Part shown: positions 1 to 64,000 of the stretch, in pieces
How the letters are laid out: every line of letters begins with the position of its first letter
Numbering within the stretch: position 1 is the first letter of the stretch
Assembly: GCF_014077095.1 (NCBI RefSeq)
Contig: NZ_JACGVG010000036.1
Span: forward strand, 248,001 to 312,000
Direction: 5' to 3'
DNA: 64,000 bases
Source of the DNA: Colwellia sp. MB02u-6
GTDB lineage: Bacteria; Pseudomonadota; Gammaproteobacteria; Enterobacterales; Alteromonadaceae
Notes under the pieces: generated by a model
Seen by the model: only the letters and a program-made list of their open reading frames with translations
Told to the model about the DNA's origin: nothing
The model's database searches: none
Position numbers and translations under genes: made by a program

Positions 1-701
1 ATCGCACGTTCTGCCACTACGCGCAGGCGCGTTTCTTCACAGCCTAGTGGTGCTAACAGTGCTTTAATGGTGAGATCGTCAATGCGACATTCGATACCCA
101 CTGCACCTTGGCCATTCGCCGGTAACATTACTTCTGGCGCAATATATTCTCGAATACGTTCCGGCATTTTCAAACGAATAAGCCCTGCTGCAGCTAAAAT
201 AATGGCGTCATACTCACCATTGTCAAGCTTTTTAAGCCGAGTATTGACGTTACCACGTAGGTCACGAATAGTTAAGTCGGGTCGCAGGGCTTTAATTTGA
301 CATTGACGACGTAAACTTGATGTACCGACAATCGCACCTTGGGGTAAGTCGCCCAAGCTATCGATAGTGTTAGAAACAAAAGCGTCGCGCGGGTCTTCGC
401 GCGGACAAATAATCTCTAGCCCCAAGCCTTCTGGAAAATCAACCGGTACATCTTTCATTGAATGCACGGCAATATCAGCACGGTCTTCTAATATAGCCAC
501 TTCAAGTTCTTTAACAAATAAGCCTTTTCCGCCAACCTTGGCGAGTGGCGTATCAAGAATAATGTCACCTTTGGTGGTCATGGGCACTAATTCAACCTGG
601 ATATCCGGATGAAAATACTCAAGTTTTGCCTTAACATATTCTGCTTGCCATAACGCCAGCGCGCTTTTACGGGTTGCAATACGTACGGTTTGTTGGGTCA
701 T
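1..701 (-). CDS. hemC: Hydroxymethylbilane synthase (porphobilinogen deaminase), C-terminus cut by the window edge
   Basis: HemC joins four porphobilinogen units into hydroxymethylbilane in cytosolic tetrapyrrole (haem) synthesis. The minus-strand frame opens with ATG at 701 ([20 protein letters not shown]) and stays open to base 1, about 233 residues of a protein usually near 310. Family landmarks are present: the [10 protein letters not shown] start, [25 protein letters not shown] and the NGQGAVGIE block. The loop with the dipyrromethane-cofactor cysteine should lie just beyond the edge and cannot be checked. It lies 21 bp downstream of cyaY on the same strand with an AAGG motif before its ATG, so the two are probably co-transcribed. 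Identity is firm; only completeness is unknown. Confidence 0.95.
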
Positions 702-722
702 TTCAGTTACCTTATTCAATAT

Positions 723-1043
723 TTATTGCTCAGTAATGACAATAGTTTCTTCTGCTTGTTTGCTGACCGCGTTAGACATAAACTGCCATAGCTCTCCGCC
801 GCCACGCTTATCAAACCACTGATCATTTTCAAAGTGAAAATGATGGCCATTAAATTTCGTTGCTACCCAAATTTCATGTAAGGGTGCTTGCTTGTTGATA
901 ATGATTTTACTGGCATTTTTAAAGGTGAGGGTTAACATCCCGCCAACACCTTCATAATCGATATCACAACCACAATTTTCGATGGCTTCTTCTATCGCTA
1001 ATAAGATGTTTTCTGCGGCTAAGTTATACTGACTATCATTCAT
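723..1043 (-). CDS. cyaY: Frataxin-like iron-sulfur cluster assembly protein CyaY
   Basis: Bacterial frataxin, an iron-binding modulator of the cytosolic Isc iron-sulfur assembly machinery. The protein of about 106 residues (MNDSQYNLAAENIL...) shows the acidic first helix, the sheet core with LTLTFKNASKIIINKQAPLHEIWVATK, and the HFHF and GELW segments typical of CyaY. The open frame reaches upstream to 1106, but I chose the ATG at 1043 because AAGGA sits 7-8 nt before it and the length then matches the family (E. coli 106 aa). It is divergent from lptM-lysA, as in many gammaproteobacteria, and precedes hemC on the same strand. Confidence 0.93.
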   Translation of the reverse strand: MNDSQYNLAAENILLAIEEAIENCGCDIDYEGVGGMLTLTFKNASKIIINKQAPLHEIWVATKFNGHHFHFENDQWFDKRGGGELWQFMSNAVSKQAEETIVITEQ

Positions 1044-1153
1044 TGACTGTTCCTTTTTACCTGGGCTTTCAGATTGTTTAATCTTTGCTTGGTATTTGTT
1101 GGTCATGGCATTATAAAACGTCTATCATGGGAAAAAAATCGAATAAATCAATT

Positions 1154-1324
1154 ATGCGTAAAGAAATTGCAATTACTTTCTTCTGTTTGCTTAGTTTAGT
1201 CACTATAACAGGCTGCGGCATTAAAGGCCCTTTATACCAAACTCCTGAGCAACAGCAAGAGAACTTACCAAAAACAAGCCCAGAAATTGATAAAAGCAGT
1301 AATAAAAGCAATTTAGAACCATAG
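1154..1324 (+). CDS. lptM: Small outer-membrane lipoprotein LptM (YifL family)
   Basis: A short lipoprotein of about 56 residues. The sequence shows a basic start (MRKE), a hydrophobic stretch, and a lipobox ending TITGC followed by GIKGPLY, the conserved motif of the LptM/YifL family. In E. coli, LptM assists maturation of the LptD/E lipopolysaccharide translocon in the outer membrane (family knowledge). The C-terminal tail is polar and low in complexity. An in-frame ATG at 1127 would give a longer N-region; neither start has a strong ribosome site, so the start is uncertain. It heads the lysA-dapF-DUF484-yigB cluster, 11 bp before lysA. Confidence 0.85.
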   Translation: MRKEIAITFFCLLSLVTITGCGIKGPLYQTPEQQQENLPKTSPEIDKSSNKSNLEP

Positions 1325-1335
1325 GAATAACGGCA

Positions 1336-2586
1336 TTGGACTTTTTTAATCGTAAAGAACATTCATTATACGCTGAACACTGTTCGGTTGCTGAGTTAGC
1401 AAAGCAATACGGAACACCACTTTATATCTACTCTCGAGCAACTATTGAGCGTCATTGGCATGCTTTTGACCAAGCGGCTGGAGAGCGCCCACATCTGGTT
1501 TGTTATGCTGTTAAAGCCAATAGTAATATTGCGGTTTTAAATGTCATGGCGCGGTTAGGGTCCGGCTTTGATATCGTTTCAAAAGGCGAGTTGATGCGAG
1601 TGATTAAAGCCGGTGGCGATCCAAAAAAGGTCGTATTTTCAGGTGTTGGTAAAACCTCAGAAGAAATAGCTTACGCGCTAAATTTGGGTATTTACTGTTT
1701 TAATGTCGAATCTGCCGCAGAGTTAGACCGTATCCAAGCTGTTGCGCTAGAGTTAAACAAAATGGCGCCCATTTCATTACGGGTTAATCCTGATGTTGAT
1801 GCTGGCACACACCCTTATATTTCAACTGGTTTAAAAGAGAATAAGTTCGGTATTAGTATTGAGCAAGCACCTAAGTTTTATCAATACGCCACCACCTTGT
1901 CTCATATTAATATTCAAGGGGTTGATTGCCATATTGGTTCACAACTGACAGAAATTGCCCCGTTTTTAGACGCACTCGATCGGGTATTAAAGTTAGTTGA
2001 CGCATTAGCTGAACAAGGTATTACATTGTCTCACATCGATGTCGGTGGTGGTTTAGGTGTTTGTTACGACGATGAGCAGCCGCCTCACCCTAAAGAATAT
2101 GCCAAAGCAATTGCAGAAAAGTTAGCTGGTCGTGATCTAACGCTTATCTATGAACCGGGCCGAGCCATCATGGCTAATGCCGGTATTTTGGTGACCGAAG
2201 TAGAATATATCAAAATCAGTGAAGAGCGTAATTTTGCTATTGTTGATGCGGCAATGAATGATTTGATCAGACCGGCATTATATCAAGCATGGCAGGCGAT
2301 TATTCCAGTTGAACAACGTGATGATGTGACCAGTGCACAATACGACGTGGTTGGCCCAATATGTGAAACCGGTGATTTTCTGGGTAAGGATCGAGCACTG
2401 GCGATAAGTGCGGGCGACTTACTAGCGATACGCAGTGCTGGTGCCTATGGTTTTACCATGAGTTCAAATTACAATAGTCGGCCACGTGCTGCAGAAGTGA
2501 TGGTGGATGGCAGCGCCAGTTATTTAGTCAGAAAACGCGAAACCTTAAGCCAATTGTGGCTAGGTGAAAGCTTGTTACCTTTATAG
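1336..2586 (+). CDS. lysA: Diaminopimelate decarboxylase
   Basis: Catalyses the last step of lysine synthesis, decarboxylating meso-diaminopimelate with pyridoxal phosphate. The 416 residues match the fold-III PLP decarboxylase family: the PLP lysine lies in CYAVKAN (Lys60), followed by HIGSQL, the phosphate-binding GGGLGV, YEPGRA, and the CETGD motif whose cysteine comes from the partner subunit. The start is a TTG at 1336, supported by AGGAA about 8 nt upstream; no suitable ATG gives the full N-terminus. It is packed between lptM and dapF, pairing the enzyme with the epimerase that makes its substrate. Confidence 0.96.
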   Translation: MDFFNRKEHSLYAEHCSVAELAKQYGTPLYIYSRATIERHWHAFDQAAGERPHLVCYAVKANSNIAVLNVMARLGSGFDIVSKGELMRVIKAGGDPKKVVFSGVGKTSEEIAYALNLGIYCFNVESAAELDRIQAVALELNKMAPISLRVNPDVDAGTHPYISTGLKENKFGISIEQAPKFYQYATTLSHINIQGVDCHIGSQLTEIAPFLDALDRVLKLVDALAEQGITLSHIDVGGGLGVCYDDEQPPHPKEYAKAIAEKLAGRDLTLIYEPGRAIMANAGILVTEVEYIKISEERNFAIVDAAMNDLIRPALYQAWQAIIPVEQRDDVTSAQYDVVGPICETGDFLGKDRALAISAGDLLAIRSAGAYGFTMSSNYNSRPRAAEVMVDGSASYLVRKRETLSQLWLGESLLPL

Positions 2587-2603
2587 TGTGAGATTGGATG
2601 TAA

Positions 2604-3434
2604 ATGTTAATCAATTTTTCTAAAATGCACGGTTTAGGTAACGATTTTATCGTCATCGATAATGTCACCCAAAATGTTTTTTTATCGAATGAGCAAATTA
2701 AACAACTGGCCGATCGAAATTTTGGTATTGGCTTTGATCAAGTGCTCATTGTTGAACCTCCTTATGATCCAGATTTAGATTTTCATTATCGAATCTTTAA
2801 TGCCGATGGCAGTGAAGTTGGGCAATGTGGCAATGGCGCACGTTGTTTTGCGAAATTTGTCCGCTTAAAAGGTTTAACGAATAAACATAAAATAAAGGTG
2901 TCAACGCAATCAGGTAAAATGACCTTGTTTATTGAGCGTGACGGCAATGTGTCAGTCAATATGCCGGTACCACAATTTGAACCAGCGAAAATTCCCTTTA
3001 CCGCGCAAAAAGCAGAAGGCACTTATATTCTGCGAAGCGACGACGAAACTGTGCTTTGTGGTGTTGTATCAATGGGTAACCCGCACTGCGTTTTAACGGT
3101 AGATAATGTCAAAGAAGCACCAGTAGACCTATTGGGCAGAGCTTTGTCATTGCATGAACGTTTTCCTCAACAAGCGAATATTAGCTTTATGCAAGTGGTG
3201 TCAGCTGAATATATTAAACTGCGGGTTTATGAACGTGGCGCTGCTGAAACACTCGCTTGTGGTAGTGGCGCATGTGCTGCTGTTGTTGTTGGTCAAATGC
3301 AAAAGAAACTTAATCGACAAGTCTTGGTTGATTTACCTGGGGGGCAACTGAAGATTTTTTGGAAAGGCCCAGGTAATTTGGTCAAAATGACAGGTCCCGC
3401 TGTGCATGTCTTCGATGGGCAAATAAATCTATGA
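2604..3434 (+). CDS. dapF: Diaminopimelate epimerase
   Basis: Converts LL- to meso-diaminopimelate, the branch point to lysine and peptidoglycan, by a cofactor-free two-cysteine mechanism. The 276 residues carry both catalytic blocks: GQCGNGARC (Cys75) in the first half and ACGSGACAA near residue 220 in the second. The N-terminal KMHGLGNDF is also characteristic. It lies 17 bp after lysA, and its TGA overlaps the ATG of the DUF484 gene by 4 nt (ATGA), so translation of the two is probably coupled. Length is normal and nothing is missing. Confidence 0.97.
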
Positions 3435-4141
3435 ATAAAGATAAAAATAAAGTGATACAAGCGAGTGAACAGACCCTAAAATCAGCTGCTGAAATACAGT
3501 TAACCGATGAATTAATTGTCAGCTATCTGCAACAACATCCTGAGTTTTTTAATCGTCAAGCCGAGTTTGTGACCAGCTTAAGGTTGCCAGATCATCAACG
3601 TGGCGCTATTTCCTTAGTTGAGCGTCAATTATTACAACAACGCGAAAAAATTCATAATTTGGAAGAAGAAATCACCCAACTCATGGTGATCGCAAACCAA
3701 AATGAACAATTATTTGCCTTATACAGCGATCTGTATTTACGTTTACTCGATTGCACAACCGCAGCAGAATTACTTGATTGTTTGCATCAGGCGACCACTA
3801 AGTTGTTATCGTTTGACGCCTTTAAAGTATGGTTAATAAAGCCAATCTCGGTCAATCACAGTGCTTTAATTACTGATGATTGTGCAGAAATAATGGCTAG
3901 CCGATTAAGTAAAGATGAATACTATTTTGGCCGCTTACAACAAAGTGAACAAGAATTGATTTTTGCTCAAGCAAGCACTGGGTCAGTGGTTTTAGTACGA
4001 CTGACACACCACCAAGAAGATATCGGTTTTTTAGCCATTAGTAGCCGAGATGCTGAGCATTTTGATCCGCGTATGGATACCTTATTGCTAAACCAATTTA
4101 AAAAATTGGTGGCAAAACTTTTACATCAGCACCTCTATTAG
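3431..4141 (+). CDS. DUF484 family protein (GAF-like fold)
   Basis: A 236-residue protein of the DUF484 family (E. coli YigA is a relative). The N-terminal part has the family signature [13 protein letters not shown] (around residues 28-40), then a glutamine/glutamate-rich predicted coiled coil ([17 protein letters not shown]). A GAF-like domain follows, ending in an LDTLLLNQF type helix. The biochemical role is not established. Its usual neighbour downstream is the recombinase xerC; here the HAD gene follows after only 11 bp and xerC is absent. Start ATG overlaps the dapF stop. Confidence 0.88.
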
Positions 4142-4152
4142 GTAGAAACATT

Positions 4153-4878
4153 GTGAGATTTTATCGCCGATTACACCCCTTTCATGCGATTAGCTTTGAT
4201 TTAGACGACACCTTATATAGCAATAAACCGATTATGGTGGCAACCGATCAAAAGATGGTCACTTATTTAAAAAAAAGCTTGAGTGGTTATGGCATTGATA
4301 GCCACTCATATCGTTTTGATTTTAGCTTTTGGTGGCCTTTTCGCCAGCAGGTTATTGCACAATCACCAGAACTACAGCATGACGTGGGCTTATTGCGGGA
4401 AAAAATTTATTACCTAGGCGCACTGTCGCTTGGCTTAACAAGTACAGAGGCCAATATTTTTGCTGCTACCGCTTTAGCTTATTTTGTTGAACAACGTAGT
4501 AACTTTACTTTACCGCAACAGACCCATGATTTTCTGAGTTTTCTTCAGCGCAAGATGCCGTTAGTGGCGATTTCTAACGGTAATGTTGATACCCAAAAAA
4601 TAGGTATCGCAAAGTACTTTACTGAACACTTTCATGCATCGATTGACAACAAATTAAAACCTGACCGCGATATGTTTGATAAAACCTGTACGGCTTTGCA
4701 ACTTCGCCCTAAACAACTACTCCATGTCGGCGATTGTGGTAAAAATGATGTTTTTGGTGCTATTAATGCTGGCTGTCAAACCGCCTGGTTAAACCCATAT
4801 AAAGTTGGTAAACCACTAAAAATCCTTCCAACTCTTGCGCTTGACAACATTGAGCAGCTCGCCAAAATATTGACATAA
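4153..4878 (+). CDS. yigB: HAD-superfamily phosphatase, YigB type
   Basis: In E. coli, YigB acts on flavin mononucleotide and other small phosphates (family knowledge). HAD motifs are visible in order: motif I FDLDDTLY with the nucleophile Asp16 and Asp18, motif II AISNGN, motif III lysine in NKLKPDRDMF, and motif IV HVGDCGKNDVFGA. The start MRFYR matches the E. coli protein and uses GTG at 4153. It is 241 residues long, of normal size. It is the last gene of the lptM-lysA-dapF cluster, ahead of a 183-bp gap and uvrD. No xerC lies before it. Confidence 0.9.
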   Translation: MRFYRRLHPFHAISFDLDDTLYSNKPIMVATDQKMVTYLKKSLSGYGIDSHSYRFDFSFWWPFRQQVIAQSPELQHDVGLLREKIYYLGALSLGLTSTEANIFAATALAYFVEQRSNFTLPQQTHDFLSFLQRKMPLVAISNGNVDTQKIGIAKYFTEHFHASIDNKLKPDRDMFDKTCTALQLRPKQLLHVGDCGKNDVFGAINAGCQTAWLNPYKVGKPLKILPTLALDNIEQLAKILT

Positions 4879-5061
4879 ATTATTGTATTTATTACTTTTA
4901 ACTAGTAACTTTCAAGTAATACTGTAAAAAGCTAGCCTGAAGATGAATTAATGCCAAGTAGATCACTTTATTAGTTAGCTTGGCATAAGGATAGCGTTAT
5001 CAAAATAGTGCTGAACTTGCTATGATAGGGTTATATTTTCGCTTTTTGATTTTACCTCGCT

Positions 5062-7236
5062 ATGGATGTTTCTGAATTACTTGAATCGTTGAACGATAAA
5101 CAACGAGATGTTGTTGCCGCACCACTACAAAATATGCTGGTGCTTGCCGGTGCCGGTAGCGGTAAAACCCGGGTTTTAGTGCAACGTATTGCTTGGTTAA
5201 TGAAAGTTGAACACGCATCTCCTCATAGTATTTTAGCGGTGACTTTTACCAATAAAGCGGCGGCTGAAATGCGAGCCCGTGTTGAACAAACCGTTGATGG
5301 TAATGTACAAGGCATGTGGGTTGGTACTTTTCATGGCTTAGCGCATCGTTTATTGCGTATGCATTTTCAAGAAGCGAAATTGCCACAAAGTTTTCAAGTG
5401 CTTGACTCAGACGATCAGCTACGCATGATTAAACGCATTGTGCGCTCGTTAGAGCTTGATGAAAAACGCTGGCCTCCAAAACAATTTCTTTGGTATATCA
5501 ATGGTAAAAAAGATGAAGGCTTACGCCCGCAACATATTGATAGCCAACATGACGTAACTGAAGAACTTTTTGTTAAAGTTTATCGGGTTTATCAAGACAC
5601 TTGTGACCGTGCAGGCTTAGTCGACTTCGCTGAATTATTACTTCGCGCCCATGAGCTTTGGTTAAATAATCCAGAGTTATTACAGCATTATCAACAGCGC
5701 TTTGCTCATGTCTTAGTTGATGAGTTTCAAGACACTAACGCAATTCAATATGCTTGGTTAAACTTGTTAGGCCAGAAAAGTGGCAAGGTCATGATTGTTG
5801 GTGACGACGACCAATCTATATATGGCTGGCGTGGCGCAAAAATTGAAAATATCCAACGTTTTTTGCAAGACTTTGATGGCGCAAAAACGATTAAACTTGA
5901 GCAGAATTATCGCTCATCTGCCAATATTTTAAAGGCCGCTAATCAGCTAATTGACAACAATAATAATCGTCTGGGTAAAGATTTATGGACCGAAGATGAT
6001 GCCGGTGAAAAAATATCTATTTATACTGCATTCAATGAAATAGATGAAGCACGTTTTATTGCCGGACGCATTGCTGATTGGCAAAAAGATGATGGTTCAC
6101 TTGATGATGTTGCGATTTTATATCGCAGTAATGCGCAGTCACGTTTAATGGAAGAAGCCTTAATTCAAGCGCAATTACCTTACCGCATATATGGTGGATT
6201 ACGATTTTTTGAACGTCAAGAGATTAAAGATGCGCTGGCTTACTTAAGGTTATTAAATAATCGTGATGACGATGCCGCCTTTGAACGGGTCATTAATACC
6301 CCAACCCGTGGCATTGGTAATCAAACCTTAAGTTTAGTGCGTGATGGCGCAAGAAACTTAGAATGTACCTTGTGGCAAGCATGCCAACATATGGTGCAAA
6401 ATAAGGAACTCAAAGGCCGAAGTGCTAAGGTTATTCAACAGTTTATCAATGTTATTGATCAGCTAGAAGACGACTCAAACAAGTTAAATCTTGACCAGCA
6501 AGCCAACTATGTTATTCAACATTCGGGCTTAAAGGCGATGTATCAAGCCGAAAAAGGTGAGCGTGCTGAAGCTCGTATTGAAAACTTAAATGAGCTAGTT
6601 AACGCTTGTCAAACTTTTGAGGTTGACCCTGAGCTTGAAGAAGAACAAAGCCCACTGACCGCTTTTTTAACCCATGCAGCGCTAGAATCTGGTCAGTCAC
6701 AAGCCGATGATCATGAGCCTGCGGTACAGTTAATGACCATGCACTCAGCTAAAGGCTTAGAGTTTCCACTGGTTTTTATTGCGGGTTTAGAAGAAGGTAT
6801 GTTTCCTTCGCAGCAGTCTGTTGAAGACCATGGTCGCTTAGAAGAAGAGCGACGTTTGTGCTATGTTGGTATGACCAGGGCGATGAAAAAGTTATATTTA
6901 TGCCATGCAGAAAGCCGTCGATTGTATGGTCAAGAAAAAAATCACAAGCCGAGTCGCTTTTTGAGAGAACTACCTGACGATTGTACTGAGGCTATTCGTC
7001 TACAAAATCAAGTGAAGAAACCCGTCACAACAGGGAAATTTTCATCAGCCCTGACCTTAGAAACATTTGGCAATTCTGGCTTTAAACTTGGCCAAAATGT
7101 TCGTCATAAAAAGTTTGGTGATGGTGTGGTATTAAACTACGAAGGTAGTGGTCCGCAAAGCCGTATCCAAGTTAACTTTGCTGACGTGGGTTGTAAGTGG
7201 CTTGTTGTTGCTTATGCGAACTTAGAAACACTGTAA
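5062..7236 (+). CDS. uvrD: DNA helicase II, UvrD
   Basis: Superfamily 1A 3'-5' helicase used in methyl-directed mismatch repair and nucleotide excision repair. All motifs are present in the 724 residues: Walker A AGAGSGKT (29-36), [19 protein letters not shown] (Walker B), [35 protein letters not shown], and VGMTRAMKKL. The C-terminal Tudor-like segment (GQNVRHKKFGDGVV) is UvrD-specific and separates it from Rep, which is encoded at 36 kb. Starts at an ATG 183 bp after yigB. I found no convincing LexA box (CTG-N10-CAG) upstream. Confidence 0.97.
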   Translation: MDVSELLESLNDKQRDVVAAPLQNMLVLAGAGSGKTRVLVQRIAWLMKVEHASPHSILAVTFTNKAAAEMRARVEQTVDGNVQGMWVGTFHGLAHRLLRMHFQEAKLPQSFQVLDSDDQLRMIKRIVRSLELDEKRWPPKQFLWYINGKKDEGLRPQHIDSQHDVTEELFVKVYRVYQDTCDRAGLVDFAELLLRAHELWLNNPELLQHYQQRFAHVLVDEFQDTNAIQYAWLNLLGQKSGKVMIVGDDDQSIYGWRGAKIENIQRFLQDFDGAKTIKLEQNYRSSANILKAANQLIDNNNNRLGKDLWTEDDAGEKISIYTAFNEIDEARFIAGRIADWQKDDGSLDDVAILYRSNAQSRLMEEALIQAQLPYRIYGGLRFFERQEIKDALAYLRLLNNRDDDAAFERVINTPTRGIGNQTLSLVRDGARNLECTLWQACQHMVQNKELKGRSAKVIQQFINVIDQLEDDSNKLNLDQQANYVIQHSGLKAMYQAEKGERAEARIENLNELVNACQTFEVDPELEEEQSPLTAFLTHAALESGQSQADDHEPAVQLMTMHSAKGLEFPLVFIAGLEEGMFPSQQSVEDHGRLEEERRLCYVGMTRAMKKLYLCHAESRRLYGQEKNHKPSRFLRELPDDCTEAIRLQNQVKKPVTTGKFSSALTLETFGNSGFKLGQNVRHKKFGDGVVLNYEGSGPQSRIQVNFADVGCKWLVVAYANLETL

Positions 7237-7261
7237 ATTCACAAGACAGTACACTGTCTAA

Positions 7262-7294
7262 CCGTTGCAACGAGTTTAACATCAGTTGCAACGG
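7262..7294. repeat. Inverted repeat of the palindrome GTTGCAAC downstream of uvrD
   Basis: Two 10-bp arms, 7262-7271 and 7285-7294, are exact reverse complements separated by 13 nt, and each holds the self-complementary octamer GTTGCAAC. It can fold as a hairpin at the uvrD/rarD convergent junction. No T-run follows on either strand, so it is a weak terminator at best; a protein-binding pair of sites is another reading. Nothing else is recognisable between 7237 and 7384. Confidence 0.45.
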
Positions 7295-7384
7295 CCTAAC
7301 TCTAGAGCGGCTATTAACCCGGTTTAAAACACAATGGCAGATAAGAATTTCTAATCTATCACTCTCTGCACTATTTTTTTCTCA

Positions 7385-8296
7385 TTATGTTGTGGCTGGT
7401 TTTATAGCCTGTCTTCTAGCTTTTACTGAATCAAAACTAAAGATGGCTAATGCGGTCCAGATGCAGGCGAAAGTAATTAATTTAGCAAAATATAATGGCT
7501 CTTGGTAATAAAACGTTGCCAAAATAAACATGATGCTTGGGCCGATATATTGAAAAAAGCCTAAAGCAGTTAAGGTCATACGTTTTGTTGCAGCAGAAAA
7601 GCATAACAAGGGGGCGGTAGTGACAATGCCAGTACAAACCAAGAGCATATTTAATGACATATCGTTGTCTAACATATTAGTTGTACTTGTTTTTAAAAAC
7701 ACTAACCAATAAATCAAAGCTATTGGTAACATCATCAGTGACTCGATCAGTAAGCCGACAAATGAGTCTAAAGGCATGGTTTTACGTAATAAGCCATAAG
7801 TACCAAAGGTGGCAGCCAGTGCTAATGAAATCATCGGTAGTGACCCAACCATAAAGAGTTGAATCATCACACCTATAAAGGCAAGTCCAACGGCAAATAG
7901 CTGCCAAGGTCGCAAGCGTTCACCTAGAAATATAACCCCTAACGCGACACTGAAAAGTGGATTAATGTAATAGCCTAGGCTGGCATCAAGTAAATGGCCA
8001 TTGTTAACCGCCCAAATAAACATAAACCAATTCACGGCAAGCAGTGTCGCTGAAATGGTTAATCGCATGACTATTTTGGGCTGAGTAATGGTGGCAATAA
8101 AGTTATGCGATCTTTTGGTCAGTAGCACAACTAAGATTAATAAAACGGTCGACCAAACCACGCGATGTACTAAAATTTCATCCGCGTTAATATGGTCTAT
8201 TAATTTAAAATATAGTGGGGCGATACCCCACATAGTATAGGCACTAACGGCACTAATAATCCCGCCACGTAAGGCAGTTTTTTCAGATATTGGCAT
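7385..8296 (-). CDS. rarD: EamA-family permease, RarD type
   Basis: A 303-residue inner-membrane protein with about ten hydrophobic segments in two EamA repeats. The opening (RGGIISAVSAYTMWGIAPLYFKL) and the signatures EILVHRVVWS, NWFMFIWAVNNGH, ASLGYYINPL and ALGFFQYIGPS are those of the RarD subfamily. RarD was originally linked to chloramphenicol sensitivity; its true substrate is unknown. It is convergent with uvrD and lies on the same strand as the damaged thioesterase gene upstream of it, about 96 bp away. Confidence 0.92.
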   Translation of the reverse strand: MPISEKTALRGGIISAVSAYTMWGIAPLYFKLIDHINADEILVHRVVWSTVLLILVVLLTKRSHNFIATITQPKIVMRLTISATLLAVNWFMFIWAVNNGHLLDASLGYYINPLFSVALGVIFLGERLRPWQLFAVGLAFIGVMIQLFMVGSLPMISLALAATFGTYGLLRKTMPLDSFVGLLIESLMMLPIALIYWLVFLKTSTTNMLDNDMSLNMLLVCTGIVTTAPLLCFSAATKRMTLTALGFFQYIGPSIMFILATFYYQEPLYFAKLITFACIWTALAIFSFDSVKARRQAIKPATT

Positions 8297-8392
8297 GGAA
8301 TAAATTATGAATTAAAGTTGCTGAGATAATGACCATAATAGCATTGTTGGGTTAAACAACCCATGTTAATAATAGTGAGGGCTGTTATTACC

Positions 8393-8789
8393 CTACCAAT
8401 AAGTGCCAGTGCTGAAGGCAATATGGTCACCTTTCTCGTTATGCATCTCCATGCGGGCGGCTGCCACCTTACTACCACTACGAATAATTTTTGCTGTCGC
8501 AATACATTTTCGCCACATCCAAGTCTTAAAAGTCAGTCCGTAAATCAATAGTGCTCAAACGACTTAAGCTTTGTGCAATTATTTCAGGTGATAATTCAGC
8601 TAACTGAGTGAGGATATTTGCTGCAGCAACAAGGCCGCTGGCAAGATCAAGCGCTGAAGCCGTAACGCCGCCATGCAGTATTTTTTGTTCTGGATTACCA
8701 ATTAATTTGTCGCCCCAGACAAGACTAACAACCGAATCTTGACTATTAAGTTGGATGATTTCTAAGCTCAGTAGCTTGTTAAATGCCAT
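8393..8789 (-). pseudogene. PaaI-type hotdog thioesterase, broken by a single-base frameshift
   Basis: The first 87 codons, from ATG at 8789, encode the front of a hotdog thioesterase, including HGGVTASALDLASG, then hit a stop at 8526-8528. The rest is in the next frame: after a shift at the A-run 8528-8531 (T-run in the gene) the reading continues FKTWMWRKCIATAKIIRSGSK, then VAAARMEMHNEKG, and stops at 8393-8395. Together this makes about 132 residues, a normal length. One extra base explains it. Either the gene is inactivated or the run was miscalled; the rest of the second half is well conserved, so the event is recent if real. Confidence 0.75.
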
Positions 8790-8967
8790 GGCTTAGTTCC
8801 AATATTGAGCAAGCTGCATAAACGTCTCTTCATGTGTCATAAACTTTACTTTTGGCCCAATCAGATAAAAGAATAACAATAATTATGCAGATATTGAAAA
8901 TAAATCTCCGCACAAAGCTGTTACTGCGTTAAAATGTCAGTCGATTTTACCCAATGAAGATTGTCTG

Positions 8968-10767
8968 TTGCAAGCCACTTCCCCTACAACATTAACTGAA
9001 GCTCTTAAACATCATTTTGGTTATCAGAGCTTTCGTGCTGGCCAAGAAGACATTATTAATTATGCACTTCAGGGACGTGACAGCTTAGTATTGATGCCCA
9101 CCGGTGGTGGAAAATCAATGTGCTATCAGCTGCCAGCAACCTTAATGCCGGGTGTCACTATTGTTGTTTCACCCTTAATTGCATTAATGAAAGATCAAGT
9201 TGACGGCCTAGTTAACCAAGGAATATCAGCAGCTTATGTCAATTCATCACTCGACACTGAGACCATTAACGATATATTTCGACGTCTAGGTCAAGGTGAA
9301 ATAAAGCTACTTTATGTTGCTCCTGAACGGCTGAAAAATTATTATTTTATTCAAGGTTTATCGCAACTCAACATCAGTTTATTTGCGATTGATGAAGCTC
9401 ATTGTATATCGCAATGGGGGCATGATTTTCGCCCCGCGTACACACAATTGCATCTGCTAAAGCAAAATTTTCCGTATGTCCCTGTGATGGCGTTAACCGC
9501 AACAGCGGATGTGACAACACGCCGAGATATTTTACAACAATTGGCTTTGCATGAACCCTACATTCACCTTGATAGTTTTGACCGACCTAATATTCGTTTT
9601 ACCTTGGCAGATAAATATCAAGGTGAGCAACAAGTCATGGGTTATATCAACAAGCGTAAAGACGAATGTGGCATCATTTATTGTAATAGCCGTTGGCAAG
9701 TTGAAAAACTAGCAAAAAATTTAGCACAAATGGGCATTAATTGTGCGGCTTATCATGCCGGATTAGAGTCTGAAATTCGTAATATTATTCAAGATAAATT
9801 TGCCAAAGATGATATTCAGATAGTAATAGCAACAGTGGCTTTTGGGCTTGGCATTAATAAATCCAACGTCCGTTTTGTTATTCACTATGAGCCGCCAAAA
9901 ACACTAGAGTCATACTATCAAGAAATAGGCCGTGCTGGGCGTGATGGCTTACCCGCAGAGGCGCTTTTTCTTTATGATGAAAAAGACGTTGAACGTATTA
10001 GCAAACGTATTGCCGAAGGTGAAAATGAACAACGCGTTAACGTTGAATTACAACGTTTTCAAGCCATGCGAGGTTTTATTGATGCGCAAACCTGTCGGCG
10101 TAGAGTCGTATTAAACTACTTTGCCGAGTTTACTGAAAAAAGTTGCGGTAACTGTGATATTTGTTTGGATCCACCGAGTCAATTTGACGCGACAAAAGCA
10201 GCGCAAATGGTGCTTTCTTGTGTCTATAGAATTGAAGGAAAGGGTGATGTTGAGCATGTTGTTGCAATTTTACGGGCTGAACTTAATGATAAAATCATTA
10301 CCTTGGGTCATGACAAAGTATCAACTTTTGGTATTGGCAGCGACAAAACACCCAGCTATTGGTTTTCAATCGTCCGGCAATTGATTCATTTAGGCTATTT
10401 ACAACAAGATATCGCTGCTCAGTCGAACTTATGTCTCACACAAGCGTCTGGTGCGGTTTTAAAAGGACAACAGCCGCTGTTGTTGGCCACTCCTCGTTTA
10501 CAAAAAGCGAGCTATTGGCAAGGCAATAAACGCGATAAAGTCTACGATAGAGCGTTATTTGCTAAGCTAAGATTATTGCGTAAAGAAATAGCTAGTCTTG
10601 AAGACATAGCGCCATTTATTGTCTTTAACGATGCCACATTAGCGGAATTGGCCAGAGTAAAACCTTTAACTTCAAGGCAGATGCTTAATGTCAGTGGTAT
10701 TGGTGACACTAAACTTGCACGCTATGGTGAACCGTTTCTCTCTTTGATTAAACAGCACAAAAACTAA
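8968..10767 (+). CDS. recQ: ATP-dependent DNA helicase RecQ
   Basis: 3'-5' helicase of recombination and replication-fork repair. In 599 residues it has the full RecQ layout: motif 0 [10 protein letters not shown], Walker A PTGGGKS (44-50), DEAH box (142-145), [44 protein letters not shown], a zinc site ([10 protein letters not shown]...CGNCDIC), a winged helix, and a C-terminal HRDC domain ending near [12 protein letters not shown]. The start is TTG at 8968 (reads [13 protein letters not shown]), with GAAGA upstream. A strong hairpin terminator follows. Confidence 0.96.
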
Positions 10768-10791
10768 AGCCTAAGCGGGAACAAGTAAACA

Positions 10792-10817
10792 AAAAAAGCG
10801 CCTAATAGCGCTTTTTT
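10792..10817. terminator. Bidirectional intrinsic terminator between recQ and cytochrome c
   Basis: A perfect 10-bp stem (AAAAAAGCGC at 10792-10801 with GCGCTTTTTT at 10808-10817) around a 6-nt loop. The A-run and T-run make it work on both strands, serving recQ on the plus strand and the convergent cytochrome gene on the minus strand. Confidence 0.9.
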
Positions 10818-10834
10818 AACCTAAAAAATTAAGG

Positions 10835-11134
10835 TTATTTAAGACTTGAGTAGTATGCTGAAATGTTAGCAATATCGTCGTCAGATAATCCCATCGCCAT
10901 TGGGCCCATTACTGCGTTTTTACGTTGGCCTGATCTAAAGTTTTTCAATTGCTGAGCTAGATAAGCTTCTTTTTGGCCAGCAAGGTTCGGATACATTGGG
11001 ATAGCGGAAATACCCGCAGCACCATGACAAGCTGAACACATGGCAGTTTTTGCTTTGCCGGCAGCTGCGTCACCAGCGAATGCAGGTGAAGCCATCATAA
11101 CAGTAGCAGCAATAGCTAAAGTAAATTTTTTCAT
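10835..11134 (-). CDS. Periplasmic class I cytochrome c (c553/c5-like)
   Basis: A 99-residue monohaem cytochrome c. It starts with a clear Sec signal peptide ([20 protein letters not shown], cut after residue 20). The haem-binding motif is CSACH (33-37), and candidate axial methionines lie in the [12 protein letters not shown] block (76-81). The [14 protein letters not shown] segment is typical of small periplasmic electron carriers feeding terminal oxidases. AGAGA sits upstream of the ATG. It stands alone, convergent with recQ. The precise redox partner cannot be told from sequence. Confidence 0.92.
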
Positions 11135-11328
11135 AAATATTATCTCTCTTTGGTCAATAATTTTTAAAGGATCCTCAATTGATTATATGTAAAAAGTATA
11201 CTGTTGTCGTGGCTTTTTTTGCGATCGTATCAGGATGAAAATTTATCTAATATTTTGTGGCGCTAATACAAGTTTTAAGCAACTGATTACGATTAACTTA
11301 ACTGAACTTAAACTAAGAAGAAAATGGT

Positions 11329-11643
11329 ATGCAGATAAAAAATAATATAGAAATCATCAATGTTGAGGAAATAAATCCAAGCACATTACACCTTAGTTTT
11401 AATCTTGAATGGACCATGGATGATAAGACAGCAGTTATTGATCATATTTTACTAAGTGTATCAGCAAAAGTGTTAGAGGTTTTACAAGGTGCAGACCTGT
11501 ATTGTTTAAGAATAAAGTATAGTGACTATGAGTTTTTACTAAACTTTGAAGAGTACAGTCATGCATGTTGGATCGAGTGTATTACAGCGCAAGACCACAC
11601 TGGACTGCAGGAAATTAAGCTGCTGTTGTCATCAGGATCTTAG
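11329..11643 (+). CDS. Small conserved protein, probably DUF3630 family
   Basis: A 104-residue acidic protein without signal peptide or membrane segment. The pattern LHLSFNLEW, then a helix, then YEFLLNFEEYSHACWIECI fits my memory of the DUF3630 family found in Alteromonadales, but I cannot confirm this without a search. The ATG at 11329 is preceded by AAGAAGAAAATGGT, a possible ribosome site. It lies between the cytochrome c gene (divergent) and the DUF523 gene (same strand, 67 bp downstream). The function is unknown. Confidence 0.65.
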   Translation: MQIKNNIEIINVEEINPSTLHLSFNLEWTMDDKTAVIDHILLSVSAKVLEVLQGADLYCLRIKYSDYEFLLNFEEYSHACWIECITAQDHTGLQEIKLLLSSGS

Positions 11644-11710
11644 TAGACTTTCAGTTGATATTATTTAATCACAGTATGATATTAATTTAAGAATATAGGG
11701 TTGAAAAGTA

Positions 11711-12178
11711 ATGGAAAAAATCCTCATCAGTAGCTGCTTTTTAGGCAATAAAGTCAGATATGATGGTGGTGATAATTTATTAACTCATACCACGCTAATA
11801 CGTTGGAAAGAAGATCGGCGCTTGGTGGTTATTTGTCCGGAGTTAGCTGGCGGATTAACAACACCAAGAGCGCCAGCAGAAATTCAAATGATTGGCGAAA
11901 AAATAATCGTGAAAACTATTATGGGTCATGATGTCAGCCATGCTTTTGAACAAGGCGCTAATCAGGCGCTATTGCTCTGCCAAAAACATAATATTCGTTA
12001 TGCACTATTAAAAGAATCTAGCCCATCATGTGGCAGTTCCAGTATTTACAATGGCCAATTCAATCAACAGAAGATACCAGGGCAAGGTATCACCACCACT
12101 ATCTTAAGAGCAAACGGCATAAAAGTATTTTCAGAGAAAAACCTCGCCGAACTCATTAGCAAGTTAACACTGAGTTAA
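11711..12178 (+). CDS. DUF523 family protein
   Basis: A 155-residue cytosolic protein with the DUF523 signature: ISSCFLGNKVRYDGG at the start, ICPELAGGLTTPRAPAEI in the middle, and LKESSPSCGSSSIYNG with its two conserved cysteine/serine-rich loops, then GQGITTTILRANGIKVFSE. DUF523 proteins are widespread, and the conserved cysteines suggest metal or iron-sulfur binding; the role is not established. The length is usual for the single-domain form. Its 3' end overlaps by about 3 nt the tail of the decayed GGDEF gene coming from the other strand. Confidence 0.9.
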   Translation: MEKILISSCFLGNKVRYDGGDNLLTHTTLIRWKEDRRLVVICPELAGGLTTPRAPAEIQMIGEKIIVKTIMGHDVSHAFEQGANQALLLCQKHNIRYALLKESSPSCGSSSIYNGQFNQQKIPGQGITTTILRANGIKVFSEKNLAELISKLTLS

Positions 12179-13183
12179 CTATTGGCGATACTAATGAAAT
12201 TAGTTTGGCGATTAGCATGATGTTTAATCAGTGTACGAGTCTGGCCGATGATATTATAAGCACTTGTGGCGACATTATAATCACTGCCCCCCATGCTGAG
12301 AGTTATTTGTGGCAAACGAGTACCTGATTTACTACTAATAAATCTTAACTTTTCTATACTTTGTCGAATTTTTCAGCAATTTCGCCAGCCATGCTGCGTT
12401 CAACACCTGGCAGTAGAATCAAAAACTCATCCCAGCCGATCTTATCGGAAAGCCAACTTCATCGACGTAACGGCTAATTTTATTCGCTATTTTTGTCAGT
12501 AACACGTCACTGATCAGTGGCCCCAAACTTTCATTCATCTGATAGAAGTGATCGATATTAATCACTATCGCCACAACCTGCTGATCTGGATCAGCAGAGA
12601 ACCAAAGTTCTAAATGCTTCACCATAGCTTTACGATTATATAATTTAGTTAAAGGGTCTAAATAAATTTCTTTTTTTACGTCTGCTAATTCTGAGTGCAA
12701 TACCTCAGTAAACTGTTTTGATACCAGTAATTGCTCAACAATTTTTCTTGTTCTAGTTTGAACTTTTGAGTTGTTTGGCAGATTTTTTTAATCGCAATAA
12801 ATATTTCGTCTTTATCAGTCGAGTTTAAACGCGCCATATTTTCATCTAATTGAGTCACTAGTGGTTTTGTGCAAGAGAAAGACTGTTTACTATTGGCTTG
12901 TAAATCGATTAATACTTCATCAAGATCGTCAATTAACTCTCCTCGAAAGGCACTTTTCACTAAAAAATATTGGCTATATATCTGTTCTAAAAAGAAGTTA
13001 TCAAGCTTTTTAACCACAGCTAATTGTTTTTCAATGGCAGTATTAAGTGCTTTTGAATGTTTGTTGAGGTAGCCGTAACTCACCGCGTAATTAATTGGCG
13101 TCGCTGCTATATGCCATAACTGTAATTGCTTGATGGCGGCGTGCATTTTTTTCGGCTGTGACTATAGAATCATGGTACTTCAT
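12175..13183 (-). pseudogene. Diguanylate cyclase (GGDEF) gene inactivated by four frameshifts
   Basis: Reading across frames from ATG at 13183 (MKYHDSIVTAEK) gives about 335 residues: a helical N-terminal sensory region, then a GGDEF domain (LDPLTKLYNRKAM, VINIDHFYQMNESLGP) and a C-terminal tail (LPQITLSMGGSDYN...TLIKHHANRQ). Four shifts break it: at the T7 run 13146-13152, at T5 12742-12746, around 12436-12450, and at T5 12369-12373. The signature itself reads GWDEF (12423-12437) instead of GGDEF, which would impair GTP binding even in a repaired frame. Three of the four indels are in homopolymers, so some could be sequencing errors; the W substitution argues for genuine decay. Confidence 0.8.
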
Positions 13184-13620
13184 TATTAAAACCTTTGACC
13201 TACGGCATTCACTAATAATAACTGGTAAGCTACTCTGTAATAATTTCAGTAAGAATACTACAATAAAAAGTATTAAAAACAACAATGAAGCTAATTATAC
13301 TGGTTTATTGTTCACTTAACTCTCATGGTAATAAAACCCTAATATGGTCTTTGTTCTATCTTAGCCATCTATCGTGTTTTTTTAATATAATATTTTTTAC
13401 ACACATGTGCTTAATCAGCAACAATAATCTGTGTAACTCAGTCTTTATCAACTGACATAAACAGCTATTTTAAGATCTTGTCGCTAGCAGTGAAAGCTTG
13501 TGTATAAGCACAACGAGAAAATCATCATGTCAGAGAAAAATTTTCTTTATAAATACTTATCTTTTGTTATGGTATTTAGTTATTGAGTTTCCTGTGTAAA
13601 TTAATCTTTGAGATCTTGTC
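13184..13620. other. Intergenic stretch of about 440 bp
   Basis: AT-rich sequence between the start of the decayed GGDEF gene and the DUF885 lipoprotein gene. It should hold the promoter of the latter. A minus-strand frame extending to 13285 starts with a hydrophobic run (MLFLILFIVV), which could be an in-frame membrane anchor of the decayed cyclase. I see no RNA gene, clear terminator or repeat. Confidence 0.4.
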
Positions 13621-15402
13621 ATGAAAGTATTTTCAATCACCCTATTTTTAATTTTTTTTGTTATGGCATGTCAATCGCCAAAGCTTCAAGTGGGCTTAGT
13701 GAACCATAATCTTGCAGAGATCATTAAAGACTATCAGCTCTTTAATGATCTGCAAAGCCCATTTAATCAAGATATTGCTGGAAAAACCAACCGCCAATTA
13801 CCTGATTTATCACCCGACACCCTTAAGCAGCAGCATCAAACGTTACGTGTTATTTATCAACGTTTAACGATGGTTACCGTTCAAGATCTGCAGCAAGATG
13901 AGATCATTAATCATGCGGTGTTGTCCTATACCGTGAAAAATCAATTGGATAGTTATACTAACAAAGAGCATTACATGCCGCTAACGGCGGAGTCAGGCTT
14001 TCATGTTTGGATCAGCCGTATAAAGAGCCAAGTAAGTTTTAAAACTGAACAAGATTATCGTGACTACCTCACTCGACTAGGCGCTTTAGCAAAATATTTT
14101 TCTCAGCAAATGTACTGGATGGATAAAGGCATTGAAGCGGGTATCACCCAGCCTAAAATAGTCTTACAAGGTTTTGAAGAATCGATTCAAGCTTTTATCA
14201 AAACAGATGCGACATTAAGCAGCTATTATCAGCCATTTTTAACGCTGCCAGCGTATTTCCCCCCAGCACTTAAATTGGAACTACAAGCACAAGCCGCCAA
14301 CATTATTTTAACTAGTGTTATGCCAAGCTATCAAAAATACTATGATTATATGGTGAAACGTTACCAACCCAATGCAAGAGAAAATATTGCCGCTAGCTCT
14401 TTACCTAACGGCGAAAATTATTATCTAAATAGGTTACAGCATTACACTACTTTGCCGCTTTCAGTTGATGAGGTACATAACACAGGTTTAGCCGAGGTGA
14501 AGCGGATCAGAGGCGAGATGGACAATATTATTCAGCAATTAAACTTTACCGGCAGCTTTGCTGATTTTGTCCATTTTTTGCGTACCGATAAACAATTTTA
14601 TGCCACAAGCCCAGAAGACTTGTTAAAAGAAGCTTCATTTATAGCGAAAAAAATGGATGCTCAATTACCTAAATTATTTAAAACCTTACCGCGCACACCT
14701 TACGGCGTTATTGAGGTGCCTGCTAACATTGCCCCTAAATACACCACGGGACGATACTCTGGACCATCACGAGATAATCAGGCCGGTAACTATTGGGTCA
14801 ACACTTATCGGTTAGATCGTCGACCCTTATATGTTTTAGAGGCGTTAACCTTACATGAAGCGGTGCCAGGTCATCATTTACAAGGTTCCATTGCCCGAGA
14901 AATGCAAAATGTACCTAAATTTAGAAATAATACTTATATCTCAGCGTTTGGCGAAGGTTGGGGGCTTTATTCTGAGTATTTAGGCTTAGAAGTGGGCTTT
15001 TATAAAAGTCCTTATAGTAACTTTGGCCGATTAACTTATGAAATGTGGCGTGCTTGTCGACTGGTGGTTGATACGGGCATGCATGCGAAAGGTTGGAGTC
15101 GCGAGCGAGCGATGAACTATTTAGCTAATAATACGGCATTATCGCTGCACAACGTTCAAACTGAAATTGACCGCTATATCTCTTGGCCGGGACAAGCCTT
15201 GTCTTATAAAATGGGCGAATTAACCATTAAAAAACTTCGTAAAATGGCTGAGCAAGCCTTAGGCCAACACTTTGATTTGAGAGAGTTTCATGATCAAGTT
15301 TTGAAAAATGGCTCAATGCCATTATCAATGTTAGAAAACGTAATGATGGAGTATATTGCAAACAAAAAGGCTAAGCAGGAAGAGCCATCAAGCGTAAATT
15401 AA
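13621..15402 (+). CDS. DUF885 family lipoprotein, putative zinc metallopeptidase
   Basis: A 593-residue DUF885 protein. The N-terminus is a lipoprotein signal (MKVFSITLFLIFFVMAC, lipobox cysteine at 17), so it is probably membrane-anchored and faces the periplasm. The hallmark HEAVPGHHLQ starts at residue 412, a gluzincin-like HExxxGHH zinc site, followed by AFGEGWGLYSEYLG, which supplies the third ligand. The tail has the family helix WPGQALSYKMGELTIKKLRK. Family members are thought to be peptidases, with substrates mostly unknown. It is a single gene with its own upstream region; no strong terminator follows. Confidence 0.88.
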   Translation: MKVFSITLFLIFFVMACQSPKLQVGLVNHNLAEIIKDYQLFNDLQSPFNQDIAGKTNRQLPDLSPDTLKQQHQTLRVIYQRLTMVTVQDLQQDEIINHAVLSYTVKNQLDSYTNKEHYMPLTAESGFHVWISRIKSQVSFKTEQDYRDYLTRLGALAKYFSQQMYWMDKGIEAGITQPKIVLQGFEESIQAFIKTDATLSSYYQPFLTLPAYFPPALKLELQAQAANIILTSVMPSYQKYYDYMVKRYQPNARENIAASSLPNGENYYLNRLQHYTTLPLSVDEVHNTGLAEVKRIRGEMDNIIQQLNFTGSFADFVHFLRTDKQFYATSPEDLLKEASFIAKKMDAQLPKLFKTLPRTPYGVIEVPANIAPKYTTGRYSGPSRDNQAGNYWVNTYRLDRRPLYVLEALTLHEAVPGHHLQGSIAREMQNVPKFRNNTYISAFGEGWGLYSEYLGLEVGFYKSPYSNFGRLTYEMWRACRLVVDTGMHAKGWSRERAMNYLANNTALSLHNVQTEIDRYISWPGQALSYKMGELTIKKLRKMAEQALGQHFDLREFHDQVLKNGSMPLSMLENVMMEYIANKKAKQEEPSSVN

Positions 15403-15804
15403 ACCGCAACAAAGGATCACATAGCAGACACAGTTTCTAGAGATTATGATGACGAGGTGATAGCTTAAGCTAAGCTATGCTTGTATTTACAAGTGGCGGT
15501 TTCAGCACTTTTATTCGTCATTTTTTGTCTTGGATTTTTACTGGCTTTGTGCTTATTTTGAGCTTTATAACGTCAAGTGCGATTATAGCTAAGGTACTTT
15601 ATTTATTATTCAGACAAGCTACGTGGATTTTTATATGCGCCAATATTATGCCTATTTCATTAAGTGATTAGCCAAGCAAATAAAGCGACAGGCCGAGTAT
15701 AAAATTGCTACAAAACTAGTCTTGCATTGGAACTATTACATGGTATAAATTTTATACCTCAAAAGATAAACAGTCTCTCCCCCAGAATAGGAAACCAACG
15801 TTCA
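15403..15804. other. Intergenic stretch of about 400 bp with one small hairpin
   Basis: Contains an 8-bp inverted repeat (15460-15467 with 15471-15478, 3-nt loop) without a T-run. A 64-codon open frame at 15477-15671 encodes a hydrophobic peptide, but it lacks a ribosome site and recognisable homology, so I do not call it a gene. The remainder should hold the promoter for the TPR protein. Confidence 0.4.
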
Positions 15805-17640
15805 ATGAAACGAATGCTGTTGGGTATTTTAATAAATTTTTGCCTTTTGCTTACGGCTCAAGCGAACTCAATAAGCAGCGATAAAAACTATCGTCAATTG
15901 CTTGATGCTTATTATCTTCAAGATAAAGAGTTACTGATGTCTCAAGCTGTTGTTGACGTTGCGCAAGCCGTAGTAAACAATCCTAATAAATACAGTCGTC
16001 ATCGGCTTGCCAAGGCATTTTCCTTGTTGTCAGATGTTGCCTTTAATCGTGGTAACTTGTCAGTGGCATTGCAATTTGCCCAAGATGGTAGGGCAATAGA
16101 GCAGGCTGATGTCGATTTACATTTAGACTTATTATTGAAAATTTCCCGCGGTTATTATGCTCAAGGTCAATATATTCAGTTAAGAGAAACCTCACAAACA
16201 GCGGTATGGTTGTCTGATCAAGCCAATAATATGAATTATCATTTGCAGGCACTGGCTTATTCAGTGGTGGCTTATGCTTTAAATGATGACTACGCTTTGG
16301 CCGTAAAAGAGTTAACTAAAGTTGAAAGTCTACTGAGCCAAAACCAGCAAAGTGTTGACCAGATCACTCTCTTAGAAATTATTGCTGAAGCGCATTTTTA
16401 TTTATCAGAATACGACAACGCGGTAGAGTTGCTTAATCACGTATTACAATTACGTACAGATATGTCAAGAACAGCGGGTATTGCCCACAGCTATCATTTA
16501 GTCGCGAATGCCTATTACCAATTACAGCAATATGATGACGCTTATAACGCTTTTTGGCAGTCGCTACAATTTGCCAAGCAGTATAAATTGCCTATTCGCG
16601 TCGCCTATGCAGAACTTGGTTTAGGACAAGTCTTATATCAACAGCAGCAGTTTACGTTGTCAAAAGTACGCTTGCTTAATGCCCACGCAGTTTTTAATCA
16701 GCATAACTTAGTACGGTTTAAGTTATCTGCGAAAATTGCTTTAGTAAGGGTGCTCTACGCTGTAGATAAGCCTACAGAAGCTGATACTATGCTGCTCTCT
16801 GCCCAGTCTTTAGCCGAAAATGTCGTGCTGTCGCCACAACAAATAGTTTTGTTTTTATTGCTCACAGACTACTACAGCAAACAAAAGCTATTTGAGCAGG
16901 CAATCGAGGCACAAAAGCATTATCTCACCCTGTATCAAGCATTGTATTCCAATGTCAGTGTAAAAAATTCATTAGCGGCTATCACTACATCGGCCAGTCA
17001 TAAAGCCAAAAAATTGGCCTTGAATTTAGCGGAACAAAGCCAACTGAGTTTAGCGTTTAGTGAGAAGTATAATCGCCAACAATTGTGGATTATATTACTT
17101 GCTAGCATGCTAAGTTGTAGCTTACTTTTTATCATTTATTGCTTTTTTCAAGCGCATCATAAACGCCTTAATCATCACTACGATGAAATAGAGTTGCCCC
17201 AAAACCATTTAACACAAGCGGTGCAAACTAAACGTTGGTATCAACAGCAATATAAAATGGCAAGAAAGTATCAATATAATATTTCAGTCGCCTATTTAAA
17301 GGTTGAAAACTGGCAAGAGCTCAATTTTCGTTTTAACCATAAAGTGTTAGCTGATGTTAGCCAAGTACTGGCCACCATTATTAGCGAAAATCTTGATGCC
17401 GAAGACTATGCGGGTGTTATTAGTGATGGGGAGTACTTGTTTTTGTGTCCACATCAAACGCCAGAGCAAGTACTGATTAAATTTACCCGCATAAAGCAGG
17501 CAATAAAAACCCGGTTTTTTGCTAACTTAGGCAATTATTCTGTCAACGTTATTTTTTCGATTGCAGCACCTAGTATTCAGGATATTGATCCCTATGTTTT
17601 TCTTTCTCGATTGAGTGAGTGTTCTGATATTAAGGAATAG
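15805..17640 (+). CDS. TPR-repeat membrane protein with a degenerate GGDEF-like tail
   Basis: From ATG at 15805 (MKRMLLGILINF, a signal peptide ending near TAQA) about 611 residues: a long periplasmic region of TPR-like helices (for example HSYHLVANAYYQLQQYDDAYNAFWQSL), one membrane segment (WIILLASMLSCSLLFIIYCFF), and a cytoplasmic GGDEF-like domain. In that domain the active-site loop reads SDGEYLFL where GGDEF/GGEEF is expected, so it is probably not a cyclase. This layout is common in Alteromonadales signalling proteins. The frame extends upstream to 15727, but the signal peptide fixes the start at 15805. Ligand and partners are unknown. Confidence 0.78.
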   Translation: MKRMLLGILINFCLLLTAQANSISSDKNYRQLLDAYYLQDKELLMSQAVVDVAQAVVNNPNKYSRHRLAKAFSLLSDVAFNRGNLSVALQFAQDGRAIEQADVDLHLDLLLKISRGYYAQGQYIQLRETSQTAVWLSDQANNMNYHLQALAYSVVAYALNDDYALAVKELTKVESLLSQNQQSVDQITLLEIIAEAHFYLSEYDNAVELLNHVLQLRTDMSRTAGIAHSYHLVANAYYQLQQYDDAYNAFWQSLQFAKQYKLPIRVAYAELGLGQVLYQQQQFTLSKVRLLNAHAVFNQHNLVRFKLSAKIALVRVLYAVDKPTEADTMLLSAQSLAENVVLSPQQIVLFLLLTDYYSKQKLFEQAIEAQKHYLTLYQALYSNVSVKNSLAAITTSASHKAKKLALNLAEQSQLSLAFSEKYNRQQLWIILLASMLSCSLLFIIYCFFQAHHKRLNHHYDEIELPQNHLTQAVQTKRWYQQQYKMARKYQYNISVAYLKVENWQELNFRFNHKVLADVSQVLATIISENLDAEDYAGVISDGEYLFLCPHQTPEQVLIKFTRIKQAIKTRFFANLGNYSVNVIFSIAAPSIQDIDPYVFLSRLSECSDIKE

Positions 17641-18253
17641 CTGAGTAGGAATCATACTTTCTAGCGATGGAAGTTAATTTAATAAATGGTATGAGCAGAT
17701 CATTACACATTTATTTTTAATCACCACAAAAAAGCTACTCTTAGGAGCTATTATTTGGATAACTGTTTGAACTAAGCTCTAATGACAATACTGGGCAAGG
17801 CCCTAACTTCGCCATCATCAGAAATCGTTGCGGCATTATCATCACATAACAAAATAGCGATATTGCCAGATTTACTATGACGAATAAAAGATAGGTCATA
17901 TCCAAGTTGTGCCAGCGAAAATTTATCCCACAAGTTTGATTTTCGTGGCGTATATTGACGTCTTTATAGTAATAATTCTCGTTCAAAAACTGTGTGTACA
18001 ACAGCCTACTTTTTACATTGTTACGATACATTTCACAATATAATATTATAAATATCATGTATCTAGTGATAACAACATAGCCTAGATCTTATCAATATTA
18101 ATAGTTAAGTTGTTACTACTTGCTAACCATTTTATTCATGGGCTGAGATGATTTATTACTTATATTGTTTCAAAAGATTTAGTACGTTATGTTTAAAGCT
18201 ATAGCAGGTTATAATGTTCTTAATTGGTCACAATTAATTAGAGTTATATTTTT
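17641..18253. other. Gene-poor stretch of about 610 bp
   Basis: AT-rich spacer between the TPR gene and tesB. Its middle holds the possible coding remnant listed separately at 17772-17963. The part from 17964 to 18253 should carry the tesB promoter; I see no RNA gene and no strong hairpin in it. A 105-codon minus-strand frame here (17741-18058) does not look like protein. Confidence 0.4.
17772..17963 (-). pseudogene. Possible 3' remnant of an unidentified gene
   Basis: A minus-strand frame of about 63 codons without a start codon ends at a TAG (17772-17774). Its translation reads like real protein: WDKFSLAQLGYDLSFIRHS, then SGNIAILLCDDNAATISDDG and EVRALPSIVIRA, with alternating strand patterns and normal codon use. 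An in-frame stop lies just upstream at 17964-17966. I do not recognise the family. It may be the leftover C-terminus of a deleted gene; it could also be chance. Confidence 0.35.
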
Positions 18254-19111
18254 ATGAGTCAGGTATTGAAAGATCTTTCTGCGTTGTTAAAACTAGAAGT
18301 AATAGAGCAAGGTATTTATCGTGGTGAAAGCCAAGATTTAGGCTTTAAAGCCTTATTTGGTGGCCAAGTGATGGGGCAAGCATTGTCAGCAGCACAAGAG
18401 ACTGTGGCAGTAACTCATAATGTGCACTCATTCCATTCCTATTTTTTAAGACCGGGCGATGCCACTAAACCTGTAGTTTACCAAGTAGAAAATATTCGTG
18501 ATGGCCGCAGCTTTAATACTCGACGTGTCAACGCTATTCAAAATGGTCAGGCTATTTTTTACATGACCGCTTCATTTCAACAGCATGAGCAGGGTTTTGA
18601 CCACCAAGATGTTATGCCATTGGTGCCTGGTCCTGAAGAGTTAAATTCATATACAGATTTTATTTTCGACCATCAAGCGTCTATTCCAGAAGAAATTCGT
18701 GGTAAATTTTTATCTGAAAAACCGATCGAAACAAGACCCGTGGAGCAGTATAACTGGCTAAAACCAGAAAGAACTGACGCTAAGTGTCATATGTGGATAA
18801 AGTCTAATGGTAACTTACCTGATGATCTTCGTATCCATACCTATTTATTAGCTTATTCTTCGGACTTTTCTTTTTTGCCAACGGCTTTATTTCCACATGG
18901 AGTAAGCTACTGGCAGCCAAATTTTCAACTGGCCACAATAGATCACTCCATGTGGTTTCATCGCCCATTTCGTATAGATGAATGGCTACTTTACTGTATT
19001 GATAGCCCGTCAGCGAGCAGTGGCCGTGGCCTAGTAAGAGGACAAATATTTAACCGTGCAGGTTTATTAGTTGCCTCTACTATGCAAGAAGGCGTTATGC
19101 GTCAGCGTTAG
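18254..19111 (+). CDS. tesB: Acyl-CoA thioesterase II
   Basis: A 285-residue double-hotdog thioesterase that hydrolyses acyl-CoA to fatty acid and CoA in the cytosol. The first half has the TesB block FGGQVMGQALSAAQET and HSFHSYFLRPGD; the second has LAYSSDFSFLPTALFPHG with the catalytic aspartate, the SMWFHRPFRIDEWLLY segment, and the GRGLVRGQIFNRAGLLVASTMQEG block. The length equals that of the E. coli enzyme (286 aa). The 3' end overlaps the convergent MscS-family gene by 17 nt, so there is no room for a terminator. Confidence 0.95.
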   Translation: MSQVLKDLSALLKLEVIEQGIYRGESQDLGFKALFGGQVMGQALSAAQETVAVTHNVHSFHSYFLRPGDATKPVVYQVENIRDGRSFNTRRVNAIQNGQAIFYMTASFQQHEQGFDHQDVMPLVPGPEELNSYTDFIFDHQASIPEEIRGKFLSEKPIETRPVEQYNWLKPERTDAKCHMWIKSNGNLPDDLRIHTYLLAYSSDFSFLPTALFPHGVSYWQPNFQLATIDHSMWFHRPFRIDEWLLYCIDSPSASSGRGLVRGQIFNRAGLLVASTMQEGVMRQR

Positions 19112-20360
19112 CCTTGGCATTTTGCCAGTCGTAGCCACTGGGGTGTTGAAACACTCTTAAATGAAAAAGTGGTGCGGCAGCATATAGATGGTCGAATATA
19201 TCGGCTTGTATCGCTTCATAGTTAACCCAATCTTGGTCACTACTGAAAAAGTATAACTCCAGCGGCAAGCCAACCTCTGTTGCTTGTAGTTGCCTGACCA
19301 TACAGGTCATCTCATGATGAACCTTTTGATGTTGCTTTAAATAGGCGTTGATATAGGCTCTAAAGGTGCCAATATTGGTTAACTGTCGAGTGTTTATTAT
19401 GGCTGCAGTATTGGCATTACCTGTGACTTCTTGCGTTGCTTGTTGGCAAATTTCAGTTTGCTTGTCAGTAAGGTAGCCCGCAATTAGTTGTACTGACTTT
19501 AACGTTTCAAGCTGTTCTGAGTTATAAAATTTAATACTGCTAAGATCAATAACGATAGCGCGTTTAATTCTTCTACCACCTGAATTTAGCATACCGCGCC
19601 AGTTTTTAAATGAGTCGCTAGTTAACGCATAAGTAGGCACTGTTGTTACGGTATTATCAAAGTTCTTCACTTTTACTGTGTTTAACCCTATCTCAATAAC
19701 ATCGCCATCAGCGCCATATTTGGGTAACTCAATCCAATCGCCCGGGGCAACCATTTTGTTAGCCGAAATTTGAATACTCGCCACTAAACCTTTAATCGTA
19801 TCTTGAAATACTAAAATTAACACCGCAGTTAAGGCACCTAGACCACTGAGTAAGTAGAGTGGTGAACGGTCTAATAGTAGCGAAGTTGCCAGTATTGTTG
19901 CCACTAAATACACCACAAGTTTAATCACTTGCAAGGTTGAATTTAATGGTAAGTAGCGTTCGCTAGCTTTTTGTTGATAAAGACTATTGATCACATTGAG
20001 TAATGCACTAATGCTGCGCGCAACCTGAAAGCAAATGCCGACTTTTGCAAATACCATGAGAAAAACAGCAAGCAAAGACTCTGCCTCTAAAAAAAATGGC
20101 GTAAGTAATAACAATAAGACAAAAGGCACCAGCAGGGAGATACGTGAAAATACTTGATGATCAAATAAGTGGTCATCCCAAGTATTTTTTGATGTGCTAA
20201 TTAATTTATGAATAAGCACAAGCACATAGTTTTTCGCAATATAAAAACTAATACTACAGAATAATAAAATTAACAAACAACCAATAACAAGGCTACCTAA
20301 GGTTATGTATGGCGCATGAACACCTTGTTCAGTTAACCATGAGGTGATTATTACCTGCAT
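19095..20360 (-). CDS. MscS-family mechanosensitive channel, YbdG-like
   Basis: A 421-residue inner-membrane protein with about five hydrophobic segments followed by the MscS pore helix and beta domain. The conserved block is GLGALTAVLILVFQDTIKG, then ISANKMVAPGDWIELP and a KNFDNTVTTVPTYAL segment. The length and long cytoplasmic tail fit the YbdG (MscM) branch rather than the short MscS type. It would release solutes under hypo-osmotic stress. The ATG overlaps the stop of the upstream acyltransferase gene (TAATG), with AAGAAGGA just before it, so the two are translationally coupled. Confidence 0.87.
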   Translation of the reverse strand: MQVIITSWLTEQGVHAPYITLGSLVIGCLLILLFCSISFYIAKNYVLVLIHKLISTSKNTWDDHLFDHQVFSRISLLVPFVLLLLLTPFFLEAESLLAVFLMVFAKVGICFQVARSISALLNVINSLYQQKASERYLPLNSTLQVIKLVVYLVATILATSLLLDRSPLYLLSGLGALTAVLILVFQDTIKGLVASIQISANKMVAPGDWIELPKYGADGDVIEIGLNTVKVKNFDNTVTTVPTYALTSDSFKNWRGMLNSGGRRIKRAIVIDLSSIKFYNSEQLETLKSVQLIAGYLTDKQTEICQQATQEVTGNANTAAIINTRQLTNIGTFRAYINAYLKQHQKVHHEMTCMVRQLQATEVGLPLELYFFSSDQDWVNYEAIQADIFDHLYAAAPLFHLRVFQHPSGYDWQNAKANADA

Positions 20361-21265
20361 TACATATCCTTCTTAGCTTGTGCTTCAAGTTGAAGAATTT
20401 TTTTGTCTTTATCAAGCCAAAGTTGGTTAACCCACTGCTGAAATTTAATTTTATAAGCCCGATCATTAACATAATCCCCCTTAAGTGACTCATCGATATC
20501 TTGAGTTTCAATGGCGATATTTACCTGTTTAATTTTTCCTGACAAAAAGTCAAAAAATTTAGGTGTGCCATCAGGATAGTAAATAGTGACGTTAACCACT
20601 TTACTCAGATTACCCTTCATTGCTTGAAGGACAAAACCAATGCCGCCAGCTTTTGGTTTTAATAGTCGTTGAAAAGGCGAGTTCTGTTGCTGATGTTTTT
20701 CTGCTGTAAAGCGCGTACCTTCTATAAAATTCATCACACTAACCGGTTTGTATTTAAATTTTTCACAAGCCTTTTTTGTTGTGTCGATATCCTTACCTAT
20801 GAGGTGAGGGTTTCTTTTTAAAAAATGTTGGCTATAACGTTTCATAAAAGGAAAATCGAGCGCCCACCAAGCCAAGCCAAGCAAAGGGACATAAATTAAC
20901 TCTTTCTTTAAAAAAAACTTTAAGAAGGGTATTTTACCGTGTAACACTCGTTGTAATACTAGGATATCAATCCAGCTCTGATGGTTACTAATCACCAGGT
21001 ACCAGTCTTTCATTTTTAACTTTTCTAAACCCGTGACCTTTATTTTTGTTTTGGTGAATACTTTTTGAATAAAGGTATTGCAGAGCACCCAATTGCTCGC
21101 CAACTGATCCAGTAAATAACTAAAGAATTTTTGCCATTGACTCAACGGCACTAGTGCCTTTAGTAGCGAGCATATAAGTATGGGTATAAGCCAAAGAATA
21201 GTGTTGGCAATATAAAAAATAACAGAGATACAGCCAATAACTGGGCCAGGTAAAAAATGTAACAT
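20360..21265 (-). CDS. PlsC-family 1-acylglycerol-3-phosphate acyltransferase-like protein (YihG type)
   Basis: A membrane-associated acyltransferase of about 301 residues. An N-terminal hydrophobic region is followed by the HX4D catalytic motif NHQSWID (His95 to Asp100), the glycerol-phosphate loop FIEGTRF, and the PKAGGIGFVLQAM block. It is most like YihG, an alternative lysophosphatidate acyltransferase in E. coli. The frame can also start at a TTG at 21286; I prefer the ATG at 21265, though neither has a strong ribosome site. It is coupled to the downstream MscS-family channel gene, a membrane lipid and membrane tension pair. Confidence 0.85.
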   Translation of the reverse strand: MLHFLPGPVIGCISVIFYIANTILWLIPILICSLLKALVPLSQWQKFFSYLLDQLASNWVLCNTFIQKVFTKTKIKVTGLEKLKMKDWYLVISNHQSWIDILVLQRVLHGKIPFLKFFLKKELIYVPLLGLAWWALDFPFMKRYSQHFLKRNPHLIGKDIDTTKKACEKFKYKPVSVMNFIEGTRFTAEKHQQQNSPFQRLLKPKAGGIGFVLQAMKGNLSKVVNVTIYYPDGTPKFFDFLSGKIKQVNIAIETQDIDESLKGDYVNDRAYKIKFQQWVNQLWLDKDKKILQLEAQAKKDM

Positions 21266-21699
21266 ATAAAAAACCAAAACTTTCAAGATGATAATTACTG
21301 CTTATAATCTTAATGGGTTTTAGTCTTATTTTCAGTAAAAATCGTTAAAAACTTGTCTGATGGGCAATGAAAAACTTAGGCTGACTTTATTTGTAGTACC
21401 GCTTAAATGGTAATGAAAGCTAAAAAAATGCTATTTGTCATTAGTTCTGCAAAGTAAGGCTGACGCTAATTTCAATAGACATTGGGGTTAGCATAGAACA
21501 AACGAGTTGGCTAAAAACGCATCATAAATTTATTACTACGGGTTTTTGCCGAGTAAATTATGATTTTAACATAGCAAAATAATGGTTTAAGCGAGCTAAT
21601 GCTATAAAGCACAAGAAAACAGCAGATATAGATATAAATGAATTGCATAACAACTACTTTTCAAGGCAAGCTAAGCAAATAAAAAATAGAGGGATTATC
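21266..21699. other. Divergent intergenic region, about 430 bp
   Basis: Separates the minus-strand acyltransferase operon from proB. It must contain promoters in both directions. It is AT-rich with no obvious hairpin, repeat or RNA gene. The proB frame runs back to 21643, but that extension does not resemble ProB. Confidence 0.4.
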
Positions 21700-22809
21700 A
21701 TGAAGTTTAAACGTGTGGTGATAAAAGTTGGCAGTGCTTTGGTGGCTCCAGATGCCAGTGGCTGTAGCGGTAAGTATATCCTTGGTATTGCTCGCTTTAT
21801 TACCCAATGCCAGCAAGCAGGTAAAGAAGTTATTTTGGTTTCATCTGGCAGTGTTGCCGCGGGCAGAAATTTGATTGTGCACGGCTCTTCCAACCCCTCA
21901 ATTCCTACTAAACAGGCAATGGCTGCTGTTGGACAAATGAAAATGATGGCGAATTGGCAACGTTTTTTTGATGTGCCATGCAGTCAGCTCTTGATAACTC
22001 ATGGCGATTTAAAAGATCGCCATCGTTATATTAATATAAAAAATACTTTAAGAGTATTACTAGCCAATGGCGTTATTCCTATTGTTAACGAAAATGATAC
22101 TGTAGCCACAGAAGAACTAAAAGTGGGTGATAATGATAACTTAGCGGCATTAGTTGCCTTGGTCAGTGAAGCGGACAGTTTATTTATTTTAAGTGATGTT
22201 GATGGCGTTTTCGAAGCAGATCCCCGCTTAAATCCACAAGCCAAATTAATTCCTGTTATCGCCAAAATCGATCAGACAGTTTATGCCATGGCTGGCGCCA
22301 CCAACAATCCTTTGGCTACTGGCGGCATGAAAACAAAAATTCAAGCGGCAGAAAAAGCGGTAGAAAATGGTATTGACACTTATATCTTAAACGGCAGTCG
22401 TGGCGAAGTATTTGAACAAATCTTACGTGGTGACAACCCAGGTACGCACTTTATCGCTCAGCAAGGGGCAACACGGGCCCGTAAACATTGGTTGAAGCAC
22501 ACCTTAAAAAGTAATGGCAAGGTGTTATTAGACCCTGGCGCTGTTAGTGCGTTAACCAAGCAAGGAGCGTCTTTGTTACCATCAGGGCTAGCTGAGGTTA
22601 GCGGCGATTTTCAAGCCGGCGACTGTATTGATATACATGATGCTAAAAATGGCCAACAGATCGCCAAAGGTATCAGCCAATATAATGCTCGAGATTTACA
22701 GCGAATTAAAGGTAGCCAAAGTGAAAAAATTGCCGTTCTGCTTGGTTGTTGTCCAAGTAAGGTAGTTATTCACCGTGACGATATGGTGCTGTTAAGCTCA
22801 GAACAATAG
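21700..22809 (+). CDS. proB: Glutamate 5-kinase with C-terminal PUA domain
   Basis: First step of proline synthesis: ATP-dependent phosphorylation of glutamate, feedback-inhibited by proline in the family. From ATG at 21700 it has about 369 residues. The amino-acid kinase domain shows VIKVGSALV, LVSSGSVAAGR, PIVNENDTVATEE, GDNDNLAALVA, LLFILSDVDGVF-like sequence and GGMKTKIQAA. The PUA domain follows from about residue 270 (LLDPGAVSAL...GISQYNARDL). The start is supported by AGAGGGA upstream. The usual partner proA is not downstream; a terminator follows at once. Confidence 0.96.
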   Translation: MKFKRVVIKVGSALVAPDASGCSGKYILGIARFITQCQQAGKEVILVSSGSVAAGRNLIVHGSSNPSIPTKQAMAAVGQMKMMANWQRFFDVPCSQLLITHGDLKDRHRYINIKNTLRVLLANGVIPIVNENDTVATEELKVGDNDNLAALVALVSEADSLFILSDVDGVFEADPRLNPQAKLIPVIAKIDQTVYAMAGATNNPLATGGMKTKIQAAEKAVENGIDTYILNGSRGEVFEQILRGDNPGTHFIAQQGATRARKHWLKHTLKSNGKVLLDPGAVSALTKQGASLLPSGLAEVSGDFQAGDCIDIHDAKNGQQIAKGISQYNARDLQRIKGSQSEKIAVLLGCCPSKVVIHRDDMVLLSSEQ

Positions 22810-22828
22810 GATATTTTAGGTGAGATAA

Positions 22829-22854
22829 AAATAAGGGTCAAAAGACCCTTATTT
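22829..22854. terminator. Bidirectional terminator between proB and ppnP
   Basis: An 11-bp stem (AAATAAGGGTC at 22829-22839 with its complement at 22844-22854) and an AAAA loop, flanked by A and T tracts. It lies between two convergent genes and can serve both. Confidence 0.85.
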
Positions 22855-22881
22855 AATAGCTATTTTAACGGCTAATGCATA

Positions 22882-23199
22882 TTACTCAGCAATATACGAA
22901 CAGCAATAGTCGGTTAATTCACTTACTTTAACATCAAAGGATGCATTGGCAGGCACATTAAAGGCTTGATTGGCGCTAATAGTTTGCCAAGTGTTACTGC
23001 CTGGCAATAGTACACTAAGCGTACCTTGTTGAATTTCCATTAATTCTTTTTCTGCGGTCGCAAAAGTATATTCACCGGGCATCATAATACCTAAGGTTTT
23101 AATCGAGCCATCAGCAAAAGTCACTTTTCTGCTCGTCACTTGGCCATCAAAATAAATACTGGCCACTGATGAAATACTGACGTTATTGAATTGTGTCAT
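22882..23199 (-). CDS. ppnP: Pyrimidine/purine nucleoside phosphorylase PpnP
   Basis: A 105-residue single-domain cupin of the PpnP (YaiE, DUF1255) family, which splits nucleosides with phosphate into base and ribose 1-phosphate. Family landmarks: YFDGQVTSRKV at the start, GIMMPGEYTFATAEKELMEI, the cupin turn GTLSVLLPGSNTWQ, FNVPANASFDVKV, and the end YCCSYIAE. The start has a clear AAGGGAAGA ribosome site. It is upstream of nothing in an operon and sits between proB and ilvC. Confidence 0.93.
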   Translation of the reverse strand: MTQFNNVSISSVASIYFDGQVTSRKVTFADGSIKTLGIMMPGEYTFATAEKELMEIQQGTLSVLLPGSNTWQTISANQAFNVPANASFDVKVSELTDYCCSYIAE

Positions 23200-23245
23200 T
23201 AATCTTCCCTTTTATTCTTACTAAAACAGCACGTTCGCGCTGGAT

Positions 23246-23279
23246 AAAAAAAACGGTATTGCCAAATGTGCCAACACCG
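23246..23279 (-). terminator. Rho-independent terminator of ilvC
   Basis: On the minus strand an 8-bp stem (23272-23279 with 23254-23261, one G-U pair) and 10-nt loop is followed by eight T residues (23253-23246). It lies 15 nt beyond the ilvC stop. Confidence 0.8.
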
Positions 23280-23294
23280 CTGGTAATAAACACC

Positions 23295-24779
23295 TTAACT
23301 ATTCGCTTCAACTATGCTTTTCATATCAGTCATGTAGCCGCGTAATTCTTTACCAATAGCTTCTACACCATGGCTACGAATAGCTTCATTAACTTCGATT
23401 AGACGCGCGTTATCAACACCATTAGAGCTGGATTTTAAGCCTTCACCCAATTCTTCTAAGGTTAATTTACTCGCAAAGCCTTCCAATAAAGGTACAGCAG
23501 CGTGCGAGAATAGGTAGTTACCGTACTCTGCTGTATCAGAAATAACCACGTTCATTTCGTATAACATGTTGCGGGCGATAGTGTTGGCAATTAACGGCGT
23601 TTCATGTAGCGACTCGTAGTATGCAGAAGCATTGATAATACCTGAGTCAACCATAGCATCAAAGGCTAATTCAACACCCGCTTTTACCATAGCGACCACA
23701 AAAATACCTTTGTCGTAATATTCTTGCTCAGAAATTTCAGTATCACATGTTGGTGCTTTTTCGAAAGACGTTTCAGCAGTCTCTTCACGCCATTTTAATA
23801 AGTTAGCATCACCGTTGTCCCAGTCTGTCATCATACCGGCAGAAAAACGACCTTCGATGATGTCATCCATATGCTTTTGAAATAAAGGACGTAAAATCTC
23901 TTTTAATTCTAACGACATATCAAAGGCTTTAATTTTAGCTGGGTTAGATAGACGGTCCATCATGTTAGTAATGCCGCCATATTTTAAGCCTTCAGTAACC
24001 CCTTCGATGCCGTATTGTAATAATTTACGTGCATAACCTGCCTCAACACCTTGCGACAATAATTGCTTGTGACCCAAGATGGCGGCTGTTTGTAACATGC
24101 CACAAAGGATAGTTTGTTCGCCCATCAGATCTGATTTAACTTCTGCGATGAATGAAGAGGCTAAAACACCGGCGCGATCGCCACCTGTTGCTGAAGCATA
24201 GGCTTTTGCAATAGCCCAACCATTGCCTTGAGGATCGTTCTCAGGATGAACAGCGATAAGTGTTGGCACACCAAAACCACGTTTGTATTCTTCGCGCACT
24301 TCAGTACCCGGACATTTAGGGGCAACCATCACCACAGTAATATCAGAGCGAATCTGCATGCCTTCTTCAACAATGTTGAAACCATGAGAGTAAGCTAAAG
24401 AAGCACCTTCTTTCATCAGTGGCATAACGGCACTAACCGCTGATGTATGTTGCTTATCTGGCGTAAGATTTAACACTAAATCGGCTTGTGGAATTAATTC
24501 TTGATAGGTTCCTACCGTAAAACCATTGTCGCTTGCCCACTGATAAGATTGACGTTTCTCTGCAATGGCAGCATCACGTAAGGCATAAGAGATGTTTAAA
24601 CCTGAGTCGCGCATATTCAGGCCTTGGTTAAGGCCTTGAGCGCCACAACCAACAATAACAATATTCCAATCTTTAATGAAATTACAACCATCACTAAACT
24701 CTTCACGATTCATGAAGCGACATTTGCCTAACTGTGCTAGTTTTTCGCGTAAACTCAATGTATTGAAATAGTTAGCCAT
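23295..24779 (-). CDS. ilvC: Ketol-acid reductoisomerase, class II (long form)
   Basis: Second common step of isoleucine and valine synthesis: isomerises and reduces acetolactate or acetohydroxybutyrate with NADPH and magnesium. The 494 residues match the long enterobacterial type: MANYFNTL start, Rossmann loop [11 protein letters not shown] (about 43-52), [34 protein letters not shown], and a duplicated C-terminal knot domain ([19 protein letters not shown]). The start at 24779 is set by AGGAGA upstream; the frame extends ten codons further without support. It is transcribed away from ilvY. Confidence 0.97.
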
Positions 24780-24809
24780 TTTGCTCTCCTGTACTTGGTT
24801 ATTGACCAA

Positions 24810-24951
24810 GAAAATTAGTTAAGTGGTCAATTTGTTGACCTTAGCGCTATCATAGCGAAAATATATCGTTGCTTAAAATGATATATTTGCATTGCAGTGT
24901 TGCAACATTTGCAATAGAGTTTCTCAGTACTATTTACCTTTAAGGATTTTT
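24810..24951. promoter_or_regulatory. ilvC-ilvY divergent control region with clustered TTGCA motifs
   Basis: A 142-bp region between two divergent genes. It holds four TTGCA copies in 27 bp (24887, 24892, 24900, 24909), around the exact 10-bp palindrome TGTTGCAACA (24899-24908). Toward ilvC, a TATGAT -10-like hexamer (complement of 24849-24854) has no good -35, as expected for an activator-dependent promoter. Two short inverted repeats (GGTCAA...TTGACC and CTTGGT...ACCAAG) lie in the ilvC leader. Known biology: IlvY binds such an intergenic region in E. coli and activates ilvC when acetolactate is present. Assignment of the TTGCA cluster to IlvY is inference. Confidence 0.6.
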
Positions 24952-25827
24952 GTGGAATTAAAGTCATTACCGATGTTTGTTGATTTAGCAAGATCATTAC
25001 ATTTTGGTAAAACCGCTGAACTTCATCACGTCAGCCCTTCAACATTAAGCCGAGTAGTCCAGCGCTTAGAACTAGAACTAGGCAGTGCATTATTACACCG
25101 AGATAACCGCACTGTGGTGTTAAGTGAGGCAGGGAAGCAGTTTTTACAATTTGCTGAGCAACAACTTGAGCAGTGGCAGTTACTACAGCTTTCACTGAAT
25201 CAAAAACAAGCAGAATTACAAGGCAAGTTGCATATTTATTGTTCTGTAACCGCAGCTTATAGTCACTTACCGCCATTACTTGAACGTTTTCGACAACAGC
25301 ACCCGTTGGTTGAAATCATGTTAACAACGGGTGACGCCGCAGACGCATTAGAGCAGGTTGAAAAGCAAGCGGTTGATTTTGCCATTGCCGCTAAACCTGA
25401 GCAGCTGTCACGCATTTTTACTTTTCACCATCTGGCAAAAATACCCTTATCTGTAATTGCGCCCACGATGGTGTGTCAAGTTCAGCAGCAAATTCAGCAA
25501 GACTTTGTTTGGTCTGACATACCAATTATTTTGCCAGAGCATGGCCCCGCACGAAAACGTTTTGAATATTGGTTTCGTAAGAAACAACAAGGTAAAGCCT
25601 ATATTTACGCCACGGTTTCGGGTCATGAAGCCTTGGTCAGTATGGTGGCTTTAGGTTGTGGTGTCGGTATTGTGCCAAGAGTGGTCGTAGAAAATAGCCC
25701 GGTTAAAGACCGAGTGCAATATTTAGCCGATGTCGGTGAAATTGAGCCCTTTGACCTGGGTATTTGCTGTTTAAACCAGAGCAAGGAAAAGCCACTGATT
25801 CAGGCATTTTTTGAGGCGATAAAGTAA
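24952..25827 (+). CDS. ilvY: LysR-type activator of ilvC
   Basis: A 291-residue LysR regulator very close in wording to E. coli IlvY: HTH region with ELHHVSPSTLSRVVQRLE, then LFHRDNRT-like LLHRDNRTVVLSEAG, and the effector domain blocks VTAAYSHLPPLLERF, LTTGDAADALE, GPARKRFEYWFR, YATVSGHEALVSMVALGCGVGIVP. It should sense acetohydroxy acids and switch on ilvC. The start is GTG at 24952, with AAGGA 5-6 nt upstream; an ATG-less extension to 24892 is not supported. Divergent placement from ilvC is the classic arrangement. Confidence 0.95.
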   Translation: MELKSLPMFVDLARSLHFGKTAELHHVSPSTLSRVVQRLELELGSALLHRDNRTVVLSEAGKQFLQFAEQQLEQWQLLQLSLNQKQAELQGKLHIYCSVTAAYSHLPPLLERFRQQHPLVEIMLTTGDAADALEQVEKQAVDFAIAAKPEQLSRIFTFHHLAKIPLSVIAPTMVCQVQQQIQQDFVWSDIPIILPEHGPARKRFEYWFRKKQQGKAYIYATVSGHEALVSMVALGCGVGIVPRVVVENSPVKDRVQYLADVGEIEPFDLGICCLNQSKEKPLIQAFFEAIK

Positions 25828-25908
25828 AATCATCACATAAAAGTAAACTCAGTGATTGTATTATTACTTTTGATCTCGTGAGACAAATTTTATAAGGAAA
25901 TAATAACA

Positions 25909-26757
25909 ATGTTCAAGTTGAGATATTTATGCCTAAGATTTTTATGCTTAAGTTTTTTATGTTTTTTTTCACTTCTGTCTTTCTCTGGGGTCACCGAATG
26001 GATCGATTTTAAGTTAGTTGATGGCCATGTCAAAATTCCAGTAATCGTATCCGGTATTGACGGTTACGCCATACTTGACACCGGAGCACAAGTTAATAGT
26101 ATTAATAGTGCCTTTATGCAAAAAAATGGCCTTGAATTTAGCACAGGAAGAAAAGTTAAGGTCCAGGGCGTTTATGACACTAAAACCAGAAAAACTTATA
26201 ATAACGTGCCGGTTAATTTACTGGGCGCTGGTTTTTTCAGCAAGTTTGTTGTGCAACTTGATTACCCCAAGAAAAAAATACGGCTAATTAACCATGACGC
26301 AATTAACCTGCAAAAACTCGCCAATGTTAAAATGCAATTTGACAAATATTCACGACAACCTATTGTCAATGTGCGACTTAATAATGAGAATACTGTCTGG
26401 TTAGTACTAGATACCGGTAATTCTGGAGGGCTAATGTTGAAAAGAACAACAGTCCAGCATTTTGATTGGTTGAGTAAATTTGAGATAAAAGATGGTATCT
26501 CTAATGGCGTCAATGCTTCAGGTATTCATCAAGTATTTCGCCTGCCAGTCATCAAAATTGGCCCCTATGAATTAGAAAATGTACTCACTAATGTGCCTGG
26601 TAAAAACCAATCAGCTAACCTTTCCTCTCAAGGTCGTCAGCTTGGCAGTCGTATGAAGGGGAAAAATATTAAAGGCTTACTTGGTTATGATGTGCTTAAA
26701 CATTTCATTGTTACCCTTGATTACCAAGGAGGCCATATGCACATCGTTGCACCTTAA
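25909..26757 (+). CDS. Exported retropepsin-like aspartic protease
   Basis: A 282-residue protein with an N-terminal signal sequence and two pepsin/retropepsin-like halves, each with an active-site DTG: AILDTGAQVNS (about residue 56) and LVLDTGNSGG (about 168). The second half ends in GLLGYDVLKHFIVTLDY, the typical flap-closing strand of single-chain bacterial aspartyl proteases. It probably acts in the periplasm. The signal peptide is built of a 15-bp tandem repeat (25921-25965). A good ribosome site (AAGGAAATAATA) precedes the ATG. It stands between ilvY and convergent comM; its substrate is unknown. Confidence 0.83.
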   Translation: MFKLRYLCLRFLCLSFLCFFSLLSFSGVTEWIDFKLVDGHVKIPVIVSGIDGYAILDTGAQVNSINSAFMQKNGLEFSTGRKVKVQGVYDTKTRKTYNNVPVNLLGAGFFSKFVVQLDYPKKKIRLINHDAINLQKLANVKMQFDKYSRQPIVNVRLNNENTVWLVLDTGNSGGLMLKRTTVQHFDWLSKFEIKDGISNGVNASGIHQVFRLPVIKIGPYELENVLTNVPGKNQSANLSSQGRQLGSRMKGKNIKGLLGYDVLKHFIVTLDYQGGHMHIVAP

Positions 26758-26775
26758 AGATTAAAAGCTCCATTC

Positions 26776-28299
26776 TTATAGTGCAATAGCGTCGGTTAAA
26801 TGGCGTAATATTCTATCCATAGCGCGATACGATAAGGCTTCGATTAAGTGTTTGCGTTCGATAAGCTCGAGCGCTTCCATATCGGCCAGTGTTCTAGCAA
26901 TTTTTAGTATTTTATGATGTGCTCTGGTCGATAGATTGAGCTTTTCAATCGCTAATTCTAAAAATTCATTATCATCAGGGACCAGTTGGCAGAAGCTTCT
27001 AACTTCAGCACTACTGAGTTGTGCGTTTGCCTTACCTTGGCGTAAAATTTGTTTTTGGTGGCAAATGCTGACCCGTTTTTGAATAGTGCTGCTCGACTCA
27101 CCCTTGCCATCATCGTTAGCCCACATGCCTCGTGGTAACCTAGTGACTTCAATTTGAATATCAATACGATCTAAAAATGGTCCAGAAAGGCGATTGAGGT
27201 AACGTAAAACCTGCTCTGGTGTACTGCGCTTGTCGTTGTAAAATCCGGTTGGGCTTGGGTTCATAGCAGCAACGAGTTGAAACTGTGCGGGGAAAGTTTG
27301 TTTGACCAATACACGTGAAATGGTGACTTCGCCAGATTCCATCGGCTCGCGTAAAACGTCGAGTACTTTGCGCTCAAATTCAGGTAATTCGTCGAGAAAG
27401 AGTACGCCGTTATGGGCTAATGAAATTTCACCTGGCTGCGGATAACTGCCGCCACCAACGAGGGCAGCTGAAGATGCTGTATGATGTGGCGCACGAAACG
27501 GTCGTGTCAACCACGATTCAGGACTAATATTTTCATGGCAAATCGATTGAATAGCGGCACTGGATAACGCTTCCTGCTCGGTCATAGGAGGTAAAATGCC
27601 AGGCAATCGACTGGCGAGCATGGTTTTCCCTGTACCAGGAGGCCCAATAAATAATAGGTTATGACGACCACTGGCGGCAATTTCTAGCGCTCGCTTAGCC
27701 AATGGTTGACCAACAACGTCGGCAATATCATGCACACTCTTGGTTATATAGGTTTTTAGCATTCTTGTTTGAACAAGTGGCAAGCTTTGTTGTTTTAGAA
27801 AATGTGGAAAGAGTTGCTTTAAATGTGACAGGCTTAATATTTTTACTTGTTGTACCCAACTCGCTTGTTCGGCGTTTACCGTCGGTATTACCAGTGTTCG
27901 GCCACTTTTTTTGCAAGCCATTGCCATAGGTATTTCACCAATAATAGCGCGAAGCTCACCCGACAAGGCTAATTCACCAGCAAATTCATATTGGTTTAAA
28001 TCGGCTTCAGGAAGCTGAGCAGCGGCGGCAAGAATGCCTATGGCAATGGGCAGATCGAAGCGACCGCCCTCTTTGGGCAGATCGGCTGGCGCTAAATTTA
28101 CCGTAATGCGCTTAGCAGGAAATTCATAACCGCAATTAATAATGGCGCTACGCACACGGTCTTTGGCTTCTCTAACCGATGTTTCAGGTAAGCCAACAAT
28201 GTTAAATGCTGGTAAGCCATTTGCTAAATGCACTTCTACCGTGACTAAGGGCGACTCAAGTCCAACACGAGCTCGACTGAAAACACAGGCTAAAGCCAT
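26776..28299 (-). CDS. comM: YifB/ComM-family Mg-chelatase-like AAA+ ATPase
   Basis: A hexameric helicase family needed for integration of divergent DNA during natural transformation in relatives such as Vibrio (family knowledge). From ATG at 28299, about 507 residues: the N-terminal Lon-like domain (VTVEVHLANGLPAFNIVGLPE, NLAPADLPKEGGRFDLP), Walker A GPPGTGKTML, LFLDELPEF Walker B, and the C-terminal Mg-chelatase segment. The open frame runs back 12 codons to 28335, but the family starts near MALACVFSRA. It is adjacent to and divergent from the ilvGMEDA operon, the same neighbourhood as in E. coli. Confidence 0.92.
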   Translation of the reverse strand: MALACVFSRARVGLESPLVTVEVHLANGLPAFNIVGLPETSVREAKDRVRSAIINCGYEFPAKRITVNLAPADLPKEGGRFDLPIAIGILAAAAQLPEADLNQYEFAGELALSGELRAIIGEIPMAMACKKSGRTLVIPTVNAEQASWVQQVKILSLSHLKQLFPHFLKQQSLPLVQTRMLKTYITKSVHDIADVVGQPLAKRALEIAASGRHNLLFIGPPGTGKTMLASRLPGILPPMTEQEALSSAAIQSICHENISPESWLTRPFRAPHHTASSAALVGGGSYPQPGEISLAHNGVLFLDELPEFERKVLDVLREPMESGEVTISRVLVKQTFPAQFQLVAAMNPSPTGFYNDKRSTPEQVLRYLNRLSGPFLDRIDIQIEVTRLPRGMWANDDGKGESSSTIQKRVSICHQKQILRQGKANAQLSSAEVRSFCQLVPDDNEFLELAIEKLNLSTRAHHKILKIARTLADMEALELIERKHLIEALSYRAMDRILRHLTDAIAL

Positions 28300-28536
28300 A
28301 AAAATCCATTTTATTTTAACAATTACTTTTCGCAAGTGTAGCTAAATAATGTCGTTTTCGCGAAAAATAAAGCCACTAATAACGCAGAGACAAAATGACA
28401 GTTATAACTAAGAAGATAGTTTTAACTAAAAAGCTATAACAAAAACACTTGCGCTTGTTATTCGAGCTATGGTACTAATTTAAATAGGCTAGACATTACT
28501 AGCAGTTAAATTAACTGAAAGAAAATACAGATTAAT

Positions 28537-28605
28537 ATGAAACAATATAGTTCAATGATTATTAACGTCCTCATCGTGGTGATTCTTAAATCGCCGCGGG
28601 GGTAA
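28537..28605 (+). CDS. ilvL: Leader peptide of the ilv operon, 22 residues
   Basis: A short frame ATG 28537 to TAA 28605 encodes MKQYSSMIINVLIVVILKS plus PRG. Nine of 22 residues are isoleucine, valine or leucine, and they are clustered in residues 8-17, as in attenuation leader peptides. The last codons (CCG CGG GGG) form the 5' arm of the predicted antiterminator, so a ribosome that finishes the peptide would cover that arm while one stalled at Ile/Val/Leu codons would leave it free. It lies 205 bp before ilvG. Its own ribosome site is weak. The sequence differs from E. coli IlvL but the logic is the same. Confidence 0.87.
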   Translation: MKQYSSMIINVLIVVILKSPRG

Positions 28606-28676
28606 TTGTTGAGCTAAAGAAAATAAAAAATCTTAAAATAACAAACCCCCCGCTTCGCAAGGACCGGGGGGTTTGT
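28596..28676 (+). promoter_or_regulatory. Transcription attenuator of the ilvGMEDA operon
   Basis: Terminator: a perfect 12-bp stem, arms 28641-28652 and 28665-28676, 12-nt loop, with the GGGGGG/CCCCCC core; the following tract (CGTTATT) is only moderately T-rich. Antiterminator: GCGGGGG at 28596-28602, inside the end of the leader peptide, can pair with CCCCCGC at 28647-28653, the terminator's 5' arm, and flanking TTGTT/AACA can extend it. The two pairings exclude each other. This fits ribosome-mediated attenuation by charged branched-chain tRNAs. Pairing is read by eye, without energy calculation. Confidence 0.85.
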
Positions 28677-28810
28677 CGTTATTAAAACGCGCGTAGCGCA
28701 TAAACATTATTAACTTTTGGGAGCATACTTGTACATCACAACATAGTTTCAGGGTATTATGAAAATATACAACCCATGAATAAAATGTGAGTGCATAGTA
28801 AAACAAAGAC

Positions 28811-30475
28811 ATGACCAATGAAAAGAAATTAACCGGCGCAGGCTTATTATTTAACGTGCTAGAGCAGCATGGCGTTGAGCATGTTTTTGGCTACCCGGGT
28901 GGCGCAATAATGCCAATCTACGATGCGCTTTACGATAGTAAAGTGGAGCACTTTTTGTGTCGACATGAGCAAGGTGCGGCATTTTCTGCCGTAGGTTACG
29001 CCAGAGCGTCCGGTAAAGTCGGTGTCTGCTTTGCCACATCAGGTCCAGGCGCGACTAACTTGATCACCGGCCTGGCTGATGCCTTAGCAGATTCAATTCC
29101 TATTGTTGCCATTACTGGGCAGGTAGCCACGGCTGCTATGGGCTCTGATGCCTTTCAAGAAATTGATATTTTTGGTTTATCACTTGCCTGTACTAAACAC
29201 TCTTTTCAAGTTACCGATATTAATGATTTAGAAAAAGTGCTACACCAAGCCTTTGCTATTGCGCTAGAAGGCAGACAAGGGCCAGTATTAGTTGATATTC
29301 CTAAAGATATTCAAATCACAGAAGTTAACCGCTGTTTAGATAAATTAGTCAACTTAGAAAACAAAGTGAAATTACCGCCCGCCAACGTGGGTAGTGCTAT
29401 CGCCTTATTAAATCAAGCCAAGCAACCTATTCTCTATGTCGGCGGTGGGGTCGGCATGGCCAATGCTATCGACGAGTTACGAGATTTTGCTACAACAACA
29501 GGTTTGCCGAGCGTTTCCACCCTCAAAGGTTTAGGCGCCATTGACCCTGAAGATGAAAATTACCTTGGCATGTTGGGTATGCATGGTACTAAGGCGGCGA
29601 ATATCGCGGTACAAGAATGTGATTTGTTGATTGCCGTAGGGGCACGTTTTGATGATCGCGTTACGGGTAAATTAAATGAATTTGCGCCACATGCGAAAGT
29701 GATTCATTTTGATATTGATACCTCAGAAATTAATAAGCGAAGAATTGCTGATGCATCAATATTAGGCGACTTAAAGGTTAATTTACCTGCGCTAGCTATT
29801 CCATTAGCCATCAAACCTTGGCAAGCCGTCTGTCACGAGATGAATAACAACTTTGCTTGGGATTATAACCATCCAGGAGAGTTAATTTTTGCGCCTGCCG
29901 TGTTAAAAGAAATTAGTGATAAAATGCCAAAAAATAGCTGTGTAACAACCGATGTTGGACAGCATCAAATGTGGGCAGCACAGCACATGGTGTTTGATGA
30001 CCCAAGTAACTTTTTAACCAGTGCCGGTATGGGAACCATGGGCTTTGGTATACCCGCAGCAGTGGGCGCACAAGTGAGTCGGCCAACAGACTGTATTATT
30101 GCCGTTTCCGGTGACGGCTCTTTTATGATGAATGTGCAGGAGTTGTCAACGATTAAGCGTTTTCAATTGCCTGTTAAAATTGTACTTATTGATAATGCCA
30201 AGTTAGGCATGGTGCGCCAATGGCAAGACCTATTTTTCAATGGTCGATTAAGTGAAACCGATTTAGCTGATAACCCTGACTTTATTATGCTAGCCAATGC
30301 CTTTGATATTAAAGCAAAAATGATCACCAAAAAGTCACAAGTAAGCGCTGCCATCGAAGAAATGCTTGAGCATGACGGGCCTTACTTGTTACAAGTTAAA
30401 ATTGATGCACAAGAAAATGTCTGGCCACTGGTACCGCCGAACACTGCTAACGATAAAATGATGGAGAGTACCTAA
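28811..30475 (+). CDS. ilvG: Acetolactate synthase II, large catalytic subunit
   Basis: Joins pyruvate with pyruvate or 2-oxobutyrate to give acetolactate or acetohydroxybutyrate, using thiamine diphosphate, FAD and magnesium. In 554 residues: N-terminal TPP domain with [15 protein letters not shown] and the catalytic glutamate in CRHEQGAAF, the FAD/middle domain ([11 protein letters not shown]), and the C-terminal TPP motif GDGSFMMN (from Gly434). The frame is intact, unlike ilvG of E. coli K-12. It heads ilvGMEDA after the attenuator, and its stop is immediately followed by the ilvM start. Confidence 0.97.
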
Positions 30476-30718
30476 ATGAATAATTATCAATTAATGATAA
30501 CAGCGGATGATAAGCAGGTGGTACTTGAGCGCATTTTACAAGTGACTCGCTATCGCGGTTTTTTAATCAATGGTATAAACGCAAAAGTTAACACGGGTAC
30601 TAACATAGGCACCATTGAGTTATTGGTCAGAAGCGAACGTCCGATTGAACTTTTGGTGGATCAAATTAATAAACTGATCGACATCAAAGAAGTCAAGATA
30701 GACAATCACGCATCATAG
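30476..30718 (+). CDS. ilvM: Acetolactate synthase II, small regulatory subunit
   Basis: An 80-residue ACT-domain subunit that stabilises and tunes the IlvG enzyme. The sequence shows the ACT pattern: strand (YQLMITADDK), helix with VLERILQVTRYRGFLINGINA, a central strand (GTIELLVRSERP), and a second helix (LLVDQINKLIDIKEVKI). Its ATG follows the ilvG stop with no gap and GGAGAG lies within the end of ilvG as ribosome site. The length is as in E. coli IlvM (87 aa). Confidence 0.93.
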   Translation: MNNYQLMITADDKQVVLERILQVTRYRGFLINGINAKVNTGTNIGTIELLVRSERPIELLVDQINKLIDIKEVKIDNHAS

Positions 30719-30782
30719 CAGCGCATATCGCTTGCTTAAAACTGATCACCACAGCTAATAAGTATCAAATTTAGGAATAAAA

Positions 30783-31709
30783 ATGGCAAAAGTTAACGCA
30801 GAATTAATTTGGTTTAATGGAGAACTTATGCCGTGGCAAAATGCTACGGTGCATGTCATGAGCCATGCTTTACATTACGGCTCATCAGTCTTTGAAGGTA
30901 TTCGTGCTTATAATACTCACAAAGGTACTTGTATTTTTCGCTTAGAAGAGCATATCGACCGTTTATTTGATTCAGCCAAAATTTATCGCATGAACATCCC
31001 CTTCACGAAAGCAGAAATCATTCAAGCGTGCAAAGATGCCGTCGTAAAAAACAATTTGAAATCAGCCTACTTAAGACCCTTAGCCTTTTTAGGTGATATT
31101 GGTATGGGTCTTCGCCCACCGATTGACGCCTTAGCTGATGTTATGATTGCCGCCTTTAGCTGGGAAGCCTACTTAGGTGCTGATGCCATTGAAAATGGTG
31201 TTGAAGTGGGCGTGTCAAGTTGGAACAGACTTGCTCCTAATACTATGCCAACCGCAGCAAAAGCCGGCGGTAACTATTTGTCTTCACAGCTAATTTCTAC
31301 TGAAGCCGCTCGTCATGGCTATGCCGAAGGTGTGGCTTTAGATGTTAATAACATGGTCAGTGAAGGCGCAGGTCAAAATTTATTTTTAATTCGCAAAGGG
31401 GTTATTTATACCCCGCCAGGTACCGCCTCTATTTTACAAGGTTTGACCCGTGACACCGTATTTGTCCTTGCCAAGCAGTTAGGCTATGAAGTGCGTGAAG
31501 AATCAATATCTCGTGAATCTTTATACCTCGCTGATGAATTTTTCATGTGTGGCACCGCAACTGAAGTGGTTCCTGTAAAGTCAGTCGATGGTTTACCTGT
31601 GGGTAATGGTGCGCGTGGCCCTATTACTAAAGCACTACAAGAAGCATTTTTTGGTATTTTTGATGGTAGTACCAAAGTGCCTGAAGGTTGGTTAGACAAG
31701 GTAGAATAA
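30783..31709 (+). CDS. ilvE: Branched-chain amino acid aminotransferase
   Basis: Last step of isoleucine, valine and leucine synthesis: transfers the amino group from glutamate to the branched oxo acids, using PLP. The 308 residues belong to fold-IV transaminases: ALHYGSSVFEGIRAY, then the PLP lysine in PTAAKAGGNYL (Lys160), EGAGQNLFLIRKGV and the phosphate-binding GTATEV near the C-terminus. A good ribosome site (TTAGGAATAAAA) precedes it. It lies 64 bp after ilvM and is followed by a 277-bp gap before the ilvD remnant. Confidence 0.96.
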   Translation: MAKVNAELIWFNGELMPWQNATVHVMSHALHYGSSVFEGIRAYNTHKGTCIFRLEEHIDRLFDSAKIYRMNIPFTKAEIIQACKDAVVKNNLKSAYLRPLAFLGDIGMGLRPPIDALADVMIAAFSWEAYLGADAIENGVEVGVSSWNRLAPNTMPTAAKAGGNYLSSQLISTEAARHGYAEGVALDVNNMVSEGAGQNLFLIRKGVIYTPPGTASILQGLTRDTVFVLAKQLGYEVREESISRESLYLADEFFMCGTATEVVPVKSVDGLPVGNGARGPITKALQEAFFGIFDGSTKVPEGWLDKVE

Positions 31710-31842
31710 AGCTTAATTTTCAAAGCTAAATAAACTCAATCTGTATTTAGCACTCGCTGATTTCACCCCCTACCCTCCATGTTAGGCGGGCTTTCGTAGT
31801 GTGGCGATATGCCGATATTAACTTGATATAAATCAATTAAGT

Positions 31843-31874
31843 GTTCAGCGTTTTTCGCTTGATAAACGCTGAAC
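31843..31874. repeat. Hairpin in the ilvE-ilvD gap
   Basis: An exact 11-bp inverted repeat (31843-31853 with 31864-31874) around a 10-nt loop. No T-run follows. It may moderate transcription or RNA decay between ilvE and the downstream part of the operon. The gap 31710-31986 also ends with AGGAACTAAGGTC as ribosome site for the ilvD frame. Confidence 0.55.
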
Positions 31875-31986
31875 AACTCCAAAAAATAATAGTTATGTTA
31901 AAAGCTCATTGTCGAGTGATTTTTTAACATAATTTTTAACATTTATCGCGCTTATTAATAGCCATATATATACAGGAACTAAGGTC

Positions 31987-32313
31987 ATGCCAAAATTAAG
32001 ATCAGCAACTTCTACTCAAGGCCGAAATATGGCTGGAGCTCTTGCGCTTTGGCGCGCTACAGGGATGACAGATGGTGATTTCGGTAAACCTATTATTGCG
32101 GTTGTGAACTCTTTTACCCAATTTGTACCCGGCCATGTGCATTTGAAAGATATGGGTGATAGCGGCATGCTTTATAGCTTGCCATCACGCGATTTAATTG
32201 CCGATTCAGTGGACTACATGATCAACGCCCACTGTGCTGATGCCATGATCCAAGGCGCGGTGCGTAATCGTGAATTACTGGATGGGAATTTTAATGGTGA
32301 CAACAATGAATGA
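31987..32313 (+). pseudogene. ilvD: Dihydroxy-acid dehydratase reduced to a 108-codon in-frame remnant
   Basis: The frame begins like full IlvD ([18 protein letters not shown], through [12 protein letters not shown], 57 residues) but then jumps to [20 protein letters not shown], jumps again after NAHCADAM to IQGA, and again to the C-terminal [10 protein letters not shown] tail. Compared with the roughly 616-residue E. coli protein, about 29, 52 and over 400 residues are missing. All three joints keep frame, at about 32152-32160, 32239-32247 and 32253-32259. The CxxxC/CPTCGSC iron-sulfur ligands and the active-site lysine region are gone, so no dehydratase activity is possible. Start codon, ribosome site and overlap with ilvA are retained. 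Confidence 0.92.
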
Positions 32314-33886
32314 TGCTGAACAAGTAGCATTAGTAAAAGCCCAGGCTATACAAGGCCAAGGTTTAAACTATTTACGCAAGATATTACTTGCGCCGGTTTA
32401 TGATGTGGCGATTGAATCACCGCTAACGCCATTAACTAAGTTATCAGCACGTTTAGGTAATGAAATTTTTCTTAAACGAGAAGATCAACAACCGGTACAC
32501 TCTTTTAAATTGCGTGGTGCTTATAACAAATTAGTCAACTTGTCTGAGCAGCAATGCTTAGATGGGGTTATTGCTGCATCTGCAGGTAATCACGCACAAG
32601 GCTTAGCATTAGCGGCGAATAAATTAGGTGTTAAAGCAACCATTGTCATGCCTATTACCACACCTGATATCAAGGTGGATAATGTACGGCGTTTTGGTGC
32701 CGATGTGCGCTTAGTGGGTAAGAACTTTAATGAGGCGCAACAAGCCGCGATAGCCTATGCCCAAGCCGAAAATAAAACTGTAGTACCGCCATTTGATGAT
32801 GTTGACATTATTGCTGGCCAAGGTACGGTGGCAAAAGAGTTATTACAACAACACCCTCGCATGGATGTGGTGTTTATTCCTGTCGGTGGTGGTGGCTTAT
32901 TAGCAGGCATGTCAGTTTACCTAAAACAATTACAACCTCATATTAAAATAATTGGTGTTGAAGCCGAAGATTCTGCCTGTTTAAAAGCAGCATTTGCCGC
33001 CGGAAAACCGGTTGATTTGGACCAAGTTGGCTTATTTGCTGATGGTGTAGCCGTTAAGCGCATTGGTGAGCATACCTTTGATTTAATTAAGCATTACTGT
33101 GACGATGTCATAACAGTGACTACCGATGAAATTTGTGCGTCGATAAAAGATATTTTTGAACAAACGCGAGTCATTGCAGAACCCGCCGGCGCATTATCCT
33201 TAGCGGGATTACAAAAATATTGTCACACTAGTCAAGGTAACGAGTCTTTGATCGCGATTCTGTCTGGCGCCAATATGAACTTTCATACCTTGCGATATAT
33301 CTCAGAACGTTGTGAATTAAGTGAGCAAAAAGAAGCCGTATTTGCGGTCAAAATTCCAGAAGAAAAAGGGAGTTTTAGAAACTTTTGTAAAGCACTTGCT
33401 GGACGAGTGATCACTGAATTTAATTACCGTTATGCCGACAACGCTGAGCTAACAAGCCAAACGCAACGTGCCAATATTTTTGTTGGTGTGCGCCTAAGTG
33501 GTGAGGCTACTGACCGAAAAAATTTAACCCAAAGCTTGCAGCAACAAGATTATGAATTAGCTGACTTTACGGAAAATGAATTGGCTAAGCTGCATGTGAG
33601 ATACATGATTGGCGGTAAAAATGAATTGTCAGCACAAGAACGTATTTTTCGCTTTCAATTTCCTGAATATCCGGGCGCGTTAGAGAAGTTTCTCGATACT
33701 TTGGGTGAGCATTACAACATTACCTTGTTCCATTATCGTAACCACGGTGCAGCTTTTGGCCAAGTGTTAGCCGGATTTGAAGTACAAAAAACACAGGAAA
33801 CTGATTTTTTTGCGCACTTAAAAGCGCTAGATTATGAGTGGCAAGAAGAAACGGACAACCAGGCTTATCAAGCCTTTCTCACCTGA
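32306..33886 (+). CDS. ilvA: Threonine deaminase (biosynthetic threonine dehydratase)
   Basis: Converts threonine to 2-oxobutyrate and ammonia, the committed step to isoleucine. About 526 residues: PLP catalytic domain with the lysine in HSFKLRGAY (Lys68), SAGNHAQG, and the phosphate loop VGGGGLLAG; then two ACT-like regulatory domains (from about residue 345 and 440) that bind isoleucine and valine in the family. Start at 32306 is preceded by GGTGA at 5 nt; another ATG lies at 32294. Both overlap the stop of the ilvD remnant (32311-32313), so coupling is likely. A terminator follows. Confidence 0.95.
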
Positions 33887-33911
33887 TTTTTTGTTGGGGT
33901 TATTTTTATAC

Positions 33912-33940
33912 AAAAAGCAGCGTAAAGCTGCTTTTTTTTT
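33912..33940 (+). terminator. Terminator of the ilv operon
   Basis: A 10-bp stem AAAAAGCAGC (33912-33921) with GCTGCTTTTT (33927-33936), loop GTAAA, and a run of nine T residues. It lies 25 bp after the ilvA stop. Confidence 0.92.
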
Positions 33941-33994
33941 ATAAATTTTTCACACAGATTTAAAGATAAAAATTTTAATAAAAAAGGAAGTTTT

Positions 33995-35596
33995 ATGTCA
34001 AGCATTCAAGCCAATGTGCCTGAGTCAATTGTCTCTCCAAGCCCAACAATTAAAAGCTTAGCACCAATTGCCATCAGCGAACGTATTGACGCAATGGACA
34101 TTCTCAGAGGATTAGCACTGATTGGTATTCTCTTGATGAACATTGAGTGGTTTAACCGTGCCATTAACAGTTTAGGTAGCCAAGACACACGTTTAACCGG
34201 TCTAGATCATGCAGTTGGTTGGCTCATTCGTTGTTTTGTTGAAGGTAAGTTTTATATGTTATTTGCTTTATTATTCGGCATGGGATTTGCGGTGATGTTG
34301 ATTAGAGCAAAAGCAGCTAAGCGACCGATTGGCGCTTGGTTTTCGCGCCGTATGCTAATTTTAATGATCTTTGGTTTTCTACATATGGTGTTTTTATGGG
34401 GTGGTGATATTCTTCATGATTACGCTTTTGCCGGTTTGTTACTGTTGGGTTGGCTGACCTTACTTAAAAAGCCACTATTTAAGCCCTATGATAATCCAAC
34501 ATCATTTTTAACATTAGCGCTGGTGTGGCTATCGGTGCCTATTTTACTTGCTGTAATAACTGGCATTGGCTTTGGGTTAAGCCATAGTACTGAAGATTTG
34601 ACAGCTCAATGGCATGAACAAATAAAAGTAGCTGAACGTGTTGAAGCGATAGATTTAACCCAGGCAACATCAGCTCAACAACACAGTGAAGCACTAACAA
34701 CAACGAACGCATTAATAGCAGCAAGAACAATACCTGATATCAAGAGAGATATTAATTCATCAAACTTACCTTCAGATCCAAGCTCAAACCTAGGCCTAGC
34801 TACAGCCTCAGCGCCAGTAAAACCGACAACCGCTATCACTGACAGCGTTAAAGCCGCACTTGAACTTTCTCCTCAAGCATTAAGAGAACTAAAGGCTCAA
34901 GCCATAGTCGCTCAGCAAAGAGAAATGCAGGCAGCTGTGCTAGAAGAAAATAAGGTTTTTACTGAAGGTAACTATTGGCAGGCGACAGAGTTTCGTCTTA
35001 ATTTTGCCTTCTTTATGCTGACCTTTACCCTACCCTTTGCTTTTACCATGCTACTGCCAATATTTATTTTAGGTTATTGGTTAGTGTCTAGCTCGATAAT
35101 GAAACATTATCAAGAGCACGCTCTCGCTTTCAAAATTATGGCCTATCTCGGTCTTGGGTTAGGAACCGTATTAGAAGTGGCTGGCTTGTTAGTTGCACAA
35201 CATCCGGTGGCGAACCAAGTGATGTTATTACAAGTGGTAGGTGAAAAATTATTTTTTATTGGTCAGTTTGTCATGACGGCAGGCTACTTTGGCTTGATCA
35301 TGGCTTTATTAACTGCTCAGAAATGGCGCAAGCGTTTAGCCATATTCATTCCCATGGGGAGAATGGCATTAACTAATTACATTATGCACTCAGTGATTTT
35401 AAGTAGCATATTTTATGGTTACGCAGGCGGCTATTTTGGTGAAATATCCAGGGCACCACAAATGCTAATTGCTTTCGCTATTGTTGTGCTGCAATTGTGG
35501 TTTTCACGCTGGTGGTTAAATCAGTACGCCTTTGGGCCATTAGAATGGCTATGGCGCTGTTTATCTTATAAAAAAATACAAACTATGCGCCTATAA
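33995..35596 (+). CDS. DUF418 family multi-spanning membrane protein with a long polar insert
   Basis: A 533-residue inner-membrane protein of the DUF418 (YeiB-like) family: N-terminal MDILRGLALIGILLMNIEWF, FALLFGMGFAVML, and the C-terminal DUF418 block with MGRMALTNYIMHSVI and FGPLEWLWRCLSY. About eight to ten membrane segments are visible. Between them, roughly residues 200-320 form a hydrophilic, Ala/Gln/Ser/Thr-rich insert (TTNALIAARTIPDIKRD and so on) likely facing one side of the membrane. The role of the family is not known; some members are suspected transporters or acyltransferase relatives. It has a good AAGGAAG ribosome site. Confidence 0.85.
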   Translation: MSSIQANVPESIVSPSPTIKSLAPIAISERIDAMDILRGLALIGILLMNIEWFNRAINSLGSQDTRLTGLDHAVGWLIRCFVEGKFYMLFALLFGMGFAVMLIRAKAAKRPIGAWFSRRMLILMIFGFLHMVFLWGGDILHDYAFAGLLLLGWLTLLKKPLFKPYDNPTSFLTLALVWLSVPILLAVITGIGFGLSHSTEDLTAQWHEQIKVAERVEAIDLTQATSAQQHSEALTTTNALIAARTIPDIKRDINSSNLPSDPSSNLGLATASAPVKPTTAITDSVKAALELSPQALRELKAQAIVAQQREMQAAVLEENKVFTEGNYWQATEFRLNFAFFMLTFTLPFAFTMLLPIFILGYWLVSSSIMKHYQEHALAFKIMAYLGLGLGTVLEVAGLLVAQHPVANQVMLLQVVGEKLFFIGQFVMTAGYFGLIMALLTAQKWRKRLAIFIPMGRMALTNYIMHSVILSSIFYGYAGGYFGEISRAPQMLIAFAIVVLQLWFSRWWLNQYAFGPLEWLWRCLSYKKIQTMRL

Positions 35597-35651
35597 TAAA
35601 TGTACTATTTTTTGTCAGGCCTGTTATTAATTTAAGGCGGTAAACACGGTA

Positions 35652-35903
35652 CTATTTTTCAGCCAATTTTATTTCTAATGCAGTAACTTTAGCTTCAAGA
35701 TCGGTCAATTTAGCGCGGGTTTTAATTAACACTTGGGTTTGCACATCGAATTCTTCACGAGTGACTACGTCAAGTTGTGACAGTTTACGCTGCAAAACCA
35801 TTTTAGTGCGATCTTCCATGTCATTAGCAAAGTCTTTTAACCCGTCAGGCATTGAATCAGTGACTTGTTTGGCGAGTTCTTCTATTTTTTTAGCACTAAT
35901 CAT
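35652..35903 (-). CDS. ubiK: Ubiquinone biosynthesis accessory factor UbiK
   Basis: An 83-residue protein of the UbiK/YqiC (BMFP) family: MISAKKIEELAKQVTDSMP start, then VVTREEFDVQTQVLIKTRAKL and a C-terminal coiled coil (LTDLEAKVTALEIKLAEK). In E. coli, UbiK partners UbiJ in the soluble ubiquinone assembly complex needed for aerobic ubiquinone synthesis and binds lipids. It stands alone between the DUF418 gene and rep; ubiE-ubiJ-ubiB lies about 6 kb away in this window. Confidence 0.92.
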   Translation of the reverse strand: MISAKKIEELAKQVTDSMPDGLKDFANDMEDRTKMVLQRKLSQLDVVTREEFDVQTQVLIKTRAKLTDLEAKVTALEIKLAEK

Positions 35904-36080
35904 GAGAAAGTTCTTTTTTGGTAAATAATGCAGTTATTGTAAGCGCTTTTCATCATAATATCTGCATTAAAGCTGCTAAAAAATTACCTAACTAGAGAGA
36001 AAGTTGATGTTGTCTTGTTATAAAAACAGGTAAAATCGACAGCCGACTATCTTATTCATCAATTGAGTTAAAGCCCAGCA

Positions 36081-38099
36081 ATGAAATTAAACCCAGGTCA
36101 AAATGAAGCAAAAAAATATGTTGAAGGTCCATGCTTAGTATTAGCGGGCGCAGGCAGTGGTAAAACTGGGGTTATTTGTCAGAAAATTGCGTACTTAATT
36201 CAAAATTGTGGTTATAAAGCTAAACATATTGCGGCGGTAACCTTTACCAATAAAGCGGCGCGTGAAATGAAAGAGCGGGTGGTTAAGATGATGGATAAGT
36301 CACTAACCCGTGGCTTAACTGTTTCTACCTTCCACTCATTGGGCTTAGACATTGTTCGTAAAGAATTAAAAACCTTAGGTTACAAGCCCGGCTTTACCTT
36401 GTTTGATGATCAAGACAGTCTGGCATTATTAAAGGAGCTTACCCAAGAGCAACTTGAGGGCGATAAAGATTTATTAAATAAATTACAGACAATGATTTCC
36501 CATTGGAAAAATGAATTGTTACTGCCAGACGCCGCTATGAAACAAGCGAGTGATGCGGATGCACAACTGTTTGCCGAATTTTATGCACTATATCAAAAGC
36601 ATATGAAAGCCTATAACGCGCTAGACTTTGATGACTTGATCTTAATTCCAACACTGTTAATGAGAAATTACCCAGAAGTACGGTCGCGTTGGCAGACAAA
36701 AATTCAATATATGTTAGTGGACGAATATCAAGATACTAATGCCAGTCAATATGAATTAATCAAGCAGATCACTGGTGAGCAAGGCTTGTTGACCGTAGTG
36801 GGTGATGATGACCAATCAATATACTCATGGCGTGGCGCTAAACCGCAAAACTTAGTGCTATTAGGTAAAGACTACCCCAATCTTAAGCTAATTAAGCTTG
36901 AGCAAAACTACCGTTCCAGTGGCCGTATTTTAAAATGTGCCAATACACTGATTGCTAATAACCCTCATGTTTATGACAAAGCGCTATTTAGTGAGCTCAA
37001 TTACGGCGTGGCGTTACGGGTGCTACAAACTAAAAATGAAGACCACGAGGTTGAGCGCGTGGTGGGTGAATTAATCGGCCACCGCTTTTTAAATAAGAGT
37101 AAATATAAAGATTATGCGATTTTATATCGTGGTAATCATCAGTCGCGCTTACTTGAGAAAGCGCTAATGACTAACCGTATTCCTTATAAAATTAATGGTG
37201 GCACCTCGTTTTTCTCTCGTGCTGAAATCAAAGACATGATGGCGTTTTTAAGGCTGTTAGTAAATCCAGATGATGATAATGCCTTTTTACGGATTGTGAA
37301 TGTTCCACGCCGAGAGATTGGCCCAACCACGCTAGAAAAACTGGGTAGCTACGCTAATATGCGTCAAATTAGCATGTTTGCAGCTAGTTTCGAATTAGGC
37401 TTAGAGCAACATCTGGGTGGTCGCGGTCTGATCAGTGTGCAAAGATTTACCCGTTGGTTGGTCGAAACAGCCGATCATGCCGAGCGTGGCGAGAGCTCGG
37501 TGGTATTGCGCTCAATGGTGCGTGAAATTAACTATGAAGATTGGTTATACGATAGTTCACCGAGCGCAAAAGCGGCTGAAATGCGTATGAAAAACGTGAC
37601 CCAGTTGTTTAGTTGGGTAACGCAAATGCTCGAAGGTGTAGAAGATGAAGAGCCTATGACCTTAGCGCAAGTTGTTACGCGCTTAACCTTGCGTGACATG
37701 ATGGAGCGCAATGAGGATGAAGAAGATACTGACCAAGTTCAGCTAATGACTTTGCATGGTTCAAAAGGTCTAGAATTTCCTTATGTTTTTCTCATTGGCA
37801 TGGAAGAAGGTTTATTGCCTCATCAAACCAGTATGGATGAGGGCAATGTAGAAGAAGAGCGTCGTTTAGCCTATGTCGGCATTACACGGGCCAAACGAGA
37901 GTTAATATTTACTTATGCGCGAGAACGGCGACAATATGGCGATGTTTCTCGTACAGAAGCCAGTCGGTTTTTACATGAGTTACCACAAGATGATTTAAGC
38001 TGGGAGTTAACACAAACTAAACAAAGTATAGAAAAAAAGCAATCCACAGCAAAAATGGGTGTAGCGGGCTTACGTGAGATGTTAAAAAATAAAAAATAA
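36081..38099 (+). CDS. rep: ATP-dependent DNA helicase Rep
   Basis: Superfamily 1A 3'-5' helicase that clears proteins and restarts blocked replication forks. The 672 residues show Walker A GAGSGKT (23-29), [58 protein letters not shown] and [10 protein letters not shown]. It starts [10 protein letters not shown] as Rep does and lacks the UvrD-type C-terminal Tudor segment; the end [12 protein letters not shown] matches Rep. It is the second paralogue of this type in the window (uvrD is at 5 kb). Confidence 0.96.
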
Positions 38100-38204
38100 T
38101 ATAGACTGCTACTGCTGTAATTTATTTACGTGAATTTTTTATAGTAACGGTTGATAGTTAGGTCAATTTTTCAGGGATATAACGGTGAAAGTAGGATATA
38201 TAAA

Positions 38205-39191
38205 ATGACAAGTCGTTCAGCAGCAGAGAAGATGCTACTGATATTCAGTGCATTTTCGGCTCTTACCATCTCACCGTTTGTCTACTTGCGTTGGCTTGAT
38301 GGCGATATGCTCATGGCGTCTATTGATGCCATAATGGTATTTTTAGCGACTGTTTTCTTCGTTTTTATTTATTACTCGAGAAAAGTTAAAACCGCACAAC
38401 TTATGCTATGCGGCTTCTTGGCGGCCAGTGTAGTGACTACTATCGCGATTCGTGGACAATCAAATATATTTTGGCTATACCCATCAATGATCGCATTTTT
38501 CTATATGTTATCCGCACGATCGGCAGGCATAATATGTTTTGTCGCTATTATGCTAATTGCCATCACATTATTTCCCACTAGCAGTACGTTAGAATTTTTA
38601 ACTATCAATTTTAGCTTACTTTTAACCGCTATTTTCTCTTATGTAAGTTTTGATAACTATAGTAAAATCAATAATAAATTAACCTTATTAGCCAGTATCG
38701 ATCCCTTAACCTTGTCAGGTAATAGACGGGCTTTAGATATAAAACTTAAAAAAATCCTAATCCATCAAGAGAGAGCTTACTCAAACGTTTCGCTATTATT
38801 ATTAGATGTAGATTACTTTAAGAAAATTAATGATAATTATGGCCATGCAAGTGGCGATAAAGTCTTGATCGAGTTGGTGGCATTAATTCAAAAACACAGT
38901 AGATCACTGGATGATTTATATCGCTATGGCGGCGAAGAGTTTATTCTTTTACCATTAAACGCAAATTTAGCTGAAGCAAAGCGGGTCGCCGAAAAATTAT
39001 GTGTCTTAATAGCTCAGTCTACTTTTGTAGATGATATCGCAGTAACCATTTCAATTGGTGTCGCGAAATATCGAATGGATGAAACGGCTGAAGCTTGGAT
39101 CAGTCGAGCAGATGCGGCGTTATATCTAGCAAAAGATAGTGGCCGTAATTGTGTAGTGGTAGAAACAGCACTGGCAGAGAAGGCTAGCTAG
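38205..39191 (+). CDS. Membrane diguanylate cyclase
   Basis: About 328 residues. The N-terminal 150 form five to six membrane segments of a simple sensor; the C-terminal half is a complete GGDEF domain: SIDPLTLSGNRRALD, LLLDVDYFKKINDNYGHASGD, and the active motif RYGGEEF (240-246), then SIGVAKYRMDETAEAWISRADAALYLAKDSGRN. It should make cyclic di-GMP from two GTP. No RxxD inhibitory site is obvious before the GGEEF. Start at 38205 is chosen for AGGA 8 nt upstream; the frame extends to 38151. It is the only intact cyclase of the four GGDEF sequences in this window. Confidence 0.9.
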   Translation: MTSRSAAEKMLLIFSAFSALTISPFVYLRWLDGDMLMASIDAIMVFLATVFFVFIYYSRKVKTAQLMLCGFLAASVVTTIAIRGQSNIFWLYPSMIAFFYMLSARSAGIICFVAIMLIAITLFPTSSTLEFLTINFSLLLTAIFSYVSFDNYSKINNKLTLLASIDPLTLSGNRRALDIKLKKILIHQERAYSNVSLLLLDVDYFKKINDNYGHASGDKVLIELVALIQKHSRSLDDLYRYGGEEFILLPLNANLAEAKRVAEKLCVLIAQSTFVDDIAVTISIGVAKYRMDETAEAWISRADAALYLAKDSGRNCVVVETALAEKAS

Positions 39192-39227
39192 ACCATAGAT
39201 AGCCTAGCTAGTGTCATTAATTCGCTA

Positions 39228-39707
39228 TTACTCTTTTATTTCTACAATAGCTTGATGATTTTTTAAGTGTAAGCCATTAAAAAATTTCAATAAGGTATCA
39301 TTGTTACAGACACGAAAGTGTTTGTGCTCAGGTTTACGGAAAAAAGCACTGAGTTCATGTTTACTTAAGGTTAATTCAGCAGAGTCAAGCAAGGCAATAA
39401 TATCTTCCGCTTTTAACGCGAGAGCGATTTTTACTTTGTTAAAAACAATATTGTTATTTATTGACTGATCCAACTGCGCTTGCGCACCTTCTTTTGCTCC
39501 TCGACATTCTATTATTAAGCCATCAAGAAAGCTCGCTAAGATATTATCAGCGATACGAGCAAATGCTTGTTCACCATTTTTTCGGAAAAAATGATTAATT
39601 TCTTCATCACTTTGTGGGCATGCGGCCAATTGAAAAATAGCCACTATTTTTTCATTGTTTAAGCTAAATATATAACGAATATGATGTAAAACTTCGTTGT
39701 TAGTCAT
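39228..39707 (-). CDS. DUF1456 family protein (YehS-like)
   Basis: A 159-residue protein with two repeats of the DUF1456 unit: NNEVLHHIRYIFSLNNEKIVAIFQL with FFRK, and NNIVFNKVKIALALKAEDIIALL with ELSAFFRKPEHKHFRVC. It ends in FFNGLHLKNHQ. E. coli YehS is the same family, with no established function. The gene is single, convergent with the diguanylate cyclase, with a TAAAACATG start and AGGAT upstream. Confidence 0.9.
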   Translation of the reverse strand: MTNNEVLHHIRYIFSLNNEKIVAIFQLAACPQSDEEINHFFRKNGEQAFARIADNILASFLDGLIIECRGAKEGAQAQLDQSINNNIVFNKVKIALALKAEDIIALLDSAELTLSKHELSAFFRKPEHKHFRVCNNDTLLKFFNGLHLKNHQAIVEIKE

Positions 39708-39808
39708 GTTTTATCCTGTTGAATTAATTAGTTTTTTATTACTTAGACTGAAGACTTAACCTAAAGTACTGGGCTCTGGCCCTGTCTGTAGTCAAGCGCA
39801 AATGGTTC

Positions 39809-41377
39809 TTAAGTAAAGCTAATGGTCAAGCAAATAACCAACGTGGCTATAACGACCAGTTTGGTTATTTGCTTGCTGTGTTGCTGTTGTTGCAACTGTA
39901 TTTGTTTCAATGTCATTAGTTGCTGACGTTGTGCTGCTCGATTAGTTTTTAAGTAATCGTAGACTAAGTCAGGTATCTCGGGCAGTTTTTCGTTCCAAAA
40001 GGGTAAGTTGTCTTTTACTTTTTTAATAACCGCTTTGATGCCCATTTGTTCTTTGACCCATTTTTCTAAAAATGGCTTGGCTGTTTGCCAAAGATCTAAA
40101 GCCGGGTAAAGTTGTCGGCCTAAGCCCTCGATATAAAGTAGGGTTTTTTGCAGTAAGACTAGCTGAGGTTGTAATTCCATATTAAAGCGACGTGCGGTAT
40201 TAAAAAGATTGACTAATACCTGACCAAAAGAAATTTCAGACAAAGGTTTGTTGAAGATGGGCTCACATACTGTCCGTATGGCAAACTCAAATTCATCAAC
40301 ACTAGTGTCACTGGGTACCCAGCCTGAATCGACATGTAATTGTGCCACTTTGCGGTAGTCACGGTTAAAAAAAGCAACAAAGTTTTCCGCTAAATAGCGT
40401 TTATCCTCGCGGTTTAAGGTACCAACGATACCGTAATCAATGGCAATCCAAGTCGGGTCATTTGGGTTGGTTGCATCAACAAATACGTTACCTGGGTGCA
40501 TGTCAGCATGAAAGAAACTGTCTCGAAATACTTGAGTGAAAAATACTTCAACACCACGTTCAGCGAGTAATTTCATGTTGACGTTTTTTGCTAGTAAGGT
40601 CTCAACTTCACCAACACCTATGCCATAAATACGTTCCATTACCATGACATTTTTTGAACAATATTCGCTGTAGACTTCAGGTACATAAAGCACCTTGTCG
40701 CTATCTCGCCCTTGGCTAAAATTGCGCTTTAATTGCATAGCATTAGCCGCTTCACGGTTTAAATCTAATTCTTCTAAAATAGTTTTTTTATATTCAGCGA
40801 CAACTTCTAGAGGATGTAAACGTTTGCCATCGGGTAACCAACGAGCAACAATTTTGGCAAACAGTGACATTACGTTCAGGTCAGCTATGATGGTTGCTGT
40901 AAGGTTGGGCCGTAATACTTTTAACACTACCTCTTTCTCGCCATCTTGTTGTAACAAGGTAGCGGTGTGCACTTGGGCAATAGAGGCTGATGCTAAAGGC
41001 GTTAGATCAAAATCTTTAAATTGTTGTGCAAAAATTTCTGCGCCAATGGCTGCGATAATAATTTTTTCGGCATCTTCACCAGCAAACGCAGCGACTTTAT
41101 CTTGCAATAAGGTTAATTCATTGGCGAAGTCGTCTGGCAATAAATCTTGCCGGGTTGAGAGCATTTGGCCAAACTTAACAAATACCGGGCCCAATGACTC
41201 TATCGCCATTCGAAAGCGCTGCGCCTCAGTTTTATCTTGGTGTTTGTTTTTCAGCCAAAACAATGAGCTGCGCAATATTTTTATATACCATGGCAGATAC
41301 TTCTCAGGTAGTAGCTCATCAAGCCCAAACTGAAGAAAGGTTTTTACTATTTTGTATAAACGTTTACTGCTCACCAC
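39809..41377 (-). CDS. ubiB: Ubiquinone biosynthesis regulatory protein kinase-like UbiB
   Basis: An atypical (ADCK/ABC1) kinase-like ATPase required for ubiquinone synthesis. In 522 residues: KxGQ motif in [14 protein letters not shown], the [13 protein letters not shown] block replacing the usual P-loop, [21 protein letters not shown] catalytic loop, and AIDYGIVG metal site. The C-terminus ends in a predicted membrane anchor ([15 protein letters not shown]). The start is GTG at 41377, seven bases after ubiJ. Gene order ubiE-ubiJ-ubiB is the classical operon; the tatABC genes that often follow are not present. Confidence 0.96.
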
Positions 41378-41383
41378 AGACCC

Positions 41384-42025
41384 TTATGATAATTTGCTTA
41401 TGTGTTTAGTTAATTTATCAAGTCGTTGGCTTAAAGCACTAACTTGTTGTTCTACATCTTCAACATCATGATTAAAATAAGACATTTCAGCGGCTGTTAT
41501 TATTAGGCGCTTCTGATGTATTAACCACTCACTGGCATCTGCTTGAATTTTTGTCCCAGCAAAGTTTAAGGTCTTTAATAACTTGCGACCCAGTTGGCCT
41601 AATTTGTAGGCAGGAATATCACCAATACGCTTGGCTAACTCACTTTGCCAATCAATATCAAGTGTTTGGGCAATGTCAGCAAAGCGCTGGGCTACTTTTA
41701 AATCACCTTGAATATCGAGTTTATCTTTTTTAATTAAATCCGTCAGTTGTTGCTCTTTTTTTAACTCAATTAAGCTGCTGATACTGGTGATTAAACAGCA
41801 ATCGTTAGGTGCATCATTACTGCTCACATAAATTTTTTCATCAATAACGGTAAAGCTTAAAGGAAACGGTAATTCTGCAAGTTTAATGGTAAGTGTTTTC
41901 TCAGACAAAGGCTTTAAGGCCCGAATACCGTGCAAATTATAGCCCAAAAACTGATTGATAACGGTTTCAAGTATCGCACTTAGGGTTTGAGCAAACATGA
42001 GTTGCTGACTAATAGTTTGAGGCAT
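41384..42025 (-). CDS. ubiJ: Ubiquinone biosynthesis accessory factor UbiJ (SCP2 domain)
   Basis: A 213-residue lipid-binding protein that holds ubiquinone intermediates in the soluble Ubi complex together with UbiK. An N-terminal SCP2-like domain (LNQFLGY region, then LSFTVIDEKIYVSSNDAPND and SISSLIELKK) is followed by DKLDIQGDLKVAQRFADI and a C-terminal coiled coil ending LSQRLDKLTKHI. From ATG at 42025 it begins four bases after the ubiE stop; the longer frame to 42067 overlaps ubiE and is unlikely. It precedes ubiB. Confidence 0.9.
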   Translation of the reverse strand: MPQTISQQLMFAQTLSAILETVINQFLGYNLHGIRALKPLSEKTLTIKLAELPFPLSFTVIDEKIYVSSNDAPNDCCLITSISSLIELKKEQQLTDLIKKDKLDIQGDLKVAQRFADIAQTLDIDWQSELAKRIGDIPAYKLGQLGRKLLKTLNFAGTKIQADASEWLIHQKRLIITAAEMSYFNHDVEDVEQQVSALSQRLDKLTKHISKLS

Positions 42026-42029
42026 AAGG

Positions 42030-42818
42030 CTAAAACTTATAACCTTTATGCAGTGCCACGACACCACCGGTTAAATTTTTGAAACCGGTTTGTTCAAAGC
42101 CAGCAGCATCCATCATGGTTTTTAGGGTGTCTTGATCAGGGTGCATGCGAATGGACTCGGCTAAATATTGGTAACTATCACCGTCTTTTGCCACTAACTC
42201 ACCTATTTTAGGTAAGATGTTAAAAGAATAAAAATCGTAGGCCTTATTGACTAACTCATGTTCTGGTTTTGAAAACTCTAAGACTAATAAACGGCCACCC
42301 GGTTTGAGCACACGATACATAGAGCGCAATGCCATGTCTTTATCAGTAACATTGCGTAAACCAAACGCTATAGTGATAATATCGAAGGTGTTATCTTCAA
42401 ACGGTAAATATTGCGCGTTGGCTTGCACGTATTCAATATTTTGTACTAAACCAAGGTCACGCAATTTATCACGCCCAACATTGAGCATTGAGCTATTGAT
42501 ATCGGCTAATATGACTTTACCTTCACGGCCAACAAGTTTCGAGAATTTTGCTGTTAAATCGCCGGTACCACCGGCCAAATCTAGTACTTTATTACCCGGG
42601 CGTACGCCACTAGCATCGATAGTAAAACGTTTCCATAAGCGATGAATGCCAAATGACATTAAATCATTCATCACGTCATATTGCTGAGCAACAGAATGAA
42701 ACACGCTGGCAACTTTCGACTCTTTTTCATTTTTTTCGACTGTTTGAAAGCCAAAATGGGTCGTGTTTTCGTCACTAGTGTCATTATTAATCGGATGATT
42801 TTGATCGTGTGAAGACAT
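42030..42818 (-). CDS. ubiE: Ubiquinone/menaquinone C-methyltransferase UbiE
   Basis: SAM-dependent methyltransferase of ubiquinone (and menaquinone) synthesis. About 262 residues: family start [31 protein letters not shown] motif [42 protein letters not shown] and the closing [14 protein letters not shown] with [12 protein letters not shown] at the end. I chose ATG 42818 (MSSHDQNH); the frame runs upstream to 42881 without support. It is the first gene of ubiE-ubiJ-ubiB. Confidence 0.95.
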
Positions 42819-43179
42819 AATGATTTCGCTGTTAACTATAATTAAGCTTAGTTTACCGCATTTTTTTAGATTAATTAACACTTGAGATCACAGTGGCGGT
42901 CATTAATATCAAGTTGATTAATTACCTGTTCATTTTTAACGATTAAAATGAAAGACTATGGCGTTATAAACTTTATAAGTCACATGAAGACTGATTAAAT
43001 TTTATGCCTTAAATTTAGCCCTTTTTTTGCAGAAAAAAGTAGCACACTGAGTTAATCGAATGGCTACAAGATAAAATGGAGCTCAAAAAATCTTATCAAG
43101 AAGTGATTTTACCACTATTTTTGCTGTTCAAAGGCCATGGATAAATAGGGTCATTTACTGAAATAATCAACGCTAAGTC
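42819..43179. other. Intergenic region upstream of ubiE and downstream of recG
   Basis: About 360 bp between recG (minus) and ubiE (minus). AT-rich, with short A and T tracts around 43020-43040 but no clear stem. It should contain the ubiE promoter and the recG transcript end. No gene or RNA is visible. Confidence 0.4.
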
Positions 43180-45279
43180 TTAGGCATTAGAATATTTTTC
43201 ACGGTTGGCTAACCAGCGATTAATGAGCGCGTTTGCTTGCTCTGGGTATTTTTTCCATATCAGGTGAGCATCTTGTTGTACTGCTGGTATTAAGTGGGCA
43301 TCACGTTGCAGGTCAGCAATTTTTAGATCCGCCAAACCGGTTTGTTTGGTGCCAAGTAATTCACCCGGCCCACGAATTTCAAGATCTTTTTGCGCGATAA
43401 CAAAGCCATCGTTACTTTCTCTGAGTACTTTTAAGCGTTTGGTTGCAGTTTTAGTCAAAGGTGCTTTGTACATTAATACACAGTGAGAAGCCACTAAGCC
43501 ACGACCAACACGACCGCGTAATTGATGTAGTTGTGCTAAGCCTAGACGTTCGGGATTTTCAATCACCATTAAGCTCGCATTAGGTACATCAACACCTACC
43601 TCAATCACGGTTGTTGCTACTAAGACATCAAGTTCGCCGAGCTTAAAACGCTCCATCACGGCTTGTTTTTCATTCGCTTTCATCCGGCCATGCACTAAAC
43701 CAATTTTTAAGGCAGATAATTGTGCTTGCAAATACACCGCAGTATCTTCCGCGGCTTGGCATTGTAATACCTCGGACTCTTCAATTAGCGTGCACACCCA
43801 ATAGGCTTGACGGTTATCCTTGGTGCAACCTTGACGAATCCGTTCAACGACATCATCTCGGCGACTGTCCGGCAAGGCTACTGTGGTAATAGGGGTTCGT
43901 CCCGGTGGTAATTCGTCAATGACTGAAGTGTCTAAATCTGCATAAGCTGTCATGGCTAAAGTACGCGGAATAGGCGTAGCTGTCATGATTAACTGATGTG
44001 GATAATGGCCTTGCCATGCGCCTTTTTCACGTAAAGATAAACGCTGGTGGACACCAAACTTATGTTGTTCATCAATAATAATCAGGGCTAGTTTGTTAAA
44101 TATCACTTGCTCTTGAAACAAAGCATGAGTGCCAATCACCATTTGCATATTGCCATTTTCGATCTGCTCTAAGGCATGGCGTCTTGCTTTGGCTTTGGTT
44201 TTACCCACCAACCAGCCAACTGAAATACTCAGTGGCCCAAACCATTTTTCAAAATTAATCGCATGTTGTTCTGCCAATATTTCTGTTGGCGCCATTAAGG
44301 CCACCTGAAAACCTTGGCCAATAGCGGTTAATGCGGCTAAGGCGGCAACAAGTGTTTTGCCTGAACCAACGTCACCTTGTACTAAACGCATCATGGGCAT
44401 AGGTGTTAACAGGTCAGTGCGTATTTCTGCCGTAACTTTTGCTTGTGCGCCTGTCGGTGAAAAAGGCAATGACGCTAAAAAATTTTTCTCTAGTTGTGTG
44501 TCGATAGCCAATACAACGGCGGGGTGATGATCATTGGCGGCACGTAATTTTAACATACTGAGGTTATGGGCTAATAATTCTTCTTTGATCAGCCTAAGCT
44601 GTGCTGGGTGTTTGCCGTCTTCCATCAATACCACCGAGGTCTCTGGGGGTGGCCGGTGAATTAAGACGAGTGCTTCAGCTAAGCTGTATTGTTGATGACT
44701 AATTTCAGCAGGCAATAATTCTTCTACTTTGCCGCTCTGCAAGTGATTTAATGCTTGTTCGGTTAGATTGCGTAAAGAGATTTGTCGTAAACCGTCGGTG
44801 GTTGAATACACCGGTGTTAGGGTTTCTTCAGCGGCGGTTAAGGCTTGATCTTGATCTAGGGCTTTATATTCTGGGTGTACCATTTCAAAGCCACGCATGC
44901 CACGATTAATTTCACCATAGCAGCGGATATTGAATCCAACAGCTAGGCTATTTTTTTGACTAGCCGAAAAGTGAAAAAAACGTAGGTTAATACTGCCAGT
45001 GCCATCATTGATGCTGACTAACATCATTCGGCGCTTGCCTTGTATTATCTCATTTTGGGTAACTTCGCCAATAATATTGGTGAAGAGACCGGGCATAAGA
45101 TCACGCACCGCAGTTACACGTGTGCGGTCTTCATAACGCAGCGGTAAATGAAAAAGTAAATCTTGTAATGACACTAGACCAATTTTTTCCAACTTAGTGG
45201 CCATACCGGGTCCGACACCTTTTAAGCTAGTGACGGGGATTTGGGCTAAATTAGTTAATGCTTCCATTGCGCGAGGCAC
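43180..45279 (-). CDS. recG: ATP-dependent DNA helicase RecG
   Basis: Branch-migration helicase that regresses stalled forks. In 699 residues: N-terminal wedge/OB domain (SLKGVGPGMATKLEKIG, LLFHLPLRYEDRT), Walker A GDVGSGKTLVA, DEQH box in IIIDEQHKFGVHQR, MTATPIPRTLAMTAY, VATTVIEVGVDVPNA, and HQLRGRVGRG. The C-terminal brace is complete. The start is a GTG at 45279, supported by AAGGAG 6-7 nt upstream; an ATG four codons later is an alternative. It follows trmH by 30 bp on the same strand, the spoT-trmH-recG order of E. coli. Confidence 0.96.
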   Translation of the reverse strand: MPRAMEALTNLAQIPVTSLKGVGPGMATKLEKIGLVSLQDLLFHLPLRYEDRTRVTAVRDLMPGLFTNIIGEVTQNEIIQGKRRMMLVSINDGTGSINLRFFHFSASQKNSLAVGFNIRCYGEINRGMRGFEMVHPEYKALDQDQALTAAEETLTPVYSTTDGLRQISLRNLTEQALNHLQSGKVEELLPAEISHQQYSLAEALVLIHRPPPETSVVLMEDGKHPAQLRLIKEELLAHNLSMLKLRAANDHHPAVVLAIDTQLEKNFLASLPFSPTGAQAKVTAEIRTDLLTPMPMMRLVQGDVGSGKTLVAALAALTAIGQGFQVALMAPTEILAEQHAINFEKWFGPLSISVGWLVGKTKAKARRHALEQIENGNMQMVIGTHALFQEQVIFNKLALIIIDEQHKFGVHQRLSLREKGAWQGHYPHQLIMTATPIPRTLAMTAYADLDTSVIDELPPGRTPITTVALPDSRRDDVVERIRQGCTKDNRQAYWVCTLIEESEVLQCQAAEDTAVYLQAQLSALKIGLVHGRMKANEKQAVMERFKLGELDVLVATTVIEVGVDVPNASLMVIENPERLGLAQLHQLRGRVGRGLVASHCVLMYKAPLTKTATKRLKVLRESNDGFVIAQKDLEIRGPGELLGTKQTGLADLKIADLQRDAHLIPAVQQDAHLIWKKYPEQANALINRWLANREKYSNA

Positions 45280-45308
45280 CGCTGGCTCCTTTGATATAAG
45301 TTTGAAAT

Positions 45309-46019
45309 TTATTCGTTATCAATATTTTGCCAAGCAGCTTGGGTCATTTGCATTTGCTGCCACCATTGCTCTGATGCCACAATTTGTCCAGCTTCATCGA
45401 TCTCTGGATAGGCTAAGCCTTTACGTTGGCAAGCGGTAGCAAAAATAGGATGGCCACCTTCAAATAATATCTGTTGACGGCGTTGTTGGCTTATTCTGGG
45501 TTGTTGATATAACCCCGCCGCTTGGCGCTGGCGTTGAGCTTCATATAATACGACTGAACAAGCAACAGAAACATTTAATGACTGCACCATGCCCACCATA
45601 GGAATAACAATGTCTTGGTCAGCCATTTCGAGTGCTTTAGCCGAGGCGCCAAACTTTTCTTGTCCAAGAATAATAGCGGTTGGCTTGGTATAGTCAATTT
45701 CACGAAAGTCGACAGCTGTAGCTGACAAGTTAGTTACCAGCACCTGCATACCTTGCTTTTTTAACTCGGTAATTGCGTCTTCGGTGTGGTTATAATTATG
45801 CACTTCTATCCAGTTTTGACTACCTGCCGCACTGCCGCCAGAGATACGCATGGTTTCATTTTTCCATACTGCATGTACATCGCTAACACCCACGGCATCT
45901 GCCGTGCGAACTACGGCAGCTAGGTTATGAGTTTTGTGCACACCTTCCATACATACGGTTAAATCAGGTTGGCGTTGATCTAACATACTGTTAATTCTTT
46001 GTAGTCTATCCGGAGTCAT
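45309..46019 (-). CDS. trmH: tRNA (guanosine-18-2'-O)-methyltransferase
   Basis: SPOUT-class enzyme that methylates the ribose of G18 in tRNA. The 236 residues show MTPDRLQRINSMLDQRQPDLTVCMEGVHKTHN, the AVVRTADAVGV block, and the trefoil-knot motifs AIILGQEKFGAS and IPMVGMVQSLNVSVACSVVLYEA. The size matches E. coli TrmH (229 aa). It lies between ridA and recG in the spoT-ridA-trmH-recG cluster; RidA between spoT and trmH is common in Alteromonadales. Confidence 0.95.
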   Translation of the reverse strand: MTPDRLQRINSMLDQRQPDLTVCMEGVHKTHNLAAVVRTADAVGVSDVHAVWKNETMRISGGSAAGSQNWIEVHNYNHTEDAITELKKQGMQVLVTNLSATAVDFREIDYTKPTAIILGQEKFGASAKALEMADQDIVIPMVGMVQSLNVSVACSVVLYEAQRQRQAAGLYQQPRISQQRRQQILFEGGHPIFATACQRKGLAYPEIDEAGQIVASEQWWQQMQMTQAAWQNIDNE

Positions 46020-46099
46020 ATACTGGTTCTAACGTTAAGTAAAATATTGGCAAGCTTTTATCAGTGTTGCTTGCCGGTAAGTAGTGTTATGGCTTAATG

Positions 46100-46489
46100 T
46101 TAACTGTAATTGGGTAATTCCATAATACCGTCAATTTCAATGGCAACGTCTTTTGGCAAACGCGCTACCTGTACCGCAGCTCTTGCTGGGTAAGGTTGTT
46201 GAAAATATTGGCTCATAATTTCGTTAACAGTAGCAAAGTTGGCTAAATCTTGTAAAAATATATTCACTTTTACCATGTCATTGATATTGCCGCCTGCCGC
46301 TTCGCATACTGCGACAATATTTTTAAATACCTGTTGTGTTTGCTCAGCAAAATCTTCAGAAATAATTTTCATCGTTTCAGGCACTAAAGGAATTTGACCT
46401 GATAGATAGACAGTATTATTGACTTTTACCGCTTGGCTATAAGTACCGATTGCACTGGGGGCATTTTCTGTATTAATAATTGTTTTCAT
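46100..46489 (-). CDS. ridA: RidA-family enamine/imine deaminase
   Basis: A 129-residue trimeric protein that hydrolyses reactive enamines such as 2-aminoacrylate formed by PLP dehydratases like IlvA. Markers: NTENAPSAIGTYSQAV, LSGQIPLVPE, the catalytic arginine in PYPARAAVQVARLPKD, and VAIEIDGIMEL at the end. It sits 17 bp downstream of spoT on the same strand. Its link to threonine deaminase (ilvA, in this window) is known biology rather than a local arrangement. Confidence 0.94.
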   Translation of the reverse strand: MKTIINTENAPSAIGTYSQAVKVNNTVYLSGQIPLVPETMKIISEDFAEQTQQVFKNIVAVCEAAGGNINDMVKVNIFLQDLANFATVNEIMSQYFQQPYPARAAVQVARLPKDVAIEIDGIMELPNYS

Positions 46490-46505
46490 AATTTTCTAAG
46501 CTTTC

Positions 46506-48611
46506 CTATTTGTTACGCACAACGCGTTGAACGTCGCCCATGACTTTAATTTTTCGGATAATTTTGGCAAGGTGAACCCTGTTCCGACAGGTGATTTCTA
46601 TATCAATCAGGTACAGTCCGGACTCTTTCTCACCAGAATTTAGTGTGTGAACATTTGAGCCACAACGGGCAACAACATTGGTTAAGGCGGCAAGTGCACC
46701 TTTATGATTGAGAATATCGATACGTAATTTGGCAATAAAATCGCGGTCAATATCTGTATCCCATCGGACCGGGAACAAACTACCTTGTTCATGACCTTTA
46801 TTATTTCTACAACCATGTTGGTGTACCATTAGGCCTTTACCAGGGCTTAAATAAGCCAGAATAGAATCACCAGGAATAGGTCTACAGCACTTACCATAAC
46901 TGACCATCATACCTTCAGTGCCTTTAATCGGCATCTTATTTTTAGTCTTTGGTTGTATATCAGACTCGTCAGTAAATTCGTCTTTTAAACGTTTAGCGAT
47001 ACCTATACTTAATGCATTACCAAGACCTATATTGATCAATAATTCTTCAGTGGTTTTATTGCCGGTGTCTTTAACCACTTGGCACAGTTTTTCTGCGGCA
47101 ATATCTGCGAGTTTTGTTGTGCCAAGAGCGTGACTTAGTAAGCGTCGACCTAAAGCAAGAGACTCAGTTTTTTCTTGTGAGCGCAAGTAAGTGCGAATTT
47201 GTAAGCGTGCTTTTGCGGTAACGACAAAGTTAAGCCAAGTCGCGTTAGGTCGGGCAGCAGAAGAGGTCACCACTTCGATAGTCTGGCCTGAATCTAAGGC
47301 TTGGCTTAATGGATAGGGTTTACGTTCGACTTTTACGCCAACGCATGAATTACCAACGTCAGTATGCACTGCATAAGCAAAATCGACCGCTGTTGCCCCC
47401 ATAGGCAATTCGATAATACGGCCATCGGGAGTAAAAACATAAATTTCTTCTGGAAAAAGATCTGATTTTACATTTTCGATAAACTCAAATGAGCTACCCG
47501 CACTTTGTTGTAATTCTAATAAACTTTGCATCCAGCGACGTGCTTTCATTTGCGCTGTAGTGCCGGTGTCTTTGCCGTCTTGTTTATATAACCAGTGTGC
47601 GGCAACACCTTTATCGGCCATTTGATCCATATCGTGGGTACGAATTTGAATTTCAACAGGAATACCATGAGGGCCAATTAAAGACGTATGCAGTGATTGA
47701 TAGCCGTTAGTTTTTGGGATGGCAACATAATCTTTAAAGCGTGATTCAATGGGTTTATACAAATTATGGGCGGCGCCTAAAGCGCGATAGCAGTCATCAA
47801 TTTTGTCACCAACAATAATTCTAAAGGCATAAATGTCCATGACTTCATTGAACATTAATTCTTTATTTTGCATTTTTTTATAGATGGAATAAAGGTGTTT
47901 TTCTCGGCCAATAACTTGAGCTTTAATGCCATTTTCCGCTAGGCGGCTGGTCAACTCTGCTTGAATATTGTTGATAATTTCTTTACGGTTGCCACGTGCT
48001 TGTTTTACCGCTGACTTTAATGCTCGTGAGCGCATCGGATAGAGGGCTTCAAAGCCTAAAGCCTCCAGCTCATTTTTAATGTCATGAATACCCAAGCGAT
48101 TGGCGATTGGCGCATAGATATCTAATGTTTCACGGGCTATTCGTCGACGTTTATCAGGTCGCAATGCCCCTAAAGTTCGCATGTTATGGGTACGATCGGC
48201 AAGTTTGATTAAAATAACACGAATATCTTGCACCATGGCCAAAACCATTTTGCGAAAGTTCTCTGCTTGCATTTCTTCTTTATTATCAAATTTGAGCTTG
48301 TCGAGTTTACTAACACCTTCAACCAGCTCTGCCACCGTATGGCCAAATAATTCGGCTAACTGGTCTTTAGTAGTCGCGGTATCTTCAATCACGTCATGTA
48401 GCAAAGCGGCCATTAAGGTTTCGTGATCTAAATGCATTTTCGCGAGATTAAGTGCAACTGCCACTGGGTGCGTTATATAGGGCTCACCACTTGAGCGCAT
48501 TTGGCCATCATGTGCTTCACGCGCAACAATATAGGCCTGCTTTAGTAGGTCAATTTGTACCTTGGATAGATAACTTGATACGTGTTTTTTTAGTGGTTCA
48601 AAAAGGTACAC
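46506..48611 (-). CDS. spoT: Bifunctional (p)ppGpp synthetase/hydrolase SpoT
   Basis: Makes and breaks the alarmone (p)ppGpp. The 701 residues carry the HD hydrolase site ALLHDVIEDT with YITHPVAVA, the synthetase region (GREKHLYSIYKKM, MDIYAFRIIV, NGYQSLHTSLIGP), a TGS domain (EEIYVFTPDGRIIELPMGATAVDFAYAVHT), a zinc-finger-like segment (YGKCCRPIPGD) and a C-terminal ACT domain. All match SpoT rather than RelA (the hydrolase site is intact). It is separated from rpoZ by a very strong terminator, so it needs its own promoter in 48612-48747. Confidence 0.97.
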   Translation of the reverse strand: MYLFEPLKKHVSSYLSKVQIDLLKQAYIVAREAHDGQMRSSGEPYITHPVAVALNLAKMHLDHETLMAALLHDVIEDTATTKDQLAELFGHTVAELVEGVSKLDKLKFDNKEEMQAENFRKMVLAMVQDIRVILIKLADRTHNMRTLGALRPDKRRRIARETLDIYAPIANRLGIHDIKNELEALGFEALYPMRSRALKSAVKQARGNRKEIINNIQAELTSRLAENGIKAQVIGREKHLYSIYKKMQNKELMFNEVMDIYAFRIIVGDKIDDCYRALGAAHNLYKPIESRFKDYVAIPKTNGYQSLHTSLIGPHGIPVEIQIRTHDMDQMADKGVAAHWLYKQDGKDTGTTAQMKARRWMQSLLELQQSAGSSFEFIENVKSDLFPEEIYVFTPDGRIIELPMGATAVDFAYAVHTDVGNSCVGVKVERKPYPLSQALDSGQTIEVVTSSAARPNATWLNFVVTAKARLQIRTYLRSQEKTESLALGRRLLSHALGTTKLADIAAEKLCQVVKDTGNKTTEELLINIGLGNALSIGIAKRLKDEFTDESDIQPKTKNKMPIKGTEGMMVSYGKCCRPIPGDSILAYLSPGKGLMVHQHGCRNNKGHEQGSLFPVRWDTDIDRDFIAKLRIDILNHKGALAALTNVVARCGSNVHTLNSGEKESGLYLIDIEITCRNRVHLAKIIRKIKVMGDVQRVVRNK

Positions 48612-48747
48612 TCAGTAATTCCTTAATGATGAGAGTGGTTCAGCTTTTAGCGATAAGTTTAGAATACGATTATTTTGCCGCTATGCCAATGTTTAAGCGC
48701 ACTAGCACGAATTTTTATTATTAATTTACTTAAACCTAACAGATAAT

Positions 48748-48789
48748 AAAAAACGCGTAAATTACTATGAGGTAATTTACGCGTTTTTT
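48748..48789. terminator. Strong terminator after rpoZ
   Basis: A perfect 18-bp stem, arms 48748-48765 and 48772-48789, with a 6-nt loop. A/T tracts on both sides let it act in either direction. It lies 32 bp after the rpoZ stop and 136 bp before spoT, where many gammaproteobacteria co-transcribe the two genes. Confidence 0.93.
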
Positions 48790-48821
48790 ATGTCGCAACT
48801 AACGTTAAACGTAAGCGAGTA

Positions 48822-49097
48822 TTATTGATTGCCACCAACAATGGCTGCAATCTTGTCTAATTCTTCATCATCTTGTTGTACTTGTTCATGACGATCAGAC
48901 TTGTCCATTACTGCAGTGGTGACAAGACCGGCTTCGATTTCACGCAAAGCTATTACTGTTGGTTTGTCATTTTCAGGATCAACCAATGGATCTTTTCCGC
49001 CCGTAGCAATTTGACGAGCACGACGAGATGCAATTAGCACCAAATCAAAACGATTACCGACTTTTTCTACGGCATCTTCAACAGTTACGCGAGCCAT
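48822..49097 (-). CDS. rpoZ: RNA polymerase omega subunit
   Basis: A 91-residue omega subunit that assists beta-prime folding and forms part of the ppGpp site on RNA polymerase. [34 protein letters not shown] is the conserved N-terminal block; the rest is the variable acidic tail ([13 protein letters not shown]). It follows gmk by 74 bp on the same strand and is closed by the hairpin at 48748-48789. Confidence 0.96.
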
Positions 49098-49171
49098 TTG
49101 GTCACTCCAGCAATTAAATTTATAAAATAGTCGCGTAGTTTACTTGATCTAAGGGTAAGTAAGCAAGCGCT

Positions 49172-49795
49172 CTACGCTAATAATTCTGCAAATAAGCCTT
49201 GATGCTGACAAACTTGTTGACCACGCTTTAAACGCTGATTGTTCACTACTGTGGCCAGGTCCGTTAAGGCTTGCTGAAAATCATCATTGATAATAATGTA
49301 ATCAAATTCTTGATAGTGTGAACATTCTGCTTTTGCTTGCGCCATACGTGCTTGAATAACCTCTTCACTGTCTTGGCCACGGCCACGCAAGCGCTCTTCT
49401 AATGCTTGTTTTGATGGTGGGCTAATAAAGATGGTGGTTACATCCGGTTTCTTTATTCTAACTTGCTGTGCACCTTGCCAGTCAATATCAAGAAAAACAT
49501 CAATGCCTTGCGCAAGCTGTTGATCTATCGCTATTTCACTGGTGCCATAGAAGTTACCAAACACGGCGGCGTATTCGTAAAAGTGTTTATCCGCAATGGC
49601 ACGCTTAAATTGCTCTTGGCTAACAAAGTGATAGTGTTGACCGTCGGTTTCACCGGGACGAGGATCGCGCGTTGTGTGCGAAACAGACACTTGCATGGGT
49701 CTTGCTGATGTTTGTTTAAGTAAAGCGGAAATTAAACTCGATTTACCTGCGCCACTAGGGGCAGATAGAATGAAAAGGTTGCCTTTAGTTGTCAC
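49172..49795 (-). CDS. gmk: Guanylate kinase
   Basis: Phosphorylates GMP to GDP using ATP. The 207 residues have the P-loop [11 protein letters not shown] near the N-terminus, the GMP-binding [12 protein letters not shown] with its arginines, [45 protein letters not shown]. Length and order match E. coli Gmk. It begins the gmk-rpoZ unit, upstream of spoT. Confidence 0.96.
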
Positions 49796-49990
49796 AATTT
49801 ATCCTTGCTAGCTGAGTAAATAACAGCTACTAATAGTAAGGCCAATTACTGTCATGAATTGCGCACTATTTCAATTGGCGTAGTCAGTGTTAATGATGCG
49901 CACTATAACTAAAATCTGGCGGGTTTCCCATTAATTTGTCTTGGCGATACCTAATGTTTTTTGATTGAATCAGGCAATGTCGAAAGGTGT

Positions 49991-50352
49991 TTACTGCTTG
50001 CTTTGATCAAGTTCGAGCAGCTTAAAAACATTTTGAGTGTCTTTTTCAACTAAATATAAGCTTTCATCAGCTTACTGTATAATTTGCTCAATGCTGGTAT
50101 TTTTATAAGGAATGATTTGTATAGCGCCAATATTTACCGAAACATGGCCAACCGTGCTCACCACGCGATGTTCAATAGCCAGCAAGTTTAAGGATGTACC
50201 TTTGATGACCACAGGAAAGTAAAAATAAAACGCTTTTCCACCACAGCGAGAAATAGCACCGTTATAATGGTTTGAGCTATTTTACGTAAAACCACATCAC
50301 CTTATTGGTGACCTTAATGAGCATTATATTTTTTAAAGTGGTCAACATCGAT
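49991..50352 (-). pseudogene. Heavily decayed GGDEF-domain remnant
   Basis: Translating the minus strand across frames gives a recognisable GGDEF core: IDVDHFKKYNAH (stop) GHQ (stop) GDVVLRKIAQT, then after a shift AISRCGGKAFYFYFP (signature at 50228-50242), VSVNIGAIQIIPYKNTS, EQIIQ (stop) ADESLYLVEKD, ending at 49991-49993. At least three in-frame stops and one frameshift are present, and the N-terminal sensor and DPLT segment are gone. Signature GGKAF would be inactive. The 604-bp gap between gmk and the VOC gene is thus mostly a dead cyclase; I see nothing else in 49796-49990. Confidence 0.78.
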
Positions 50353-50399
50353 TCAGCAGTGGCTAGTTCCTGAAGCTTAATGTCTCTTGACTCTTTATT

Positions 50400-50804
50400 T
50401 TATATAGCGGCACACAATTCAATGTTATTACCGGCAATATCTTTTAAATAGAGTGAACGGCCCATACCTTGCGCCCCATATCTTTCTTCAAACTCACCCA
50501 CCTCGACCCCCTTAGCTTGGAGATAAGATTTTAATTCGTTTTCATCAAATTTTTCTATTTGCAGGCAGAAGTGCTCAAGGTTATTGCCGGTGGCTTGTGG
50601 CGCATGACCGCCAGCTTTACCTAAGGTGGCATTTACATCAACTATATCGATAAGAGCAGAGCCGGCACGGAGTTGAGTTAAACCGATCTCGTCTGGCAAT
50701 GTGCGTTCTATAACACAACCTAAGACCTCGCAGTAGAAGTTAATAAGCGCCTGATATTGTACTGTGCGTAATACGATATGATCTATTGCTTTGGGTTTAA
50801 TCAT
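50400..50804 (-). CDS. VOC-family (glyoxalase/dioxygenase superfamily) protein
   Basis: A 134-residue single-domain VOC protein: KAIDHIVLRT with the metal-ligand histidine, a conserved GSALIDIVDV strand, NNLEHFCLQI with the second histidine, and GRSLYLKDIAGNNIELCA with a terminal glutamate. It is closest in layout to small VOC proteins annotated as lactoylglutathione lyase-like or virulence-protein-like; the exact reaction cannot be told. Start at 50804 is preceded by AAAGGA (7 nt); the frame continues to 50834. It is a lone gene. Confidence 0.82.
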   Translation of the reverse strand: MIKPKAIDHIVLRTVQYQALINFYCEVLGCVIERTLPDEIGLTQLRAGSALIDIVDVNATLGKAGGHAPQATGNNLEHFCLQIEKFDENELKSYLQAKGVEVGEFEERYGAQGMGRSLYLKDIAGNNIELCAAI

Positions 50805-51124
50805 CAATATATCCTTTGCTAAAACTTGCGGCACTCATTGCCTTAGACTCATGTTAGGTTTTTCATGACGCCATAATTTTTCTGGCTTAACACATTATAT
50901 ACTCATTCTCTTTTTTATTTTTATTTTTTAAATATGCTGATGCTGAAATTAACTTTAGCTTAGTGCCGTTGTTTGTTAAGGAGATGAGATAAATTTGAAA
51001 AGTACTTGGCAAGAAATGTTTAAAAATGCAGTTATCTTTGGGCGTTATGCTAGACGTTGGTTGCAAGTAAAATCGAAAATAACTCCACACATTATGTTAA
51101 TGCATGGAGTTCTTTAATGATAAC
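50805..51124. other. Intergenic region with a terminator-like hairpin after aspC
   Basis: About 320 bp between aspC and the VOC gene, both on the minus strand. At 51081-51111 there is a 7-bp stem (AACTCCA/TGGAGTT) extended by 5 more pairs beyond a CA/CA bulge, with a loop of TGT; it lies just after the aspC stop and is the likely terminator. The remaining part should hold the VOC promoter. A 67-codon frame inside it does not look like protein. Confidence 0.55.
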
Positions 51125-52312
51125 TTATAGCACTTTCGCGATTGATTGCGCTAAGTAGTCAACGTTGCGATTAGCAATGCCAGCAATACTCATACGGCTT
51201 GAACCCACCATATAAATACTGTACTCGTCTTGCAGTTGTTGTACTTGCTCAGGGGTTATGCCTAAAAAAGAAAACATGCCTTTTTGACGTGGAATAAAGC
51301 TGAAGTCGCGCGTTACGCCATTTTCAATAAGTTTATCCACTAGTAGCTGGCGATTGCCGTTAATGCGGTCACGCATTTCTTGTAGCTCACTGTGCCATTG
51401 GGCGCGTAACTCGTCTGAATGGAGAATAGTTTCTACTAATGCCGCACCATGTGCTGGCGGCATTGAATAAATACAGCGCACAACACTGAGTAATACTGAA
51501 TTAGCGATATCAACACTGTGTGAGCTTTCACCAATAATAGAACAAGCGCCAATACGTTCACGATACAAACCAAAGTTTTTTGAACATGAGCTACAAACGA
51601 TCATTTCTTTAACGCTATCAGCCATTAATCTTAGACCGTAAGCGTCTTCGTCTAAGCCTTCACCAAAACCTTGGTAAGCCATATCAATGAGCGGTAAAAA
51701 GCCAATATCTTTTGCCACTTCAACAATTTGTTGCCATTGCTCGTTGCTTAAGTCCATACCACTTGGGTTATGACAACAAGCATGTAGTAATACCGTATCA
51801 TCAGCTTTAACTTCTTTTAATGCCGCTAGCATGCCATCAAAATCAAGGGTTTTGTTTTCATAGTCATAATAGGGATAAGTTTTAACATTTAACCCTGCGG
51901 CTTGAAATACACCAGTATGATTCGCCCATGTTGGGTTACTGACCCAAATAGTTGCACCCGCTTTACATGAATTAATAAACTCAGCCGCTACACGTAATGC
52001 CCCTGTACCACCCGGAGTAGAAATGGTGCGTGCACGATTTTCTAGCAACACTTTATGATGACCAAAAATTAATTTAGCCATTTCTTCGTTAAAAAGTGCT
52101 GAACCTGTTGGACCAATATAAACCTTGGTATCTTCAGTATCGAGGCGATGTTTTTCAGCCACTTTTACACATTTTAAAACTGCCGTGTGACCGGCTTCAT
52201 TTTTGTAAACGCCAACACCTAAATCGATTTTTTTAGGATTTGAATCTTCACGATATTTAGCCAACAAGCCTAAAATAGGATCGGCAGGCAACGCTGATAA
52301 GCGACCAAACAT
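51125..52312 (-). CDS. aspC: Aspartate/aromatic amino acid aminotransferase
   Basis: PLP aminotransferase exchanging amino groups between aspartate (or tyrosine/phenylalanine) and 2-oxoglutarate. The 395 residues follow the AspC/TyrB family: LPADPILGLLAKYRED start, IDLGVGVYKNEAG, TPGGTGALRVAAEF, LHACCHNPSGMDLS, DMAYQGFGEGLDEDA, the PLP lysine in SSCSKNFGLYRERIG, and the substrate arginine near VGSSRMSIAGI. AspC and TyrB cannot be separated by eye, so the symbol is provisional. A separate transcription unit. Confidence 0.9.
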   Translation of the reverse strand: MFGRLSALPADPILGLLAKYREDSNPKKIDLGVGVYKNEAGHTAVLKCVKVAEKHRLDTEDTKVYIGPTGSALFNEEMAKLIFGHHKVLLENRARTISTPGGTGALRVAAEFINSCKAGATIWVSNPTWANHTGVFQAAGLNVKTYPYYDYENKTLDFDGMLAALKEVKADDTVLLHACCHNPSGMDLSNEQWQQIVEVAKDIGFLPLIDMAYQGFGEGLDEDAYGLRLMADSVKEMIVCSSCSKNFGLYRERIGACSIIGESSHSVDIANSVLLSVVRCIYSMPPAHGAALVETILHSDELRAQWHSELQEMRDRINGNRQLLVDKLIENGVTRDFSFIPRQKGMFSFLGITPEQVQQLQDEYSIYMVGSSRMSIAGIANRNVDYLAQSIAKVL

Positions 52313-52791
52313 TTTGGGTGTACCTTTTACAAGAGAGGGAGCTGAGCGGTTGAACTCCGAGCTTGGAGTTGTGGCATTAATCCCTGTTATTAAAGCGCTA
52401 GCATAACGGCTATCAGGCGAAAATTAAAGCATAAAGATTAAAAAGCTCCACCGTAAATAGCCAAAAAAAATCTTGTTGATAACGGATAGTTATCGCCGAT
52501 TAATTAATAAACAAATATAGTTAGGGGCTTGAATCAATTGTGCTTACTGCAAAATTTTATTTATCTATTTATCAGCTTAGATTTAAGCGCTAGACGAGAG
52601 AAAATTTCATATAATGAAAGTTTTAGTGACTTTTTTAACTTTGTAATTAAGCTAGTTCATTAGCAACATTAACTTGTTGAAAAACTGGTGAATGCGTTTG
52701 CAAGCGACCTAAGTGATAAACTAGCAGGCTAGAGTGAAGCAGTCAGTAACAATTATGTGGTTATTGACTGCTGATGAGCAAAGCACATGCT
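52313..52791. other. Intergenic stretch of about 480 bp
   Basis: Upstream of aspC, downstream of the DUF445 gene. Only a small inverted repeat close to aspC (AACTCC...GGAGTT, near 52355-52372) stands out, which might be a leader hairpin. AT-rich otherwise; no gene, RNA or mobile element recognised. Confidence 0.4.
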
Positions 52792-53502
52792 TTAGAACTT
52801 AGTTGCCATGGCGGCAATAAAGCCAATAATACCACCAAATACGCCCCCCCAAACCACTAGCCAACCTAAGTGCTCTTGGATCATTTTTTGCACAATTTCT
52901 TTGACGAGTTGTGGCGTTAATTCATTAAGGCGCTTTTCAATAATATCGCTTACCTTATCGCGCATGCCGGCCATGATGCTAGGTTGTTCTAGCTCTTCCC
53001 GCAAAATGGTATTAAATTCTTCACTTTGGCTAATTTCAATGACCGATGCGCGCATTTTTTCAATAAAGGGCTCTCGCATAGGTTGTAGTGCCTCAGTGCC
53101 ACCTACCATAGCTAACATGCCACCAAAAGAAGACTGTTCAATAACAATGACTAAATTATCAAAGGCAGGTGATAAGTCGACTTTATTAATAACGGGGGCA
53201 AGATTAATTGCCGTCGCTGGGTTGTTGTTGCCGGCTAAAAAACGGTCAATATTTTCTTCAGTAAAAAATTGCTCCATCATTAAAGCGCGAATGGAAATTT
53301 TAAAGTCTTCAAAGCGCGCGGGAATAACCCCTGAGCCGTACAAAAAAGGCACACGTTCAAACAACATGTGTATAGCAAGCCAATTGGTTATTGCACCCGA
53401 CAAGGCAAATAAACCTAGGGTAAAAATAATATGGTTGCTGACAGTATAGCCAATAATAATAGCGATTAAGGCTAAAAAGTTGGTGATAAAACTTTTATTC
53501 AC
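52792..53502 (-). CDS. DUF445 family membrane protein
   Basis: A 236-residue protein with two N-terminal membrane segments (ALIAIIIGYTVSNHIIFTLGLFALSG), the DUF445 signature AITNWLAIHMLFERVPFLYGSGVIPARFEDFKISI, a long amphipathic helical middle, and a C-terminal membrane hairpin (HLGWLVVWGGVFGGIIGFIAAMA). The function of DUF445 (YjiN/YheB-like) proteins is not established. It is a single gene with about 360 bp upstream. Confidence 0.88.
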   Translation of the reverse strand: MNKSFITNFLALIAIIIGYTVSNHIIFTLGLFALSGAITNWLAIHMLFERVPFLYGSGVIPARFEDFKISIRALMMEQFFTEENIDRFLAGNNNPATAINLAPVINKVDLSPAFDNLVIVIEQSSFGGMLAMVGGTEALQPMREPFIEKMRASVIEISQSEEFNTILREELEQPSIMAGMRDKVSDIIEKRLNELTPQLVKEIVQKMIQEHLGWLVVWGGVFGGIIGFIAAMATKF

Positions 53503-53861
53503 AAAAACTCCGTCAATGTTAAGGTCAGTTATAACTATTTGATTAATTAAGTGGGTTACTTTTCATAAGGAAAATAGCTCAATATAAAATATAAATTTTA
53601 GTAACTCGTTATGCTACTTATAAATTTTATAACACAGTCATTTTTTATTTTAACCCTTTTAAATGGGGAAATAATGAGTCCTCTGGCTATTGCTATATGA
53701 TATCAATTGCCTGCTGTTGCGCCAATAATTCATTTATTTGATATTACTTTTGCTAAAGACTGGTGGTAAATTTTATGTTTTGGTTTACAATTCATGGTGA
53801 AATATTAAACAATAAATCACATGGTTAGATAACCTTAAATAAAAAATGAAAAAGGGATTTC
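53503..53861. other. Divergent intergenic region, about 360 bp
   Basis: Lies between the minus-strand DUF445 gene and the plus-strand cyclophilin gene and should carry both promoters. AT-rich. AAAGGGATT just before 53862 serves as the cyclophilin ribosome site. No repeat or RNA gene recognised. Confidence 0.4.
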
Positions 53862-54815
53862 ATGAAATTTTGTAAAATGTTTTTAAGCCCGCTGATAATT
53901 TTTTACCACTTAACTTTGTTGTTAAGTCTCATAATATTAAGCACCCTAGCATTAAGTACCTCAGTAAATGCCAAACAAGAGGTTAAAGAACACATAGTAA
54001 TACCCGTCGCTGGTCAACCGGCTAATAATCAAGATGAATGGCGAACAGTCGCTATTAAAAACATGGTGTTGTTAAACTTACCTTACGGTGAAGTCGTGAT
54101 TGAGTTAGCGCCGCAGTTTTCGCCAAGGCATGTTGAACAATTTATGCGCTTAACCCAGGCTGGTTATTACGATGGCACCAAGTTTTATCGGGTTATTGAT
54201 GGGTTTGTTGCTCAGGCTGGCCCTGAGGAAGACAGCAGCCTTGATAGCTCAATACCTTTGTTAGCACTTGAAGGCGAATGGCCAACCGATAAAGACTGGC
54301 AGTTTACCTTAGTGCAAAACAAGGATTTATTCGCCGAAAAAACTGGCTTTAAAGACGGTTTTGCACTGGCTCATAACCCTAGCGAAGGTAGTGCTTGGTT
54401 AACACATTGTCCCGGCATTATTGCCATGGCACGTGGTAACGAGGCCAATTCAGGCTCTAGTCATTTTTATATTACTAATGGTCAAGCACCAAGATATTTA
54501 GATCGTATTATGAGCATATTTGGTCGCGTTATTTATGGCATGAATCATGTGCAAGCAATAACACGCACCGCCACCATTGAAGGTGAAACTGAAGTGGCAA
54601 GTGCTGATTATACGCCCATTGTGTCGATGCAAATGATGGCAGATGTCTCACCAGCGAAACAAATTCATTTAGCGGTGAAAAATACCGAAAGTAAATTGTT
54701 TGCCACTAAATTAACCGAGCGAGTTAAACGTGACAATACTTTCTTTTTTAAAAAACCACCGGCAGTACTTGATGTCTGTCAAACGCCAGTGTTAACCCGC
54801 TTACTCGCTCAATAA
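53862..54815 (+). CDS. Exported cyclophilin-type peptidyl-prolyl isomerase
   Basis: A 317-residue protein with a long signal peptide (hydrophobic residues about 8-35, ending near VNAKQE) and a cyclophilin domain: LLNLPYGEVVIELAPQFSPRHVEQFMRL, YYDGTKFYRVIDGFVAQAG with the catalytic arginine, IIAMARGNEANSGSSHFYITNG, and the end block LDRIMSIFGRVIYGMNHVQAI. It should assist folding of envelope proteins in the periplasm. An extra C-terminal stretch of about 80 residues (from ADYTPIVSMQ) has two late basic and cysteine-containing segments and no family I know. Confidence 0.88.
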   Translation: MKFCKMFLSPLIIFYHLTLLLSLIILSTLALSTSVNAKQEVKEHIVIPVAGQPANNQDEWRTVAIKNMVLLNLPYGEVVIELAPQFSPRHVEQFMRLTQAGYYDGTKFYRVIDGFVAQAGPEEDSSLDSSIPLLALEGEWPTDKDWQFTLVQNKDLFAEKTGFKDGFALAHNPSEGSAWLTHCPGIIAMARGNEANSGSSHFYITNGQAPRYLDRIMSIFGRVIYGMNHVQAITRTATIEGETEVASADYTPIVSMQMMADVSPAKQIHLAVKNTESKLFATKLTERVKRDNTFFFKKPPAVLDVCQTPVLTRLLAQ

Positions 54816-54877
54816 CGCTACCTTCATTGAATAAGACTGCAAAGTAGCTCAATAGTACGACTAATTATAGTTTTATA

Positions 54878-55708
54878 TTAAGCCTTAGTGTTATCTTGCT
54901 TATATTGCTCTTTCGCTTTGCGGCCTTTGCGATAAAGTGCTGGTCGTAATACTCTTCGCAGTGTCGGAAAAAGATAAGACACGGTTGTTAACCAACCACT
55001 GGCTCTGGGTAACGATATTTCAGTTGCTTCACCACGAGCAATACTAACAACAGCATCGGCAACTTGTTGGGCACTACTCATAGCTTGTGAGAATACTATG
55101 TCTTCTACCTGATCTATTTCTGACATAATAAAACCGGTATCAATAGGCCCCGGTGAAACCACACCAACATAAATCCCTGTCCCTTTTAGTTCATCGGCTA
55201 ACGAGTAAGTAAATGCTCGCAAGCCTGCTTTTGTTGCCGCATAAGTTGCCGCGCCCTGCAACGGCGTTCTACCGGCAAGCGAACCAACATTAATTATTGC
55301 ACCGCCACCCGCTTTGCGTAAATACGGCAAGATTAAGCACGACAATTGAATGGGCGCACGTAAGTTAACATCGACCATTTTTGCCAGATCATTTGCGTGG
55401 TTTCCTTCTACCTCACCACGTTGATGAAAACCAGCATTGTTGATCAAAACATCAACCGAGCCAAAAGCCTGTGCAGCTTTTATCAACAGACTTTCATTAG
55501 CTGTGGGGTCGTTAATATCCATAGCAATATTGATGACCGATGTTATCCTTGCTAGCTCTTCAGTAATTTTATCTAATGCGGTTTGTCCACGAGCCACTAA
55601 GACTAAATTGGCCCCTAAGTGGGCAAAAGTTCTTGCCGTTGCAGCACCCACACCAGCAGATGCGCCAGTAATGATAACGGTTTTATCTATAAAATTATTA
55701 TTCATCAT
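54878..55708 (-). CDS. Short-chain dehydrogenase/reductase
   Basis: A classical SDR of about 276 residues: NAD(P)-binding TGASAGVGAATA, the NNAGFHQRG segment, catalytic serine in INVGSLAG, and YAATKAG (Tyr and Lys), then VSPGPIDTG. The C-terminal tail RALYRKGRKAKEQYKQ is basic and probably contacts the membrane, as in many bacterial SDRs acting on lipids or sterol-like substrates. The substrate is unknown. Start at 55708 (two adjacent ATGs) has GAGAAC upstream; the frame continues to 55762. It is divergent from the M16 peptidase gene. Confidence 0.86.
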   Translation of the reverse strand: MMNNNFIDKTVIITGASAGVGAATARTFAHLGANLVLVARGQTALDKITEELARITSVINIAMDINDPTANESLLIKAAQAFGSVDVLINNAGFHQRGEVEGNHANDLAKMVDVNLRAPIQLSCLILPYLRKAGGGAIINVGSLAGRTPLQGAATYAATKAGLRAFTYSLADELKGTGIYVGVVSPGPIDTGFIMSEIDQVEDIVFSQAMSSAQQVADAVVSIARGEATEISLPRASGWLTTVSYLFPTLRRVLRPALYRKGRKAKEQYKQDNTKA

Positions 55709-55871
55709 GCTCAGTTCTCTTTTTGTCGCGACGGCATTATTGCTTAATTTTTTTGGTGGCATTGGTGATGTATGTATTTTTTTACAGACTATTGGCTAAA
55801 TTTAAGCTGAAAATAGTGAAAAAATATCATCAATTTCATAAGATATCAGCATAACAACAAAGGGATTGATA

Positions 55872-58760
55872 ATGAAAATAAAAGATTTAGCAGTGGCCAT
55901 TGTAGCCAGCTTGACGCTTTCGGCTTGCATAGCCACCCAAACTAACCAAAATTCAACACCACAAAGTGCCGCCGTTGCCACCAATACCAATAAAGTATTC
56001 AGTCAAAATTATGTTTTTAAAGAATTAGACAATGGCTTACGCGTGCTGATTGTAAAAACCGATTATCCTGATCTGATTTCTGTACAAATTCCGGTTTCAG
56101 TTGGCTCTCGTGATGAAGACGAAGTGGGTAGAACTGGCTTTGCACATTTTTTCGAACACATGATGTTCAAAGGCTCAGAAAAATTCCCACAGGCGATTTA
56201 TGCTGATTTATTTAAAAATGCTGGTGTTGATAATGGTGCCTACACCACCAACGATTACACCAACTATCATTTAGATTTCTCTAAAAATCACTTAGATAAA
56301 GTATTAGAGATTCAAGCAGATCATTTTAAAAACCTGACTTACACAGAAGCACAATTTAAAACCGAAGCATTAACAGTTAAAGGTGAATACTTAAAAAATA
56401 ATGCCAGTCCTGTGCGTAAATTACTCGCTGCTGTGCGTAAAGAGGCCTTTGACAGCCATACTTATAAACATACTACCATGGGTTTTTTTGAAGACGTGGA
56501 AGCTATGCCTGAGCAAATTGCTTATGGCGAAAAATTCTTTAAACAGTTTTATAAGCCCGAATATGTTTCGTTAGTCATTGTTGGCGATGTCGAGCCCACA
56601 GCGACTATGGCAATGGTAGAAAAACATTGGGGTAATTGGCAAAGAGGAGATTTTGTTAATGACATTACACCAGAGCCAAAACAACTAGCAGCGAAATATA
56701 TCCATGAAAAATTTGACGGTTTACCGGGCCATTGGTTATTAGTGTCGTATAAAGGGACTGATTGGCAACCAAAGAAAAAAGATCGTGCGGCATTAGATTT
56801 AATCTCTGAATTATACTTTTCCAATAACTCAGCCTTGTATCAAGAACTCGTGGTTGACAAGCAATTGGCAAGCCAAATGTTTAACTACAATCCAGCGACA
56901 AAAGATGCCGGTTTACGTCACGTTTTTATTAAAGTGAACGAAGAAAAAGATTTAGCGATTGTGCGTGATGCCATCAATCAAACCTACGCGCAAGCGCGTA
57001 CTGAATTAGTCTCAATAGAAAAGCTTGATAATTTAAAATCAAACTTAAAATATAGTTTCATCAATAGCTTAGACTCTTCAGAGTCAATTGCTTCAACCCT
57101 AGCAAGCTACATGCACTTTGATCGCGACCCTGAAACGATTAATCATCTTTATAACAGCTTCGATAATATCTCTGCTGACGATATTAAGCGTATCGCTAAT
57201 AAATATTTTATTGATGATAACCGGACAACGGTTACGTTATCGGCATTAGATAAAGTGACGGGATTTGAGCAAGAAGTTGCTTTAAACGCTGCGGTGACAA
57301 AACGTGAAGCGAAAAAAACGCCAGCGAGTAAAGCACAATTTGCGCTATTAGATAATACCAATGACTCACCATTGATTGATGTTAACTTTTTGTTTTATAC
57401 CGGTGCCGCTGCTGATCCCGCCGATAAAAAAGGCGTTGCGGCATTAATGGCAAGCATGTTGACCCGAGGTGGCTCAAAAACACGTAGCTATAAAGCTATA
57501 CAACAAGGTTTATATCCATTAGCTGGACAGTTTTCGTCTCAGATAGATAAAGAAATGATGTCGTTTACTGGCCGTGTGCATAAGGACAATGCTGAACCCT
57601 GGTATCAATTAATCAGTGATCAATTACTTAACCCAGGCTGGCGCAAAGATGACTTTAAACGTCTGAAAAAAGAGTTAATTGACGGGATTAAATCAGGACT
57701 TAAATCGTCTAATGATGAAGAGTTGGGTAAAGAAGTGCTTTATAGCGAACTTTATCAAGGTCACGCTTACGAGCATTATAATAGCGGCGACTTATCTGAT
57801 TTAGCAGCGATTACCCTTGATGATGTGCAGGCTTTTTATCGCGCACAACTTACGCAGGCTAAATTGCATGTGGGTATAACGGGCGCACTGCCAAGTGGTT
57901 TAAAAAGCCAATTATTGAGTGATTTTTCGACCTTACCTGTGGGTGATGAAAAACGTTTAAGCATTGCAAAAGCGCCGGTGTTAAGAGGTCATCATGCAAC
58001 CATAGTTGAAAAAAATGCGCAATCAACCGCGGTTTCATTCGGTTTTCCAATTGATACTATTCGTAATGACCAAGATTGGGTTGCGCTATGGTTAGTGCGT
58101 TCATACTTTGGTGAACACAGAAGTTCAAATAGCTACTTGTATCAACAAATACGTCAAGCACGTGGTATGAACTACGGTGATTATTCATATATCGAATATT
58201 TCCCACGTGGCATGTACCAAACTAAGCCAGATGCAAACTTAGGCCGTTCTAGTCAAATATTTCAAGTCTGGCTGCGACCATTACGTTCGAATAATGACGC
58301 CCATTTTGCGACCCGGGCCGCGTTATACGAATTAGATAAGCTAATTAAAAAGGGTATGAGCGAAAAAGACTTTCAAGCCACGCGTAATTATTTAACTAAC
58401 TATGCGCCACAACTAGTAGCGAGCCAAGATCAGCAACTAGGTTATGCCCTTGATAGTGAGTTTTATCAAACCGAAGAATTTGTTAACTATGTACGTGGGC
58501 AATTTGCTAAATTATCCTTAGCCGATGTCAATCGAGTAATTAAAGAAAACTTACAAACTGATAATATTCACTATGTCTTTATTTCAGGTGACGGTGAAGA
58601 CATGAAAAAACGCTTGTTGTCGGAGCAAGTTTCATCATTGAAATATAATGCTGAAAAACCAGCTGAGTTATTAGCCAGCGATAAAATTATCGAAAGCTAT
58701 AAACTGAAGTTAGCCAGTAAAAATGTTGACGTGATCGCTGTTGATACGGTATTTCAATAG
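55872..58760 (+). CDS. M16-family zinc peptidase lipoprotein (two tandem domains)
   Basis: A 962-residue insulinase-like peptidase. It begins with a lipoprotein signal, lipobox LSAC with cysteine 19, so it is membrane-anchored. The N-terminal half holds the inverted zinc site HFFEH (92-96) and the downstream glutamate in LTVKGEY; the C-terminal half (from about residue 500, SPLIDVNFLFYTGAAADPADKKG) is the inactive partner domain without HxxEH. Start ATG 55872 follows AAAGGGATTG; a TTG two codons earlier is in frame. The protein is typical of marine gammaproteobacteria, peptidase substrate unknown. A terminator follows. Confidence 0.92.
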   Translation: MKIKDLAVAIVASLTLSACIATQTNQNSTPQSAAVATNTNKVFSQNYVFKELDNGLRVLIVKTDYPDLISVQIPVSVGSRDEDEVGRTGFAHFFEHMMFKGSEKFPQAIYADLFKNAGVDNGAYTTNDYTNYHLDFSKNHLDKVLEIQADHFKNLTYTEAQFKTEALTVKGEYLKNNASPVRKLLAAVRKEAFDSHTYKHTTMGFFEDVEAMPEQIAYGEKFFKQFYKPEYVSLVIVGDVEPTATMAMVEKHWGNWQRGDFVNDITPEPKQLAAKYIHEKFDGLPGHWLLVSYKGTDWQPKKKDRAALDLISELYFSNNSALYQELVVDKQLASQMFNYNPATKDAGLRHVFIKVNEEKDLAIVRDAINQTYAQARTELVSIEKLDNLKSNLKYSFINSLDSSESIASTLASYMHFDRDPETINHLYNSFDNISADDIKRIANKYFIDDNRTTVTLSALDKVTGFEQEVALNAAVTKREAKKTPASKAQFALLDNTNDSPLIDVNFLFYTGAAADPADKKGVAALMASMLTRGGSKTRSYKAIQQGLYPLAGQFSSQIDKEMMSFTGRVHKDNAEPWYQLISDQLLNPGWRKDDFKRLKKELIDGIKSGLKSSNDEELGKEVLYSELYQGHAYEHYNSGDLSDLAAITLDDVQAFYRAQLTQAKLHVGITGALPSGLKSQLLSDFSTLPVGDEKRLSIAKAPVLRGHHATIVEKNAQSTAVSFGFPIDTIRNDQDWVALWLVRSYFGEHRSSNSYLYQQIRQARGMNYGDYSYIEYFPRGMYQTKPDANLGRSSQIFQVWLRPLRSNNDAHFATRAALYELDKLIKKGMSEKDFQATRNYLTNYAPQLVASQDQQLGYALDSEFYQTEEFVNYVRGQFAKLSLADVNRVIKENLQTDNIHYVFISGDGEDMKKRLLSEQVSSLKYNAEKPAELLASDKIIESYKLKLASKNVDVIAVDTVFQ

Positions 58761-58841
58761 GGCTATGTAAGGTATAAAGCTAACTTTATACCTTCATTTT
58801 ACACGCCTACTTTGCACGTTAACATCATCAGTTATTTAAAT

Positions 58842-58869
58842 AAAACATCACGCTAGCCGTGGTGTTTTT
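58842..58869 (+). terminator. Terminator of the M16 peptidase gene
   Basis: An 11-bp stem with one G-U pair (58842-58852 with 58858-58868), loop CTAGC, followed by T residues, 80 bp past the stop codon. Confidence 0.85.
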
Positions 58870-58904
58870 ATACTCAGACCGCTCTCAAACCTCCTCTAAC
58901 TAGC

Positions 58905-59060
58905 AGTGTTAAGCAATATCTAACCAAGCAAGATATTGTTGCTAGTCTTTTAAAAACCATAGGTTATGGTGAATCTCGCTCCGTGGCTGATAACATGAAG
59001 GCTAATGGCCGCGCACTTAATCGCCGGGTTGAAATTCAGATCATTCCACAGCAAACATAG
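58905..59060 (+). pseudogene. 3' remnant of an OmpA-family outer-membrane protein gene
   Basis: An open stretch ends at TAG 59058-59060 and reads SVKQYLTKQD, then GYGESRSVADNM, then ANGRALNRRVEIQIIP, the unmistakable peptidoglycan-binding end of OmpA/Pal-like domains (the GxGES...NRRVEI block). Everything before it is missing: there is no start codon and the frame upstream is not coding. It retains a terminator of its own (59101-59128). Probably the gene was removed by a deletion that left the last 51 or so codons. Confidence 0.85.
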
Positions 59061-59100
59061 CCGAAACTGTAAGACCAAACCATTAGAACCAAAGTAAGAT

Positions 59101-59128
59101 AAAATACCGCGTAACCTCGCGGTATTTT
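59101..59128 (+). terminator. Terminator downstream of the OmpA-like remnant
   Basis: An 11-bp perfect stem (59101-59111 with 59118-59128), loop TAACCT, followed by T and C. It belongs to the lost gene and is still intact. The stretch 59129-59370 between it and greB contains no further feature that I recognise. Confidence 0.88.
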
Positions 59129-59370
59129 TCATTTTAAAGCCATAGCAAACTCAATATCTTAGTGCCCTTTTGACTTTATCAACAATACCTTGCTGTTCAT
59201 ACACTCGCTTGTTATCAAGCAGCAATTATACTCAATGGCTTCATAAGTTAGGCTAATTGGCATCACTAGCCTAACAAGGTGTTTCACGATATTATGACGG
59301 GTAAATGAGTGTTTGATTTTTTGCAACTAACCACTCTTCATCGCCAATTATTGAAACGATAGTACAAGTT

Positions 59371-59844
59371 ATGAAAACAAAATTAATCACCCGAGCGGGT
59401 TATGTTTTATTACAACAAGAGTTAAATAAACTGTGGCGTGAAGACCGTCCTGAAACAACTCGTAAAGTATCGTGGGCGGCAAGTTTAGGTGATCGCAGTG
59501 AAAATGCTGACTATCAGTACAACAAAAAACGCCTGCGTGAGATAGACCGCCGTGTGCGCTATCTTCGCAAAATACTTGAAGAGTTAAAGATTGTGGATTA
59601 CGGACCACAGCAAGAAGGTAAAGTATTTTTTGGCGCTTGGGTGAGTTTAAACAATGACGATAATGAAACGCTAAAGTTTCGTATTGTCGGCCCAGAAGAG
59701 ATCTATGGCCGCAACGATTTTTCTTCAATCGACTCCCCTATTTCACGCGCTTGCTTAAAAAAAGCCGTTGATGACGAAGTGGTGGTGAAGACGCCAACAG
59801 GTGAAAAAATTTGGTACGTTAGTGATATTCAGTATGAGCAATAA
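59371..59844 (+). CDS. greB: Transcription elongation factor GreB
   Basis: Rescues backtracked RNA polymerase by stimulating transcript cleavage. The 157 residues match E. coli GreB almost along the whole length: MKTKLITRAGYVLLQQELNKLWREDRPE, the coiled-coil tip DRSENADYQYNKKRLREIDRRVRYL with its two acidic residues, then YGPQQEGKVFFGAWV and IDSPISRACLKK. It is GreB rather than GreA from the WAASLGDRSENADYQYNKKR wording. A single gene, followed by a terminator shared with the RRM gene. Confidence 0.96.
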   Translation: MKTKLITRAGYVLLQQELNKLWREDRPETTRKVSWAASLGDRSENADYQYNKKRLREIDRRVRYLRKILEELKIVDYGPQQEGKVFFGAWVSLNNDDNETLKFRIVGPEEIYGRNDFSSIDSPISRACLKKAVDDEVVVKTPTGEKIWYVSDIQYEQ

Positions 59845-60028
59845 TAGGTACAAATAATTCACTAGCGTTACACTTACAAACTCAACTTAGGTATTAAGCG
59901 TTATTAAAATGAAAGGTTAAGTCATCAGGCTATGACAAACAGCACAAGCTAACAAATAAAAAAATATCATAATAATAGCTGCATGGTCACTCTGTAAGTA
60001 TTAACGAGCTTTAGTTTTATTTAATGAC

Positions 60029-60057
60029 AAAAAAGCCAGCATCTAGCTGGCTTTTTT
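60029..60057. terminator. Bidirectional terminator between greB and the RRM gene
   Basis: A perfect 12-bp stem (60029-60040 with 60046-60057) and a 5-nt loop, flanked by A and T tracts; it lies between convergent genes. Confidence 0.92.
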
Positions 60058-60076
60058 TTCTATTGTTTGGCTAAAA

Positions 60077-60313
60077 TTATTGCGCGATTTTCACACGAAT
60101 TTTATTTTTTGCGATTTTGCTTTCATGTAAATTAGACAAGGCTAGTTTTGCTTCTTTTTCATCAGGCATTACAACAAAAGCAAAACCTTTTGATTTGGCC
60201 GTTTCTTGGTCTAAAACTAAGTTACATTCAGTGACAGTACCATGAGCAGAAAATAAAATACGGAGTTCCTGTTCGGTTGTCGTACGAGAAAGGTTGCGAA
60301 CTAAAAGTTTCAT
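60077..60313 (-). CDS. Single-RRM RNA-binding protein
   Basis: A 78-residue RNA recognition motif protein of the small bacterial (cold-shock-associated in some species) kind. RNP2 is LLVRNL at the start and RNP1 is KGFAFVVM in the middle. The rest is a complete alpha/beta RRM fold with no extra domain. I chose ATG 60313 because the protein then starts at the first strand; ten more upstream codons are open to 60343. Targets unknown. Confidence 0.9.
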   Translation of the reverse strand: MKLLVRNLSRTTTEQELRILFSAHGTVTECNLVLDQETAKSKGFAFVVMPDEKEAKLALSNLHESKIAKNKIRVKIAQ

Positions 60314-60547
60314 AATTGACCATAGGTATGTGATTGCGACCATAATTATCTCATAGTTTGACCATAGACCAAGCTATTTTCTGCATTTGACTAAAATAAC
60401 TTAGCCGCATAGCCTTGCTCAACGTGCACAATCTGTCTATTAAAATGCAGTAGATATATGCGCCACGGTGTGGCAAAGTTATTTTTCAGCACCTTAAGTA
60501 TCTCAATAATAGCGGCTATTTCTCTAGCAAATAGGTTAATGCTCAGC

Positions 60548-61246
60548 TTATAAAATTAATTGCTGTAGTGACAAATGCTTACTTCTTTCGCTTAACTGCG
60601 CTAACAGCAATTCAGCTGTTGCGATAGAGTCATTGAGTGCATTATGCGCATAGTGCTCAGGTAGGTCGTACTTTTCTCGTAAGGCTAATAGTCTTAATTC
60701 AGAAGGGTCGTAGGCCAGATCTCTTTTATCGAGTCTCCTTTTAGCGACCACTAAGGTGTCTATGATGGGAAATGGTGGCGCCATACCATAGAGTTCAAGA
60801 CAGGCTTGTCGCAAAAACTGTCGTTCAATACGGGCAAAGTGTACTAACATCACTTTGCCGGCAAGGCGCTTAAGTAATTGTTCTATCACCTCAGCTAAGG
60901 GCTGGCCTTGGTCTTTTTGGTCGTCAGTAATTTGATGAATAGTAACATTATTGGCCTTTAAGCTACCTTTAGCGTTAATAATTTGGTGATAACTGCTGCC
61001 CAACTTTATTTGATTATGGTTTAATTCTACGCAACCGACACTGAGTAACTGATCTTGCACGGCATCTAAACCTGTGGTTTCAAAATCTACCGCTAAAATT
61101 GGAATACAATTCAACGGAGTGTTAAGCGGTGGAAAGGGTACGCTGAGAAAATCACGTAATGGCCCTTCAGGCGCCTTTTTTAGCATACGTTTACGTTGTG
61201 CTTCGTAACCGAATAGCCAGCGAGTTAATGGATGATGGTTTAACAT
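60548..61246 (-). CDS. DEDDh 3'-5' exonuclease (DnaQ-like)
   Basis: A 232-residue exonuclease of the DNA polymerase III epsilon superfamily. The DEDDh residues are visible: D54 and E56 in VDFETTGL, the aspartate/isoleucine block HQITDDQ, and HNALNDSIATAELL with the histidine and the last aspartate. It is not polymerase epsilon itself, which is usually linked to rnhA. It is directly downstream of the CBS/DUF294 gene (15 bp) on the same strand, a pairing that I recall as common near acetate-transport genes. Confidence 0.9.
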   Translation of the reverse strand: MLNHHPLTRWLFGYEAQRKRMLKKAPEGPLRDFLSVPFPPLNTPLNCIPILAVDFETTGLDAVQDQLLSVGCVELNHNQIKLGSSYHQIINAKGSLKANNVTIHQITDDQKDQGQPLAEVIEQLLKRLAGKVMLVHFARIERQFLRQACLELYGMAPPFPIIDTLVVAKRRLDKRDLAYDPSELRLLALREKYDLPEHYAHNALNDSIATAELLLAQLSERSKHLSLQQLIL

Positions 61247-61261
61247 AATAAATGGCTATCG

Positions 61262-63103
61262 CTAATAGGTTGACTGACGGCTGTCTTGCAGGGTTTTGAT
61301 CACTTTAAAGGCATCTTTTAAGTGTTCACGCTCGAGTTTAGATATATCTTTAGGTGACAAGTAGTTATTAGGCTGTTGTCCTTTTTGTAATTTGTTGGCT
61401 TGGTGCATCATGCGCAGCATACTTAAAAATTCATAGGCGTCAATAAGGTTTGCTGCCGATGCTTTGGTTAATGAAGGTGTTCCTGCTGCTTGCTTTAACC
61501 GCTCTATGGTATTGACCGAAGAAATCCCCTCAGATAGTGCATAAATACGGGCCAGATCAACTATTGGGGCAATGCCGTTGTGTTTTAAATCTAGTGTGGC
61601 TTTATTTTCGCCATCTTGAATTAAGACAAAATCACGGAAAAAACCTAGTGGTGGCCTTAAATTTAAAGCATTACGCGATAAGTGTGCAATAAATAGTGTG
61701 CTACTTTGGGTTTTTTTTAACATTTTCACTCGAACTTGCTCGAGTAAACTACTCTCGCCATAAACCGTGATTAAGTCAAAAAAAGTGCTGCAATGCATTA
61801 AGGCTTTTGGGTCTGGTGTGTTAATCCACTGAGCAAAATATTGTGACCATTTTTTTTGTGTTTGGCACCACTGAGGGTTTGTCGCCATGACATTGCCAGG
61901 GCAGTAAATAAAACCACAAGCGGCTAAGCCATCAGAAACAAAAGTAGCAAGATCTTTAAACCAATAGCCATGCTGTGGTTGCATCTCGTTTGAAATGATC
62001 AAGGCGTTGTCTTGATCTGAGTGAGCAAATTGCTCTTGTCTTCCTTGCGAGCCTGCGGCCAACCAAGCGTAAGGCACAGGTGGTGGGCCTAATAATTTTT
62101 CCGCCATTTCAATTAATCGAATAGTAAACGCCATGGTAATGGCACTAATACTTTTACCAACATGGTCAGCGGTAGTGCCTAGTTTTGCCATCCGAATTTG
62201 CAGTTTCGGTATCATGCTACTGATTTCGATGAGTTCGTCGACCGATTTTGCTTTATGAGTAATGCTGGTAATGTTAATGGCATTTTGCCCTTCATTATTC
62301 ATTAAATCAGTGACAGTGACCATGCCTTTGAGTTGGCTATAGGCCGTGACAGGTAAATGATGAATATGCTTTTGTGTCATCATCATTAACGCGTCATAGG
62401 CGGTACTTTTAATATCAATTGTCGCCATGTCATCGGTCATGATTGCGCTAACCGGTTGCTCAATACCTAAGCCTTGCGCCACACAGCGCCGACGAATGTC
62501 TTTGTCGGTTACTATGCCGAGTAATTGATCATTCTGTACAATAACCAAACATGAAAAACCTTGTTCGGTCATTAAAATAGCCGCTTGTTGAATACTGGTG
62601 TCAGGGCTTACGGAAACAACAGGGTCATGACAAAGGTGAGCGATTGAGCTATTAAGTAATGAAGAATTTAAAATAGCGTCTTCATTAACTTGCAACATTT
62701 TTTTATTGAGGCGTTGCTCAGATGTTTGCTGAAAAAATGCCAGCACATCGGGATATTCACTGACCAGCTGGTGAAAGTTATGGTAGTTGATGCTGTAAAG
62801 CAAGGTATCTTCATCAGAGGTAACTTTAGTCTTGTCATCATTATTTAGGCAAAAAGCGGTACAAATATCACCTTCACTATATTTCCCCAATAACTCATTA
62901 TTTTCAGTGACATAACTTAATGCACCTTTGCGTAATATGTAGAGGTTCGCGGCTACAATACCCTCTGGAGGTAGCGACTGCCCCCTACGCACATAACAAA
63001 TACTGATCTCTTTAACGACTTGTTCAATGATATTACTAGGCAATAAATCCATCGGAGGAATCGCTTGTATAAATTCACTGATTTCGGTTAATGCTGAGTC
63101 CAT
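61262..63103 (-). CDS. Cyclic-nucleotide/CBS/DUF294 nucleotidyltransferase-like regulatory protein
   Basis: A 613-residue cytosolic signalling protein. In order: cyclic-nucleotide-binding-like domain (about 20-135, with YVRRGQSLPPEG), two CBS repeats (about 155-270, with VVSVSPDTSIQQAAILM and VKSTAYDALMMM-like wording), a DUF294 GlnD-like nucleotidyltransferase domain (GSQGRQEQFAHSDQDNALI, about 345-365) and a C-terminal helical DUF294_C domain. It is divergent from DUF4212-symporter genes, which such proteins often accompany; a role in controlling acetate or other monocarboxylate uptake is inference from this neighbourhood. Confidence 0.88.
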   Translation of the reverse strand: MDSALTEISEFIQAIPPMDLLPSNIIEQVVKEISICYVRRGQSLPPEGIVAANLYILRKGALSYVTENNELLGKYSEGDICTAFCLNNDDKTKVTSDEDTLLYSINYHNFHQLVSEYPDVLAFFQQTSEQRLNKKMLQVNEDAILNSSLLNSSIAHLCHDPVVSVSPDTSIQQAAILMTEQGFSCLVIVQNDQLLGIVTDKDIRRRCVAQGLGIEQPVSAIMTDDMATIDIKSTAYDALMMMTQKHIHHLPVTAYSQLKGMVTVTDLMNNEGQNAINITSITHKAKSVDELIEISSMIPKLQIRMAKLGTTADHVGKSISAITMAFTIRLIEMAEKLLGPPPVPYAWLAAGSQGRQEQFAHSDQDNALIISNEMQPQHGYWFKDLATFVSDGLAACGFIYCPGNVMATNPQWCQTQKKWSQYFAQWINTPDPKALMHCSTFFDLITVYGESSLLEQVRVKMLKKTQSSTLFIAHLSRNALNLRPPLGFFRDFVLIQDGENKATLDLKHNGIAPIVDLARIYALSEGISSVNTIERLKQAAGTPSLTKASAANLIDAYEFLSMLRMMHQANKLQKGQQPNNYLSPKDISKLEREHLKDAFKVIKTLQDSRQSTY

Positions 63104-63389
63104 GGCAATATTTCCAATAAGTATCCTTAGTGTATTTAGATGAATTGTAACCCTTAAGTCAACTATTTCACCCGTGTTCTAGACTAAAGTTTAATAGGAG
63201 AGTCGAAAAAAGATTGTTAGTGTGTAGCCTAGAGTAGGTTAAGTATTCATTTATCCACGTTTGCTTGTGCTAGCTGGTCGAATCAATAGTCAACCTTACT
63301 TTAAACAACGGGTATAAAGCGTATAAAAATCATAAAACGCTGTGCCTATTAAGCTAAACAGGTTTAATAGGAATAATCGCTAGGAGAGA
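63104..63389. promoter_or_regulatory. Divergent control region for the CBS/DUF294 and symporter genes
   Basis: A 286-bp gap between two divergent units. No exact operator could be identified by eye. It contains a ribosome site (AGGAGAGA) at its right end. The divergent layout suggests shared control of the regulator and the transporter it is thought to modulate. Confidence 0.4.
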
Positions 63390-63644
63390 ATGATGGAAGG
63401 TAATGCAACATATTGGTCAGAGAATCTGCGCCTAATATTTATAAGTCTTGTTATTTGGTTCGTAGTTTCATTTGGTTTTGGTTTACTGCTTGTTGAACCA
63501 TTAAATGAGATACGTCTAGGTGGGTATAAGCTAGGTTTCTGGTTTGCACAACAAGGTTCGATTTACACATTTGTCGGTTTAGTTTTTTGGTATACCAAAA
63601 AAATGAACGACCTTGATAAAAAATATAACGTGGAGGAATCATAA
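63390..63644 (+). CDS. DUF4212 small membrane subunit of a sodium/solute symporter
   Basis: An 84-residue protein with two membrane segments (LIFISLVIWFVVSFGFGLLLV and FWFAQQGSIYTFVGLVFWY), ending in a charged tail, of the DUF4212 family (YjcH-like position). Its TAA overlaps the ATG of the symporter gene (TAATG), so they are coupled. AGGAGAGA precedes its ATG (a second ATG is next to it). It is probably the small subunit of the ActP-type transporter. Confidence 0.92.
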   Translation: MMEGNATYWSENLRLIFISLVIWFVVSFGFGLLLVEPLNEIRLGGYKLGFWFAQQGSIYTFVGLVFWYTKKMNDLDKKYNVEES

Positions 63645-64000
63645 TGGATGAGTTAAAACTTTATACCTACATTGCTGTGTTCGGTTCTTTCGCCGTTTAC
63701 TTTGGTATTGCTTGGTGGGCGCGTGCGGCTTCAACCAGTGATTTCTATGTCGCTGGTGGTGGTATTACGCCAATGCAAAATGGTATGGCTATCGGTGCCG
63801 ATTGGATGAGTGCTGCGTCATTCATTTCAATGGCGGGTATGATCTCATTCTTAGGTTATGGCGGTTCTGTATTCCTAATGGGTTGGACGGGTGGTTATGT
63901 ATTACTAGCCATGTTGCTTGCACCTTACATGCGTAAACACGGTAAGTTTACTGTACCTGAGTTTATTTTTGATCGTTATTATTCAAAAACTGCACGTATT
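63644..64000 (+). CDS. actP: ActP-like sodium/solute symporter, C-terminus cut by the window edge
   Basis: The first 119 residues of a sodium:solute symporter (VC_2705-type, cation/acetate permease). Starting at ATG 63644 with GGAGGAA upstream: MDELKLYTYIAVFGSFAVYFGIAWWARAA, then TSDFYVAGGGITPMQNGMAIGADWMSAASFISMAGMI, a signature of this family. The frame is open to base 64000. Acetate is the best-known substrate of relatives; it cannot be verified here. The symbol is provisional. Confidence 0.85.
   Translation, partial: MDELKLYTYIAVFGSFAVYFGIAWWARAASTSDFYVAGGGITPMQNGMAIGADWMSAASFISMAGMISFLGYGGSVFLMGWTGGYVLLAMLLAPYMRKHGKFTVPEFIFDRYYSKTARI

Follow-up and report, generated by a model that had tools for sequence, protein, structure and literature searches.

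Why does an enzyme gene that has lost most of its length keep an open reading frame? This question is raised by the ilvD gene of Colwellia sp. MB02u-6, which lies in a window of 64,000 nucleotides (the whole stretch of DNA analysed here, G000:C36:248001-312000). The genome comprises 4.0 Mb in 42 contigs, and its completeness is given as 100%.

The Operon

The gene order at the locus is an ilvL-like leader, ilvG, ilvM, ilvE, the shortened ilvD (termed mini-ilvD), and ilvA, and all parts mapped at this locus lie on the forward strand. The leader peptide, MKQYSSMIINVLIVVILKSPRG (28537–28605), is rich in Ile, Leu, and Val and is followed by a G+C-rich hairpin from about 28643. Together, judging from their sequence, the peptide and hairpin (28537–28680) are likely an attenuator. 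The sole Rfam matches are found at this ilvL attenuator and after ilvA, all of them below the curated scores. From their wording and operon order, we take the next three open frames to be ilvG (28811–30475, 554 codons), ilvM (30476–30718, 80 codons), and ilvE (30783–31709, 308 codons). Mini-ilvD occupies 31987–32313 and is recognized as a 108-codon in-frame remnant of native ilvD by its open frame, by its relatives, and by the NCBIfam model NF009103. The 526-codon frame that follows at 32306–33886 is presumably ilvA (threonine dehydratase), a name given from operon position and family wording.

What Remains of ilvD

Mini-ilvD descends from native ilvD, as its place in the operon and its match to the intact ilvD of a related genome, G008, indicate (85% DNA identity around the start). 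The two nearest intact genes, in G008 and G005, have 623 and 624 codons. Relative to G008, 515 codons are missing, close to the 500 or so residues estimated in the preliminary description, and the gene has shrunk to about a fifth of its original size. The remnant retains the parts that were recognized in that description, namely the IlvD start, a central block, a block of four residues, and the C-terminal end, and its frame is open from native start to native end. The four-residue block, IQGA, corresponds to codons 169–172 of the intact G008 gene.

These parts meet at three joints. Joint 1 lies on the 6-bp repeat TATGGG (32151–32156), where 87 bp (29 codons) were removed. It is seen only in the window's genome; another genome, G012, still has both parent copies, and the best single-deletion split against it carries 6 bp of repeat. 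Joint 2 lies on the 10-bp repeat TGATGCCATG (32238–32247), where 156 bp (52 codons) were removed. This repeat is the longest in the G005 ilvD and one of three of at least 10 bp in the G008 ilvD, and its copies share the same codon phase. Joint 3 lies on the imperfect repeat AAGGNGCNG (32252–32260), where about 1305 bp (435 codons) were removed, and its copies share 8 of 9 letters in both G008 and G005. Joints 2 and 3 are common to G012. The parental copies had earlier been deduced from E. coli IlvD and can now be seen in the genes of relatives. Comparison with these intact genes thus bears out the placement of the joints at short repeats, and corrects the repeats themselves by one or a few bases: ATGGGT, first proposed for joint 1, has its final T in one copy only, and GGCGCGG is not an exact repeat at joint 3.

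Mini-ilvD lacks both conserved cluster cysteines (native C122 and C195); in a check of this cluster pair, Cys83 was the only cysteine left in the 108 residues. According to PMC9543379, both cluster cysteines are conserved in all dihydroxy-acid dehydratases (DHADs). Because both are absent, and judging by family knowledge, the product of mini-ilvD would not be capable of acting as a dehydratase. The remnant also falls below the DHAD cut-offs of NF009103 (155 versus 710 bits) and TIGR00110 (93 versus 618 bits). It therefore shows one mark of a pseudogene, the loss of catalytic residues, and does not show another, a broken frame, since the frame is open in both species that carry the collapse. 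An AlphaFold model of the product has no confident fold (pLDDT 42), with only 4 aligned sequences available.

A Sister Species with an Intermediate Form

The comparison of sister strains for intermediate forms, which had been suggested at the outset, yielded one. G012 is Colwellia sp. MB3u-45, a sister species, and its ilvD has 137 codons, with joints 2 and 3 and without deletion 1. This means that deletions 2 and 3 predate the species split, and that deletion 1 is younger. The collapsed ilvD is thus not confined to one genome.

Among 17 genomes of the genus, 15 have a long native ilvD with an open frame of 619–646 codons, the exceptions being the window's genome and G012. The DNA pattern of the joints occurs once in a sample of 196 family genomes that did not include G012, the match being to the window's own genome, and in a single record of the genome collection, NZ_JACGVC010000053.1, from Colwellia sp. 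MB3u-45. Across the order, a native-type ilvD match is present in 362 of 394 genomes (E 1e-25), and every ilvD frame has at least 609 codons among the matches listed, which include neither the window's genome nor the weakest matches. When 50 further genomes with weaker matches were searched again, the ilvD frame had at least 608 codons in 48. The remaining two are G302, in which a 91-codon ilvD runs into a contig edge, and G335, an 82% complete genome in which the ilvD has 119 codons and the query is matched to residue 105 only, probably also at a contig edge. In G001 (G001:C1:4582700-4590300), the native ilvD as sequenced is shifted out of frame close to its end and has only 598 codons, through either a mutation or a sequencing error. 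A literature search that covered few of the subscription journals found no case of a collapsed ilvD or of polarity-driven in-frame gene decay, and no paper on strain MB3u-45 was found.

An assembly artefact hiding a full ilvD at this locus is barely conceivable. Both assemblies are drafts, of 42 and about 60 contigs. On the other hand, joints 2 and 3 recur in both genomes, where the surrounding synonymous divergence is normal, and a family search of the window's own genome, at 100% completeness, found no other native ilvD. For joints 2 and 3 in particular, an artefact is very unlikely because the sister genome carries both.

Horizontal passage of the collapsed allele from one species to the other was also considered and rejected. 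Synonymous differences between the remnants are found ahead of joint 2 (codon 81), within joint 3 (codon 91), and past joint 3 (codon 100), and the dS of the remnant equals that of the flanking genes.

A Second, Predicted Dehydratase Elsewhere in the Genome

The window's genome has four matches to the IlvD/Edd family: the remnant, two edd genes (phosphogluconate dehydratases, 986 and 973 bits versus a cut-off of 708), and a gene termed IlvD2 at G000:C38:345399-347075. One edd lies on the contig of IlvD2, about 20 kb away, and the other adjoins genes that we take, from their reading, to encode glucokinase, 6-phosphogluconolactonase, and glucose-6-phosphate dehydrogenase.

IlvD2 is 41% identical to native IlvD in pairwise alignment and exceeds the NCBIfam cut-offs for DHAD (NF002068, 789 versus 644 bits; TIGR00110, 720 versus 618 bits). 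Its best solved relatives are chloroplast DHADs, with plant DHAD structures matched at E 2e-213. IlvD2 has a cysteine (Cys51) where native IlvD has a glycine (Gly49) at the aligned position. According to PMC9543379, cysteine versus glycine at that position marks [2Fe-2S] versus [4Fe-4S] DHADs, E. coli has the glycine, and the [4Fe-4S] enzymes are the oxygen-sensitive type. By sequence, IlvD2 would be of the [2Fe-2S] type and native IlvD of the [4Fe-4S] type, position 48 of that source having been mapped here by inference.

IlvD2 is present at 97–99% identity in 3 of the 17 genus genomes, namely the window's, G012, and G008. No close IlvD2 was found in the remaining 14, one of which is only 66% complete; their best matches are 34–37% identical. 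G008 retains both an intact native ilvD and IlvD2. Native ilvD is thus collapsed in 2 of the 17 genomes, both of which belong to the three that have IlvD2, an association with a Fisher P of 0.022, though it represents one shared event by descent. The dS of IlvD2 is 0.17 to G012 and 0.41 to G008, compared with 0.17–0.19 and 0.38–0.48 for the ilv genes, and this equality indicates that IlvD2 descended vertically and predates the collapse. Since IlvD2 occurs in both collapsed genomes and in G008, with no close copy in the other 14, native ilvD was probably redundant beside it.

The stretch around IlvD2 that is shared by the window's genome and G008 measures only about 2.07 kb (L102, L104), and outside it the neighbours differ; the 5 kb adjoining the G008 IlvD2 correspond to sequence that in the window's genome lies about 18 kb off (L038). 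Because the flanks in G008 differ from those in the other two genomes, either the gene has moved or its surroundings were rearranged.

In the wider family, a protein of the IlvD2 type (E < 1e-150) occurs in 9 of 196 genomes, the window's included. Of the other eight, G018, G177, G219, and G220 have a full native ilvD as well, and G118, G168, G189, and G205 lack one, their DHAD-like matches being limited to the IlvD2-type protein once edd-like ones are set aside. G219, from a related genus, has an IlvD2 relative (90%) beside its native ilvD, and also an ilvG-like match with one in-frame TAG (G219:C123:127727-129385).

Repeats and Reading Frame

All three removals are in frame, as first described, at 87, 156, and about 1305 bp when measured against G008, G005, and G012. 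In the preliminary description this was assigned a chance of about 1 in 27, an argument that does not hold because repeat copies inside one coding gene tend to start at the same codon position. Among direct repeats of at least 6 bp, the in-phase ones number 266 of 466 in the G008 ilvD and 290 of 465 in the G005 ilvD; the respective counts are 16 of 32 and 27 of 43 for at least 8 bp, and 3 of 3 and 1 of 1 for at least 10 bp. For repeats of at least 6 bp, the in-phase share is 57–62% in these two full ilvD genes and 63–69% in three partial ones. Cubing the shares in the classes of at least 6 and at least 8 bp gives a chance of about 0.12–0.25 that three repeat deletions all stay in frame without constraint. 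Most ilvD direct repeats being in phase, deletion phase by itself is therefore no sign of selection.

The prevalence of in-phase repeats also favours the view that mini-ilvD is an ordinary decaying pseudogene, made redundant by IlvD2, shortened by deletions at repeats, and still open by chance and for want of time. This view is considered unlikely on evidence given below. As for the two explanations offered at the outset, a constraint on the frame or one templated event, the second is excluded for all three deletions together because G012 lacks deletion 1, although deletions 2 and 3 may have been one event or two. The first is made likely by different observations: a stop that overlaps the ilvA start, a frame open in two species, and too few amino acid changes after the collapse.

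Changes after the Collapse

If the collapse was shared, all differences between the two remnants arose after it. In mini-ilvD, the window and G012 differ by 5 amino acid and 10 synonymous changes, the joint codon being left out, where the neutral expectation is about 11 amino acid changes out of 15 (P 0.001, omega 0.17). The neutral model takes its mutation spectrum from 875 fourfold sites in five flanking genes. The omega of 0.17 excludes the joint codon, and a dN/dS of 0.118 is obtained when that codon is counted as a substitution. The flanking genes have 39 amino acid and 216 synonymous changes, so that the remnant is maybe somewhat less constrained than they are (Fisher P 0.077).

The two branches were separated by parsimony, by hand, with four unplaceable synonymous sites either halved evenly or left out and with the last codon (D/E) assigned to the window branch on the endings of relatives. 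On the G012 branch, the ratio of amino acid to synonymous changes is 1:4 to 1:6 (P 0.002–0.018 under neutrality). On the window branch it is 4:2 to 4:4, which is not distinguishable from neutral (P 0.13–0.49). Four tip changes fall at residues that are invariant in 15 intact genus genes, namely K3R in G012 and R19L, H87D, and E105D in the window (residue numbers are codons of the intact gene), and V108I, which is common to both remnants, is also at an invariant residue. A further change in G012 lies at a variable residue, codon 63, which is missing in the window. Changes at invariant residues are as expected if the enzyme function is gone.

These figures divide over the pseudogene view. It accords with the neutral ratio on the window branch, with the four tip changes at invariant residues, and with a chance of about 0.68 that 15 neutral changes bring no stop; it is opposed by the pooled ratio of 5:10 (P 0.001), by the G012 branch, and by the preservation of the upstream region and of the ilvA overlap. 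Small as the numbers are, the changes speak against unrestrained decay throughout this time, and they would exceed what a pure relay of ribosomes needs.

A different way to read the low omega is that mini-IlvD has become a new small protein with its own function, for instance binding IlvD2 or another partner, and that its residues are selected. An omega of about 0.17 after the collapse, together with a dS equal to that of the flanking genes, indicates constraint on residues and not on every base. Against this stand the total of only 15 changes, with the window branch by itself compatible with neutrality; the loss of 29 codons and two radical changes (R19L and H87D) in the window's species; and a predicted structure of low confidence. 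Such a protein is accordingly rated as distinctly improbable.

The low dN/dS might also date from the time of the full enzyme, if joints 2 and 3 arose twice, recently and independently. Joint 2 would favour this, as its 10-bp repeat ranks with the longest in ilvD. Joint 3, by contrast, is on a short, imperfect repeat, with 466 pairs of at least 6 bp available in the G008 ilvD, and a double origin is extremely unlikely.

The Two Ends of the Remnant

Directly 5′ of mini-ilvD, comparison with G012 and G008 reveals a conserved block of 123 bp (31864–31986). Mismatches to G012 number 5 of 123 in the block versus 29 of 143 further upstream (Fisher P 7e-5), and mismatches to G008 number 7 in the 123-bp block versus 50 of 154 (Fisher P 1e-8). 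The more distant G005 is less alike in this region, with 24 mismatches in 111 positions and 19 gap columns. With 5 mismatches in 123 between the window and G012, the start region of the dead gene is still conserved in both carriers. The block is perhaps a leader or an internal promoter for ilvA; a consensus promoter scan upstream of mini-ilvD scored no better than shuffles. The gap between ilvE and ilvD also holds a 12-bp inverted repeat, TGTTCAGCGTTT/AAACGCTGAACA (31842–31875), which is slightly shortened in G012 and lacks its left arm in G008, and a terminator scan at this position found none.

At the other end, the stop of mini-ilvD is overlapped by 8 nt (32306–32313) by an in-frame ATG, the candidate start of ilvA. 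The sequence GGTGA, possibly the Shine-Dalgarno element of ilvA, lies inside mini-ilvD at 32296–32300. Of the 17 genus genomes, 11 have such an overlap between an in-frame ilvA ATG and the ilvD stop; it measures 4 nt in G008 and 8 nt in the other ten, and some genomes have further in-frame ATGs. GGTGA, read by eye, precedes the overlapping ATG in the other 10 overlap genomes too. The two collapsed genomes have both kept the 8-nt overlap and GGTGA, and mini-ilvD in each thus has the arrangement of a coupled upstream open reading frame, with its stop overlapping the next start. In the genomes outside this count, the ATG is 12 nt downstream in G011 and ATGs are at +13 and −14 in G002; no overlapping ATG was found in G004 and G013, which have distant ones only (+131 and +112); G001 has the early ilvD stop, and G015 is not classifiable.

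In the E. coli ilvGMEDA operon, Harms et al. are said to have described translational coupling of ilvD and ilvA in 1988. In the part of PMC12548453 that bears on such overlaps, the −8 spacing is among those enriched, coupling is weaker as overlap exceeds 4 nt, and Rho-dependent polarity is described where upstream genes go untranslated. No strong occluding RNA structure was found around the ilvA start (folding z −0.29 in the window and +1.94 in G012).

A Proposed Translated Leader for ilvA

The reading that we favour, with a probability of roughly 0.6, is that mini-ilvD, the remains of an enzyme gene displaced by IlvD2, has been kept because it acts as a translated leader for ilvA, perhaps with an extra constraint on the mini-IlvD protein itself. 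Comparison shows that IlvD2 was already present, elsewhere in the genome, in the ancestor that G008, G012, and the window's species have in common. IlvD2 would carry out the DHAD step, and the native enzyme would thereby become dispensable. Before G012 and the window's species separated, native ilvD lost 487 codons in frame at joints 2 and 3, and the window's lineage lost a further 29. The remaining need would be for ribosome traffic through the end of ilvD. Since the ilvD stop overlaps the ilvA start, termination there would deliver or favour ilvA initiation and shield the message from premature termination. Collapses that break the frame would lower ilvA expression and vanish, and those that keep it would survive. 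The product of this process would be a leader with the start signals of the dead enzyme in front and the coupling signals behind. The leader reading agrees with the succession of events, with the anatomy of the locus, and with the precedent in E. coli, and we infer that translation of mini-ilvD matters to ilvA.

Several points weigh against the leader reading. The in-frame deletions are themselves unsurprising (0.12–0.25). With no strong occluding structure and with the Shine-Dalgarno-like GGTGA, ilvA may start without coupling, and the overlap of 8 nt here exceeds the 4 nt above which coupling is reported to weaken. The absence of an overlapping ATG in G004 and G013 indicates that not every member of the genus needs coupling, and the 123-bp block upstream is poorly conserved in G005. 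Finally, a pure relay needs an open frame alone, yet amino acid changes are fewer than neutral. A fuller version, in which the enzyme gene, displaced by an oxygen-stable substitute, was turned stepwise and in frame into a small element selected both as an ilvA leader and for its residues (at least in its 137-codon form), is offered tentatively and seems unlikely to hold as a whole.

Comparison with Known Systems

The genus offers a natural series of an intact gene with its substitute, a 137-codon remnant, and a 108-codon remnant. If the fuller version above is true, a metabolic gene has been caught becoming a regulatory or small-protein gene, with all stages alive in one genus. The series opens a general question, whether operon coupling steers the decay of redundant genes by keeping their remnants in frame. 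In it, moreover, an oxygen-sensitive type of enzyme has likely been exchanged in nature for a type that is oxygen-stable. In addition, it gives reason for caution, as an open frame and a dN/dS below 1 need not imply a working enzyme of the given name.

A table in PMC9543379 includes A. thaliana, spinach, Synechocystis, and M. tuberculosis among organisms with [2Fe-2S] DHADs. IlvD2 resembles this group in aligning over its full length with plant DHAD and in having the diagnostic cysteine; it differs as a presumed replacement, its gene lying outside the window and its activity being predicted from sequence.

Pseudogenes and gene remnants that arise by deletion at direct repeats are a known kind. 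Mini-ilvD is like them in its lost catalytic residues and its deletions at direct repeats, and unlike them in that the frame, the start region, the stop/start overlap, and in part the residues have been kept in two species. It also resembles translated leader open reading frames, which are short and have a stop overlapping the next start, although here the frame is derived by deletion from a structural gene within the operon and its regulatory role is putative. The closest parallel is with the coupling in E. coli ilvGMEDA, which has the same pair of genes in the same order, with the ilvA start near or in the end of ilvD. There, the upstream partner is a working enzyme; here only 108 or 137 codons of its gene are left.
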